Below are positions 1 to 48,673 of a DNA stretch of 48,673 nt, one piece after another. Position 1 is the stretch's first letter. The number at the start of each line of letters is the position of its first letter. The DNA is from Chloroflexi bacterium ADurb.Bin180 (GTDB lineage: Bacteria > Chloroflexota > Anaerolineae > UBA2200), in contig MWCV01000018.1 in NCBI GenBank assembly GCA_002070215.1, forward strand, positions 1-48,673, in the 5' to 3' direction. The notes beneath the pieces are model-generated. The model was given only the letters and a program-made list of their open reading frames with translations, ran no database searches and was not told the DNA's origin. Both the position numbers and the translations under genes were made by a program.

Positions 1-322
<322 letters not shown>

Positions 323-424
323 CACGCCACATGTCCGGCAGTGACTGAAGCCAACATTCTGTTCAATTCTTAGGGTGCTAGTCTGGCATTGATCCAAGCT
401 AGCTCTTTACAACGAAAACAAGTT

Positions 425-545
425 CTTCTGGTGATTTGAGCGGAGGGGAAACACCCTGCTCCATCCCGAACCAGGCAGTTAAGCCCTCCAGCGCCGATGG
501 TACTTGGGGCGCAGGCCCCTGGGAGAGTAAGTCATCGCCAGAAGA
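425..545 (+). rRNA. 5S ribosomal RNA
   Basis: About 119 nt with the conserved 5S landmarks: CCATCCCGAACC, a loop C / helix III signature, and CGATGGTACTTGGGG, the helix IV-V region. The terminal helix is formed by TTCTGGTGATTT at the 5' side and CGCCAGAA at the 3' side. The pairing extends beyond the mature ends (ACAAGTTCTT upstream, AAGAACTTGT downstream), which is the expected processing stem cut from the precursor. A T-rich run (TTGTTTTTGTTTT) directly after the stem at about 548-560 may serve as the rRNA operon terminator. Confidence 0.96.
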
Positions 546-629
546 ACTTGTTTTTGTTTTGCCTCCGAACTATGCCTTTGCCCCCACGAGAGTGTGGAAC
601 AACTGCCCGGGGTGCGCGAGCGAGTTGTA

Positions 630-651
630 GGGGCGGTTCGCGAACCGCCCC
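630..651. repeat. Perfect 22-bp palindrome, intergenic repeat-like
   Basis: GGGGCGGTTCG is followed directly by its exact reverse complement, giving a perfect 22-bp palindrome. It is preceded by GTA and followed by ATTG. Palindromes of this GGGGCGGTTCGCGAACC type occur as dispersed intergenic repeats in several GC-rich and Chloroflexota genomes (recalled family knowledge, not searched here). Only one copy is seen in this window, so its repeat status is inferred. Confidence 0.6.
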
Positions 652-679
652 ATTGCATCGCTCTAGAGCGGGATTCGGA

Positions 680-693
680 CAGGCTAAAGCCTG
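680..693. repeat. Small palindromic element CAGGCTAAAGCCTG
   Basis: A 6-bp stem (CAGGCT / AGCCTG) with an AA loop, embedded in the context GCTAAAGCCTGGACTACAAACC. That wording resembles dispersed intergenic repeats known from other bacterial genomes. It lies 28 bp after the 22-bp palindrome, so the two may form one composite element. Only one copy is present in the window. Confidence 0.45.
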
Positions 694-780
694 GACTACA
701 AACCATCCCGCGTCAACACCTGGCGATCTCCCGTCTGCCGCTGCACGTCACCCACATATTCCACACTCTCCCCACTCTAC

Positions 781-808
781 TTGACACCCAACACAAACTA
801 CATATACT
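781..808 (+). promoter_or_regulatory. Promoter of the fur-cbiMQO operon
   Basis: TTGACA (781-786), a 16-bp spacer and TATACT (803-808), a near-consensus housekeeping promoter 35 bp upstream of the chosen ATG. It directs transcription into the Fur-family gene and, given the tight spacing, probably the whole cobalt transporter operon. Confidence 0.8.
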
Positions 809-833
809 TACTAGTGTAAACCTGTGCATTAGT
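808..833. promoter_or_regulatory. Candidate Fur-family operator overlapping the start region
   Basis: Just downstream of the -10 box lie two overlapping dyads: TTAC-TAGT-GTAA (about 809-820) and ACTAGTG-N10-CATTAGT (810-833, one mismatch between arms). Fur-family repressors commonly bind inverted repeats at or just after their own promoters, so this is a plausible autoregulatory operator. The assignment is inference; the site does not match a consensus I can name with confidence. Confidence 0.45.
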
Positions 834-843
834 GGGAGTGCCT

Positions 844-1293
844 ATGAGCAGTCGCTGGGAAGAGTCGCTTCGTCTGCCTGGCCGCCGGCTCACCCCGCAG
901 CGCCGGGCGGTGCTCCAGGTGCTGCGTGAAGCTGATGGACATTGTACTCTGGCGGAGATTCGGGAGCGGGTTCGCGAGAGGTTTCCCGAGATACCTCTGC
1001 CAACCGTCTACCGCAACCTGCGCTACCTTGTTGAAGCGGGACTGGCTGCACAGACAGATCTGGGCAGCGGCTCGCACGTGTACGAGTTCGTGGCCGACAA
1101 GCATCATCATCACCTGGTGTGCCTGAGCTGCCGCCAGGTAATGGACCTCCCCGATTCGTTTCTTGACCCTCTGCGCGTTGCCCTGAAGGAGCAGTACGGC
1201 TTTAGCCCGCGCATGGAGCACTTTGCGTTGTTTGGCATCTGCCCTTCCTGCGCCAAGACGACAGCCGAAAGGAGACCAGACGATGTGGACTAG
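844..1293 (+). CDS. Fur-family metal-responsive transcriptional regulator
   Basis: A 149-residue protein of normal Fur-family length. An N-terminal winged helix (residues about 14-70) contains the recognition-helix motif TVYRNL at 54-59. The C-terminal dimerisation domain carries HHHH (87-90), CLSC (93-96), a His at 126 and CPSC (133-136). The two CxxC pairs form the structural zinc site of the family. The ATG at 844 is preferred over an in-frame GTG at 832 because GGGAG (834-838) lies 5 nt upstream of the ATG. It is the first gene of an operon with an ECF cobalt/nickel transporter, so a Ni/Co- or Zn-sensing role is more likely than iron. The sensed metal cannot be read from sequence. Confidence 0.92.
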   Translation: MSSRWEESLRLPGRRLTPQRRAVLQVLREADGHCTLAEIRERVRERFPEIPLPTVYRNLRYLVEAGLAAQTDLGSGSHVYEFVADKHHHHLVCLSCRQVMDLPDSFLDPLRVALKEQYGFSPRMEHFALFGICPSCAKTTAERRPDDVD

Positions 1294-1369
1294 CGAGTTA
1301 AGTGGTGCCGCCATTACCTGGGCGGCAAGAACGACAACGGATGCTGCCGGAGCCGCGGGCGGAGCGTTT

Positions 1370-2305
1370 ATGCACATTCCCGATGGGTTTCTCTCCACTC
1401 CCGTGTCGCTGGTACTGTGGGTCGTTGCGGTGCTCGTGGTCGGTGTGGCCCTGGTCAAAGTGAACCGGGATATGGATGAGAAACGGGTGCCACTGATGGG
1501 CGTAATGGCGGCGGCCATCTTTGCCGGTCAGATGCTCAACTTTGCCGTCACTGGTGGCACGTCGGGCCACCTGCTGGGCGCCGCCATAGCCACAGCTCTG
1601 CTGGGGCCGTGGGCCGCTATCGTGGTGATGACCTGTGTGGTCGGGACGCAGGCAATCCTGTTCCAGGACGGCGGGCTGCTCGCGCTGGGCGCCAACCTGG
1701 TGAACATGGCCGTCATTGGCGTGGCGGTGTCTTATGGTGTGCTGAGTGTGGTGCGAAGACTGCTGGGCAGCAAGCGTACCGGGTGGCTCGTCGGGGGGCT
1801 GCTGGCCGGCTGGTCGTCGATCTTTGTCGCGTCGCTGGCCTGCGCTCTGCAGCTTGCCCTTTCGGGAACCTCGCCGGCCAACATCGCGCTGCCGGCGATG
1901 GGCGGCATCCATGCCCTGATCGGTGTTGGGGAAGCCCTGATTACGGCGGCCGCTCTGGCTCTGGTCTATGTGGCCCGGCGCGATGTGCTGGAGCGAGGCG
2001 AAGCGGCAGCGAGCGGGCGTGGGCTGGCCGTTGGCGGGCTTGTCCTGGCGGTGTTGCTGGTGGTGCTTTCGCCATTGGCCTCCTCGCACCCCGACGGTCT
2101 GGAATGGGTGGCTGAGGAGCACGGGTTCCTTGGGTCCATGCTGGAGGCACCGTTCCAGCTCATCGCCGACTATGTCTTCCCGGGAATCGCCGATGAGAGG
2201 CTGGCCACCATCGCCGCGGGAATCATCGGAATAGCGGTGGTGCTGGCCGTGACCTGGCTGGCTGGCAGTGCCCGCCGCAGACGCGGCTCGCAAGGAGTCG
2301 CCTGA
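1370..2305 (+). CDS. cbiM: Cobalt/nickel ECF transporter substrate-binding component CbiM with CbiN-like (PDGLE) C-terminus
   Basis: Membrane component that binds Co2+ or Ni2+. The 311-residue product starts with MHIPDGFL, the family hallmark in which the N-terminal amine and His2 help ligate the metal. About six hydrophobic segments follow, with LLGPWAAIVVM and GGIHALIGVGEALIT typical of CbiM. A C-terminal part after about residue 240 carries HPDGLEWVAEEHGF, the CbiN-like PDGLE domain, so CbiM and CbiN are fused. The start at 1370 has GGAG 5 nt upstream and puts MHIP at the N-terminus. An in-frame ATG at 1283, with a better AAGGAG and overlapping the end of the Fur gene, would add 29 residues that do not look like a signal peptide. 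Confidence 0.9.
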   Translation: MHIPDGFLSTPVSLVLWVVAVLVVGVALVKVNRDMDEKRVPLMGVMAAAIFAGQMLNFAVTGGTSGHLLGAAIATALLGPWAAIVVMTCVVGTQAILFQDGGLLALGANLVNMAVIGVAVSYGVLSVVRRLLGSKRTGWLVGGLLAGWSSIFVASLACALQLALSGTSPANIALPAMGGIHALIGVGEALITAAALALVYVARRDVLERGEAAASGRGLAVGGLVLAVLLVVLSPLASSHPDGLEWVAEEHGFLGSMLEAPFQLIADYVFPGIADERLATIAAGIIGIAVVLAVTWLAGSARRRRGSQGVA

Positions 2306-3102
2306 GCACGCACAGCAGTCCCTTCGATCTCTACCAGACCGGGCAGAGCCCGCTGCACAGGTTGGACGCCCGGGTCAAGTTGCTGCTGGCGCTCGCACTT
2401 GTGCTCTGTGTTTCGCTGATGCCCGTGGCCGCCTGGCCAGTCTATATCCTGCTGCTGGCGCTCATCCTGTCTGCTGCCATCCTTTCCGAGCTGCGCGTGA
2501 GGCCGTTGCTGCGCCGGTCGATGGTGGCGCTGCCATTTGCCCTGGCTGCTCTGCCACTGTTGCTGACGGTGCCGGGCCAGACGGCCGTTGCGCTCAGGCT
2601 CGGCCCGCTGCACCTGGCGGTGACCGTGCCGGGTGTGGAGCGTTTTGCCAGCATCGTTGTGCGCTCGTGGCTCTCAGTGCAGGTGGCCATTCTGCTCACT
2701 GCCACCACGCAGCTCCCTGATCTTCTGGTGGCCATGGGCCAACTGCACATGCCCCGTCTGCTGGTAGCCATCCTCTCCCTGATGTGGCGTTACCTGGCAG
2801 TGCTCGTGGACGAAGCGATACGCATGATGCGCGCCCGTGACGCGCGCAGCGCCTCCTGGTCTGGTCGTGGAGGAGGCACACTCGCCTGGCGCGCCTCCGT
2901 GACCGGGTCGATGGCCGGGAGTCTCTTTCTGCGCGGCCTGGAACGCAGCGAGAGGATACACAACGCGATGTTGTCCAGAGGGTATGATGGCTCGATACGG
3001 GGGATCGCTGTTCCGCCGCTTGACTGGCGCTCGCGTCTGCTGGTACTGCTGGGGCTGATCGTGGTGCTCGCTTTGCTGCTGTTCGGCTACTGGGTGGCGT
3101 GA
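2302..3102 (+). CDS. cbiQ: ECF transporter transmembrane component CbiQ
   Basis: Energy-coupling T component linking CbiM to the ATPase. Several membrane segments are followed by a cytoplasmic region with MMRARDARS (about residue 175) and LERSERIHNAMLSRGYDG (about 215-232), the coupling motifs of CbiQ/EcfT. The first ATG/GTG/TTG codon in frame is a TTG at 2362, but the upstream codons read FDLYQTGQSPLHRLDARVK, which matches the conserved CbiQ N-terminus. The only candidate start before this is CTG at 2302, 4 nt after AAGGAG and overlapping the cbiM stop as CTGA. I therefore extend the gene to 2302; a start at 2362 would cut the conserved N-terminus. Confidence 0.85.
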   Translation: MSTHSSPFDLYQTGQSPLHRLDARVKLLLALALVLCVSLMPVAAWPVYILLLALILSAAILSELRVRPLLRRSMVALPFALAALPLLLTVPGQTAVALRLGPLHLAVTVPGVERFASIVVRSWLSVQVAILLTATTQLPDLLVAMGQLHMPRLLVAILSLMWRYLAVLVDEAIRMMRARDARSASWSGRGGGTLAWRASVTGSMAGSLFLRGLERSERIHNAMLSRGYDGSIRGIAVPPLDWRSRLLVLLGLIVVLALLLFGYWVA

Positions 3103-3110
3103 GGCGGTCT

Positions 3111-3851
3111 ATGGCGGGCCAGACTTGTGCGGCGATTCAGATCCGCGGATTGTCGTTTAGCTATTCGGATGGCAACCAGGCTCTGCGCGATATTGACCTG
3201 TGCATCGCCGCCGGCGAGAAAGTGGCCCTGGTTGGTCCCAACGGTGCAGGCAAGTCCACCCTGCTGCTGCACCTGAACGGTATCCTCACGGGCCAGCAGG
3301 GCCAGGTGATGGTGGGCGACGTGGTGGTGTCGGCACCACACCTCAGGCTGGTGAGGGCGGTGGTGGGCATCGTGTTCCAGAATCCTGACGACCAGCTCTT
3401 TTCGCCGACGGTGTTCGACGATGTGGCCTACGGACCCATCTACATGGGGTTGTCCGAGGGAGAGATCCGCCAGCGGGTTGCGCGAGCCCTGGGGCAGGTG
3501 GGCATGGAGTCCTATGCTCCGCGGACGTCGCACCACCTCAGTCTGGGGGAGAAGAAGCGCATCTCCATTGCCACGGTACTGGCTATGGATCCCAGGGTAC
3601 TGGCTCTGGACGAGCCTTCGTCAGGCCTGGACCCACGGGCCAGGCGGACGCTGATTCACCTGTTGCAGCAACTCGGGCAGACCATGCTGGTCAGCACGCA
3701 CGACATGATGCTGGTGGCAGAGCTTTGCTCGAGGATGGTGGTGCTCGATCAGGGGCGCATCGTAGCCGATGGTGCCACGCGGGACCTGCTGGCGAACGAC
3801 GAGTTGCTCAGAGCGCACGGTCTGGAGGCGCCCCCAGCTCTTGGTCGATAA
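3111..3851 (+). CDS. cbiO: ECF transporter ATP-binding protein CbiO
   Basis: ABC ATPase driving cobalt or nickel uptake with CbiM and CbiQ. It has Walker A GPNGAGKST (residues 42-50), a Q-loop in FQNPDDQLFSPTV typical of CbiO/EcfA proteins, a signature LSLGEKKR, Walker B VLALDEPSSGLDP and the switch histidine in STHDM. The 246-residue length is normal. ATG 3111 follows GAGGCGG; an in-frame GTG at 3099 overlapping the cbiQ stop (GTGA) is an alternative and would add four residues. The last codons (GR-stop) lie inside the first copy of the tandem repeat that resembles the 3' tip of queA. Confidence 0.95.
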   Translation: MAGQTCAAIQIRGLSFSYSDGNQALRDIDLCIAAGEKVALVGPNGAGKSTLLLHLNGILTGQQGQVMVGDVVVSAPHLRLVRAVVGIVFQNPDDQLFSPTVFDDVAYGPIYMGLSEGEIRQRVARALGQVGMESYAPRTSHHLSLGEKKRISIATVLAMDPRVLALDEPSSGLDPRARRTLIHLLQQLGQTMLVSTHDMMLVAELCSRMVVLDQGRIVADGATRDLLANDELLRAHGLEAPPALGR

Positions 3852-4055
3852 ACATCGCATCGCCCAAGTTGCCTCGCCTGCGGCGAGACACGCTGCGCAC
3901 CCTGTGGTCTGAGCGGTGGCCAACTCTGCCCGGCCCTAGTCGACGAACATCGCTTCGCCCAAGCCGCCTCGCCTGCGGCGAGACACGCTGCGCAGATTGT
4001 GGTCTGAGCAGTGCCCGACTCCGGGTCCTAGTCGATAAACATCGCGTCGCCAAAG
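3844..4055. repeat. Degenerate tandem repeat between the convergent cbiO and queA 3' ends
   Basis: The string GTCGATAAACATCGC (with small variations) begins at 3844, 3939 and 4031, so the periods are 95 and 92 bp. Each of the first two units also contains CTCGCC-TGC-GGCGAG, a 6-bp stem with a 3-nt loop (3873-3887 and 3968-3982), followed by ACACGCTGCGCA and TGTGGTCTGAGC. The third unit start is the real 3' end of queA. The first covers the cbiO stop codon. On the minus strand the second unit again encodes GDAMFID-like residues. The stems could act as weak bidirectional terminators but lack T runs. Confidence 0.85.
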
Positions 4056-5083
4056 CTAAAGAAGCGATAGCGCAGCCGGATCGCCTCCTGATAGGCGTGG
4101 TCGATCCTGTCCTTGCCGGCAAAGGCGGCCACCAGCATGAGCAGCGACGAGCGCGGCAGATGGAAATTGGTGATCAGCGCGTCGACCACCCGGAACTCGA
4201 AACCGGGATAGATGAACAGAGTGGTCGGCCCGAAGAAGGGTGTCAGGGGAGCGTCGGACCTGGTCAGCGCTCTACCGGCGGTCTCCAACACGCGCACACT
4301 GGTGGTCCCGACGGCGATGACACGCCGGCCAGAGCCGCGGGCGAGGTTGATTGCCCGGGCAGTAGAGGCCGGAAGCTCGCACTGCTCGCTGTACATTCGG
4401 TGCTCGGCTAAATCCTCCTCGACCACAGGCCGGAAGGTGTCCATGCTAACGTGCAAGGTGACAAAGGCCACCTCGATTCCCTGTTGCCTCAACTCGCCGA
4501 GCAACTCCGCAGTGAAATGCAGCCCCGCCGTCGGTGCAGCGACCGAGCCGCGAACCCGCGCGTAGATAGTCTGGTAGCGCTCTGGATCGCTGAGTGGTGT
4601 GTGAATGTACGGCGGCAGGGGTACCACGCCCAAACCATCCAGCAGCGGCTCGACCGGCCTGGAGAACGATAGCACGCGGCCCCCGGCAGGAGTCACGTCC
4701 ACGACGTTGGCGATGAGGGGCGCTTGTGGCCCGTCTGGTCCCTGGGATACATCGACCCGGACCTGCACTCCTGGCCTGACTCGTCGGCCCGGCTTGAGCA
4801 GCACCTCCCACGAGCCGTCGGTCCGCTTGTTCAGCAAGAGCATCTCCACGCGGGCGCCCGTTGGCTCTTTGCGGCCGAACAGACGGGCCGGAATGACCCT
4901 GCTTTCGTTGGCGACGAGCAGGTCTCCCGGCCGCAGGAATGAGCCGAGCTCATGAAAGAGGTGGTGCTCCAGCTCGCCCGAGCGGCGATGAAGGACCAGC
5001 AGGCGTGAGGCGTCGCGTGGCTCGACCGGGGTCTGAGCGATTAGCTCAGGGGGAAGGGCATAGTCGAAATCGGCAGTTCTCAA
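4028..5083 (-). CDS. queA: S-adenosylmethionine:tRNA ribosyltransferase-isomerase QueA
   Basis: Transfers and isomerises the ribosyl group of AdoMet onto 7-aminomethyl-7-deazaguanine in tRNA to make epoxyqueuosine. The 351-residue product has the QueA opening LRTADFDYALPPELIAQTP and the conserved blocks RDASRLLVL, GDLLVANESRVIPARL, PTAGLHFT, HRMYSE, VGTTSVRVLE and ITNFHLPRSSLLMLVAAFAG. The open frame extends far upstream, but homology begins at a TTG at 5083, whose TTGA overlaps the stop of the preceding small membrane gene. This is the basis for the start. It is the last gene of the hppA-deoB-orf-queA run. The 3' tip is duplicated in the adjacent intergenic repeat. Confidence 0.94.
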   Translation of the reverse strand: MRTADFDYALPPELIAQTPVEPRDASRLLVLHRRSGELEHHLFHELGSFLRPGDLLVANESRVIPARLFGRKEPTGARVEMLLLNKRTDGSWEVLLKPGRRVRPGVQVRVDVSQGPDGPQAPLIANVVDVTPAGGRVLSFSRPVEPLLDGLGVVPLPPYIHTPLSDPERYQTIYARVRGSVAAPTAGLHFTAELLGELRQQGIEVAFVTLHVSMDTFRPVVEEDLAEHRMYSEQCELPASTARAINLARGSGRRVIAVGTTSVRVLETAGRALTRSDAPLTPFFGPTTLFIYPGFEFRVVDALITNFHLPRSSLLMLVAAFAGKDRIDHAYQEAIRLRYRFFSFGDAMFID

Positions 5084-5403
5084 AAGCGTCTTTCGTTGCG
5101 GGAGGCGAAGGCAATTGCGCCGACGATGGACAACACCGCCAGCGAGGAGATCAGGTTCATCACCAGGTCGGCAAAGGCGGCGATGAACGTCGCCCGGTTG
5201 AGGGCGACGCCTCTGACGTGGAGCCGCGCCGCAAGAGGCGCAACCCAGGGGGCCACCATCTGTACGGCTAGCAGGAGAAGAAAGCCCAGAAAGCCCAGGG
5301 CACTGCTGACGTTGCGCCGCCGCAGGGCGAGGGTGAGTGTGAGCGCCAGCCCGAGTGCCAGCGCGAGAACGAGCGGGAGCCGCAACAGCAAGCCGATGGT
5401 CAT
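5080..5403 (-). CDS. Small membrane protein, unknown function
   Basis: A 107-residue protein with three or four hydrophobic segments: an N-terminal stretch (about 3-27), one near 38-58, and one near 80-100, ending in basic residues. The start ATG at 5403 has an AAGGAAGGA Shine-Dalgarno immediately upstream; a longer frame to 5499 would run into deoB and lacks homology-like features. It lies 17 bp after deoB and overlaps queA by 4 bp, so it is translated as part of the operon. I do not recognise the family. Confidence 0.7.
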   Translation of the reverse strand: MTIGLLLRLPLVLALALGLALTLTLALRRRNVSSALGFLGFLLLLAVQMVAPWVAPLAARLHVRGVALNRATFIAAFADLVMNLISSLAVLSIVGAIAFASRNERRF

Positions 5404-5420
5404 TATCCTTCCTTCTTGCC

Positions 5421-6614
5421 TCAGGCTCTGGTGCTTGAGCCGATCCGCACGTCGCCGGCAAAGCTGCGCCCGGCCATGGGCGGCGATGTGTTCAGCCACT
5501 CGGCGATGGTTGCAGCCACATCGGCAAAGGTCTCTCTGGTGCCCAGGTCGACGGGGCGCACGTGCTCTCCCAGGACGAGCAGCGGAACATACTCGCGCGA
5601 ATGATCGGTGCTGGGGGTGGTCGGGTCGCAGCCATGATCGGCCGTCAGCATCAGCACATCGTCGGGTCGGAGCGCAGCGACCAGCTCCGGAAGGCGCCGG
5701 TCGACGGCCTCCAGTGCCCCGGCGTACCCAGCCGCGTTGTTGCGGTGACCATAGATCATGTCGAAATCGACGAGGTTGGCAAAGATGAGACCATCGCCAG
5801 CGGTTCTCATGGCTGCCAGCGTTTGGTCAACTCCGTCCATGTTGTTCACGGTGTGGACTGCCGTGGTGATGCCCTGGCCGGCAAAGATGTCCTCGATCTT
5901 GCCCACGGCGAACACGCTCTTCCCGGCCGATACGACACGGTCGAGCAGGGTCGCTTGCGGGGGCGGTGCGGAAAAGTCACGGCGGTTGGGCGTGCGCTGG
6001 AATGCCCCGGGGTTGCCGACGAAAGGACGCGCGATCACGCGGCCCACGTTGTGCTCCCCGGTCAGGAGCTCTCGGGCGATGCGGCAGAATCGATACAGTT
6101 CCTCCAGGGGGATGATCTCCTCGTGAGCGGCAACCTGAAAAACGCTGTCGGCACTGGTGTAGACGATGGGATATCCGGTGCGGACGTGCTCGGCGCCCAG
6201 CTCGTCCAGGATCACCGTGCCAGAAGAGGCATAGTTGCCCAGAGTAGGCCGCCCGATGCGGCGCTCGTACTCGGCGATGAGGTCGGGCGGGAAACCGTGG
6301 GGGTAGGTGGGCAGCGGCTGAGGGGAGATCACGCCCATCAGCTCCCAGTGGCCGATGGTGGTATCTTTGCCGGCCGAGCGCTCGGCCATGCGGCCGAAAG
6401 CTGCCTGTGGTTGAGCGGCGGCAGGCACACCGAGAATGGCGTGGAGGTTGCCGAGCCCCAGGCGCTCCAGGTTAGGCAGCTTGAGCCCGCCCACGGCACG
6501 GGCGGTGTTGCCCAGCGTGTCCGAGCCAACGTCACCGTAGAGGTCGGCGTCCGGCAGAGCGCCGCAGCCCACGCTATCCAGAACGATCAGAATGATGCGC
6601 CTTATGGGATTCAT
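5421..6614 (-). CDS. deoB: Phosphopentomutase
   Basis: Interconverts ribose or deoxyribose 1-phosphate and 5-phosphate in nucleoside salvage. The 397-residue product is normal for DeoB, an alkaline-phosphatase superfamily enzyme binding two Mn2+. Visible motifs include [12 protein letters not shown] near the N-terminus with the metal Asp, DTLGN containing the phosphorylated Thr of the family, [46 protein letters not shown] and [13 protein letters not shown] 6614 (MNPIRRI) fits the family N-terminus best; further in-frame ATGs upstream (6629, 6653) lack support. It sits 50 bp after hppA in the same direction. Confidence 0.95.
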
Positions 6615-6664
6615 CGTGCTGGCTATCATAATCGCGGGACTGGCCCGACGCAAATGGACAGGAA

Positions 6665-8932
6665 TTACCAGCCGTTGATCAACTGACCCAGCAGCCCTGC
6701 CTGCCCGAGGCTGGCAATCAATCCGGCCAGAACGATGCCGACGACGGCCATCAGCTTGATCAGAGTGTTGATCGACGGTCCGCTGGTGTCCTTAAACGGG
6801 TCGCCCACCGTGTCTCCGACGACAGCAGCCCGGTGAGCATCGCCGCCCTTCCCCTCGTGGGCGCCGGCTTCGATGTGTTTCTTGGCGTTATCCCAGGCGG
6901 CGCCGGAATTGGCCATCATCAGCGCCAGGGCAAACCCGCTGGCCAGGCTGCCGGCAAGCAGCCCCACTATGCCTGCCGGCCCGAAAAGCACGCCCATTAC
7001 CAGCGGAACGACCACCGCCAACAGGGCAGGTTTGACCATCTCTTTCTGTGCACCCAGAGTGGCGATGTCGACGCATCTGGCATAATCGGGCTGCGCGGTG
7101 CGGTCCATAATGCCAGCGATGCCGCGGAACTGCCGGCGCACCTCCTGGACCATTTGCGATGCGGTCCGGCCGACAGCGCTAATGGTCATGGCGGAGAAGT
7201 AAAAGACGGCTGCATTGCCCACGAACAGGCCGACGATCACCGCGGGATTGAACAACGAGATGTCATAGTATGTCACCAGGTCGATCAGCCGCACTTCGTG
7301 GATGGGGATCAGTCTGCCCAGAACAGAGACCGCCTGCACCCCGCACAGGTGAACGAGTTCAAAATGGATCTGGTCCAGGAAGGCTGCCAGGAGCAGCAAC
7401 GCCGTCAGCGCGGCGCTGCCGATGGCAAACCCCTTGCCCGTAGCAGCAGTAGTGTTGCCGGCAGCATCCAGCGCATCCGTTCTGTGCCGCACGTGGGGAG
7501 CCAGTCCCGCCATTTCGGCAATTCCGCCGGCGTTGTCGGCGATGGGACCAAAGGCGTCAGTGGACATGGTGAAACCCAGGGTCGAAAGCATGCCGACCGC
7601 AGCCACGCCGACTCCGTAGAGACCACCGAGCATATCGCCGGCCCCGCCGGCAAGGTAGTAGCTGGCGGCGATGCCAATGCAGACCACGACCACCGGCACG
7701 GCGACGGAGCGCATACCAACGCCCATGCCCTCGATGATTACCGGTGCCGTTCCGGACAGCGCCTGCTCGGCCAGGTTGCGTGTCGGGTGGTAGGCAGCAG
7801 AGGTGTAGTAACCGGACGTCTTCCCAATGATGGCCCCGACAGCCAGTCCGATGAGAACGGCGCACCACATCTGCCACGGCCGCTCTAGCTGTAGAGCGAA
7901 CGCCAGTGGCAAGGCGATGGCGGCGACTCCAGCCGTGGCGCAGGCCAGGCCGCGGTCCATCGCCTGGATCACCTGCTCGATGCCGTCATCATCGCGAACG
8001 CGCACCAGGCCCAGGCAAGCAATGGACCAGACCGTGCCAAATGCCGCCAGGACGAGCGGCATAGTCACGTATTGGAGCTGGGCAGTCAGGCTGGCGCCGC
8101 GCGCCACTGTGGCCGACACGCCGAGCGCCACCGTCGCCAGCAACGAACCGATATAGGACTCGTAGAGGTCCGAGCCCATGCCCGCCACGTCGCCCACGTT
8201 GTCGCCGACACTGTCGGCGATCACCGCGGGGTTGCGCGGATCATCTTCGGGGATGCCAGCCTCCACCTTACCCACCAGGTCGGCACCTACATCGGCTGCC
8301 TTGGTGAAGATGCCGCCTCCCACCCTGGCCGCCAGGGCCACGATGCTGGCACCGGATACCCCGCTGACCAGGATATTCGCGATTTCTACCAGCCGCTGGT
8401 CGCCGCGGTAGAGGTGAGGGGGAACCAAATAGTAGAGCGCGAGGAAGGCGAGCGACGCGTTGAGCAGAGCAAGACCGACCACGGCCAGCCCCGTGACCGC
8501 GCCGCCCTCCATCGCTACCCGCAGGGCCCGATTCAAGCTGCCGCGGGCCGCGTGCGCGGTGCGCACAGAAGCGCGAGTGGCGGTGCCCATCCCGATGATG
8601 CCTCCGGCCGCGCAAAGGAGGGCCCCCAGCAGCACGGAAAAGGGCGTGAGAACGCTGATCAGCCCCCGCCACGCCAGAACGACAAAGAGCAGGAAAACAG
8701 CGAACACCACCAGAGCGATGACGCGATACTGCCTGACCAGGTAAGCCACTGCACCGCCGCGGATGGCACGGGCGACCGAGACCATCTCGGGCGTACCTTC
8801 CTCGTATTGCTTGACCTTGTGGTGCAAGAGAAAGGAGTAGAACAGGGCAATGAGCGAGCTGGCCGGGACAAGCCACCAGATGGCCGGGAGTCCGGCCACG
8901 GTGTAACTGCCCAAGCTCTGCCACAAACCCAT
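6665..8932 (-). CDS. hppA: Membrane-bound ion-translocating pyrophosphatase, K+-dependent type
   Basis: Hydrolyses pyrophosphate and pumps H+ or Na+ across the membrane. The 755-residue product has about 15-16 hydrophobic segments and the active-site blocks [59 protein letters not shown] and [15 protein letters not shown]. At about residues 492-501 it reads [10 protein letters not shown]. The Ala here, where K+-independent enzymes have Lys, indicates the K+-dependent subfamily, which includes all Na+ pumps and some H+ pumps. The pumped ion cannot be decided from this. ATG 8932 has GGAGGTG upstream. First gene of the leftward operon with a long leader. Confidence 0.97.
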
Positions 8933-9044
8933 AAGGCACCTCCGTGGTGTAGTATGGTTATGGTACGGTCGCTGCCTGCGCCGGCCAGCAAGCTAGTTCA
9001 CAGGCGGCGACGGGCCACTCCGGGGGGATCACTCGATTTGCCGC

Positions 9045-9073
9045 CCAGCACGGTCGGGTGACGACCGTGCTGG
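9045..9073 (-). other. Strong hairpin in the hppA 5' leader
   Basis: CCAGCACGGTCG and its exact reverse complement are separated by a 5-nt loop, a 12-bp perfect stem. It lies about 15-20 nt downstream of the predicted hppA transcription start and about 110 nt upstream of the hppA ATG. No T run follows on either strand, so it is not a typical terminator. It may stabilise the transcript or be part of a regulatory leader; that is inference. Confidence 0.6.
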
Positions 9074-9093
9074 CGCAAAAGCAATGATACGAC

Positions 9094-9122
9094 AGTATAG
9101 ACAAAGGCGCATAATGTGCCAA
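9094..9122 (-). promoter_or_regulatory. Promoter of the hppA-deoB-orf-queA operon
   Basis: Reading leftward, TTGGCA (9122-9117), a 17-bp spacer and TATACT (9099-9094). This gives a 5' untranslated leader of about 155 nt before the hppA ATG at 8932. It is divergent from the prfA promoter only about 30 bp away. Confidence 0.7.
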
Positions 9123-9150
9123 ATCGCGCTGGTGAGCCCTTGTCCGCTGC

Positions 9151-9179
9151 TTGCCTGAAGTTCTGACAGGGTATATAAT
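9151..9179 (+). promoter_or_regulatory. Promoter of the prfA operon
   Basis: TTGCCT (9151-9156), a 17-bp spacer and TATAAT (9174-9179), about 70 bp upstream of the prfA ATG. The same -35 variant TTGCCT and spacer occur in the promoter at 15623-15651. Confidence 0.75.
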
Positions 9180-9248
9180 CGGACGCATCCGGTTTCATCC
9201 ACGAGCCCCTGGCAGCGCCGGGGGCTCTGTTTGGGTACAGGGAGTCAT

Positions 9249-10337
9249 ATGAGCCACGGAACGGTGAACGACAAGCTAGAGCAGATGCAGCAGCGCTATG
9301 AGGAGCTGGAGCATCTGATGGCAGACCCGGAGGTGGCCGCCGACTACAGCCGGCTGCGCACCTACACGCAGGAGCGGGCCGAGATCGCGCCTGTAGTCGA
9401 GGCTTATCTCGAAAGCAAAGCCATCGAGCAGCAGACAGAGCAAACCAAGGCCCTCCTGGCCGACGAGCAGGACGAGGAGATGCTCGCCCTGGCTCGAGAG
9501 GAGCTGGACGGTCTCGCAAAGCGCGCTGAGGAGCTCAGGGACCGGCTGCACCGCCTGCTCATCCCCAGGGATCCCAACGACGAGCGCAACGTGATCGTGG
9601 AAATCCGCGCCGGGACCGGCGGTGAGGAAGCAGCGCTATTCGCCGCCGACCTCTACCGGATGTACACTCGCTATGCGGAAGCCCAGGGCTGGAAGACAGA
9701 GCTGCTGAGCTCGAACGACACGGGAATCGGCGGGTTCAAAGAAGTGATCTTTGAGGTCAAGGGCCGGGGTGTCTACTCACGGCTCAAGCACGAAAGCGGC
9801 GTGCATCGCGTGCAGCGGATTCCGTCAACGGAAGCCAGCGGCCGCATCCACACCTCCACGGCTACCGTGGCCGTGCTGCCCGAAGTCGAAGAAGTCGAAG
9901 TCGAGATCAAACCGGAGGATCTGCGCATCGATGTCTATCGGTCCGGTGGCCATGGCGGGCAGAGCGTCAACACCACCGACTCGGCGGTGCGCATTACCCA
10001 CCTGCCGACCGGCATCGTTGTAGCCTGTCAGGACGAACGCTCGCAATTGCAGAACAAAATGCGCGCCATGTCCATTCTGCGGGCCCGGGTCTATGAGATG
10101 GAGCAGCTCGCCCGCGATGAGCAACTGGGCGCCGAGCGGCGCTCTCAGGTTGGCTCCGGCGAACGAAGCGAAAAGGTCCGCACCTACAACTTTCCCCAGA
10201 ACCGAATCACGGACCACCGGATCAACTTTTCCAGTCACCGGCTGGAGACGGTCCTGGCCGGCGCGCTGGATGAGTTCATCGAGCAGCTCACTGCTGCCGA
10301 GCAGGCCGACAAGCTGCGCGCGGCAGGCCTGAACTAG
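9249..10337 (+). CDS. prfA: Peptide chain release factor 1
   Basis: Recognises UAA and UAG stop codons and triggers peptide release on the ribosome. The 362-residue product has an N-terminal coiled helical domain, [13 protein letters not shown], the codon-reading loop [17 protein letters not shown] in which PST fits the PxT motif of RF1 (RF2 has SPF), and the catalytic GGQ in [14 protein letters not shown] 9249 is chosen because GGGAG lies 4-5 nt upstream; a TTG at 9231 is less likely. It is followed 10 bp later by prmC, which methylates the GGQ glutamine. Confidence 0.97.
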
Positions 10338-10347
10338 CCCCACCTCG

Positions 10348-11211
10348 ATGGCTTACAACCAAAACCTCACTGTGCGCGCCGCCCTGGCTCAAGGGTCAGC
10401 TACGTTGCTTGCCTCTGGTATCCCTTCGCCCGTGCTCGACTCGGAGGTGCTGCTGGCTCACGTGCTGGGGTCGAATCGGACCAGGCTGTTCGCACGCCCC
10501 GAGTACACGCTCACACAGGAGCAGGAGCAGCGCTATAAGGCCTGCCTGGCGCGCAGACAAAGACACGAGCCGGTGCCATACATCGTAGGGTCACGCGAGT
10601 TCTACGGGCTGACCTTTGCCGTGGACCGGCGCGTACTCATCCCCCGGCCAGAGACCGAGCAGGTGGTGGAACGAACTCTCGAATCGGTAAGCGGGGGTCC
10701 AATCCTGATTGCCGACGTTGGGACAGGCAGCGGGATCATCGCCATCTCACTGGCCGTCCACTTGCCGTTGGCGCGTGTCTATGCCATTGATTCGTCCAGC
10801 GATGCGCTCGAGGTCGCGGCGAACAACTGTCGCCGACACAACCTCATCGAGCGAGTCCGTCTGCTGCAGGGCGACCTGCTCGAGCCGTTGCCCGAGCCGG
10901 TGGATCTGATTGCCGCGAACCTGCCCTACGTCCCAACGCCAACACTGGCCACCCTGGATGTCGATGTCAGGGACTATGAGCCGTGGCAGGCCCTCGATGG
11001 AGGACCCGATGGACTGGCACAGGTCGCCCGGCTGCTGGGGCAGGCCACACACTGGCTGCGGCCGCGCGGGGCCGTGGTCCTGGAAATCGGCGCAGAGCAG
11101 GGTGAGCGGGCAGCCTGCCTGGCCCGGGATAGCTTCCCCCGCGCGCGGGTAGAGGTGTTTCAGGATTTCGCCGGCCTGGACCGGGTGGTTCGAGTTCGCA
11201 TGCCCGACTGA
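10348..11211 (+). CDS. prmC: Release factor glutamine N5-methyltransferase PrmC
   Basis: Methylates the Gln of the release-factor GGQ loop. The 287-residue product has the helical N-terminal substrate domain (residues 1-75), a PrmC linker with VPYIVGSREFYGL and VLIPRPETE, AdoMet motif I IADVGTGSGIIAISLA, and the catalytic tetrapeptide written NLPY in AANLPYVPTP where the family canon is NPPY. Asn and Tyr are kept, so activity is plausible. There is no clear Shine-Dalgarno; the ATG lies 10 bp after the prfA stop, suggesting translational coupling. Confidence 0.95.
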   Translation: MAYNQNLTVRAALAQGSATLLASGIPSPVLDSEVLLAHVLGSNRTRLFARPEYTLTQEQEQRYKACLARRQRHEPVPYIVGSREFYGLTFAVDRRVLIPRPETEQVVERTLESVSGGPILIADVGTGSGIIAISLAVHLPLARVYAIDSSSDALEVAANNCRRHNLIERVRLLQGDLLEPLPEPVDLIAANLPYVPTPTLATLDVDVRDYEPWQALDGGPDGLAQVARLLGQATHWLRPRGAVVLEIGAEQGERAACLARDSFPRARVEVFQDFAGLDRVVRVRMPD

Positions 11212-11240
11212 GCAGACCGCTGTCTGAACTGGAGGAACGT

Positions 11241-12047
11241 TTGGCCTATCGACTACTGGCATTGGACGTGGACGGCACTCTGGTGGACCGTTCGCTCGAA
11301 CTATCACCGCGCACCAGGCAGGCGGTGAGGCGGGCCATCGATGCGGGTGTGCACGTGACCCTGGCGTCGGGCCGGCAGTTCCATCAGGTAGAGGTATTCG
11401 CGCGGGAGCTGGGCATCGGCGAGCCTCTGATCTGCAACCAGGGGGCCATAGTGATGGCCCCGGGAGAGACCAGGCCGCTCTACGAGTGCGCTGTTCCCAG
11501 ACCGGTGGCTAACGACTTTATGGCCTTTGTGCAGCGTCAGGGCTGGGACCTGTGCGTGTACGGACGCGAGCACCTCTATGCCCACGGTATGACGCCGGAG
11601 GTGCAGGTGCTGCTCGACCTGGCTCCGGCCGGGGAGACCATCCACTGGCTGAGCGAACTCGACGATTCGACCGAACTCATTCAGCTCCTGGTCATCGTTC
11701 AGCCGGAGCGGACCGCGTTGGTAGAGCGGCTGCTGAAGGCGCGTTTTGGCGGTCAGCTCAACATCGTACAGTCCTTTTCTCACTTTGTGGAGGCGTCCAA
11801 CCCGGCGGTTTCGAAAGGGACGGCCCTGGCCTTCCTGGCAGGGCGGCTCGGGGTCGGACAGGCAGAGACCATGGCCATCGGCGACCAGGACAACGACGTG
11901 CCAATGGTGGCCTGGGCCGGACTGGGCGTGGCAGTGGGCAATGCCAGCGTCGCATGCCAAGCCGCCGCCAAGGTTGTCACGGCGGATGTGAGCGAGGATG
12001 GGGCGGCGGTGGCCATCGAGCAGTTTGTGTTGGGGAAGGCCCTATGA
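11241..12047 (+). CDS. HAD-superfamily Cof-type phosphatase
   Basis: A 268-residue haloacid dehalogenase phosphatase of the Cof/YbiV type. Motif I is LALDVDGTLVD at the N-terminus with the nucleophile and acid/base Asp pair. Motif II is TLASGR, motif III the Lys in VSKGTAL, and motif IV GDQDNDVPM. The cap sits between motifs II and III as in Cof proteins. Substrates of such enzymes are usually sugar phosphates or small phosphorylated metabolites and cannot be read from sequence. The start is TTG 11241, with GGAGG 5 nt upstream. It overlaps tsaC by ATGA. Confidence 0.88.
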   Translation: MAYRLLALDVDGTLVDRSLELSPRTRQAVRRAIDAGVHVTLASGRQFHQVEVFARELGIGEPLICNQGAIVMAPGETRPLYECAVPRPVANDFMAFVQRQGWDLCVYGREHLYAHGMTPEVQVLLDLAPAGETIHWLSELDDSTELIQLLVIVQPERTALVERLLKARFGGQLNIVQSFSHFVEASNPAVSKGTALAFLAGRLGVGQAETMAIGDQDNDVPMVAWAGLGVAVGNASVACQAAAKVVTADVSEDGAAVAIEQFVLGKAL

Positions 12048-12676
12048 ACAGCGGCGCACGAATTGTGCCGGCCGACCGGGCCGGCATCCGCCGCGCTGCA
12101 CAATGGATACACCGCGGCCAAGTGGTGGCTGTGCCAACGGACACCGTGTACGGGCTGGCCGCTCACAGCGCCCTGGCCGAGGCAATCCTCAAGCTCTACG
12201 CTATCAAGGAACGAGACCGCCTGAAGGCGATTCCACTACTGATCGGCAGTGCGGTGGACCTGGCGGGCGTGGCCTCCAGTGTGCCGGTATGGGCTGGGCT
12301 TCTGGCCGAGCGCTTCTGGCCTGGTCCCGTGACGCTGGTTGTTCCCAGCGCGGCCAGCGTGCTACCGGTGCTCACCGGCGGTGCTGGGTCGGTGGCGGTG
12401 CGCGTGCCAAACCACCCGGTGGCCCTCGCGTTGATCGAGTCGGTGGGCGCTCCGCTTGCGGTCACCAGTGCCAACCTCTCCGGCGCGCCTGAGACGACCA
12501 CGGCGGCAGAAGTGCGGCTGGTGCTTGGGGACCGCCTGCCCTTGATTCTCGATGCCGGGCCCCGTCCGGGCGGGGTGGCATCTACGGTGGTCGACACCAC
12601 GCGGGATCCCCCGGTCATCCTGCGCCGTGGCGCCAGGGTCGAAGAGGTAGAGCGGCTGCTCGGCCAAGGGGTGTAG
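12044..12676 (+). CDS. tsaC: Threonylcarbamoyl-AMP synthase (Sua5/YciO/YrdC family)
   Basis: Makes threonylcarbamoyl-AMP from Thr, bicarbonate and ATP, the first step of t6A modification of ANN-decoding tRNAs. The 210-residue single-domain protein has the YrdC features PTDTVYGLAAH, IKERDRLKAIPLLI with the nucleotide-binding basic residues, RFWPGPVTLV, VRVPNHP, TSANLSG (the SxxN motif) and STVVD. It lacks the C-terminal Sua5 domain, so it is TsaC-like. The ATG overlaps the stop of the HAD gene (ATGA). A longer frame reaching upstream to 11552 is a shadow inside the HAD gene. Confidence 0.93.
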   Translation: MNSGARIVPADRAGIRRAAQWIHRGQVVAVPTDTVYGLAAHSALAEAILKLYAIKERDRLKAIPLLIGSAVDLAGVASSVPVWAGLLAERFWPGPVTLVVPSAASVLPVLTGGAGSVAVRVPNHPVALALIESVGAPLAVTSANLSGAPETTTAAEVRLVLGDRLPLILDAGPRPGGVASTVVDTTRDPPVILRRGARVEEVERLLGQGV

Positions 12677-12700
12677 GGGGGCCTTTGGGGAAAAAAAAGC

Positions 12701-12729
12701 TTGCATTCCGGTTGTTTCCGTGATAGACT
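12701..12729 (+). promoter_or_regulatory. Promoter of dnaX-ybaB-recR
   Basis: TTGCAT (12701-12706), a 17-bp spacer and TAGACT (12724-12729), about 18 bp before the dnaX ATG, directly after an A8 tract that may act as an upstream element. The very short leader contains the GGGAGGG ribosome-binding site. Confidence 0.65.
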
Positions 12730-12746
12730 AGCCCGCGGGAGGGAAA

Positions 12747-14495
12747 ATGGCAGCGCAGGCGATCTACCGCAGGTGGCGTTCGCGCACATTCGCCGAGCTG
12801 ATCGGCCAGGAACACGTAACTCAGACACTGCTCAACTCGCTGCGCGCCGGGCGCATTGGCCACGCCTATTTGTTTACCGGGCCGCGAGGAACGGGCAAGA
12901 CCAGCGCCGCTCGTATCTTTGCCAAGGCGGTGAACTGCCTGGACCCTCAGAACGGCGAACCATGCAACCACTGCTCCATCTGCGTTAGCATCAACGAAGG
13001 TCGTGCGCTAGACCTGATCGAGATTGACGCCGCCTCCAACCGCGGCATCGACGAGATCCGCAGCCTCCGCGACAAGATTGCCTTTTCCCCCAACGAGTGC
13101 CGCTACAAGGTCTATGTGATCGACGAAGTGCACATGCTCACCGACCCGGCCTTTAATGCGTTGCTCAAGACCCTCGAGGAGCCCCCGCCGCACGCCATTT
13201 TCGTGCTGGCTACGACCGAACCGCAGCGCATCCCTTTGACAGTGCTATCACGCTGCCAGCGCTTTGATTTCCGGCGCGTGTCAATGGCGAACCTGCTGCT
13301 CAAGCTCGAGCGCATCTGTGCTCAGGAGGGTGTTCGCGCCCAACCCGAAGCGCTGGCGGCCATTGCACGCCACGCCACGGGCAGCTTTCGCGATGCCGAG
13401 AGCCTGCTGGATCAGTTAGTGTCCTTTGGCATCGAGGAGATCAAGGCAGAGGATGTCCAGCGCGTGCTGGGTTCGGCTCCGGAAGCCGTCGTGGCGGGCA
13501 TCGCGCAGGCAGTGATCTCGGGCGACGCGGCGGCGGGCCTGTCCTGGATCAACGAGGCACTCGATGGAGGGGTTGAGGCTCGCCAACTGACCCGCGAGGT
13601 GCTAGAGTACCTGCGGGGGTTGCTGCTCATCAAGAACGGCGGTGCCAGGCTGTTGAGCGTGACCCCCGAGGTCGAAAAGAGCATGGCGGCTCAGGCCGAG
13701 GCGCTGAGCCTGCCGCGCTTGCTGCGTGCCGTGCGGCTGTTCAATGGAGCCAGCAACCTGCTCAAGACGGGTATCCACACTCAGCTTCCGCTGGAGATGG
13801 CACTGGTAGAAGCCAGTATGCCCGATGACGTAGCCCCTGCGCCGACCAGAAGTGCACCGGCAGCGGCTCCGCCGCGCGAAGCGATGCCGGCCTCGGGCAG
13901 CCAGGTTCGCTCCGCACCGGCGCCGCGAGCGGCAGAGGCCAGGCCAGCACCGAGGACGACTCAGGGCACGGCGCGGCCGGGCAAACTCCCGGAACCGCCG
14001 CCCGAACCACCTGACCCTCCCGGGTTGGCGGGCCGGGCGCCGGAACAGAGAAAACCGGCCCCACCGCCAGGCCCGCCGGCGGCGACGGAGCAGGCTACGG
14101 CAACAGCAATACCGCCCTCAGATGAGGCGGGTCTTTCCTGGCTAGTCGATAACTGGGGACGCGTTCTGCAGGCAGTGCGGGTCAGGAACAAGGCGGTCGA
14201 AGCCTTCTTGAAGTCGTGCGAGCCGATATCCGTGAAGCAGGGCGTGGTCACGCTCGGTTTCTACCATGCCTGGCATCGTGAGCGAATGAACGAGGACCGC
14301 AACCGCCGGCTGGTGGAGGAGGCTCTGTCAGAGGTGGCCGGCAGGCCCTATCGGGTCGAGTGCAAGCTCTATGAAGGCAATCGCCCAGAACGCGAGAAGC
14401 AGAAGCAGTCGAACCGACGCGAGGAAGCACTGAACCACCCAGTGATTCGCGATGCGATCGACAATCTTGGCGCCACCGTCGTCGATGTACAGTAG
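12747..14495 (+). CDS. dnaX: DNA polymerase III subunit gamma/tau
   Basis: Clamp-loader ATPase. The 582-residue product has the AAA+ module: Walker A GPRGTGKTS (about residues 46-54), a C4 zinc motif with CNHCSIC, the DEXX box VIDEVHML and the sensor LATTEPQRIPLTVLSRCQ. A lid and oligomerisation domain extend to about 350. A Pro/Ala-rich linker (about 360-460) leads to a C-terminal domain (about 465-582). No A-AAA-AAG type slippery site is visible, so separate gamma and tau forms are not predicted. ATG 12747 has GGGAGGG directly upstream. Followed by ybaB and recR, a common order. Confidence 0.97.
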   Translation: MAAQAIYRRWRSRTFAELIGQEHVTQTLLNSLRAGRIGHAYLFTGPRGTGKTSAARIFAKAVNCLDPQNGEPCNHCSICVSINEGRALDLIEIDAASNRGIDEIRSLRDKIAFSPNECRYKVYVIDEVHMLTDPAFNALLKTLEEPPPHAIFVLATTEPQRIPLTVLSRCQRFDFRRVSMANLLLKLERICAQEGVRAQPEALAAIARHATGSFRDAESLLDQLVSFGIEEIKAEDVQRVLGSAPEAVVAGIAQAVISGDAAAGLSWINEALDGGVEARQLTREVLEYLRGLLLIKNGGARLLSVTPEVEKSMAAQAEALSLPRLLRAVRLFNGASNLLKTGIHTQLPLEMALVEASMPDDVAPAPTRSAPAAAPPREAMPASGSQVRSAPAPRAAEARPAPRTTQGTARPGKLPEPPPEPPDPPGLAGRAPEQRKPAPPPGPPAATEQATATAIPPSDEAGLSWLVDNWGRVLQAVRVRNKAVEAFLKSCEPISVKQGVVTLGFYHAWHRERMNEDRNRRLVEEALSEVAGRPYRVECKLYEGNRPEREKQKQSNRREEALNHPVIRDAIDNLGATVVDVQ

Positions 14496-14530
14496 TTGCG
14501 GGGGAAATTACTCCACAACGGAGGGTGTTG

Positions 14531-14881
14531 ATGGGCAGCAAGGGCAAAGGCGGCAAAATGCGTTTCTCGCAGCCGCCCGGCGGCACGATGATGAAACAGG
14601 TGCAGCAGCTTCAGGCGCAGATGATGCAGGCCCAGGAGCAGCTTGGCCAGGAGACGGTGACCGCCTCCGTGGGCGGTGGTGCGGTGACGGTAGTGATGAC
14701 CGGCCAGCAGGAAGTGCGCTCGGTCAAGATCAGCCCCGAGGCGGCCAATCCTGAAGACGTTGAGATGCTGCAGGACCTCATCGTGGCAGCGGTGAACGAG
14801 GCGATGAGCAAATCGCGTGCGCTGGCCGAGGAAAAGATGGCGCCCCTGACCGGTGCGCTGAACATCCCCGGGTTGATGTGA
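14531..14881 (+). CDS. YbaB/EbfC family nucleoid-associated protein
   Basis: A 116-residue DNA-binding dimer that usually sits between dnaX and recR. The family blocks are visible: a helical MKQVQQLQAQMMQAQEQL, then beta strands with ASVGGGAVTVVMTGQQEVRS, SPEAANPEDVEMLQDL and a C-terminal helix region VAAVNEAMSKSRALAEEKM ending in IPGLM. Start ATG 14531 is chosen over GTG 14525 and TTG 14528 because GGAGGG lies 5 nt upstream. The stop TGA shares a base with the recR ATG (TGATG). Confidence 0.93.
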   Translation: MGSKGKGGKMRFSQPPGGTMMKQVQQLQAQMMQAQEQLGQETVTASVGGGAVTVVMTGQQEVRSVKISPEAANPEDVEMLQDLIVAAVNEAMSKSRALAEEKMAPLTGALNIPGLM

Positions 14882-15516
14882 TGCCTGAGAGCACTGGCAG
14901 CCCCTCTCCGCAACCCGTCTCCGCCGTGCCGCGGCCGGTTACGCGGCTGATCGACGAGCTGAGCCGGCTCCCTGGCATTGGCCCCAAGACCGCGTCTCGA
15001 TTGGCCTACTTTCTGCTGCGCGCCCCGGCGGAGCAAGTGCTGTCTCTGGCCGATGCGCTCCGGCTGGTGAAGGAACGAACGACGCTGTGCAGCGTGTGCT
15101 TCAACATCGCCGAAAGCAGCCCCTGCTCCATCTGCGCCAGCAGCGACCGGGAAGCGGCCCAGATCTGCGTGGTCGAAGAGCCGCTCGATGTACTGGCGGT
15201 CGAGCGTACCAGAATGTACCGCGGCCTTTACCACGTCCTGCACGGGGCGATATCACCCGTAGAGGGCATCGGGCCAGACGAACTCAAGATCCGCGAGCTC
15301 ATCAACCGCGCCAGGACGGGCCAGGTGCGCGAGGTGCTACTGGCCACCAACCCCAACCTTGAGGGCGAGGCCACAGCGATGTACATCGCCCGGCAGCTCA
15401 TGCCGCTTGGCATTCGGGTGACGCGTCTGGCCAGAGGCCTGCCCATTGGCGGCGACCTTGAATACGCGGATGAGATCACGCTGGGCCAGGCTCTCGAAGG
15501 CCGCCGCGACATCTGA
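14881..15516 (+). CDS. recR: Recombination mediator protein RecR
   Basis: Acts with RecO and RecF to load RecA at gaps. The 211-residue product has the helix-hairpin-helix RLPGIGPKTASRLAYFLL, a C4 zinc motif formed by CSVC and CSIC (about residues 68-84), a Toprim domain starting at ICVVEE with HGAISPVEGIGPD and ATNPNLEGEATAMYIA, and a C-terminal Walker-like GLPIGGDLEYADEITLGQALEGR. The ATG overlaps the ybaB stop by one base, and a hairpin terminator follows the stop. Confidence 0.97.
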   Translation: MPESTGSPSPQPVSAVPRPVTRLIDELSRLPGIGPKTASRLAYFLLRAPAEQVLSLADALRLVKERTTLCSVCFNIAESSPCSICASSDREAAQICVVEEPLDVLAVERTRMYRGLYHVLHGAISPVEGIGPDELKIRELINRARTGQVREVLLATNPNLEGEATAMYIARQLMPLGIRVTRLARGLPIGGDLEYADEITLGQALEGRRDI

Positions 15517-15522
15517 TCGCCT

Positions 15523-15542
15523 TGCACGCTAGCAAGCGTGCA
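15523..15542 (+). terminator. Putative terminator after recR
   Basis: TGCACGCT-AGCA-AGCGTGCA, an 8-bp perfect stem with a 4-nt loop, 6 bp after the recR stop and followed by the pyrimidine-rich GTTCCTTCCTC. The T run is weak, so efficiency is uncertain. Confidence 0.6.
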
Positions 15543-15622
15543 GTTCCTTCCTCGCATCTAGTTCTTCACCCGATGCCAGGGCTGCCTGGTTGCGGTTCTG
15601 TAACCATCCATTAACCCGGCAT

Positions 15623-15651
15623 TTGCCTAACCGAGTCGATCCGGCTATAAT
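15623..15651 (+). promoter_or_regulatory. Promoter of the GAF histidine kinase gene
   Basis: TTGCCT (15623-15628), a 17-bp spacer and a consensus TATAAT (15646-15651), 42 bp upstream of the kinase ATG. Same -35 and spacer as the prfA promoter. Confidence 0.75.
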
Positions 15652-15693
15652 CACTTCAGTCTCCCCAATTGGCAAGCGAGGCTGAGGTCGGGC

Positions 15694-17157
15694 ATGATCG
15701 AGGCGCGAAAACTGGACCGGGTATGGTTGGCGCTTTTGGGGCTGGCGGCACTGGCCGTCGTCTGCCGCGAAGTCGTCTTCCTCAGACTCGGCAGAGTCAG
15801 CGCGGCCGAGGCCCTCTACAGCGCGCTGATCAATCTCGGCATTCTGGGCCTGCTGCTCTGGCTGATGTTCCGCTTCTCGCTGCGCCGGCTGCCCTCCGAA
15901 AGGCAGCGCTTGAAAGAGTCGCTGACTCTGCTCGACATTGCCTCTGCCGTTGGTTCGACACTTGAACTGAAGCGAGTCCTGCAGCTCATTGCCAGACGCA
16001 CTGCGGAAGCTTGCCGAGTTCACCGTTGTAGCATCTTTCTGCTCGAGAACCGACGCATCCTGCCGCTGATGTCTCAGTTGGCGAGCGGCGATACAGACCG
16101 CATCTCGTGGGAACGATTCCGTCGGCGCACCTATGTGGAGACGCTGGATGAGGTGCCCATTCTCGACCAGGTGCTGCGGGATCGCTTGCCGCTGGTACTC
16201 AACGCCTCGGCGGTGAAGGCTCTACCAGAGAACTGGATCAAGCCCTTTGGAATCCAAAGCGTGCTCATCGTGCCGCTGGTGACGCGAGACACGGTGATTG
16301 GCTTTATGGCGCTTGATCAAATCGAGCCGCTGATGTTCGGCCGCGGTCAGATCAACCTGGCCACAACCATTGGCAGCCAGGCGGCAGCGGCACTCGAAAA
16401 CGCCCGCCTCTACCAGCAGACCCTGGAAGACAACCGCGCACTCAAGGAGATGGACCGCATCAAGTCGGAGATCGTGGCCAATGTCTCTCACGAGCTGCGC
16501 TCTCCGCTGGCCTCCATCAAGGCCTACACCGAGCTGCTGCTCGACGAGGCGCGGGCCAAAGAGAGCGATGTATGCTTGCAGTGGCTGCAAGTGATCAATC
16601 GGGAAACCGATTCTCTCACTACCCTGGTCAACGATTCGCTCAACCTGTCACGTCTGGAGGCTGGAGGCTATGAGCTGGTGAGGGAGCCGCTCGGCCTGGG
16701 GGGCATAGTGCGAGAAGTAGTGTCGCTTCTCTGCGTGCTGGCCGAACCGCGGGGAATCAGCGTGGAGGTCGAAGAGGCCAACGATATGCCTCCGCTCTGG
16801 GCTGATCCCGAGTTGGTTCGGTCTATCCTGCGCAATCTGCTCGAGAACGCGATCAAGTACAGCCACAACGGCGGCAGGGTGTATGTCCGCATCTGGGCCG
16901 AGAATGGCAACGCAAATCTGTCGATCCGCGACGAGGGGATTGGGATGGACGCGGAAGCGCTCCAGTCGGTGTTCTGCAAGTTCTACCGCGCTCCAGAAGC
17001 TTCTGATGTACAGGGCACAGGCCTGGGCCTTGCGCTGGTGAAGGAGGCAGTGGAGGCGCAGCACGGGGATATCCAGGTACGCAGCGAGCTGGGCAAGGGG
17101 AGCGAGTTCGTGGTAGCGCTGCCGCTGGGCGGGGCGACCACTCTCGAAGTGGAGTAG
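15694..17157 (+). CDS. Membrane sensor histidine kinase with GAF domain
   Basis: A 487-residue kinase. Two N-terminal membrane helices (about 9-32 and 41-60) have only a short loop between them. A GAF domain follows (about 77-237), then a HisKA dimerisation domain with the phospho-accepting His266 in VSHELRSPLASIK. A HATPase domain carries the N box NLLENAIKYS, the G1 box DEGIGMD, the F box KFYRAPE and the G2 box GTGLGLALVKE. The signal is probably sensed in the cytoplasmic GAF domain, ligand unknown. The start has GAGG 6 nt upstream. The OmpR-type regulator 100 bp downstream is the likely partner, although it has its own promoter. Confidence 0.92.
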   Translation: MIEARKLDRVWLALLGLAALAVVCREVVFLRLGRVSAAEALYSALINLGILGLLLWLMFRFSLRRLPSERQRLKESLTLLDIASAVGSTLELKRVLQLIARRTAEACRVHRCSIFLLENRRILPLMSQLASGDTDRISWERFRRRTYVETLDEVPILDQVLRDRLPLVLNASAVKALPENWIKPFGIQSVLIVPLVTRDTVIGFMALDQIEPLMFGRGQINLATTIGSQAAAALENARLYQQTLEDNRALKEMDRIKSEIVANVSHELRSPLASIKAYTELLLDEARAKESDVCLQWLQVINRETDSLTTLVNDSLNLSRLEAGGYELVREPLGLGGIVREVVSLLCVLAEPRGISVEVEEANDMPPLWADPELVRSILRNLLENAIKYSHNGGRVYVRIWAENGNANLSIRDEGIGMDAEALQSVFCKFYRAPEASDVQGTGLGLALVKEAVEAQHGDIQVRSELGKGSEFVVALPLGGATTLEVE

Positions 17158-17181
17158 AACTGTCCGCAACCCTGAGGAAGT

Positions 17182-17210
17182 TTGTTCGTCTTTCTGGTTG
17201 ACAGTATAAT
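17182..17210 (+). promoter_or_regulatory. Promoter of the OmpR-type response regulator gene
   Basis: TTGTTC (17182-17187), a 17-bp spacer and TATAAT (17205-17210). A second consensus TTGACA at 17198-17203 overlaps the spacer but has no good -10 at the right distance. The promoter separates the regulator from the kinase gene upstream. Confidence 0.65.
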
Positions 17211-17258
17211 TGTCTGACGTGTTCATAGGCCAAGCCAAAGCCTGTTGGAGGGCGAGAG

Positions 17259-17960
17259 ATGGGAGACAAAACCAAACTGCTCATCATCGAGGATGACGCA
17301 GACCTGGTCAAGGCGCTCGAGTTGTACTTCTCTCGCGCTGGCTATGAGGTGGTCACTGCCGCCAACGGTCTGGAGGGGTTGCAGGTACTCTACAAAGAGC
17401 GGCCAGACATTGTGATCCTCGACATCGCCATGCCGAAACTGGATGGCTGGGAGGTATGTCGGCGTATCCGCGAGCTGTCCCAGGTGCCGATAGTGATCCT
17501 GACCGCCCGCGTTCAGGAAGATGAACGAGTCAAAGGCCTCAAGCTGGGAGCAGATGACTATGTGGTCAAGCCCTTTAGCCTGAAGGAACTGGATGCCAGG
17601 CTGGAGGCGGTGCTCCGGCGTGCGAGGGCAGCCCGGCCGATGAAAGAGGGTGTCATCTTTGCCAACAACGAGCTGGTGATTGACTCTGACCGGCTGATTG
17701 TCACCCGAGAAGGCCGGCACGTCGAGCTAACGCCGACCGAGTTGAGGCTGCTGCTCTTCCTCGCCGAGAACGAAGGGCGCGTGCTGACGCACAAACAGAT
17801 ACTGGAAAAGATCTGGGGCGCCGAGTACGTGGACGACGTGGACTATGTCAAGCTCTTTGTCTACCGGTTGCGCCGCAAGATCGAGGCTGACGCGGAGAAC
17901 CCCAGGTACATCCTCTCCGAGCGTGGTATCGGCTACCGTTTCGTGAACCCGGTCAGCTAG
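17259..17960 (+). CDS. OmpR/PhoB-family response regulator
   Basis: A 233-residue transcription factor. The receiver domain (about 6-118) has the acidic pair in IIEDDAD, the phospho-acceptor Asp55 in VILDIAMP, TAR with the conserved Thr, and the Lys of YVVKPFS. The winged-helix output domain (about 135-231) contains LTPTELRLLLFLAENEGRVLT and VDYVKLFVYRLRRKIE, ending in GIGYRF. Probably activated by the upstream GAF kinase. A 12-bp palindrome GAGCAGCTGCTC begins on the last base of the stop codon. Confidence 0.94.
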   Translation: MGDKTKLLIIEDDADLVKALELYFSRAGYEVVTAANGLEGLQVLYKERPDIVILDIAMPKLDGWEVCRRIRELSQVPIVILTARVQEDERVKGLKLGADDYVVKPFSLKELDARLEAVLRRARAARPMKEGVIFANNELVIDSDRLIVTREGRHVELTPTELRLLLFLAENEGRVLTHKQILEKIWGAEYVDDVDYVKLFVYRLRRKIEADAENPRYILSERGIGYRFVNPVS

Positions 17961-17989
17961 AGCAGCTGCTCGCTGCGTTGCTGCCCGAA

Positions 17990-18448
17990 CTAGGGCATGG
18001 CGGGAAGAAGCGGCGCAAAGATGCGAGATATGCCTGCGGGCTGGCCAAGTGCTTGTCCAGCGTATTCGAGCCAGGCATGGGCGTGCAGTTCCGCTCCCGC
18101 CCTCTGAATCCCGATGCGCAATACAGAAGCGATGCCGCGTCTCTTGAGCATCCATTGCAGCGCAATCGCCTGGCGCAGGCAGCGCATGGGATAAAGGTGG
18201 TGGCGGGCGGCGATGGCAACCAGCTCGGAGTATCGCTGAGCCCGCAGGCACTCACGTTTGTCCTCAGTAGTGGTCCTGGGGTCCAGCGGAGAAGTGATCC
18301 TCGTACGAAAACGGCCGATGGGTATCAGTCGCAGCGCAACATCCGCCACCAGTAGACCAAACCAGGCCTCGGCCAGGGCCAGCCGCTCCTCTTCCGGTAG
18401 CTCATAGAGACGTTTGAGATTCCTGGGTAGTCTTACACAGCAGACCAT
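17990..18448 (-). CDS. Lasso-peptide-type B2 protein (transglutaminase-like peptidase)
   Basis: A 152-residue protein of the transglutaminase-like family that removes the leader in lasso peptide synthesis. The catalytic Cys lies in MRCLRQAIALQWMLKRRG and the His in HAHAWLEYAG, in the spacing of the family, so the peptidase core looks intact. ATG 18448 has GGAG 4-5 nt upstream; an ATG at 18463 has no such site. The start lies inside the 3' end of the B1 gene (47-bp overlap), so the two are coupled. No lasso cyclase (asparagine-synthetase-like) and no recognisable precursor is present in the window, so the substrate is unknown. Confidence 0.82.
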   Translation of the reverse strand: MVCCVRLPRNLKRLYELPEEERLALAEAWFGLLVADVALRLIPIGRFRTRITSPLDPRTTTEDKRECLRAQRYSELVAIAARHHLYPMRCLRQAIALQWMLKRRGIASVLRIGIQRAGAELHAHAWLEYAGQALGQPAGISRIFAPLLPAMP

Positions 18449-18701
18449 TCTGCTCCAGTTCATCGATCAGGTCCAGGAGATCATGCTCGAGCTGCGTGTC
18501 GGTAGCATCATACTCCTCAGCCAGCGTCTGAACGACCGGCTCGACCCGACCGAGCTCCAGGAGCAGCTCCCACATCCGCTGGCCAACCTCGTCAAGAACA
18601 AAGTATCGGCCGGTGCGCGCGTTGAGCAGGACGGTCTCCTGATCTAGGGAGGTCGCCACAACGAAGGGGGAGGGAACCCAGCTCTGTGCCTGCGTGTCCA
18701 T
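18402..18701 (-). CDS. PqqD-like peptide-recognition protein (lasso B1 type)
   Basis: A 99-residue stand-alone RiPP recognition element. The core FVVATSLDQETVLLNARTG, YFVLDEVGQRMWELLLE and the C-terminal helix region DLLDLIDELEQNGLL match the PqqD fold, which binds leader peptides and presents them to a processing enzyme. It is directly upstream of and overlaps the B2 peptidase. Read on its own, it could also serve another leader-bearing substrate. It is transcribed leftward from a promoter at 18769-18796, with a leader of about 60 nt and no room for a precursor gene. Confidence 0.85.
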   Translation of the reverse strand: MDTQAQSWVPSPFVVATSLDQETVLLNARTGRYFVLDEVGQRMWELLLELGRVEPVVQTLAEEYDATDTQLEHDLLDLIDELEQNGLLCKTTQESQTSL

Positions 18702-18768
18702 AGTCGACTTGACCAGGTGCCGCTACGGTAGTCGCCCACTGTATCGTGAGCGAGTAGCTTGCTGCTCA

Positions 18769-18796
18769 ATTATAGGCCAATTGGAGAAGACTCCAA
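18769..18796 (-). promoter_or_regulatory. Promoter of the B1-B2 pair
   Basis: Reading leftward, TTGGAG (18796-18791), a 16-bp spacer and a consensus TATAAT (18774-18769). The -35 is a partial match. It is divergent from the sigma-factor promoter about 85 bp away. Confidence 0.6.
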
Positions 18797-18878
18797 ATGA
18801 TTGCGCAGCAAATCGACGGGAGCGTCGCCCAGACCCGGACGAGTACCGCTGCCGTCGGCGTATTTGTGAGTGTCTGAG

Positions 18879-18907
18879 TTGACAACCTGAACTCGGGCCG
18901 CTAGAAT
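18879..18907 (+). promoter_or_regulatory. Promoter of the sigma-factor operon
   Basis: Consensus TTGACA (18879-18884), a 17-bp spacer and TAGAAT (18902-18907). The leader to the ATG at 19031 is about 115 nt. The match to the housekeeping consensus suggests transcription by the primary sigma factor rather than strict autoregulation. Confidence 0.75.
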
Positions 18908-19030
18908 ACGCGTCACCATCCCGCAACGGAGCGGTCAGGGAGCGCGTCCCGCCGCATCCAAACCACCCCCGCGGTGTTTTCTCCTCAAGCGATTCGGTTG
19001 CGAGCGTGGCGCGCAGTTCTGAAAGGAGCC

Positions 19031-19600
19031 ATGGACGAGCAGGAGTCTCTCCTTGTCGAGCGCGCGCAGCAGGATCCGCTGGCCTTTGCCGCCCTGTATG
19101 ATCAGTATGTCGACCGGGTGTACAACTATATCTATCAGCGGACCGGCAACCACGGTGACGCCGAGGACCTGACCGCCCGGACTTTTCTCAAGGCGTTTGT
19201 CCATCTGCAGCGTTACCGGTTCCGCGGCATACCTTTTGCCGCCTGGCTGTATCGCATCGCGCACAATGCGGTGGCCAACTGGCACCGCGATTCGCACCGG
19301 CACCAGATGGTGGCTCTCGATGCGATCGTGGAGCGCAGCCGCGAGGATGACCGTCCGGAAGATCTGGCTGCGACCCAAGAGGAACACGCGGTGTTGCTGC
19401 GGGCGGTGCGGAGTTTGCCGGCAGAGCGCCAGCAACTGCTGATCCTCAAGTTCAGTGAGGGCCTGTCGAATGCCGAGATCGGGCGCATCATGCACCGGAC
19501 CGAAGGGGCGATCAAGTCGCTGTTTCACCGTACGCTGATGACCCTGCGGGAGGAGCTCGACCGACAGGAGCGCCAGCACACCAAGGACAAGCGCCAGTGA
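19031..19600 (+). CDS. ECF-type RNA polymerase sigma factor
   Basis: A 189-residue sigma-70 family protein with only regions 2 and 4. Region 2 (about 20-90) includes DPLAFAALYDQYVDRVYNY, GDAEDLTARTFLKAF and FAAWLYRIAHN. Region 4 (about 125-180) includes LPAERQQLLILKFSEGLSN and EIGRIMHRTEGAIKSLFHR. ATG 19031 follows AAAGGAG closely. An upstream in-frame ATG at 18974 would add 19 residues without homology. The next gene overlaps by GTGA and encodes a small membrane protein, the usual position of an anti-sigma factor. Confidence 0.9.
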   Translation: MDEQESLLVERAQQDPLAFAALYDQYVDRVYNYIYQRTGNHGDAEDLTARTFLKAFVHLQRYRFRGIPFAAWLYRIAHNAVANWHRDSHRHQMVALDAIVERSREDDRPEDLAATQEEHAVLLRAVRSLPAERQQLLILKFSEGLSNAEIGRIMHRTEGAIKSLFHRTLMTLREELDRQERQHTKDKRQ

Positions 19601-19899
19601 GCACGAGCATAACCAACGACCCAGACACCAATGGCCGGGTGACCGGGCTGATGAATCAGGTCCTTTCGCCGGTGGAGGCCCCTCCGGCGGTCAAGCGTCG
19701 GCTGCGCGACGAGATCCTGGAGGTCGCGCGGCAGAGAGCTGAGAATACCGTGCGGCTGGAACGGGACCGGCGCGCCCACACGTGGATCATCGGTGCGGCG
19801 ATCGGTACCGTAGTGGCCGTGGCTGGCGGGGTCTGGCTCGTATTGCGCAACCGGTTGATGAACGATTCTGGCAGCACCGGCGAGGGGGCCGGGAACTAG
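19597..19899 (+). CDS. Small single-pass membrane protein, possible anti-sigma partner
   Basis: A 100-residue protein with a hydrophilic N-terminal part (about 1-65) that ends in a basic, charged helix, one membrane segment (about 66-84, IIGAAIGTVVAVAGGVWLVL) and a short tail. The GTG start overlaps the sigma-factor stop, so translation is coupled. No zinc-binding anti-sigma motif (HxxxCxxC) is present, so the anti-sigma role rests on position and topology only. Confidence 0.72.
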   Translation: MSTSITNDPDTNGRVTGLMNQVLSPVEAPPAVKRRLRDEILEVARQRAENTVRLERDRRAHTWIIGAAIGTVVAVAGGVWLVLRNRLMNDSGSTGEGAGN

Positions 19900-19938
19900 C
19901 CAGATTCTCTCTGAGTGCATAACTACATAGTCTTGGTC

Positions 19939-19980
19939 GGAGGGCGGGCAGCAAGGATGCGTCCGTGTTGCCCGCCCTCC
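19939..19980 (+). terminator. Terminator after the sigma-factor operon
   Basis: GGAGGGCGGGCA and its exact reverse complement form a 12-bp stem around an 18-nt loop, followed by TGCATTTTCG. It separates the sigma operon from the KASIII-like gene, which starts 48 bp further on. Confidence 0.8.
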
Positions 19981-20028
19981 TGCATTTTCGCAGTGCGGCT
20001 CTAATCCTGGTTTCATCGAGGCGAATCT

Positions 20029-21180
20029 GTGAAGAGATATGCAGAAATCATTGGCTGGGGCAAGCACCTGCCGCAGCAGGTTGTGACCAACGACGACCTG
20101 GCGCGCACCATCGATACGAGTGACAGGTGGATCCGCGAGCACACTGGCATTCGCGAGAGGCGCATCGCCGGCCCCGGGGAGACATCGGTGGCGATGGGCG
20201 CTGCCGCGGCTCGAGCAGCTCTGGCCGTGGCCGAGCTCAAGCCGACAGATGTGGACCTGATTATCTTCTCATCCTATACTCCGGACTACCAGTTCCCCGG
20301 CGGTGCGCCGATGCTCCAGAAAGAGCTTGGAGCCACTCACGCTGCTGCGTTTGATCTTCGCGCCGGCTGCCCGGGGTTCCTCTTTGGCGTCTCTGTGGCG
20401 AGTCAGTTCATCGCCAACGGGGTGTATCGGCGCGTGCTGGTGGTAGCGGCGGAGGTGGTCTCGCAGTTTGTCAACTGGCAGGATCGCCGCTCCTGCGTGC
20501 TGTTCGGCGATGGGGCTGGAGCGGTCGTTCTCGAAGCCAGCGCTCGACGCACCGGAGTGCTGCATACGGCTCTAGGCACACAGGGTGCAGATTACGATGC
20601 CATGATCTTTCGCGGAGCCGGAAGCCGCCACCCCATCACCGCGGAACCGTTTTCGGACGAGCTGCGCTTTCTTCAGACCGACGGCCAGAGAGTGCTCAAC
20701 TTTGCCGTGCGCACGGTCACTACCAGACTGAAGCAGGAGCTGGTGCTGGGCGGGGCGGAGATGGAAGATATCGCCCTGGTGATTCCACAGCAGTCCAATC
20801 TGAACTTTATGCACTGGCTGTGCAAAAAGCTGGGCTTTCCGACGGAGCGAGTGTTCGTCAACGTGGAGCGCTACGCCAATACATCGTCAGCGTCCATTGC
20901 CATTGCGCTGTGCGAAGCCTTCGAGCAGGGCCGGATCAACGAAGGCGACGATGTGCTGCTGCTCAGCTTTGGAGCGGGGTTGAACTGGGCCTCGGTGCTG
21001 GTGCGTTGCGGGGTGCGCGAGGGCGAAGACGAGACTAGCCTGGAACCGGCCACGATCCTGGCTGGCGTCCAGCACATGCTGCGGCACGCCCGGGCTATGG
21101 CCGAGGTGGGAGTGAGTAATCTGACCTCGGCGGTGAGTCTGGCCCTGCTACCCTTCTTTACCCGCAGCAGCAAAAAGTAG
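20029..21180 (+). CDS. 3-oxoacyl-ACP synthase III-like protein with His-to-Gln change in the catalytic triad
   Basis: A 383-residue thiolase-fold protein of the FabH family. The active Cys is C114 in LRAGCPGFLFG, and GDGAGAVVLE and the Asn N284 in YANTSSAS are present. The catalytic His, normally in a PHQAN motif, is replaced by Gln254 in IPQQSNLNF (codon CAG at 20788-20790). Cys and Asn are therefore kept but His is lost. Such an enzyme might act as an acyltransferase or condense by another route; ordinary FabH decarboxylative activity is doubtful. GTG 20029 has GAGG 7 nt upstream. It stands alone, converging with the HEAT-like gene and overlapping it by 33 bp. Confidence 0.85.
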   Translation: MKRYAEIIGWGKHLPQQVVTNDDLARTIDTSDRWIREHTGIRERRIAGPGETSVAMGAAAARAALAVAELKPTDVDLIIFSSYTPDYQFPGGAPMLQKELGATHAAAFDLRAGCPGFLFGVSVASQFIANGVYRRVLVVAAEVVSQFVNWQDRRSCVLFGDGAGAVVLEASARRTGVLHTALGTQGADYDAMIFRGAGSRHPITAEPFSDELRFLQTDGQRVLNFAVRTVTTRLKQELVLGGAEMEDIALVIPQQSNLNFMHWLCKKLGFPTERVFVNVERYANTSSASIAIALCEAFEQGRINEGDDVLLLSFGAGLNWASVLVRCGVREGEDETSLEPATILAGVQHMLRHARAMAEVGVSNLTSAVSLALLPFFTRSSKK

Positions 21181-21903
21181 GCGGTCGGCCCACTCGGGAG
21201 CGAGTTTGCGCAGTCGGTTCTTCTTGAGGTTCTCACGGATCAGCCAGCGCACGTCTGGATCCGGATGCTGGCTCCACTTCTCAAGCAGCGGCTGGCCTTC
21301 CTCAGGCAGCGCTGCGACAGCCACGCTCCAGCAGTAGGCCATGCCCTGCCTCAGAACCCGGAAATCCTCGCTGCGGCGGTCCACTGCAGTGGACAGAGAC
21401 GCGGTGATCCGGTCCAGCAGGCGCAGCACCTCGGCCGCGTGGTGCGTGGCTTTCAGCAGGCGGGGTTCGGCCAGTGCGGCGGCAGCGGCCCTTTGGACCA
21501 GCGGGGGCCCCTCGGCCCAGGAGAGCATTGCTGTGAGCAGCGCGTCCATGTCGGTGTCTCCCCAGCGCTGCAGGGCCATCGCTACGGCTTCGCGGATGCG
21601 CCAGCGCGGGTCCTGCGCCAGGCGCCACAGATCATCGAGCACATCGCGCTCACCTGCGCACAGGAGCCTGCCCAGGCCGATCACACCGCACATTGCCAGA
21701 AAGCCAGGCGGCTCATTGACCGGTGCCACCTCCGGCCCCAGGGCGGCGTGCCGCCTGAGCCAGGCCTCACTCGCCTCGTCGGCCACAGCCTGGGCCAGCT
21801 CGAGATTGGAGCGCGGCCCCGGAAGCCCCGATTCGCGCCGCAGGAATGGCTCCCAATCAGCAGTCTGTCTCAGCTCGAGGCGATAGTCCGCGACCTTGCT
21901 CAT
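21148..21903 (-). CDS. HEAT-repeat-like / DNA alkylation repeat-like protein
   Basis: A 251-residue, almost entirely helical protein. Repeating helical hairpins with Trp-Arg junctions are seen, such as DPRWRIREAVAMALQRWGD, VQRAAAAALAEPRLL and HPDPDVRWLIRENLKKNRL, the pattern of HEAT or DNA-alkylation-repeat proteins. The last motif, DVRWLIRENLKKN, is typical of this family. Function unknown. The start ATG 21903 has GAGG 6 nt upstream. It lies 26 bp after the PIG-L gene and its 3' end overlaps the convergent KASIII gene by 33 bp. Confidence 0.75.
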   Translation of the reverse strand: MSKVADYRLELRQTADWEPFLRRESGLPGPRSNLELAQAVADEASEAWLRRHAALGPEVAPVNEPPGFLAMCGVIGLGRLLCAGERDVLDDLWRLAQDPRWRIREAVAMALQRWGDTDMDALLTAMLSWAEGPPLVQRAAAAALAEPRLLKATHHAAEVLRLLDRITASLSTAVDRRSEDFRVLRQGMAYCWSVAVAALPEEGQPLLEKWSQHPDPDVRWLIRENLKKNRLRKLAPEWADRLLFAAAGKEG

Positions 21904-21929
21904 GCCCGGCCTCTCTGTCGCACGGGGCG

Positions 21930-22658
21930 CTAGCGCAGAATGATGCGGCGGTATTCTTCGGCAAAAGCAGCTCCGTACTTGCGCCCCAGCTCCGCGGCCC
22001 AGTCACGAACCCGCGCCTCGACCGATTCGGGGGGCAACTGGCTGCGATGACACTGCAGGGCCTTGATCTTGAGCTCGACCGTGTCGGTGATGTCCACAAA
22101 CGTATCCGCTTCAAGGGTGGCAAACAGGTAGATCTCACTCACCTTGTGCGGCTCGAGGCCCTCATCCAATAGCTCGCGGAAGATGAATCTCGTGCAGGCG
22201 GAAGGGAACACCGCATAGAGAGCGGCCTCGCCAGCGGCGCGATGGTCGGGGTGGTTCACATAAACGTTGCGGTTAAAGTAGCGCGTGGGGTCCGTGCAGG
22301 CGACGATATCTGGTCGATAGCGGCGAATGAGAGCAGTCAGCTCTCGCCGCAGTTCCAGCGACGGCTCAAGAGTCCCGTCCTCGTGATTGAGCAGGATCAC
22401 CGTTTGTACCCCCAGCACCCGAGCGGCCGCGAGCTGCTCTTTGCGGCGAATGGGGGCCATCTTTTCCGGTGGCATATCTGGCTGGTTGCTGCCACGGCTG
22501 CCGTCGGTGCAGAGCACATAGACTACATGTCGCCCTTCCTGGACCCAGCGGGCCGCTGTGCCAGCGACAGTGAATTCCGAGTCATCGGGATGAGCCGTGA
22601 TGATCATGCGGCAGGAGAGGGGTGCTGGCGGCGGGGTTGCTGTCTTTACGACTTGCAT
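21930..22658 (-). CDS. PIG-L/LmbE family deacetylase (MshB/BshB-like)
   Basis: A 242-residue zinc-dependent N-acetyl deacetylase of the LmbE fold. The metal-binding motif AHPDDSEF (about 22-29) and the second motif HPDHRAAGEAALYAVFP are present. Family members deacetylate N-acetylglucosaminyl compounds, including mycothiol and bacillithiol precursors. Its ATG overlaps the 3' end of the upstream MshA-like glycosyltransferase by 13 bp, so the two are translated together. This supports action on the product of that enzyme. An internal ATG (residue 18) is a possible alternative start. Confidence 0.9.
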   Translation of the reverse strand: MQVVKTATPPPAPLSCRMIITAHPDDSEFTVAGTAARWVQEGRHVVYVLCTDGSRGSNQPDMPPEKMAPIRRKEQLAAARVLGVQTVILLNHEDGTLEPSLELRRELTALIRRYRPDIVACTDPTRYFNRNVYVNHPDHRAAGEAALYAVFPSACTRFIFRELLDEGLEPHKVSEIYLFATLEADTFVDITDTVELKIKALQCHRSQLPPESVEARVRDWAAELGRKYGAAFAEEYRRIILR

Positions 22659-23923
22659 AGCTCCTCATAGACCTGAATGATTTGCTCGGCGACATTCGGC
22701 CAGGTGTAGGTGAGTGCGTGCGCCCGCGCGTTGGCGCCCAGTCTCTCACGCAAGTCGGCGTCGAGCAGTACCTGGCGCAGCTTGTCAGCCAGGGCATCGG
22801 GATCGCCGGCCGGAACCAGCAGCCCGGTCACGTTGTCTTCGATGGTGTGCATCAACCCGCCGACGCGCGACGCGATCACCGGAGCGCCGCAAGCCATCGC
22901 CTCCAGCGCCACCAGGCCAAAGGACTCGTAATGCGAAGGCACGACGACCACCTCGGCTGCCGAGTAGTACTGGGCCAGCGTGTCCTGCGCCCGTGAGCCA
23001 AGAAAAACCACGAGGTCGTCCAGCCCTACTTCCTTCTTCAGTTTGTCCAGACACTCGATTTCATTCTCGAGTGCGTCGCTGTCCTCGTCAACGTCTCCGC
23101 CGATCACTGCCAGACAGGTGCCCTTGACCAACTCTGGCTCGAGGTCGGTGAGCTTGCACATGGCACGCACCAGAGTATCCAGTCCCTTCAGCGGGTCGAG
23201 CCGACCGACGAACAGCACCAGGCGGCACACTCCGGGAAGGTCAAGCCCTATGGCGCGCCTGGCTTCGGCCTGTGGAATGGGATGGAACATCTCCGGGTCG
23301 ACACCCAGAGGGATGACGCGGATGCGGTCCGGATCAGCTCCGTAGAGTTCGATGGTCTGTTGCCGGTCGAGAGGGGTTGCGGCGATGATGCGGTCCAGAC
23401 TGGAGACAAGCTCGCTTTCTACCTGGATGCGAACGTCGGTCTCTTTCTCCTCTGGACTGCGGGCTACCGTGTCCTTCATCTTGCCCAGGGTATGGAACAT
23501 GTGCACCGTGGGCACGGAATGACGGTGCGAGAACTCGCGTGCGACCCAGCCCGAAAGCCAGTAATGGCTGTGCAACACATCGTAGGTGATGCCTTCCTGC
23601 TCGGCCATCGCCTCCATCCCCGAGAGAAACTCGGGCAGGTGTGAAAAGACCAGGTTCTTGCTGTAGGGTTCTTCCGGGCCCGCCGGCAAGTGGATCACCC
23701 GCACGTTCGGCCAGGGATGGACGATGCGATCCCGGGCGGCATCCTGAGAGCGGGTGTAGATGTCGACCACCAGGCCCCTTGCGCCCAACTCGCGCGATAG
23801 CTCGCGGACGTAGACGTTCATACCGCCTGTCTCCTTGCCGCCCAGAGCGGCCAGGGGGCAGGTATGAACGCTGAGCATGGCAATGCGGCGCGGATACCTG
23901 GAACGTTTGCCTGGACGGGTCAC
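22646..23923 (-). CDS. GT4 glycosyltransferase resembling MshA / sucrose-phosphate synthase
   Basis: A 425-residue GT-B fold retaining glycosyltransferase. The N-terminal domain has SVHTCPLA, GGMNVYVREL (about 33-42), VDIYTR, HSHYWLSG and HTLGKMKD, which closely follow MshA, the enzyme that joins UDP-GlcNAc to inositol phosphate in mycothiol synthesis. The C-terminal domain has FVGRLDPLKG and the nucleotide-sugar motif HYESFGLVALEAMACG with E-x7-E. The acceptor is unknown: inositol phosphate (MshA) and malate (BshA) are options, and sucrose-phosphate synthases share part of the motif set. GTG 23923 has AAGGAG 4 nt upstream. Operonic with the deacetylase. Confidence 0.88.
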   Translation of the reverse strand: MTRPGKRSRYPRRIAMLSVHTCPLAALGGKETGGMNVYVRELSRELGARGLVVDIYTRSQDAARDRIVHPWPNVRVIHLPAGPEEPYSKNLVFSHLPEFLSGMEAMAEQEGITYDVLHSHYWLSGWVAREFSHRHSVPTVHMFHTLGKMKDTVARSPEEKETDVRIQVESELVSSLDRIIAATPLDRQQTIELYGADPDRIRVIPLGVDPEMFHPIPQAEARRAIGLDLPGVCRLVLFVGRLDPLKGLDTLVRAMCKLTDLEPELVKGTCLAVIGGDVDEDSDALENEIECLDKLKKEVGLDDLVVFLGSRAQDTLAQYYSAAEVVVVPSHYESFGLVALEAMACGAPVIASRVGGLMHTIEDNVTGLLVPAGDPDALADKLRQVLLDADLRERLGANARAHALTYTWPNVAEQIIQVYEELCKS

Positions 23924-23947
23924 CGTACTCCTTGTCCCGAAAGGTAG

Positions 23948-23986
23948 CGGTCGCTGCCCTCACGGTTGGCGCGAAGGCAGCGACCG
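23948..23986 (-). other. Hairpin upstream of the MshA-like gene
   Basis: CGGTCGCTGCC and its exact reverse complement form an 11-bp stem around a 17-nt loop, ending about 25 bp before the GTG start. It may be a second terminator for gap or a leader structure for the glycosyltransferase mRNA. Confidence 0.5.
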
Positions 23987-24024
23987 TATGCTGCTGACTG
24001 GCCGGAAGGTGCAGTAAGGCAGAA

Positions 24025-24061
24025 GCCCCGGGGAGAGGGCGAGAGCCGCGCTCCCCGGGGC
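24025..24061 (-). terminator. Putative terminator after gap
   Basis: CTCCCCGGGGC pairs with GCCCCGGGGAG (11-bp perfect stem, 15-nt loop), beginning 10 bp after the gap stop in the reading direction. The following bases TTCTGCCTTAC give only a weak T run. Confidence 0.6.
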
Positions 24062-24070
24062 AGCGTTGAA

Positions 24071-25180
<1,110 letters not shown>

Positions 25181-26473
25181 CTAACGCCTCGCTTTCGATC
25201 CCGCCTGAATCTTGAGCAGCTCGCTGGCCAGCTTGGCTGGATCGTGGCGCCAGGGCCTTTCCAGGTCGACTACATCCGCCGACCAGGTAGGTACGGTACC
25301 CTCGTCACCCGGCTGAACCATGACCGAGTTCCAGGTGGTGGGCAGGGTCACGTCCAAACGGTTGTTGGCCAGCACATAATCGAACAGGTCATTGCCAACG
25401 TGGCTCTCGATGGCCCGAACGTGATCGACTACTGTATATCCATCTGTCTCGCCCGGCTGCGTGGCCACGTTGCACACATAGACCTTGATCGCATCCGAAG
25501 CGCGGATGGCTGCGGCGATGTCCCTCACCAGCAGGTTGGGCAAGATGCTGGTATAGAGGCTGCCAGGCCCAACCACGATCACATCGGCGCCCAGCAGAGC
25601 CTGCACCGCCTCGCCATACCCCCGGACATCATCCGGCTGCAGAAACACGCGCTCAATGGGTACGCCAGCCCGCGGTATCTGCGACTCGCCCTGAATCTGA
25701 TGCTGAGCGCCCGCGACTTCGGCACAGAGCGTGACGCTCTGCATCGTCGAAGGCAGCACGCGGCCCCGCACTGCCAGAACCTTGCTCGACTGGCGGATCG
25801 CCTGAGCAAAGTCGCCGGTGACCCCGGTCATCGCCGCGATGAACAGGTTGCCAAAGCTATGCCCGTCGAGTCCCACACCCTGCCCGAAGCGATACTGGAA
25901 CAGCAGGGCCATAAGCGGTTCTGCCTCGGCCAGAGCGCTGATGCAGCTCCGCAGGTCTCCGGGGGGCAGCAGTCCCAGCTCCTGCCTCAGTCTGCCCGAG
26001 CTGCCGCCGTCGTCCGCCACCGTCACGATGGCAGTGAGATTGTCCGTTCGTTCCTTCAGGCCCCGGAGCAGGGTCGACTGTCCCGTGCCGCCGCCGATGG
26101 CCACCATTTTCGGACCGCGATGCCTTACGCGCCGACGATAGACGGCGTCGACAAGGCGGCCCTGACCCTCATCATAGAACACGGTCACCAGAGAGTGGCT
26201 CAGCCGGTAGACGGCCACGGCCACGCACGCCGTGCCCAGCAGTGCCAGCAACAGTCCACGGACAGAGCGCGGCAGGAATTGCAGGGTGACGTTGTAGGCG
26301 ATGGGCGACGCCGCCCCGGTGAATTCCAGCGCGCGGTACATCTGGACGTAGAAAAAGCTCACGCCCAGGCTCAGCAGCAGCAACCCCAGACCCAGCAGGG
26401 CCAGCCAGCGCTTGACGCCCATGCCTGGGTAGAGCCACTTCCATGCTGAGGTCAGTCTCTCGCGCAGACGCAC
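25181..26473 (-). CDS. Membrane-anchored YvcK/CofD-like gluconeogenesis factor
   Basis: The YvcK family binds UDP-sugars and supports growth on gluconeogenic carbon and cell-wall synthesis. This 430-residue version has two N-terminal membrane segments (about 20-42 and 70-90) not found in Bacillus YvcK. A CofD-like domain follows, with KMVAIGGGTGQSTLLRGLK, TVADDGGSSGRLR, PPGDLRSCI, DGHSFGNLFIAA and GPGSLYTSILPNLLV. GTG 26473 is preferred because the N-terminal basic residues and membrane segment begin there and GGAG-rich sequence lies upstream. It has a good promoter and is followed by gap, which fits a link to central carbon flux. Confidence 0.9.
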   Translation of the reverse strand: MRLRERLTSAWKWLYPGMGVKRWLALLGLGLLLLSLGVSFFYVQMYRALEFTGAASPIAYNVTLQFLPRSVRGLLLALLGTACVAVAVYRLSHSLVTVFYDEGQGRLVDAVYRRRVRHRGPKMVAIGGGTGQSTLLRGLKERTDNLTAIVTVADDGGSSGRLRQELGLLPPGDLRSCISALAEAEPLMALLFQYRFGQGVGLDGHSFGNLFIAAMTGVTGDFAQAIRQSSKVLAVRGRVLPSTMQSVTLCAEVAGAQHQIQGESQIPRAGVPIERVFLQPDDVRGYGEAVQALLGADVIVVGPGSLYTSILPNLLVRDIAAAIRASDAIKVYVCNVATQPGETDGYTVVDHVRAIESHVGNDLFDYVLANNRLDVTLPTTWNSVMVQPGDEGTVPTWSADVVDLERPWRHDPAKLASELLKIQAGSKARR

Positions 26474-26500
26474 TGCTCCACCCCTCCCCAAAACCAAACC

Positions 26501-26529
26501 ATTATAACCCGCGCTTGCCGATGGGTCAA
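26501..26529 (-). promoter_or_regulatory. Promoter of yvcK
   Basis: Reading leftward, TTGACC (26529-26524), a 17-bp spacer and consensus TATAAT (26506-26501), 28 bp upstream of the GTG start. It is divergent from the promoter of the PdtaS-like kinase. Confidence 0.75.
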
Positions 26530-26553
26530 AACCAGTAGCGGCCCGCGTGCCGT

Positions 26554-26581
26554 TTTGCTGCGTGCGGAGTTGGACTATAAT
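26554..26581 (+). promoter_or_regulatory. Promoter of pdtaS-pdtaR
   Basis: A consensus -10 TATAAT at 26576-26581, 42 bp before the kinase ATG, with TTTGCT (26554-26559) as the best -35 at a 16-bp spacing. The -35 is weak. Confidence 0.55.
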
Positions 26582-26623
26582 CGGCTTTGGTCTTGATACC
26601 CTGAAGGAAGAACAACTGATCCA

Positions 26624-28141
26624 ATGAGCACAGCTCAACGGCGAGACACTCCCGAAGACTCACCCGCACCGCCAGGGGCACACCAGGCCGATAGGGACCT
26701 GCTCCGCAGAGTGAAGCAGGCCTTGCCCATAGTGGCTGATCTGAGCCGCAGCGACCTGCTCTTGTATGTTCCTGCCGGCAGCGGTCGGGCCAGGATTGAT
26801 TTCCAGGCCAGGCCACGCTCGATCTTTCCACTCTATGCCAGTGACCTGGAAGGTGGCGTCGTGGACAGCGGTTCGAGCCCGTGGGTCTTTCGGTCACTGT
26901 CGTGCCATCAGAGACGGCGGACTGCACAGAGCGCTCTCGTTGGCGATGTGCCCATCATGCGCGAGATGCTTCCCGTCTGCAACGAGTTGGGAAAGCCCAT
27001 CGCGGCTGTGTCGGTCGAAACCAACCTGCTGGCTCACGAGCGCCACCGGAGGCGCAGCAGTGCATTCCAGCGGGCGCTGCGTCTGCTGCAGGACATGGCT
27101 TTGCGCGGTGAGCTGAACGGGGCGGACAGGCTCTCGCCTTTTGGCGAGCACGACGGCATTGTGGTTATCGACGAGCAGCGACGCATCCGCTATATGAGCG
27201 GAATCGCCACCAACCTGTACCGGCACATCGGCTACATGAGCAATCTGCTGGGGCAGAGTGTGTACGCTGTGGGTACGGCTGACGCGGAACTTGTCGACGC
27301 GGCGCTCAAGAGCGGCACCTGCCTGGAGAGGGAGAACGAGGAGCACGGGCGCGTATGGGTGCGCAAGGTGATTCCCCTGTACGCTCCCCGGTCCAGGTGG
27401 GCATGGCCGCTCACCAGACCGCCTGGCCCGCCTTGCCCTCCAGGGGCTGTTCTCACCGGGGCGCTGTGGACCATTCACGATGCCACGGAGGCTCGTGAGA
27501 AGGAAAGCGAGCTCGAGGCCAAGAACGCGATGGTTCAGGAGATCCACCATCGCGTCAAGAACAACCTGCAGGCCATCGCCTCGTTGCTGCGCATGCAGGC
27601 GCGGCGGGCGACCCGGCCAGAGGTGCAGCAGGCGCTCGACGAGTCGGTCAACCGCATAATGAGCGTGGCAGTGGTGCACGAGTTTCTATCGTGCATCAAT
27701 GCCAGCGTCATCGACGTGCACGAAGTTGCGCAGCGCATCGTCGATCAGATGACGCAGAGCCTGGTGGACCCCGGCAAGGCGATTCGGTTCGAATTGCGTG
27801 GAACATCGATCTACCTTTCGGCTCAGCAGGCCACAACCTGCGCACTGGTGGTGAACGAGTTGCTGCAGAACGCGGTGGAGCACGGCTACGGAGATCGCGA
27901 CGTGGGGCTGGTGACAATCGAGCTGGCCGATGATGGTGAATGGGTAACCATCATCGTTGGCGACGACGGCGCCGGCCTGCCAGACAACTTTGACGTCAAC
28001 GAAGATGGCGGTCTCGGGCTGCGCATCGTGCGTTCGTTGGTGCAGGGCGACCTGAAGGGCCGTTTCGAAATCAAAGAAGAACAAGGGGTAAAGGCCATTG
28101 TGACCTTCCCCAAGACACCATTGGGAGGTTTGAAGAGTTGA
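26624..28141 (+). CDS. pdtaS: PdtaS-type cytosolic sensor histidine kinase
   Basis: A 505-residue soluble kinase. The N-terminal region (about 20-150) matches the histidine-kinase N-terminal sensor domain of PdtaS, including SDLLLYVP, ARPRSIFPLY and MREMLPVCNELGKPIAAVSVETNLLA. A PAS-like domain follows (about 175-290, GIVVIDEQRRIRYMS). A HisKA_2 domain contains EIHHRVKNNLQAIASLLRMQ with the phospho-acceptor His at 308 or 309, then HATPase_c with VVNELLQNAVEHGYG and GLGLRIVRSLV. A Pro-rich insertion (PPGPPCPPG) lies near residue 270. The next gene, an ANTAR regulator, overlaps its stop as TTGA, the PdtaS/PdtaR arrangement. Confidence 0.93.
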   Translation: MSTAQRRDTPEDSPAPPGAHQADRDLLRRVKQALPIVADLSRSDLLLYVPAGSGRARIDFQARPRSIFPLYASDLEGGVVDSGSSPWVFRSLSCHQRRRTAQSALVGDVPIMREMLPVCNELGKPIAAVSVETNLLAHERHRRRSSAFQRALRLLQDMALRGELNGADRLSPFGEHDGIVVIDEQRRIRYMSGIATNLYRHIGYMSNLLGQSVYAVGTADAELVDAALKSGTCLERENEEHGRVWVRKVIPLYAPRSRWAWPLTRPPGPPCPPGAVLTGALWTIHDATEAREKESELEAKNAMVQEIHHRVKNNLQAIASLLRMQARRATRPEVQQALDESVNRIMSVAVVHEFLSCINASVIDVHEVAQRIVDQMTQSLVDPGKAIRFELRGTSIYLSAQQATTCALVVNELLQNAVEHGYGDRDVGLVTIELADDGEWVTIIVGDDGAGLPDNFDVNEDGGLGLRIVRSLVQGDLKGRFEIKEEQGVKAIVTFPKTPLGGLKS

Positions 28142-28767
28142 AACGAACAAGGATCCTTATCGCTGACGATGAATCATTGATCCTGATGGATTTGCGCGAG
28201 ATGTTGACCAATCTCGGGTATCTGGTGGTGGGTGAGGCCAACGACGGCCGCAGCGCCGTCAATATGGCGCGGGAGCTGCGACCCGACCTGGTGCTGATGG
28301 ATATCAAGATGCCCGATATGGATGGCGTCGAGGCGGCCAAGATCCTGACCTCAGAAAAGGTCGCACCGGTGCTCCTCCTGACTGCCTACAGCCAGCAAGA
28401 GCTCATCGACCGGGCGCGTGAAGCAGGCGTGGTGGGCTACCTGGTCAAGCCCTTCCGCGAGTCCAACCTCGCGCCGGCCATCCAGATCACGCTGGCGCGC
28501 TTTGAAGAGTTCCGCGCGGTGCAGAAGGAAGCGGATGACCTCAAGGATGCACTTGAGACCCGCAAGATTGTCGACCGTGCCAAAGGCATCCTGATGGATA
28601 CCCAGAACCTGAGTGAACAGGAAGCCTTCCGGCGAATTCAAAAGATGAGTATGAACACGCGTCGCCCGATGAAGGATATCGCCGAGGCGATTATCCTGGC
28701 CTCTGAAATGAAGCACGACGAATCGGCTGCCCCGCACGGTGAGGGCACACCCCCAACAGCGGCCTAG
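28138..28767 (+). CDS. pdtaR: PdtaR-type response regulator with ANTAR RNA-binding domain
   Basis: A 209-residue regulator: a receiver (about 5-118) with IADDES, the phospho-acceptor Asp55 in LMDIKMPDMDG, LLLTAYS and YLVKPF, then a coiled linker and an ANTAR domain (about 130-190) with ALETRKIVDRAKGILM and EQEAFRRIQKMSMNTRRPM. ANTAR domains bind paired stem-loops in mRNA and prevent terminator formation, so this system acts after transcription starts. The TTG start at 28138 overlaps the kinase stop, preceded by GGGAGG. No clear ANTAR target (tandem six-base loops with A1 and G4) was found nearby. Confidence 0.94.
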   Translation: MKRTRILIADDESLILMDLREMLTNLGYLVVGEANDGRSAVNMARELRPDLVLMDIKMPDMDGVEAAKILTSEKVAPVLLLTAYSQQELIDRAREAGVVGYLVKPFRESNLAPAIQITLARFEEFRAVQKEADDLKDALETRKIVDRAKGILMDTQNLSEQEAFRRIQKMSMNTRRPMKDIAEAIILASEMKHDESAAPHGEGTPPTAA

Positions 28768-28770
28768 GCC

Positions 28771-28846
28771 GGAGCGCGTTCCTCGAATGGCTTACCACGG
28801 GGACGCCGCTCCGTCTCGCCCTGACATTGAGTACAAGCGCTCAGGG
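28771..28846 (+). promoter_or_regulatory. Two stem-loops between pdtaR and the O-antigen ligase gene, the second covering its ribosome-binding site
   Basis: The first pairs GGAGCG (28771-28776) with CGCTCC (28807-28812). The second pairs CCCTGA (28819-28824) with TCAGGG (28841-28846), and the 3' arm contains part of the GGGAGG Shine-Dalgarno (28844-28849) of the next gene. An inner TGAG/CTCA pairing competes with it. Folding could limit translation of the ligase. Stems are short, so this is tentative. Confidence 0.4.
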
Positions 28847-28851
28847 AGGCC

Positions 28852-30351
28852 ATGAGCAAGACACCGAGTCTCGAATCAAGGCCCCTGGCTTCGAAGGCGG
28901 CGCTCGGAGTCGTGATCGTCATACTGGGAGCTGCCCTGGCAGTGCTGCCCATCAAATGGGCAGCACTGCTGCTAATCGGCAGCATTGCTGGTGTCGGGGC
29001 TCTGATTCGCCCTGCTCTGACTCTCTGTCTGCTTCCGTTTGCTGTGCCTTTCGGCTTGCTGCGGGAGGTTACGCTCGGCCCCATCTCGGTAGGCGGGGCC
29101 GAGCTGCTGCTGGCAGTGCTCGTCGGAACCTGGCTGGCCCAGAGCGTGAGCCGGCGCCGTATCGTGGTCCCCCGCGCTCCGCTGATGCTTCCTCTGGCCA
29201 TCTTTCTCGCTGCGCTGCTCCTTTCGGTGCTCGCCGCGACGTCGCTTGAGCTGAGTGGCAAAGAGATCGTCAAGTGGGTCGAGGTGATGCTCATCTACGG
29301 GCTGGTGGCGCAGGAGGCCGATGACCGCCTCGGCAGATGGATCGTGTGGGCGATGCTCGCGGCGGCCAGCGCCGAGGCGGCTCTGGGCATCTATCAGTTC
29401 CTCTTCCGTGTGGGGCCAGAGGGGTTTGTGCTCTTTGGGCGCTTTATGCGCTCCTATGGCCACTTTGCGCAGCCCAACCCCTTTGCGGGCTACCTGGGGC
29501 TGTGCTTCCCGCTGGCCTATGCACTGTCGCTGGACACGCTGCCGCGACTGGCAAGGGTCCTCCGCGGCCAGGCGAGTCAACTGCCGGCCGCGCTGCTACC
29601 CCTCGCCGCCGCGGCGGTGACCGGCGCGGCGATGCTCACGAGCTGGTCACGCGGGGCCTGGGTTGGCTTGGCAGCCAGCGTGGCCACGGTCACCCTGCTG
29701 CGCAGCCGTCGGGCGCTGCTGCTCAGTGGGCTGGCGGGCGTGTGCCTCGCGCTGGTGCTGGCGATGGGTGGGGGACGTTTCATCCCCGCGGCTCTTGTGC
29801 AGCGTACTGCGAACCTGATCCCCCTGGCCAGCGGCGTAGACCTGGCCCACGTGGAAGTTAACGATGCCAACTGGGCTATCCTCGAACGAATGGCCCACTG
29901 GCAGGCCGCAGCCGCGATGTTCAACGACCACCCCTGGTTGGGAGTGGGTACAGGCAACTACCCGGTTGCCTATCCGCGCTACGCGGTCGGCCGTTGGCGT
30001 GATCCGCTGGGACACGCGCACAACTATTACCTCAACGTTGCCGCCGAGGCCGGGCTGGTGGGCTTTGTGGCCTATGTGCTTCTGGTGACGGCGTGCTTGC
30101 TCGAAGCATGGCGTGTGATCCGCCGCACGCGCGGCACGGGTTGGTGGAACGCGGTCGCGCTCGGCGTCCTGGGCATTTTGGTGCACCTCAGCGTGCACAA
30201 CCTCTTCGACAACCTCTACGTGCACAGCATGAACGTTCAGCTCGGCCTGGCCCTCGGACTGCTGGTTCTGGCCGACCGGTACGGCCGCCCGAGCGTCGAG
30301 CCGCCCGCGGCCGGCGGTGAGCAACCAGAGCAGGCCACACCATGCGCATAG
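28852..30351 (+). CDS. O-antigen ligase/polymerase-like membrane protein (Wzy/WaaL superfamily)
   Basis: A 499-residue protein with about 11-12 membrane segments. The large extracytoplasmic loop contains HPWLGVGTGNYPVAYPRYA followed by GHAHNYYLNVAAEAGLVGF, the signature of the Wzy_C superfamily that polymerises or ligates surface polysaccharides or glycosylates proteins. The N-terminal half also shows FAQPNPFAGYLGLCFPLA, typical of this group. The start ATG has GGGAGG 2 nt upstream. It overlaps the following GT4 glycosyltransferase gene by 10 bp, so both probably act on the same surface glycan. Ligase versus polymerase cannot be told from sequence. Confidence 0.88.
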   Translation: MSKTPSLESRPLASKAALGVVIVILGAALAVLPIKWAALLLIGSIAGVGALIRPALTLCLLPFAVPFGLLREVTLGPISVGGAELLLAVLVGTWLAQSVSRRRIVVPRAPLMLPLAIFLAALLLSVLAATSLELSGKEIVKWVEVMLIYGLVAQEADDRLGRWIVWAMLAAASAEAALGIYQFLFRVGPEGFVLFGRFMRSYGHFAQPNPFAGYLGLCFPLAYALSLDTLPRLARVLRGQASQLPAALLPLAAAAVTGAAMLTSWSRGAWVGLAASVATVTLLRSRRALLLSGLAGVCLALVLAMGGGRFIPAALVQRTANLIPLASGVDLAHVEVNDANWAILERMAHWQAAAAMFNDHPWLGVGTGNYPVAYPRYAVGRWRDPLGHAHNYYLNVAAEAGLVGFVAYVLLVTACLLEAWRVIRRTRGTGWWNAVALGVLGILVHLSVHNLFDNLYVHSMNVQLGLALGLLVLADRYGRPSVEPPAAGGEQPEQATPCA

Positions 30352-31472
30352 GCATTGACTACACCGCCGCAGTGAATCAGGGCGCCGGCATCGGGCGCTA
30401 CGCGCGCCAGATGACCCGGGCCTTGCTGGAACTGGACCGGGAGAATGAGTACGTTCTCTTTGTTCCCACTGCATCGCCGGAGGCCTCCCGGGCGTCGGAG
30501 TCAGCGATTGTTGGTCAGGCCAACGTCAGTCTGGCGCGCTTGCCCGTGTCGGAACGTGCGCTGGTCGCGCTGTGGCACCGCCTGAGGGTGCCCGTGCCAG
30601 TCGAGCTCTTCAGCGGGCGGCTGGATGTGTTCCATTCGCCCGATTTCGCACTTGCGCCGGTGCTCAGGGCACGCACCCTGGTCACGGTGCACGATCTCTC
30701 GTTTAGGCGCGTTCCCGAGTGTTTTAAATCGGCTCTGCTGTCCTATCTCAACCGCGTGGTGCCGCGCTCCGTGGCCAGGGCAGACATCGTGCTGGCCGAT
30801 TCAGAATCCACCAGGAACGATGCCATCGAATTGCTCCGTCTGGCCCCGGAGCGGGTGTTTGTCGTCTACGCCGGAGTCGATAGCAGGTTCCGCCGCGTGA
30901 CTGACCAGGGCCTCCTCGAGGACGTTCGAAGTAGATACTCGCTGCCGGGGCGCTTTGTGCTAAGTGTCGGCACCCTGCAGCCACGCAAGAACTATGTGCG
31001 GCTGATCGAAGCGTTTTCGCGCTTGAGCGACGTCGAGGACGTCAGCCTGGTGATCAGTGGCGCTCGCGGCTGGCTCTACGAGGAAATCTTTCGGCGGGTG
31101 GAGGAACTGGGCCTGAGCTCGCGGGTGCTCTTCCCCGGCTATGTGGCCGAGGCTGACCTGCCGGCGCTGTACTCGCTGTCCGAGGTATTTGCCTTTCCGT
31201 CTCTGTACGAGGGCTTTGGGCTGCCGCCTCTGGAAGCGATGGCCTGCGGCACGCCCGTCGTGGTATCGCGGGCCTCCTCGCTGCCCGAGGTGGTAGGCAA
31301 CGCGGGCTGTCTGGTCGATCCGCTGAGCGTGGAGGAGATTGCCGGCACCCTGCAGGCGTTGCTGGATTCGCCGGCCCGCAGAGCTGACCTCGCCGAGCAA
31401 GGCGTGGCACAGGCGGCGCGTTTCACCTGGTCTGAAGCTGCCCGGGTGTTGCTCGGTCTGTACCGCGGCTGA
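30342..31472 (+). CDS. GT4-family glycosyltransferase
   Basis: A 376-residue GT-B enzyme. N-terminal acceptor domain: IDYTAAVNQGAGIGRYAR, DVFHSPDF, VTVHDLSFRRVPECF. C-terminal donor domain: SVGTLQPRKNYVRLIEAF and FPSLYEGFGLPPLEAMACGTPVV with the retaining E-x7-E motif. The pattern is that of mannosyl- or rhamnosyltransferases of polysaccharide assembly; donor and acceptor are unknown. The ATG overlaps the end of the ligase-like gene, suggesting a two-gene surface-glycan unit. Confidence 0.92.
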   Translation: MRIGIDYTAAVNQGAGIGRYARQMTRALLELDRENEYVLFVPTASPEASRASESAIVGQANVSLARLPVSERALVALWHRLRVPVPVELFSGRLDVFHSPDFALAPVLRARTLVTVHDLSFRRVPECFKSALLSYLNRVVPRSVARADIVLADSESTRNDAIELLRLAPERVFVVYAGVDSRFRRVTDQGLLEDVRSRYSLPGRFVLSVGTLQPRKNYVRLIEAFSRLSDVEDVSLVISGARGWLYEEIFRRVEELGLSSRVLFPGYVAEADLPALYSLSEVFAFPSLYEGFGLPPLEAMACGTPVVVSRASSLPEVVGNAGCLVDPLSVEEIAGTLQALLDSPARRADLAEQGVAQAARFTWSEAARVLLGLYRG

Positions 31473-31478
31473 TCCAGG

Positions 31479-31507
31479 TTGTTCTCTAGGTGACTCTGGG
31501 TTACAAT
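31479..31507 (+). promoter_or_regulatory. Promoter of the aminotransferase gene
   Basis: TTGTTC (31479-31484), a 17-bp spacer and TACAAT (31502-31507), 55 bp before the ATG. Same -35 variant as the promoter of the OmpR-type regulator. Confidence 0.65.
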
Positions 31508-31562
31508 TGGACTAGGCCCCTCATTGCTGAGAGCGGCCCAGCAAACCGTCAAGGAGGAGTAT

Positions 31563-32744
31563 ATGAAGCTGTCATCGGCCATGTCGCGCCTCGGAACCGA
31601 GACCGCCTTTGAGGTGTTGGTGAGAGCGCGTGCTCTGGAGGCCCAGGGCAGAGAAGTCGTGCACCTGGAAATCGGTGAACCGGACTTTGACACGCCATCG
31701 AACATCATCGAGGCCGCCTGCAAGGCGCTGCACGGCGGCTATACCCACTATGGCCCTGCGGCGGGATTGCCTGCGCTGCGCGAGGCGGTGGCCGCTGAAG
31801 TGTCCCGCTCGCGCAAGATCAAGGTAACGCCAGATCAGGTAGTTGTTACCCCGGGTGGCAAGCCGATCATGTTCTACACCATCCTCGCTCTTGCTGAAAA
31901 AGGCGACGAGGTGATGTACCCCAACCCCGGCTTTCCCATCTATGAGTCGATGATCAACTTTGTGGGCGCCAAGCCGGTGCCGCTGCCGCTGCTCGAAGAG
32001 CGCGAGTTCCGGGTAGACACCGAGTACCTGCGCAAAAAGATCACCAAAAAGACCAAGCTGATCATCATCAACTCGCCGCACAACCCCTGCGGCAGCATGT
32101 TGAGCAAGAAGGATCTCAAGGAGATTGCCGACGCGGCCATCGAGCATGACATTCCGGTGCTGTCGGATGAGATCTACTGCCGTGATGTCTACGAGGGCAA
32201 GTTCGAGAGCATCACCCAGTTCCCCGGTATGCCTGAGCGGACCATCATCCTGGACGGCTTTAGCAAGACCTATGCCATGACTGGCTGGCGAATGGGCTAT
32301 GGCGTGATGCCGGCCGACTTTGCCGCTCAGGTAGCGAAGCTGCAGACCAACGCCGCATCCTGCACTGCCTCGTTCAGCCAGATGGCTGGTGTGGAAGCCC
32401 TCACTGGGCCGCAGGACGAGGCGCACAGGATGGTGGCCGCGTTCAAAGAGCGCCGCGACCTCATTGTGAAGGGCCTGAACGAGATCCCGGGCATCCGCTG
32501 CCTGCTACCCAAGGGCGCATTCTATGTCTTCCCGAACATCAAGGAAGCAATGAAGCGTGGCAAGTTCCCCACGGCCAAGGCCTTTGCCGACGCTCTGCTC
32601 CAGGAAGCAGGCGTGGCGGCACTGTCGGGCACGGCCTTTGGCAATTACGGCGAGGGTTACCTGCGCTTTTCCTATGCCAACTCGATTCCCAACATCAAGA
32701 AGGCTCTGCAGCGCATCGGCGAGTTCGTGGAGAAACACAAATAG
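31563..32744 (+). CDS. Class I/II pyridoxal-phosphate aminotransferase (aspartate aminotransferase-like)
   Basis: A 393-residue fold-type I enzyme. PLP-binding residues are visible: THYGPAAGLPALREAV, the NSPHNPCG loop with Asn, DEIY (202-205) and Lys235 in GFSKTYAMTGWRMGY, plus the substrate Arg in YLRFSYA near the C-terminus. It belongs to the AspAT Ib group that includes aspartate and alanine/branched-chain aminotransferases; substrate is undecided. ATG 31563 has GGAGG 5 nt upstream; an upstream frame to 31524 is not supported. Monocistronic, with its own promoter and a strong terminator. Confidence 0.93.
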   Translation: MKLSSAMSRLGTETAFEVLVRARALEAQGREVVHLEIGEPDFDTPSNIIEAACKALHGGYTHYGPAAGLPALREAVAAEVSRSRKIKVTPDQVVVTPGGKPIMFYTILALAEKGDEVMYPNPGFPIYESMINFVGAKPVPLPLLEEREFRVDTEYLRKKITKKTKLIIINSPHNPCGSMLSKKDLKEIADAAIEHDIPVLSDEIYCRDVYEGKFESITQFPGMPERTIILDGFSKTYAMTGWRMGYGVMPADFAAQVAKLQTNAASCTASFSQMAGVEALTGPQDEAHRMVAAFKERRDLIVKGLNEIPGIRCLLPKGAFYVFPNIKEAMKRGKFPTAKAFADALLQEAGVAALSGTAFGNYGEGYLRFSYANSIPNIKKALQRIGEFVEKHK

Positions 32745-32775
32745 CCTGCGCCAGTGCCTGATCTCGACGTAACCA

Positions 32776-32805
32776 AGAACCCCTGCCGGCATCGGCAGGG
32801 GTTCT
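32776..32805 (+). terminator. Strong terminator after the aminotransferase gene
   Basis: AGAACCCCTGCCG-GCAT-CGGCAGGGGTTCT, a perfect 13-bp stem with a 4-nt loop, followed by GCTTTG. Being symmetric and lying between convergent genes, it may stop transcription both ways. Confidence 0.85.
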
Positions 32806-32840
32806 GCTTTGTAGCAAGGAGACGACTGGCCTGAGACAGC

Positions 32841-33989
32841 CTAGCGGTCAGAAGCAGACCCCTTCTGAACCAGTGGCAGAAAGAGCCGCCACACCACCGG
32901 CTCTGGCGTGAGGGTGACCGTGCTGGTGGGCGTCGCCGACGGTTGCAGCGTGGCAGTGTCCGTGGGCGTCGGCACTTCCGTGTTGGTGGCGGTAGGTGCC
33001 AGAGTGGGAGTGTCGGTCGGAATCGGTGTCAGCGTCTCGGTGGGGGTGCTGGTCGCCGTGTGAGTTGGGACAGGCGTTGCCGTCTCGGTTGCCGTCGCCG
33101 TTGGCGATGCCGTGGGTGTAGCTGTCGGGGTTGCGGTGGCTGAAGCGGTCGGTGTGGCCGTAGCCGTAGCTGAAGCCGTAGGCGTGGCAGTGGCCGTTGC
33201 CGTGGCGGTAGGCGAGGGCGTCTGCGTCGCTGTCTGCGTGGGAGTGGGCGTCCTTGTGTCGGTTGGAGTGGCGCTGGCCGTTGGCGTGGAGGTGGGCTCG
33301 CGCCAGGTTACCTGCAGATAGGGCCTCAGCAGGGTGTTGGGACCGCGTGAGGAGTAGAAGGCGGACTTGCCCAGCGGGTAGTAGCGATCACCGACGAGGA
33401 TCAGTCCGTGGTTGCCGTCCGCGACCCATTGCTGGACGATGCTCGTCACAGGCACACGGATCCACTGCCCGTCTCCCGTCACCTCTCCGACTTCCTCCGG
33501 AGCATAGCTCAGACAGCGGTCGGACGGCCCCTGACAGCCGGAAACCTCCCAGGCGTTGCCGGACGTGGCCTGGTACCAGGAGGCCTCGCTGGCCACCCAA
33601 TCCTTCTTGACGCAATAGGCTTCGAAGCGGAGGGGGGGCTTGTAGACGTCGGCAGCCTGGCCAGTGGGCACGTAGAGGAACAGCTCGGCCAGGACAATGC
33701 TGGATCCGGCCCGGATGGCCGAGGTATTGAACTTGAACAGCGGCACCAGCAGACTGTCGGCGCGCAGGTAGACCCACGATTGGTGGACGTGAGTCTGATT
33801 GGGCTCAAAGTAGTTCAGATAGGTGTCTTCCTGAACGTCAAAGCGCAGCTCGAACTGATCAAGGCTGGCGAGCGCGCCTCCCCTGGCGGGAGCCCCTGTG
33901 CCAGCGGGAACAGGAGCGAGCACCAGAGCCGCCACCAGGAAGGTGACCGAGAAAAGCAGAACAAGGAGCCGTCGGTAAGAGTAGCCCAT
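32841..33989 (-). CDS. Secreted DNRLRE-like protein with Thr/Pro-rich stalk and terminal FLPLV motif
   Basis: A 382-residue exported protein. A signal peptide (about 1-35) has a basic YRRLL start and a long hydrophobic core. A beta-rich domain (about 45-230) with [24 protein letters not shown] and a C-terminal HGLILVG...YYPLG resembles DNRLRE adhesion domains. Residues 231-363 are almost only Thr, Pro, Ala and Ser. The end [18 protein letters not shown] is a short hydrophobic motif seen at the ends of many Chloroflexota secreted proteins (recalled, not searched). ATG 33989 has GGAGG upstream; longer frames overlap hpt. Probably a surface protein of unknown role. Confidence 0.8.
32901..33299 (-). 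repeat. Low-complexity Thr/Pro/Ala-coding tract
   Basis: About 400 bp of imperfect short repeats encoding [11 protein letters not shown]-like units (residues 231-363 of the secreted protein). It produces long misleading open frames on the plus strand rich in Val and Ala, which are rejected. Such tracts are prone to length variation. Confidence 0.85.
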
Positions 33990-34014
33990 CGTCACATCCT
34001 CCTCAGCATGGGGC

Positions 34015-34566
34015 TCACGATCTTTCATACTTTTCTCTCTTGAGGACGCCGATGTAAGGCAGGCTGCGGTAGATCTCGGCGAAATCAAGGCCATAGCCGA
34101 TGACGAACTTGTTCGGGATCACAAAGCCAACATAGTCCAGTGGTATTTCGATCTCGCGCCGCGAAGGCTTGCTGAGCAAGGTGCAGATACGCACGCTCTT
34201 GGGGCGGCGCGTTTGCAGGTTCTGGGTGATGTAGGAGAGGGTGCGGCCCGTGTCAATGATGTCCTCAATGATGAGCACGTTCCGTCCGGCGATGTTCGTG
34301 TCGAGGTCCTTGAGGATACGCACGACCCCGCTTGACTCGGTGGAGGCTCCGTAGCTGGAGATGGCCATAAAGTCAATCGCATGCGGGATGGTGATCTCTC
34401 GCATGAGATCGGCGAGAAACAGAATGGCACCTTTCAGCACGCACACCAGAAGGAGGTCCTCGCTGGCATAGTCTGCCGAGATTTGCTGGCCGAGCTCGTG
34501 GACCCGTTGGCGCAGCTCTTGTTGACTGATCAGTACTTCGTCGACATCGTCATCCATTGTGGGCAT
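34015..34566 (-). CDS. hpt: Hypoxanthine phosphoribosyltransferase
   Basis: Purine salvage enzyme converting hypoxanthine or guanine plus PRPP to the nucleotide. The 183-residue product has the type I PRTase PRPP loop [14 protein letters not shown], the conserved [16 protein letters not shown], the SYG of ISSYGAST, and the base-binding [22 protein letters not shown] 34566 has GAGG 4 nt upstream; ATG 34557 lacks one. In many bacteria hpt follows tilS, as here with one gene between. A possible own promoter lies in the 3' end of the methyltransferase gene. Confidence 0.97.
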
Positions 34567-34597
34567 AGGCCTCGTCTCGTGAAGCCGGAATGCGGCT

Positions 34598-34626
34598 AGT
34601 ATACATCAGAGCACACGGCAGACCAA
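34598..34626 (-). promoter_or_regulatory. Possible internal promoter of hpt
   Basis: Reading leftward, TTGGTC (34626-34621), a 17-bp spacer and TATACT (34603-34598), lying across the end of the rlmI-like gene. The -10 is good and the -35 weak. Confidence 0.45.
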
Positions 34627-35793
34627 TCCCTTGAGGTACTCACCCTCGGGGAAGCTGAGCAGAATGGGGTGGTCGGCTGCCTGAGAAAGCTTGCTCAGGA
34701 TCTGGACATCGCGATGGGCGTCGACGCTGGCGCCAAAAAGGATCTTCTGGAACAGGTCCGGCGTCACCAGCCCCGAGCAGGAGAGACTGAAAAGTATGCC
34801 GCCCGGCGACAGGAGCTGCATCGACAACCAGTTGATATCCTTGTAGCCGCGCGCGGCGGCGTTCACCTGGCTCTGGGCGTAGGCGAACTTGGGCGGGTCG
34901 AGGGCGATCAGGTCAAAGGTGCGACCCGCGGCCCGGTACTGGCGGAGAACCGCAAACACGTCGCCCACGACATACTCGTCCGCATCATCCGGCAGACCGT
35001 TGAGCTGCACATTGCGGCGGGCCAGGGCGAGGGCGTCGGCCGAGGTATCGATGTTGACCACACTGCATGCACCAGCCGCATGAGCGTACACGGCAAAGCC
35101 GCCCGTGTAGGCAAAGGCATTGAGCACGCTCTGGCCGCTACAGTGGCAACCGAGCTGGGCCCGGTTGTCCCGCTGATCCAAGTAAAAACCCGTCTTCTGC
35201 CCCTGCTTCAAGTCCACCAGGAAACGATGGCCGTTCTCGTGGATCTCCACCAGATCAGGGGGCTCCTGGCCAGAGAGTACTCCTCTGTGCTGTGCCAGCC
35301 CTTCCTTCTCCCTTACGTCGACGTCGCTGCGTTCGTAGATACCCTGGCAGTGCAACAGCCCGGCCAGGATGGAGACCAGCTCGGTCTTGACTTGCTCTAT
35401 GCCGAGCGTCAGAGACTGCAGCACGACGAAATCGCCGTAGGTATCCACGATCAGGCCCGGGAGCAGGTCCGACTCGGCGTACACCAGGCGGCAGGCGGTG
35501 GCGAACCCCGGGCGCAACAGGTCCTGACGCCGCTGAATGGCCTGCTCCAGGCGCCTGGTCCAAAAGCCCGTGTCGACCGGCTCTCCTTCATCCCATGTAA
35601 GGAGGCGCACTGTGATCTGCGAGCGGCGGTTGAGGTAGCCCCTGGCCACGAACTGGCCTTTGGAGTCGGCCACGTCTACTACCTGGCCGTCAGTCACTTC
35701 GGCGGGGATGCGGGCGATGGCTCCGGAAAAGATCCAGGGATGCCGGTGCAGGGCTGGCTTTTCCTTGCCTGGCTTCAGAGTGATGCTGGGCAA
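34606..35793 (-). CDS. Class I SAM-dependent rRNA (cytosine-5)-methyltransferase, RlmI-like
   Basis: A 395-residue protein with an N-terminal PUA-like domain (ITLKPGKEKPALHRHPWIFSGAI) followed by an RlmI-type methyltransferase. AdoMet motif I is SVLNAFAYTGGFAVYAHAAG, an acidic NIDTS follows, and the catalytic-region motif is LIALDPPKFA with SLSCSGLVTPD near the end. RlmI methylates C1962 of 23S rRNA. Start TTG 35793 has AAGGAG 7 nt upstream and matches the family N-terminus. It overlaps the tilS 3' end by 19 bp. Confidence 0.92.
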   Translation of the reverse strand: MPSITLKPGKEKPALHRHPWIFSGAIARIPAEVTDGQVVDVADSKGQFVARGYLNRRSQITVRLLTWDEGEPVDTGFWTRRLEQAIQRRQDLLRPGFATACRLVYAESDLLPGLIVDTYGDFVVLQSLTLGIEQVKTELVSILAGLLHCQGIYERSDVDVREKEGLAQHRGVLSGQEPPDLVEIHENGHRFLVDLKQGQKTGFYLDQRDNRAQLGCHCSGQSVLNAFAYTGGFAVYAHAAGACSVVNIDTSADALALARRNVQLNGLPDDADEYVVGDVFAVLRQYRAAGRTFDLIALDPPKFAYAQSQVNAAARGYKDINWLSMQLLSPGGILFSLSCSGLVTPDLFQKILFGASVDAHRDVQILSKLSQAADHPILLSFPEGEYLKGLVCRVL

Positions 35794-37340
35794 GCGTCTT
35801 CTCCTTGGCGGCTTGAGCCGTTGGCCACGGGACTGCCGCGATCACTGCCACGCACGAATTCGGCCACCAGTACCAGGCGGGTGGACTCGCGGATTCTGGC
35901 CAGCTCGGAGATGCGCCAACCGGGCAGCCAGAGGATCCCGCGAGGCGACATGAGCAGGGGCAGGCGGTCGCGCCAGGCGCGAGGGATCTTGGCGCTGGTC
36001 ATAAACGCGTTGAGCGAGCCGGGCCGGTCACCCAGACCCTGCGGCCAGAAGCGGTCACCGCTGCGCCTTGGCCTGAGCTGTAGCCCGGTGCCTGCGGCCT
36101 CATGGTCCAGAAAGGCCTGCCACGTGCGCGGGGAACGAATTGTTTCCTCGGCCAGAGACGCGCGTGGCACGACCCTGGTAGTCAAGATCCACGCCGAACC
36201 GGGCAGGGCCGTCTCGCCGGGAACGGCGATGTGCAGTGGTTGATCCACCCAGGGGGTATCGGGAAGCTCTGGCGGGGCGCCGGCCCGGGCAATCTGCAGC
36301 CGGTCGTACTCGATTCTCGCTTCCAGACCACCGGGCAGAGTCGCCGCCATACCGGTGTGGCCGCTCGCCAGAACGGCCAGGGCGTTCTCGGTGTGCACCC
36401 AGTTGATGTTGCGCAGCGACCGGCGCAGGCGATGGATGACCTCCCTCAGCACGGAGCGCTGCAGGCTGAGCGGCAGCCGGCGCCAGCGGCTCAAGCTGAG
36501 GGAAATGCGGTCGGACGTTTCGCTCACCTCCAGCTCCTGCCAGGCCTGACGCTGGAGCTGTCTGAGGCAGGCATAGTCAGCGGCCAGGATGTCGGCGGAG
36601 CGAAGCGCTACCTCGCGAAAACGGGGGTTGAAGGTCTCGAGCACCGGCAAGAGCTCGTGGCGCAGACGATTGCGAAACAGGGTCGTGTCCAGGTTGGAGC
36701 GGTCAAAGCGGGGCTGCAGGTCGTGGGCCGCGCAGTAGGCCTCGATAGCACGGCGGGGTGTGGCCAGCAGAGGACGGATCAGCCACGGTCCCACGGCATA
36801 GGCAGCGCCGCCAGTGTCGAATCCGGAAAGCCGCATTTCGTCCAGGCGGGTGAGGGGCAGCATGCCCCGCAGCCCCGCCAGGCCAGAGCCGCGTAGCCAG
36901 TGCATCAGCACCGTCTCTACCTGGTCATCGGCGTTGTGGCCGACCGCCACTTTCTGTGCTCCGACCTGCGCCGCCACGCGGCCAAGAAAGGCATAACGAA
37001 TCTGGCGGGCCGCCTCTTCGACCGCCAGGCCGCGTTCCTTGGCCACAACACCCACCGGCAGGGATTCCACCGTAACGGGTATCGTCCAGTCCTGGCAGGT
37101 CTGGACCACGAACGTGGCATCAGCGTCGGCGTCGGCGCCCCGCAACTGGTGATTGAGATGGGCAACGTGGAGGTGCAGGTCGTAGGCCCCGCTCAACGCA
37201 CAGAGCACGTGCAGTAGGCACAGCGAGTCCGGGCCGCCAGACACTCCCACGACCACGGTGTCGCCGCGCGACAGCAGGCCATGGCGCTCGATGTAGCAGC
37301 GGACTTGGTCGACCAGGTCTTGGGCCATAGTCTGCTGCAT
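35775..37340 (-). CDS. tilS: tRNA(Ile)-lysidine synthase
   Basis: Converts the wobble C of the CAU-anticodon tRNA-Ile to lysidine, essential for AUA decoding. The 521-residue product has the N-type ATP pyrophosphatase loop VGVSGGPDSLCLLHVL (SGGPDS at 34-39), HLNHQLRGADADAD, VAVGHNADDQVETVLMHWLRGSGL and RPLLATPRRAIEAYC, then the TilS substrate-binding region and a C-terminal domain with PRRSGDRFWPQGLG and PRAWRDRLPLL. The ATG at 37340 lies just after the Gfo/Idh stop. The rlmI-like and hpt genes follow. Confidence 0.95.
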   Translation of the reverse strand: MQQTMAQDLVDQVRCYIERHGLLSRGDTVVVGVSGGPDSLCLLHVLCALSGAYDLHLHVAHLNHQLRGADADADATFVVQTCQDWTIPVTVESLPVGVVAKERGLAVEEAARQIRYAFLGRVAAQVGAQKVAVGHNADDQVETVLMHWLRGSGLAGLRGMLPLTRLDEMRLSGFDTGGAAYAVGPWLIRPLLATPRRAIEAYCAAHDLQPRFDRSNLDTTLFRNRLRHELLPVLETFNPRFREVALRSADILAADYACLRQLQRQAWQELEVSETSDRISLSLSRWRRLPLSLQRSVLREVIHRLRRSLRNINWVHTENALAVLASGHTGMAATLPGGLEARIEYDRLQIARAGAPPELPDTPWVDQPLHIAVPGETALPGSAWILTTRVVPRASLAEETIRSPRTWQAFLDHEAAGTGLQLRPRRSGDRFWPQGLGDRPGSLNAFMTSAKIPRAWRDRLPLLMSPRGILWLPGWRISELARIRESTRLVLVAEFVRGSDRGSPVANGSSRQGEDACPASL

Positions 37341-37342
37341 GG

Positions 37343-38740
37343 TTATCCGGCCGTGCGCCGGAACTCGGCCATATCGATCACGGTACCAGTCACTCTGGCC
37401 TGCTCCGCGGCAAAGGCCAGGAGGTGGCTTTCCAGCGATTGCCTGGCCGTGGTCAGGGCACAGCCCCTGTTACGCACCGCCTGGACAAAGCCGCGCATCA
37501 GGTCCAGGTCGGCGCCGCCGTGGCCCGTGGCGCCCACCGGGCCAGCGGGCGGACGCAGTGTCTCCACCTGCCCCGTCAGATGGTCGTGAATCTGGATCTC
37601 CTGGTGCATCGCATTGTAAGCGCCAAAGAGCGTGGCCCTGGTGCCGTCATAACGCATGGTGCGCCCCTCCAGGTACGAGTGGCCGTGCATCACCAGGGCG
37701 ACGCTGGTGCCGTCCTCCAGTTCCTGGCTGACCACCTGATGGTCGACCACGTCGTTGTCGCAGTGATATACGCAGCGACCGTAAGGGCCGGTTTGGAGAG
37801 CGCAGAGGCGCGCTTCCGGGCTGGTGTCCTCGGACAGCACCGAAATGGGCCAGCCGCGATAGTCGCGCGCGGCAGCAAAGCCGGGGACGAGCTTTTCCGC
37901 CCACCTGGCTGCCACCGGGTGATCAAGGATGAGCCGCGAGGCCCAGCGCTCCCACAGCACTGGCGAGTCGCGGGTCATACGCAGCAGGGGAATCAGGTCG
38001 AGGTACAGACGCGGTGCGAACCAGGGGCAGGTCTTGTCCGCCGGGCAGCCGTCGGTACAGCGCGCTGGTGCGCCGGGCGGGGCATTCTCGGCCCGGTAAT
38101 GGACGAGCGAGCCGACAGAACTCAGCCTCTGCGTGGGCCCCAGGATCCAGTAGAGGATGTCCAGGTCGTGGCAGCACTTGGCCAGGATCATCGGGCTTTC
38201 GAGCTGGCTGTTGCGCCAGTTGCCGCGCACGTAGGAATGGGCCATATGCCAGTAGCTGACGTTCTCCCTGTGCTCCACTGTGATCACTCGCCCCAGTCGG
38301 CCCGAGTCGACAATGCCCTTGAGCCGGGTGAAGAAGGCGGTGTAGCGCAGCTCGTGGCAGACCTGCAGCAGGCGTTCGGTCTGCTCTGCGGTTTGCACCA
38401 GGCGCACACAGTCGGCCAGGGTGGTGGCCATCGGCTTTTCCAGCAGCACGTCGTAGCCCAGCTCCATAGAGGCAACGGCCGGCTCCGCGTGCATGCTGTC
38501 GAGCGTGCAGACGAGGGCCACATCGGCGAGCTTGCCCGCCTGCAGCAGCTCCTGCCAGGTGGAGAACTGTCGGTCTGAAGCGATGCCGTGGGCGCGGGCG
38601 AATCTGGCGCGGCGGTCGGCCAGCGGCTCGGCCACGGCGACAAAGCGCAGCTCATCGGGGTGCTGCAGTGCGTAAGGTGCGTAGGCATCCTGACCGCGGT
38701 TGCCCGCGCCGATGAGGATGGCTGTCAGGGGCTCGGCCAA
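37343..38740 (-). CDS. Gfo/Idh/MocA-family oxidoreductase with a Cys-rich insertion
   Basis: A 465-residue NAD(P)-dependent sugar or inositol dehydrogenase-like protein. The Rossmann motif is LIGAGNRGQDAYAPYAL; the EKP motif is VLLEKPMATT. The C-terminal beta domain includes the catalytic-region HDLDILYWILG. At about residues 229-241 it has CTDGCPADKTCPW, a cluster of three Cys that is found in a subgroup of these proteins and may bind metal. Substrate unknown. The TTG start has AGGAGG 5 nt upstream. It lies 9 bp after the YhfC-like gene and 2 bp before tilS. Confidence 0.88.
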   Translation of the reverse strand: MAEPLTAILIGAGNRGQDAYAPYALQHPDELRFVAVAEPLADRRARFARAHGIASDRQFSTWQELLQAGKLADVALVCTLDSMHAEPAVASMELGYDVLLEKPMATTLADCVRLVQTAEQTERLLQVCHELRYTAFFTRLKGIVDSGRLGRVITVEHRENVSYWHMAHSYVRGNWRNSQLESPMILAKCCHDLDILYWILGPTQRLSSVGSLVHYRAENAPPGAPARCTDGCPADKTCPWFAPRLYLDLIPLLRMTRDSPVLWERWASRLILDHPVAARWAEKLVPGFAAARDYRGWPISVLSEDTSPEARLCALQTGPYGRCVYHCDNDVVDHQVVSQELEDGTSVALVMHGHSYLEGRTMRYDGTRATLFGAYNAMHQEIQIHDHLTGQVETLRPPAGPVGATGHGGADLDLMRGFVQAVRNRGCALTTARQSLESHLLAFAAEQARVTGTVIDMAEFRRTAG

Positions 38741-38749
38741 GATGACCTC

Positions 38750-39643
38750 CTAATTGCCGCTGTGGTAGCGGCTTGACTCCAGCGCTTCTGGCGCAATCGT
38801 CTGCTCAGGCGTGGGCACAGCGGTGGCTCGAAGTGTGGGCGCCAGAGGCGACTCCGCAGGAACACTCGCCGCTGGCTCCCTGTCGCGCAGCAGCCAGATC
38901 ATACCCAGGCTGAGCAGGCCGCAGGCAGCCACCAGCCCCTCGGTGGCGTACACACCCCAGGTCTGCATGGCGAAAACCGCCAGGGCGTCTAGCAGGGCAT
39001 GCCACAGCACGGCCAACAGAAACCAGAGCCAGTTGCGCCGGGTGAGTGCCTGCAGCACCAGGATGGACAGTGCCAGGTGCAGACACAGGCCAATCACCCG
39101 TTCCACTGCGGGTAGCAGGTGCTCGTACCAGGGCATGCCCCAGAACGTGGCCAGAGCGGTCCGGGCCGCTTCGACCTGGGAGGGGTCGAGCGTCGCGGCG
39201 AGATCCACCTCTCTCAGCGCCACCAGTTGGATGAGCACATAGAACACAACCAGGCCCGCCAGTATGGCCTCGACGCCGCCGTGGCCGGCACCGAACATCA
39301 GCCCCTCGCGCCAGCTCCGCGCCTGACGCAGGGGACCGAGCAGCATGAGCAGCCTGGCCGTCTCTTCGAACACGCCGGCGGAGAGGCCCAGCAGTAGCGC
39401 CACGACCACCAGATCAGTGCTACCGCCGGTGGGATGCGGAGCCAGTCGTTGCAGGAGCGGATTCAGCACCCACTGGTTGAACGGGATATGCAGCACCTGC
39501 GAGGCAACGTAGGTGACCATGCCCAGCGCGTAAAGCCGCCATTCCGCCTTGAGCCGCGATGCCAGGACGATGCCCAGCAGAATGGGCAGGGCGATCATCA
39601 GCAGCGGGTTGAGTACAGCAGCAATCGTCGTGAGTGCGTTCAT
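38750..39643 (-). CDS. YhfC-family intramembrane metalloprotease-like protein
   Basis: A 297-residue protein with about eight membrane segments. It has the three putative metal motifs of the YhfC family: FEETARLLML, FGAGHGGVEAILAG and LWHALLDALAVFA. The related PrsW and CPBP groups use such Glu/His pairs for peptide cleavage in the membrane. ATG 39643 has GGGGAAGG upstream. First gene of a leftward run ending at the secreted DNRLRE-like protein; no obvious functional link to its neighbours. Confidence 0.85.
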   Translation of the reverse strand: MNALTTIAAVLNPLLMIALPILLGIVLASRLKAEWRLYALGMVTYVASQVLHIPFNQWVLNPLLQRLAPHPTGGSTDLVVVALLLGLSAGVFEETARLLMLLGPLRQARSWREGLMFGAGHGGVEAILAGLVVFYVLIQLVALREVDLAATLDPSQVEAARTALATFWGMPWYEHLLPAVERVIGLCLHLALSILVLQALTRRNWLWFLLAVLWHALLDALAVFAMQTWGVYATEGLVAACGLLSLGMIWLLRDREPAASVPAESPLAPTLRATAVPTPEQTIAPEALESSRYHSGN

Positions 39644-39878
39644 CGACCTTCCCCTGGTCAGTCCCGGCCATTCTAGCACGCAACGACCACTGAGGCAACG
39701 GTGGATCCGTGAGAGCCTGTGCCACGACTGGCGGGAAAGCCAATCTGACGATTCTTGCGGTAGAATGGATCACAGCCCTTGCGCCGCTGTGCGAACGCCG
39801 TGTTCGAGCCTGGCACAGCGAGCATCAAGGCTGAGCTGGCCTGGACGCGGGCCTTCATCCGGCAGTTGGAGGAAACCG

Positions 39879-40487
39879 ATGGCCAAACATGACTGGAAGA
39901 AGGACCTGAAGCACCTGTACCTGCCCAAACCTGGTCCGTTCGCCTTTGTGGACGTCCCGCCGATGCAATTCCTGATGATCGATGGGCACGGTGACCCCAA
40001 CACCAGTCCTGACTATCAGGACACGTTCACCGCTCTCTACAGCGTGGCCTATGGCATCAAGTTCGGGGTCAAGTCGCTGGGCATCGAGTTCAGCGTCGCC
40101 CCGCCGGAAGGCCTGTGGTGGTCCAAGGGGCCAACGCTGGACCTGACGGACAAGTCCGACTGGGACTGGACGATGATGATCATGCTGCCGGACGAGATCA
40201 CGGCGGCGCAGTTCCAGAAGGCGCGCGCCGAGGCGGTGCAGAAGAAGGGGCTGCCGGTGATCGAACAGGTTCGCCTGGAGACCTACCACGAGGGCCTGTC
40301 GGTGCAAGTGATGTACCTCGGCGCCTACTCCGACGAAGGCCCGACCATCCTGGCCATGCACCAGTTCATTGCCGAGCAGGGCTATGTGCCCAACGGCAAG
40401 CACCATGAGATCTACATCGGTGATCCGCGACGCTCGGCTCCGGACAAGCTCAAGACGGTGATCCGTCAGCCGGTGCGCAAGGCCTAG
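39879..40487 (+). CDS. GyrI-like small-molecule-binding domain protein
   Basis: A 202-residue single-domain protein. FAFVDVPPMQFLMIDGHGDPN, TFTALYSVAYGIKF, the aromatic PPEGLWW and the C-terminal GKHHEIYIGDPRRS are typical of the stand-alone GyrI-like/AraC effector-binding family, which binds hydrophobic cations and may hydrolyse reactive compounds. ATG 39879 has GGAGG 6 nt upstream; the longer frame from 39549 lies in the opposite-strand YhfC gene and is rejected. Its TAG stop overlaps the TAG of the convergent aldolase gene inside CTAG. Confidence 0.9.
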   Translation: MAKHDWKKDLKHLYLPKPGPFAFVDVPPMQFLMIDGHGDPNTSPDYQDTFTALYSVAYGIKFGVKSLGIEFSVAPPEGLWWSKGPTLDLTDKSDWDWTMMIMLPDEITAAQFQKARAEAVQKKGLPVIEQVRLETYHEGLSVQVMYLGAYSDEGPTILAMHQFIAEQGYVPNGKHHEIYIGDPRRSAPDKLKTVIRQPVRKA

Positions 40488-41386
40488 GCCGGCAGGATTC
40501 CGGCTTCGACGAGAATGCCGCGCAGCGTGGCCTGCTGGGCAGCGTCCAACGGCGCCAGAGGTGAGCGGGGCGGGCCGCCGTAGTAGCCGACCCAGTCCAG
40601 GGCCTGCTTCATTCCCGGCACGCCAAAGCGGCTGGTGACGGCGTTGTTGGCCGGGATGAGACGCAGTTGCAGCTCTCGTGCCTGGTCGTGGCGTCCCTCA
40701 CGAGCTGCCTCGTAGAGCTGGCAGCACAGGTCTGGTGCCACGTTGGCCAGAGCGGCGATGCCGCCCACCGCGCCCAGCAGCATCGCCGCATAGAGGAATC
40801 CCGCCGCGCCTGCCAGCACCTGAAAATGCGGCGGAGCGGAGCGCAAGATCTCGCCGAGCTTGACCAGGTTGCCGCTGCTGTCCTTGAGGCTGATGATGTT
40901 GGGGTGTTTGGCCAGCTCGAGCACCGTCTCGGCCGAGATGTCCACCCCCGTGTTGGCCGGAATGTTGTAGATGATGACGGGAATCGGCGAATGGTCGGCC
41001 ACCTCCCAGAAGTGACGGCGCAACGCGGCGCCGTCCATCCGCGACTTGAAGTAGGAGGGTGTGATCACCATCGCCGCGTCGGCCCCGACCTCGGCCGCCC
41101 GCTCTACTAGCTTGATGGCGGCATAGGTCGACTCGTTGCCCGTTCCGGCCAGTAGCAGCTTGCCCGGGGGCATCGCGGCGCGGACCGTCTCAAGCACCCT
41201 TACCTTCTCCTCGTCGGTCAGGTAGGGGCACTCGCCGTTGCTGCCCAGCGGCAGCAGTCCGGCGACAGGCGTGGCACACCAGTGGCGGACGTTGTCGCTC
41301 AACCGGTCGTACTCGACTTCGCCCCGGGCGTCGAACGGTGTCGGAATAGGCGGAAAGATGCCGGCCAGCGAGATCTTGCGTATCAT
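40484..41386 (-). CDS. DHDPS/N-acetylneuraminate lyase-family aldolase
   Basis: A 300-residue class I aldolase or synthase. The Schiff-base Lys is K168 in IISLKDSSGN, the catalytic Tyr is Y140 in IIYNIPANTG, and the pyruvate-carboxylate loop is GSNGE (48-52). The usual DHDPS loop TTGE is replaced by GSNGE, so it is more likely a 2-keto-3-deoxy sugar acid aldolase or similar than dihydrodipicolinate synthase. It lies 45 bp downstream of an aldehyde:ferredoxin oxidoreductase gene in one operon, which suggests the two share an aldehyde. Substrate not established. Confidence 0.9.
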   Translation of the reverse strand: MIRKISLAGIFPPIPTPFDARGEVEYDRLSDNVRHWCATPVAGLLPLGSNGECPYLTDEEKVRVLETVRAAMPPGKLLLAGTGNESTYAAIKLVERAAEVGADAAMVITPSYFKSRMDGAALRRHFWEVADHSPIPVIIYNIPANTGVDISAETVLELAKHPNIISLKDSSGNLVKLGEILRSAPPHFQVLAGAAGFLYAAMLLGAVGGIAALANVAPDLCCQLYEAAREGRHDQARELQLRLIPANNAVTSRFGVPGMKQALDWVGYYGGPPRSPLAPLDAAQQATLRGILVEAGILPA

Positions 41387-41431
41387 GTCCTGACTCTCCT
41401 CAGGCGCTCGGTGTGGAGCGCACGATGGTCG

Positions 41432-43249
41432 TTACACCCAGTCCGCGTACTCATCCAGATCCAGCTCTTTCAGTAGCTCTGGTGTGGGCAGGCCCATCTC
41501 GTTCCAGCGCCGCTCGGCGTAATAGTCCGCCAGCATGGGTCCAAAGGGCGGCAGGCTGTCGGGCGCCCCGCCTTCGCCGCGGCGGTGGAACAGGATGCGC
41601 GGCGGCAGGGTGTCGTCGGCCCGCGATGCGCCCAGGCGTGCGTTGATCGCTCGCCGCAAGTTGCAGATGCGCTCGCCCGTCTTGAGCCATTCCTCCAGAG
41701 AGAGGTCGCGTCCGGTGACAGCGTTGGCCCACGAGACGAGATGTTCCGGCTGAAAGCCGCCCATTACCAGGAACTTGCACACCTTGAGGCTGTCGAACAA
41801 CGCCATCCAGTTCTGCAGCCGGGCCACTGCCACGCCTTTGCCTGCGGCTGCTTCGCGCGGCATCGTCTCGGGAATCCCCAGAGCGGGCGCCTTGAGCAGG
41901 CGCTCGTATGGGTGCGAGTAGGCCTGCAAGTGGTCAGCTCCCCTGGTGCAGGTAGCAAAACCGATGGCCAGGCTGACATAGGCTCGTGGCTCGTGCATGG
42001 GGAACTCGAGCCCCTTGACGTGAATGGCGAACTCGCGCGCCAGACCGCCCCAGACCTCGGCGGCGCGCCTGGTACCCAGACCCAGCAGCGTAGGCACGTC
42101 ACCGTCTCGCTCGGCAATGCGGCGCAGCAGGTCGAGAGCGGCTTCGGCATCGCCCCAGCGCGGCCCCTCCGGCCAGATGCCCACCTCGCGAGCCTCCATG
42201 GCAAAGGCCAACACACCACCGGCGGTGATCGTGTCCATACCCTGCCGGTTGCAGTACTCGTTCATATGGCAGATGGCTTCGAGGTCGTCGATGAGGCACA
42301 GGGCGCCCAGGGCGGTGGCCGTCTCGTATTCCGGTCCGCCGCCGCGCACTCCGGCGTGAGGTCCCGACTTGATCTCCACTTCGCGGCCGCAGCCAATGGG
42401 GCAGCCCTGGCAGGCGTAGCGGCCGGTGAGGAGGGTGTCGGTCATGGTCATGCCGGTGGTCTTGATCGCGCCATCGCGCCAGGAGCCCTGTTTCCAGTTC
42501 TTGATAGGCAGGTTGCCGAGGCGCTCATAGTTCTCGATGCCGCCCGCTGTACCATGCAAGTGAATGCCCTTGGTGGCTTCGACCACTGGCCCGATGACTG
42601 CCCGGATCTCCTTGCGGAGCGCCTCCGGTCTGGCCGGCTGGGGTCGCTCCTTGCCAATGGCGACAACGGCCTTGAGCCGCTTCGAGGCCATCACCGTGCC
42701 CAGGCCCGTGCGGCCGACCGCCCGGCCAGCGCTGCCGTCGTGCATAATGGCCCCAAAGAGCACGCCTCGCTCCGCCGCGGGACCGATGCAAATGGCCGGT
42801 CCGCCCAGGTCCAGGTCATAGGTGTCGACGCCCCACAGGGCTCTGGCGTCGCGCAGCTCTGCCTCGCCGTTTTCGATGTGCAGGTAGACCGGCTGTTTGG
42901 ACTGCCCGGTGAACCAGAGGCCGTCAAACCCGGCACCCTTGAGAGCCGAGGCCCACCTGCCGCCGCAATCTCCCTCGCCCCACAGACGGGTGAGAGGAGA
43001 CCGCGCCGCGGCGGCGAAGCGATTCGAGGTCGGTGTGGGTGTGCCTGCCGCTGGCCCGGTGACAATGACGAGGGGATTGCCTGGCCCCAGTGGGTCTGGC
43101 CCGGCGGCCACATCGGCAGCGATCCAACGGGCGGCCAGACCGCTACCACCCAGGAAAAGTGCTGTGTCCTTCTCGTTCAGCGGAACCGACTTGATTTCTC
43201 CGCTGGTAAGGTTTATCTTCAGGTAGCGTCCAACATAACCGCCAGCCAT
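41432..43249 (-). CDS. Tungsten/molybdenum aldehyde:ferredoxin oxidoreductase
   Basis: Oxidises aldehydes to acids with ferredoxin as acceptor. The 605-residue product begins GGYVGRYLKINLTSGEI, typical of AOR. An N-terminal domain binds the tungstopterin. Cys280, Cys283 and Cys287 in CQGCPIGC plus Cys491 in LKVCKFLVMGG form the [4Fe-4S] site. GGGPEYET and MDTITAGG are further AOR blocks. ATG 43249 has AAGGAG 4-5 nt upstream. First gene of an operon with a DHDPS-family aldolase. No tungstopterin synthesis genes are in the window. Requires strictly anaerobic conditions. Confidence 0.95.
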   Translation of the reverse strand: MAGGYVGRYLKINLTSGEIKSVPLNEKDTALFLGGSGLAARWIAADVAAGPDPLGPGNPLVIVTGPAAGTPTPTSNRFAAAARSPLTRLWGEGDCGGRWASALKGAGFDGLWFTGQSKQPVYLHIENGEAELRDARALWGVDTYDLDLGGPAICIGPAAERGVLFGAIMHDGSAGRAVGRTGLGTVMASKRLKAVVAIGKERPQPARPEALRKEIRAVIGPVVEATKGIHLHGTAGGIENYERLGNLPIKNWKQGSWRDGAIKTTGMTMTDTLLTGRYACQGCPIGCGREVEIKSGPHAGVRGGGPEYETATALGALCLIDDLEAICHMNEYCNRQGMDTITAGGVLAFAMEAREVGIWPEGPRWGDAEAALDLLRRIAERDGDVPTLLGLGTRRAAEVWGGLAREFAIHVKGLEFPMHEPRAYVSLAIGFATCTRGADHLQAYSHPYERLLKAPALGIPETMPREAAAGKGVAVARLQNWMALFDSLKVCKFLVMGGFQPEHLVSWANAVTGRDLSLEEWLKTGERICNLRRAINARLGASRADDTLPPRILFHRRGEGGAPDSLPPFGPMLADYYAERRWNEMGLPTPELLKELDLDEYADWV

Positions 43250-43279
43250 CGCGCTCCTTCTCATGTTTCCTTCGAGAGG

Positions 43280-43308
43280 ATTATAGGGACAATCGAGCGC
43301 CCAAGAAA
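43280..43308 (-). promoter_or_regulatory. Promoter of the aor-aldolase operon
   Basis: Reading leftward, a consensus TATAAT at 43285-43280, 30 bp before the aor ATG, with TTTCTT (43308-43303) at 17-bp spacing as the only -35 candidate. The weak -35 suggests an activator or a low level. Confidence 0.5.
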
Positions 43309-43387
43309 GCCACCGTTCTCACCTTGGTGAAACCAGGCCAGTCGCTGCCGCGTATAGTACAGAGGAGCGTAGCTCCCCATAATGCCA

Positions 43388-43456
43388 ACTGGTGCACCAT
43401 GATGTCACCAGTGGAGCAAGATCCTCTGAACAGATGGGACAGTGGCCGCGCCACTG
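43388..43456. promoter_or_regulatory. Inverted repeats upstream of the ABC exporter operon
   Basis: ACTGGTG-N11-CACCAGT (43388-43412) has perfect 7-bp arms and contains the 10-bp palindrome TGGTGCACCA (43390-43399). A second perfect dyad, CAGTGGC-CGC-GCCACTG, lies at 43440-43456. A -10-like TATAGT is at 43353-43358 without a good -35. The dyads are candidate operators or leader hairpins for the exporter; no regulator gene is next to it. Confidence 0.5.
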
Positions 43457-43504
43457 CGTTGCCTGCCGGGGGCACCCCGATGCACAATCACGGAGGAGGC
43501 CAGG

Positions 43505-44425
43505 GTGAACGCTGTTGAAGTGAATGGGATCGCCAAGTCGTTTGGCAGTGTACGCGCGGTGGACGATGTCTCGTTCAGCGTCCACGGCGGGGAACTGCTC
43601 GGTCTGCTCGGGCCAAACGGCGCCGGCAAGACCACTTCGATCCGGGTACTGCTTGACATATTCAAGCCAGACCAGGGCTCGGTCGCGGTGCTGGGCGGGC
43701 CGATGACCGATGAGAAAAAGAACCGCATCGGCTACATGCCGGAGGAGAGAGGCCTCTACCAGGACCTGTCGGTCGAGCGGTGCCTCGTGTACCTGGCAAC
43801 CCTCAAGGGCCTGTCGTCCGCCGACGCCCGGCAGCGCGTGGTCAAGTACCTGAAGCAGTTCGACCTTTACGACCACAAGGACAAGAAGGTCAAGGAGCTG
43901 AGCAAGGGCATGCAGCAAAAGGCTCAGCTCATCAACACCATCGCCCACGCTCCCGAGCTGATCATCATCGATGAACCCTTCGCTGCATTGGACCCGTTGA
44001 ACACGCAGATGGTGAAGGACCTGATGCAAGACCTCAGCAAGCAGGGGGCGGCCATCATCCTGTGCACTCACCAGATGCACCACGCCGAAGAACTCTGCGA
44101 CCGGATCGTGCTCATCGATCACGGCCGGGTAGTGCTGCAGGGCGAGCTGGATCAGATCAGGCGCAGTTATGCCGGAAACGCCGTGCTGGTGCGAGTGGCG
44201 GGAGAGCTGCCTGCGGTCGCCGGGATTATCGACGCGCAGCAACAGAACCATTCCACCCGCTGGACCCTGAGAGAGGGCACTTCTCCGCAGGAGGTCCTCC
44301 GGTCGTTGCTTGCGGCTGGTGCAGTGGTAGAGCAATTCGAGATCGCCCTGCCGAGCCTGGAGGAAGTCTTTATCAAGGTAGTGGGCCAGTCAAAAGAGGC
44401 GGTGGCGGAGGGGCGCCATGTTTAA
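43505..44425 (+). CDS. ABC-2 type exporter ATP-binding protein (NatA-like)
   Basis: A 306-residue ATPase. Walker A GPNGAGKTT, Q-loop region GYMPEERGLYQDLSV, signature LSKGMQQKAQL, Walker B LIIIDEPFAALDP and the switch His in CTHQMHH. The C-terminal extension (about 215-306) ends in SLEEVFIKVVG, typical of NatA-like ATPases that pair with ABC-2 permeases. GTG 43505 has GGAGGAGG 5 nt upstream; the longer frame from 43442 reads through a dyad and is not supported. Overlaps the first permease gene by 8 bp. Substrate unknown. Confidence 0.93.
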   Translation: MNAVEVNGIAKSFGSVRAVDDVSFSVHGGELLGLLGPNGAGKTTSIRVLLDIFKPDQGSVAVLGGPMTDEKKNRIGYMPEERGLYQDLSVERCLVYLATLKGLSSADARQRVVKYLKQFDLYDHKDKKVKELSKGMQQKAQLINTIAHAPELIIIDEPFAALDPLNTQMVKDLMQDLSKQGAAIILCTHQMHHAEELCDRIVLIDHGRVVLQGELDQIRRSYAGNAVLVRVAGELPAVAGIIDAQQQNHSTRWTLREGTSPQEVLRSLLAAGAVVEQFEIALPSLEEVFIKVVGQSKEAVAEGRHV

Positions 44426-45710
44426 GCTCTGGTTGGTCGCGGCCCAGGAATACAAGCGTCACGTCCTCAACAAGAGCTTTATCTTTGCCGTGCTGTCGGT
44501 ACCTCTGTTGATCGCGAGCACGCTGGGGCTGGGCATGCTGACGGAAAGGATGAGAAGCGGCAACCGTCCGTTCGGCTATGTCGACCCGAGTGGCTGGATT
44601 CTGCCCGCAGTGTTCGAATCCGTCGGTGCTGGCGGACGGAGTGAACTGCGGCTCGGTGAGGCCAGACTTGGTTTCCAGGCCTTTGAGTCCGAAGGCACAG
44701 CCCAAGCGGCACTGGACGGCGGAGCTATCCAGGCCTACTTTGTGCTGGCGGCCGATTTTGCGCAGTCACACCGGGTTGATCTGGTCTATCTGCGCCCGCC
44801 GGGCGAGGGCGCGATGAGTCAGTTTTGGGATTTCCTGCGCCTGGCCCGCCTGGCCCACGAGGAATCGTCAGGCGACTGGCCGGTGAGCCGCGCCCTGGTG
44901 GAGCGCCGTGTGATTGAGGGCGACCATGTCATCGTTCGCTCCGCTGATGGCCTGCGAGTCTATGACAAGACCACCCCGTTCTCGTTTCTGCTCCCGCTCT
45001 TCATTGGGTTGGGATTCATCATCCTGTTTATTTCCACCGCTACTACTCTCGCGCAGGCTTTTGCCGAGGAGAAGGAGGACCGAACCATCGAAGTGATGGC
45101 TACCTCCGTTGCTCCCCGCCAGATCGTCGTTGGTAAGGTGATGGGCATCACGGCTATGGGGCTGACCGAACTGGCAGCCTGGCTCGTCTTGAGCGCAGTG
45201 CCGGTCGGGTTGGTCTCGCAGGTGGCTGGCTGGGAGTGGCTGAGCAGGGTGCACTTGCACCCGCGAACTGCAGCCACGCTGATTCTCGTGGCTATCCCGA
45301 GCTATGTGCTGTTTGCCGGATTGATGGTCGCTCTCGGCAACTCGGTGGCCGATGCCCAGGAGAGCCAGCAGGTGGGGGGCGTTCTGTCGCTGGTCTTTAT
45401 GCTGCCCATCTACGCCATTCAGGCCATGGTCGAACAGTCCAGCGGCCCGTTGGCGGTGGGCCTGTCTCTGTTTCCGCTGACTTCACTGGTCTCGTACTGC
45501 CTGCTCACCGGGTTCAGCTCTGTGCCACTGTGGCAGATCTCGGCCAGTGTGGCGATCCTCGTGTTGAGTGCCGCCGGTGCGGTCTGGCTGGCGGCGCAGG
45601 CGTTTCGGCTGGGCATGCTGCGCTATGGTCAACGTGTGGACTGGCGTGAGCTGCTGGGGGTCAGCAACCGCACCAGGCCCTCCCTGCCGGCAGAAAGGAG
45701 GCAGCCATGA
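44418..45710 (+). CDS. ABC-2 type permease 1 (NatB-like)
   Basis: A 430-residue permease. An N-terminal membrane segment (about 20-40) is followed by a large extracytoplasmic loop to about residue 190. Five membrane segments follow, with EEKEDRTIEVMATSVAPRQIVVGK, the conserved elbow motif of NatB-type permeases. A second permease follows, overlapping at ATGA, so the exporter probably works as a heterodimer. Export substrate (sodium, peptide or drug) is not visible from sequence. Confidence 0.9.
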   Translation: MFKLWLVAAQEYKRHVLNKSFIFAVLSVPLLIASTLGLGMLTERMRSGNRPFGYVDPSGWILPAVFESVGAGGRSELRLGEARLGFQAFESEGTAQAALDGGAIQAYFVLAADFAQSHRVDLVYLRPPGEGAMSQFWDFLRLARLAHEESSGDWPVSRALVERRVIEGDHVIVRSADGLRVYDKTTPFSFLLPLFIGLGFIILFISTATTLAQAFAEEKEDRTIEVMATSVAPRQIVVGKVMGITAMGLTELAAWLVLSAVPVGLVSQVAGWEWLSRVHLHPRTAATLILVAIPSYVLFAGLMVALGNSVADAQESQQVGGVLSLVFMLPIYAIQAMVEQSSGPLAVGLSLFPLTSLVSYCLLTGFSSVPLWQISASVAILVLSAAGAVWLAAQAFRLGMLRYGQRVDWRELLGVSNRTRPSLPAERRQP

Positions 45711-46957
45711 CCCCGAGGGTCGCTTCGCTCAGCAAGACCTGGCTGGTGCTGCGCAACGAAGTGGTAACGCAGGTCAGCCGCCGGTCGTGGATTCTGGCGA
45801 CCTTTGGCCTGCCGCTCGTGGTGGCAGTGATCATGCTCGTGCCGCCGCTGCTGCGGCGCGAGTCGCCGGCGATGCCGGTGGAACCAACTGCCCCCGCTGT
45901 GGTCAACGTTCTGGAGGGCTATGTCGACCAGAGTGGGTTGGTGCGCGAGCTGCCCCCGGGCACAGAAAAGGTGCTGCGCGCGTATGCGGACGAAGCTGCA
46001 GCGAGCCAAGCTCTGGTTGCAGGGGATATCGCCGCCTACTACGTTGTGCCGCCGGACTATGCCGAAACGGGCCAGTTCTCCTACGTGCTGCCCGATCCCA
46101 AGGCCTTTTCACTTGACGGTCAGTCCTGGGTGATGAGCTGGGTGTTGGCGGTGAACCTGGTCGGCGGCGACGAGGAGCTGGCAAACGAGTTGTGGGAACC
46201 AGCCAGGTTGAGCTATCGTGCCTTGACCGCGGAGGCCAGCCCTGAAGTGGGTGAGGGGTGGGCCTACTGGATTCCTTTTGGGGCAGCGATGATTCTGTAT
46301 GTGATCACCATCATGGCCTCGAGCCTGTTGCGCAGCAGCATGGGCGATGAGCACAAGAACCGCCTGCTGGAGATCATGATGGTGTCGCTGAACCCGTTCG
46401 AGCTGCTGACAGGCAAGATCGTGGCACTGGCCTTCGTGGGCTTGCTGCAGACCGCGGTCTGGGCGGGAACAGGGTACCTGCTGTTGCGGTTCAGCGGCAC
46501 GGCCACGACTCTGCCGCCAGCTGCGGCAGTGCCGCTCAGTTTGCTGTTGTGGTCGCTGCTCTTCTTTCTGCTGGGCTATGGTGTCTATGCCACGCTGCTG
46601 GCGGGGCTGGGCGCGCTCACCGGGCCCAATGTGCCCGGCTCATCGACGGCCGATTTCGTGATCATCTGGCCGATGATGATTCCCATCTTTTTCCTGAGCA
46701 TTATCATCCCGGACGCCAACGGACTGGCGGCCGTCGCGCTCAGCCTGTTCCCGCCGACGGCACCCATCGCTATGATTACCCGTCTGGCGGTTGGTGGGGT
46801 TCCCTGGTGGCAGCCGGTGCTCTCCGCTCTGCTTCTGGCGGTGACGGTGGCCCTGATCTTGAGGGCGGTTGCACGGGCTTTCCGAACCCAGGTCTTGCTG
46901 GGTGGGCAGCCAGTGACCAGCAGGCGCTACCTGGCCCTGCTGCTGGGGCGAGAGTAG
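45707..46957 (+). CDS. ABC-2 type permease 2
   Basis: A 416-residue permease with the same layout as its neighbour: one N-terminal membrane helix (about 25-45), an outside loop with Ala-rich ADEAAASQALVAGDIAAYYVVP, and five to six helices from about residue 185 on. DEHKNRLLEIMMVSLNPFELLTGK corresponds to the EEKEDRTIEV elbow of the first permease. The ATG overlaps the preceding stop (ATGA) behind AAAGGAGG. The two permeases look like an old duplication. Confidence 0.9.
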   Translation: MTPRVASLSKTWLVLRNEVVTQVSRRSWILATFGLPLVVAVIMLVPPLLRRESPAMPVEPTAPAVVNVLEGYVDQSGLVRELPPGTEKVLRAYADEAAASQALVAGDIAAYYVVPPDYAETGQFSYVLPDPKAFSLDGQSWVMSWVLAVNLVGGDEELANELWEPARLSYRALTAEASPEVGEGWAYWIPFGAAMILYVITIMASSLLRSSMGDEHKNRLLEIMMVSLNPFELLTGKIVALAFVGLLQTAVWAGTGYLLLRFSGTATTLPPAAAVPLSLLLWSLLFFLLGYGVYATLLAGLGALTGPNVPGSSTADFVIIWPMMIPIFFLSIIIPDANGLAAVALSLFPPTAPIAMITRLAVGGVPWWQPVLSALLLAVTVALILRAVARAFRTQVLLGGQPVTSRRYLALLLGRE

Positions 46958-47000
46958 GCCGGATTAGAACGAACTGTAGAAGAACGAGGGAGGAAGAAGG

Positions 47001-47384
47001 ATGACGATGAGACAACATGTGACCGTTGTGGCAGCGCTTCGCCTTGGCGTGAGCCTGCTCTGGCTGCTCTGTGCCGCCTTTGTCTTTGTGGTCCTGGTGG
47101 GCGGGGGCCTGCTCACCGGTGACCCGGATGCCACGCGGATTATGGCCTTTGTCGGCACGATGCTGGCGTTCGCGTTTGGCTGCCTGTCGCTGCCGGGGCT
47201 GGCTGCGGGAATTGGCCTGCTCAAGTATCAGAACTGGGCCAGAATCCTGAACCTGATCCTGAGCGTCTTGGACCTGTTCGCCGTCCCTGTGGGCACCCTG
47301 GTCGGGGTCTACAGCATCTGGGTGCTGGCACAAAGGGAAACGGAGGCTCTGTTCGGCTGCTGTGCTGGAGAAAGGACCCAGTAG
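47001..47384 (+). CDS. Small four-helix membrane protein, unknown function
   Basis: A 127-residue protein with four hydrophobic segments (about 10-38, 46-70, 72-84 and 88-110), with GLLKYQNWARILNLILSVLD in the middle, a pattern seen in many uncharacterised DUF-type proteins. Gly-Cys-Cys near the C-terminus. It follows the second permease by 43 bp behind GAGGGAGG and may belong to the exporter operon. I do not recognise a function. Confidence 0.72.
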   Translation: MTMRQHVTVVAALRLGVSLLWLLCAAFVFVVLVGGGLLTGDPDATRIMAFVGTMLAFAFGCLSLPGLAAGIGLLKYQNWARILNLILSVLDLFAVPVGTLVGVYSIWVLAQRETEALFGCCAGERTQ

Positions 47385-47408
47385 AGGGTCGCACAGCCTG
47401 CCTGTGAG

Positions 47409-47440
47409 CCGGGTCAGCACCCTGCAGGATGCTGACCCGG
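47409..47440. terminator. Bidirectional terminator between convergent genes
   Basis: CCGGGTCAGCA and its exact reverse complement form an 11-bp stem with a 10-nt loop. It lies between the exporter operon on the left and the leftward AcsE-like gene on the right. There are few T residues on either side, so efficiency is uncertain. Confidence 0.7.
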
Positions 47441-47448
47441 ACTGGCTG

Positions 47449-48372
47449 CTACATCTTTAGGTAGGAGTGGGCGTAGATCACCTTGTTGTATAGGATCTGC
47501 GCCGTCTTCCAGACTTCGACCTGCTCCTGATCCTTCATGTCCACGTCCGAGGGCTCCAGCTCTTCCATGGCAGCGGTCTTGTCGTAGAGGGTAACCAGGA
47601 GGTTGCCGAGGCCACTGCTGGTGTCGCGCTCCTGCACGATGCGTACAAACTCGTTCTGCTTGCTGTCCAGCGGGTCGGCTATGGCGGCATCGAGGCCGGC
47701 GGCCATCAGCATCACCAGGTAGGTGCGGTTGATCAGGCTGCGGCCCTCGTTGGGGATGCTGTTGGAGACGTTGGACAGGCCGACCACGGTCATTGGCGGC
47801 GGGTCGGTGAGCTGCTTGAAGAAGCGAACCGCGTTGAGCGTCTCTGGCGCATGCTCCTGAGTGCCGTTCACGGTCAGCACCAGCGGGTCCAGGTAGACAT
47901 TGGACATTGGGATGCCCAGCTCCATGGCCTTGGGGATCAACACCTCGATAGCCATCTGCACCCGCGCATCGGCGGTCGTCGGGATGCCCGTCTTGCCCAT
48001 CGTCAGGGCAATGATTTTGGCACCATAATTGGCGGCGAGGGGCATGATGTTGTCCAGGCGCTCTGGGTCGGCCGAGGTAGAGTTGATCATCGCCTGCCGC
48101 TTGACCTTCTTCAGCCCGGCCTCCAGCGCCAGCGCATTGGTCGTGTCGAGCGACAGTGGCGTGTCGGTCACGGCCTGCACGGCATTGACGATCCACTCCA
48201 TCACTTCCACGCCGCGCTTGCGCTGCGGTCCGATGTTGAGGTCAAGCATGTGGGCGCCATGCGCGACCTGCTTTAGCGCCATCTCCTGAATCAGAGAGGC
48301 GTCCATAGTCTCGAACGCGGCCTTGACCCTGGGCGAGATGATGTGAATATTCTCTCCGATGATCGTGAGCAT
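47449..48372 (-). CDS. acsE: Methyltetrahydrofolate:corrinoid/iron-sulfur protein methyltransferase, AcsE-like
   Basis: Moves the methyl group from methyl-H4folate to the corrinoid protein in the Wood-Ljungdahl pathway. The 307-residue product is a pterin-binding TIM barrel: IIGENIHIISPRVKAAFE at the start, AHMLDLNIGPQRK, PLSLDTTNALALEAGL, MINSTSADPERL, YLDPLVLTVNG, and VGLSNVSNSIPNEGRSLINRTYL near the end. These follow the AcsE/MeTr group more than MetH or folP. ATG 48372 has AAGGAGG upstream. It follows a CooC-like gene, which supports a CODH/ACS locus just beyond the window. Confidence 0.9.
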   Translation of the reverse strand: MLTIIGENIHIISPRVKAAFETMDASLIQEMALKQVAHGAHMLDLNIGPQRKRGVEVMEWIVNAVQAVTDTPLSLDTTNALALEAGLKKVKRQAMINSTSADPERLDNIMPLAANYGAKIIALTMGKTGIPTTADARVQMAIEVLIPKAMELGIPMSNVYLDPLVLTVNGTQEHAPETLNAVRFFKQLTDPPPMTVVGLSNVSNSIPNEGRSLINRTYLVMLMAAGLDAAIADPLDSKQNEFVRIVQERDTSSGLGNLLVTLYDKTAAMEELEPSDVDMKDQEQVEVWKTAQILYNKVIYAHSYLKM

Positions 48373-48407
48373 GGCCCCCTCCTTTGGGTGATGTGAACTC
48401 GCTATTC

Positions 48408-48673
48408 CTAGATGCCGGCCTTCTCGGCGACCGCCGCTACGGCCAGGTAGATTGGTGCATCATCTCCGACCTGAATCAGCGGCCTGCCACTCAGGTCGAA
48501 CTCGGCCACCAGCGGGTCCTGAGGCAGAGTGCCCACTAGGTTGAGACCCAGGCGGTTGATCTCCTCTTGAATCGCCGCGGGCACCTCGACGGTGGCGCAG
48601 TTGATGACTAGGTAGCTCTGGCGCACCCGCGTTCCCAGCTCGCGAATCAGGCGAGAGATATGGCCGGCGGTGG
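48408..48673 (-). CDS. cooC: CooC/AcsF-like nickel-insertion ATPase, C-terminal part (runs off the window)
   Basis: Only the last 87 residues are in the window; the frame is open to the edge, and the GTG at 48626 is internal. The sequence SRLIRELGTRVRQSYLVINC, NRLGLNLVGTLPQDPLVAEFD and PIYLAVAAVAEKAGI matches the C-terminus of CooC-type MinD-fold ATPases that insert nickel into CO dehydrogenase or acetyl-CoA synthase. The P-loop lies outside. Thirty-five base pairs separate it from acsE, in one operon. Confidence 0.85.
   Translation of the reverse strand, partial: TAGHISRLIRELGTRVRQSYLVINCATVEVPAAIQEEINRLGLNLVGTLPQDPLVAEFDLSGRPLIQVGDDAPIYLAVAAVAEKAGI

Follow-up and report, generated by a model that had tools for sequence, protein, structure and literature searches.

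Two overlapping genes of an Anaerolineae genome, encoding a glycosyltransferase (GT) and a PIG-L family deacetylase, appear, with a probability that I put at about one half, to supply two steps of a conserved three-enzyme route that is completed by a PF13480 protein of predicted FemX fold and that would yield a small glucosamine conjugate. The clade and the acceptor pocket of the GT suggest that it would take GlcNAc from UDP-GlcNAc and attach it to a small phosphorylated polyol, which may be inositol phosphate. The PIG-L protein would then strip the acetyl group and leave a free glucosamine amine, as suggested by its family, its catalytic residues and the gene order, and the PF13480 protein, to which linkage, co-occurrence and fold point, would add an acyl or aminoacyl group to this amine. 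The overall logic would resemble that of mycothiol synthesis (MshA, MshB, MshC) or of the NodC-NodB-NodA series with a different third enzyme: the teicoplanin, Nod-factor and mycothiol routes have the reaction order of the proposed triad (GlcNAc transfer, deacetylation, N-acylation), whereas they differ from it in the acceptor and in a third enzyme that is unrelated or distant.

Little is known of the thiols and small glucosamine conjugates of Chloroflexota, and the literature searched, most subscription journals lying outside the search, yielded no description of this triad, of MshA or of MshC in Chloroflexota. The conserved set of GT, deacetylase and FemX-fold protein provides three directly testable enzymes. 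If the third takes aminoacyl-tRNA, the set would constitute a route to an aminoacyl-glucosamine metabolite unrecorded in that literature, and one that would reach even organisms labelled here as Dehalococcoides-like on the basis of their gene content and small genomes. Automatic annotation of a protein as 'MshA' outside Actinobacteria should not be taken to mean mycothiol.

The locus and its gene order

The window, that is, the whole stretch of DNA analysed, is a 48,673-base contig (G000:C18) of a genome of 3.13 Mb, 95% complete and in 170 contigs (G000). Its host belongs to the class Anaerolineae of the Chloroflexota, and the closest named relative, from the same genus, is Anaerolineales bacterium UBA2200, with a GT that is 85% identical. 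The GT gene (22646..23923, minus strand; 425 aa, GTG start) and the PIG-L gene (21930..22658, minus strand; 242 aa, ATG start; PF02585, 110.6 bits) overlap by 13 nt at the stop of the former and the start of the latter, and GAGGAGCT stands before the PIG-L ATG. The MshA blocks that the initial annotation had read in the GT as VHT-PL, GGMNVYV, VDIYTR and HSHYWLSG are all present (VHTCPL, GGMNVYV (33), VDIYTR and HSHYWLSG (118)) and its coordinates were exact; the deacetylase that it had placed over the 3' end of the GT gene does carry AHPDDSEF, at residues 22-29, and an intact active site.

The GT gene is immediately preceded, in the same orientation, by a gene for GAPDH (24071..25165, minus strand; TIGR01534, above cut-off) and, further upstream, by one for YvcK (25181..26638, minus strand; TIGR01826, 345 bits, above cut-off). 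Downstream of PIG-L, a gene for a HEAT-repeat protein (21148..21903, minus strand; PF13646) is conserved only within the genus, in G000 and G001. The order YvcK-GAPDH-GT-PIG-L was seen in the window's family wherever contigs reach. GAPDH is a linked neighbour, and no claim of pathway membership is made for it. Linkage of the GT to YvcK and/or GAPDH also occurs in several families even without PIG-L (relatives G013, G048 and G034); in G013 and G048 it is YvcK that adjoins the GT, there without PIG-L. Proteins of the YvcK type bind UDP-GlcNAc, so that a regulatory connection between YvcK and the GT is possible. Elsewhere in the window, the gene for a PqqD-like protein (18402-18701, minus strand; PF05402) overlaps that of a Transglut_core3 protein (17990-18463, minus strand; PF13471), an arrangement that resembles the B1/B2 pairs of lasso peptides.

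The glycosyltransferase is MshA-like

The GT matches the MshA model TIGR03449 with E=1e-112 and 376.9 bits, under the curated cut-off of 462.5, and it is because of this score that it is called MshA-like here and not MshA. The models of BshA, glycogen synthase and sucrose-phosphate synthase (SPS) score it far lower, the BshA model TIGR03999 giving 112.6 bits for a cut-off of 273.7. Among solved structures, MshA and SPS are nearly tied: the best relatives by sequence are CgMshA (3c48, 276 bits) and the cyanobacterial SPS Tll1590 (6kih, 265 bits), and the AlphaFold2 model of the GT (pLDDT 87) aligns with CgMshA 3c4q at Z 48.3 and with Tll1590 6kih at Z 48.7. The tree resolves this tie and places the GT beside MshA. 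Thirty GTs form one clade (99/97) that is sister to four actinobacterial MshAs (100/100), and this pair is split (99/94) from the cyanobacterial SPS and from Burkholderia and Streptomyces relatives. The clade, whose members all come from Chloroflexota except one from Thermodesulfobacteriota and one from a Nitrospiraceae MAG, represents an Anaerolineae family found class-wide, for example in the cultured Ornatilinea apprima (L151); the window GT stands outside the actinobacterial MshA clade, as its sister.

The window GT is about 40% identical to MshA, has the same fold and shares with it the signatures GGMN, HT and ESFG. It also has identical residues at all five equivalents of CgMshA N25, K78, Y110, T134 and R154, which line the inositol-phosphate pocket in the MshA structure. 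It differs from MshA in having HMFHT in place of HTAHT, in scoring below the equivalog cut-off and in standing without accompanying MshB, MshC and MshD. Tll1590 belongs to the same GT4 subfamily and fold and has a phosphorylated acceptor, but it falls in a separate clade and carries GGQN, HS and EPFG instead of GGMN, HT and ESFG. The GT is an MshA-like enzyme distinct from the sucrose-phosphate synthases; since tree and pocket place it beside MshA and the host is a member of the Chloroflexota, the earlier claim of an MshA-like GT coupled to a deacetylase outside Actinobacteria holds.

The almost equal score of Tll1590 and the linkage of YvcK and GAPDH genes to the GT within the family would fit an SPS-like enzyme of carbon metabolism. 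The split from the SPS clade in the tree, the lack of the SPS signature residues and the weak matches of the sucrose-phosphatase model PF05116 in the genome (32.2 and 23.1 bits) make this very unlikely, and a role in sucrose synthesis was rejected on these grounds. More distant GTs of the GGQN type (L228, L244, L189 and L190) occur in Chloroflexota, Caballeronia and Streptomyces, in clusters that carry SIS-domain, sugar-kinase-like, heptose-type, GT9 or carbamoyltransferase genes, and the Caballeronia GT also has a PIG-L gene nearby. Counts of the GT over the whole phylum take in a GGQN paralogue of heptose-type clusters and were therefore not treated as counts of the family described here.

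Inositol phosphate as a possible acceptor

Inositol phosphate is possibly the acceptor of the GT. It is favoured because the pocket is of the MshA type, Ino1 (inositol-1-phosphate synthase) is present in the window's genome, GT and Ino1 are associated in the class when the tree is left out of account (p=0.002), and several genomes have Ino1 and a GGMN-type GT 9-16 kb apart; no single one of these lines is decisive. On a CysS tree, used as a single-gene stand-in for the species tree, the association was not significant (4.3 agreeing vs 1.0 opposing pairs, median p 0.375) and, being lost after this correction, it speaks weakly for inositol as the acceptor. Six near-complete GT-bearing genomes have no Ino1. 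Proximity of Ino1 to the GT was observed in different families (G063, G074, G098, G090 (15.4-15.7 kb)); in G178 Ino1 is 8.6 kb from a more distant GT, and in G185 the distance to a GGMN-type GT is 9.3 kb, and an acyltransferase-like gene adjoins Ino1.

The deacetylase

The residues for metal binding and catalysis are all retained in the PIG-L protein (H23, D25, D26, R71/R72, H136, D138 and H139; roles after PMC4101496). It shares these residues and the fold family with the PIG-L/LmbE deacetylases, BshB, MshB and diacetylchitobiose deacetylase included, and it has the HPDD and HxDH metal site that membership among the diacetylchitobiose deacetylases requires. The latter are its nearest solved relatives (8bgn, E 2e-39), followed by LnmX, with BshB more distant. 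It scores 104 bits with the BshB1 model TIGR04001 (cut-off 182.5), misses the BshB2 cut-off too and reaches 38.3 bits with the MshB model TIGR03445 (cut-off 224), a comparison that covered, of the three PIG-L genes of the genome, the copy that overlaps the GT. As far as model scores and trees can tell, the two proteins of the window are thus members of the GT4 and PIG-L families, and not MshA, MshB, BshA, BshB or SPS.

The GT and the deacetylase probably act in sequence on a GlcNAc conjugate. Of 142 distinct GT loci, 22 have PIG-L as the next gene downstream, in the same orientation. The linked PIG-L mostly overlaps the GT or lies within about 100 nt of it, and such loci occur in several groups of the phylum and in a Nitrospiraceae MAG. 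Alternatively, the two could be mere neighbours, the GT acting on another phosphorylated acceptor and PIG-L on chitin-type or other GlcNAc sugars. The kinship of PIG-L with diacetylchitobiose deacetylases would agree with this, as would the lack of a neighbouring PIG-L in most relatives that carry the GT and the failure of PIG-L presence to co-vary with the GT on the CysS tree (2.3 agreeing vs 2.4 opposing pairs, no support), a test blunted by the several PIG-L paralogues per genome. Yet PIG-L is downstream and on the same strand in 22/22 linked loci, the linkage recurs across phylum groups and in the Nitrospiraceae MAG, and the linked PIG-Ls fall in two groups apart on the tree (2 changes), though the AU test does not reject a single clade (p 0.116). 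I consider this alternative unlikely. Given this AU result, I do not claim the two independent recruitments of PIG-L to the side of the GT that the tree suggests.

A PF13480 protein is the candidate third enzyme

Outside the window's family, the GT has a recurrent neighbour, a PF13480 protein of 330-380 aa encoded directly upstream. This gene precedes the GT on the same strand at 39 of the 142 distinct loci, and the full triad PF13480-GT-PIG-L is found at 14. Triads occur in Anaerolineae (L018, L029, L108 and L109), in the small-genome Dehalococcoides-like organisms (L233, L247-L250 and L252), in other Chloroflexota (L239, L241 and L255) and in the Nitrospiraceae MAG (L177). Within 1.5 kb of the GT, PF13480 and PIG-L were never seen in any other position or orientation over the 142 loci, and none of five GGQN paralogues has either as a neighbour; at 84 of the 132 loci of the GGMN type, no gene of this set adjoins the GT. 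The window's genome does encode a PF13480 protein (G000:C2 83,534-84,649, minus strand), and since this gene is unlinked to the GT in the window's family, I infer its role with the window GT from the relatives.

The two genes also occur together. Among 60 relatives, 41 have both GT and PF13480, 2 have the GT only, 5 have PF13480 only and 12 have neither (p=3e-7; p=1e-4 with one genome per family). Of 10 independent pairs on the CysS tree, 6 agree and about 0 oppose, with a median p of 0.031 (range 0.016-0.375). This co-occurrence is corroboration and not an independent trial, because some of these genomes supplied the gene neighbourhoods from which the hypothesis arose. The third step, which the initial annotation had left open, thereby gains a good candidate that is linked in relatives and present in the genome.

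Predicted fold of the partner

The fold of the partner was modelled on the homologue of locus L108, not on the copy of the window's genome. The best Foldseek matches of this AlphaFold2 model (pLDDT 95.6) were FemX (E 3.5e-13), then the streptothricin aminoacyl-tRNA-dependent ligases and MprF. VIA-align gave Z 21-23 for FemX/FemA, 20-21 for the streptothricin ligase Sbb17, 17-18.5 for L-PGS and MprF, 16.6 for both the mycothiol synthase MshD 2c27 and a glucosamine N-acetyltransferase, and 14 for N-myristoyltransferases. A FemX-type double-GNAT fold is thus predicted for the partner, in common with FemX, FemA and Sbb17 (Z 20-23 over 270-298 residues). The predicted likeness to FemX is at the level of the fold only: a profile search of PDB sequences with the partner did not find FemX, hhalign against a Fem-like protein of the window's genome was not significant, and PF04339 scored the PF13480 copy of G012 at 21.5 bits (cut-off 27). 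The partner also differs from FemX, FemA, MprF and Sbb17, with which it has no detectable sequence-profile match, in that GT and PIG-L genes are linked to its own.

Because GNAT enzymes of the Fem/MprF type take aminoacyl-tRNA (PMC2922099), use of aminoacyl-tRNA by the partner is a reasonable guess from the modelled fold. A bolder version, that it would use Cys-tRNA to attach Cys to the glucosamine that GT and PIG-L produce and thus form a new low-molecular-weight thiol in a tRNA-dependent manner, I regard as quite improbable; if true, it would give Anaerolineae and Dehalococcoides-like bacteria a non-homologous counterpart of MshC.

The acyl group could instead be a fatty one. Here the acceptor would be phosphatidylinositol or another phospholipid, the pair would form GlcN-PI in the manner of PIG-A and PIG-L in GPI synthesis, and a fatty acyl group from acyl-CoA would be added by the PF13480 protein. 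GT, PIG-L and Ino1 are all in the genome, in G185 the acyltransferase-like gene is beside Ino1, with a GGMN-type GT 9 kb from that Ino1, N-myristoyltransferases are among the fold matches of the partner, and in teicoplanin synthesis deacetylation precedes N-acylation with a long chain (PMC4101496). What renders such a lipid somewhat unlikely is that the MshA pocket for the phosphate of a soluble acceptor is wholly kept in the GT, that MshA and SPS are structurally far nearer to the GT model than PimA is (Z 48 vs 35), and that FemX-type ligases stand clearly above N-myristoyltransferases as matches of the partner (Z 22 vs 14).

Mycothiol and bacillithiol

In mycothiol synthesis the known cysteine ligase is MshC, which is paralogous to CysS (PMC2922099), and a survey found complete mshA-D sets in Actinobacteria only, mshC being the most widespread msh gene (PMC6282198). 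The lack of MshC and BshC that had been noted in the window extends to the 95% complete genome. The search for mshC, bshC and cysteine ligase-like genes that the initial annotation had proposed returned no match to BshC (PF10079) and no MshC-like gene in G000; the one CysS-type gene there, a 484-aa frame as long as a CysS, scores 287 bits with TIGR03447. Nor was BshC found in the window's family, or an MshC-like gene in any of its six members. Among the 60 relatives, BshC is confined to G008 and G030. These two genomes (L042 and L043), the sole BshC-bearing relatives in the class, are both without the GT.

MshC-like genes occur in 5 of 60 genomes of the class (345-403 bits; those inspected have a motif of the CGITPYDTTHLGHA type) and in 3 of the 43 relatives that bear the GT, and they are not associated with it in the class (3/40/2/15, p=0.6). 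The corresponding comparison of MshC-like genes with PF13480, tested as alternative third enzymes, gave 2/3/44/11 and p 0.08, which is suggestive of such a replacement in the class; the loci drawn from the rest of the phylum were picked in part for MshC-like genes and are biased in this respect.

The suggestion that the pair starts mycothiol or bacillithiol synthesis does not fare well on these data, since neither enzyme passes the MshA, MshB, BshA or BshB cut-offs, MshC-like genes are rare among GT-bearing relatives and absent from the family, and PIG-L is nearest to diacetylchitobiose deacetylase; the reading as a glucosamine-linked thiol is likewise not supported by a genome with one CysS-type gene, no MshC-like gene and no BshC. 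Both syntheses were rejected for G000. True thiol synthesis, with a ligase missed through genome gaps or replaced by a moonlighting CysS, would suit the position of MshA as the nearest characterised GT clade and the frequency of MshC-like genes elsewhere in Chloroflexota. The single CysS-type gene, the lack of BshC from the genome, the 0/6 count in the family, the missing association in the class and the cut-offs missed all speak against it, and I hold it to be highly improbable.

Outside the window's class, MshC-like CysS paralogues are common in Chloroflexota (G150, G071, G193, G165 and others; L201-L223). They are about 390-450 aa long, score 340-409 bits, carry the CGITPYDTTHLGHA motif in several cases and show no linkage to the GT at the loci observed. 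These Chloroflexota may have a mycothiol-like pathway.
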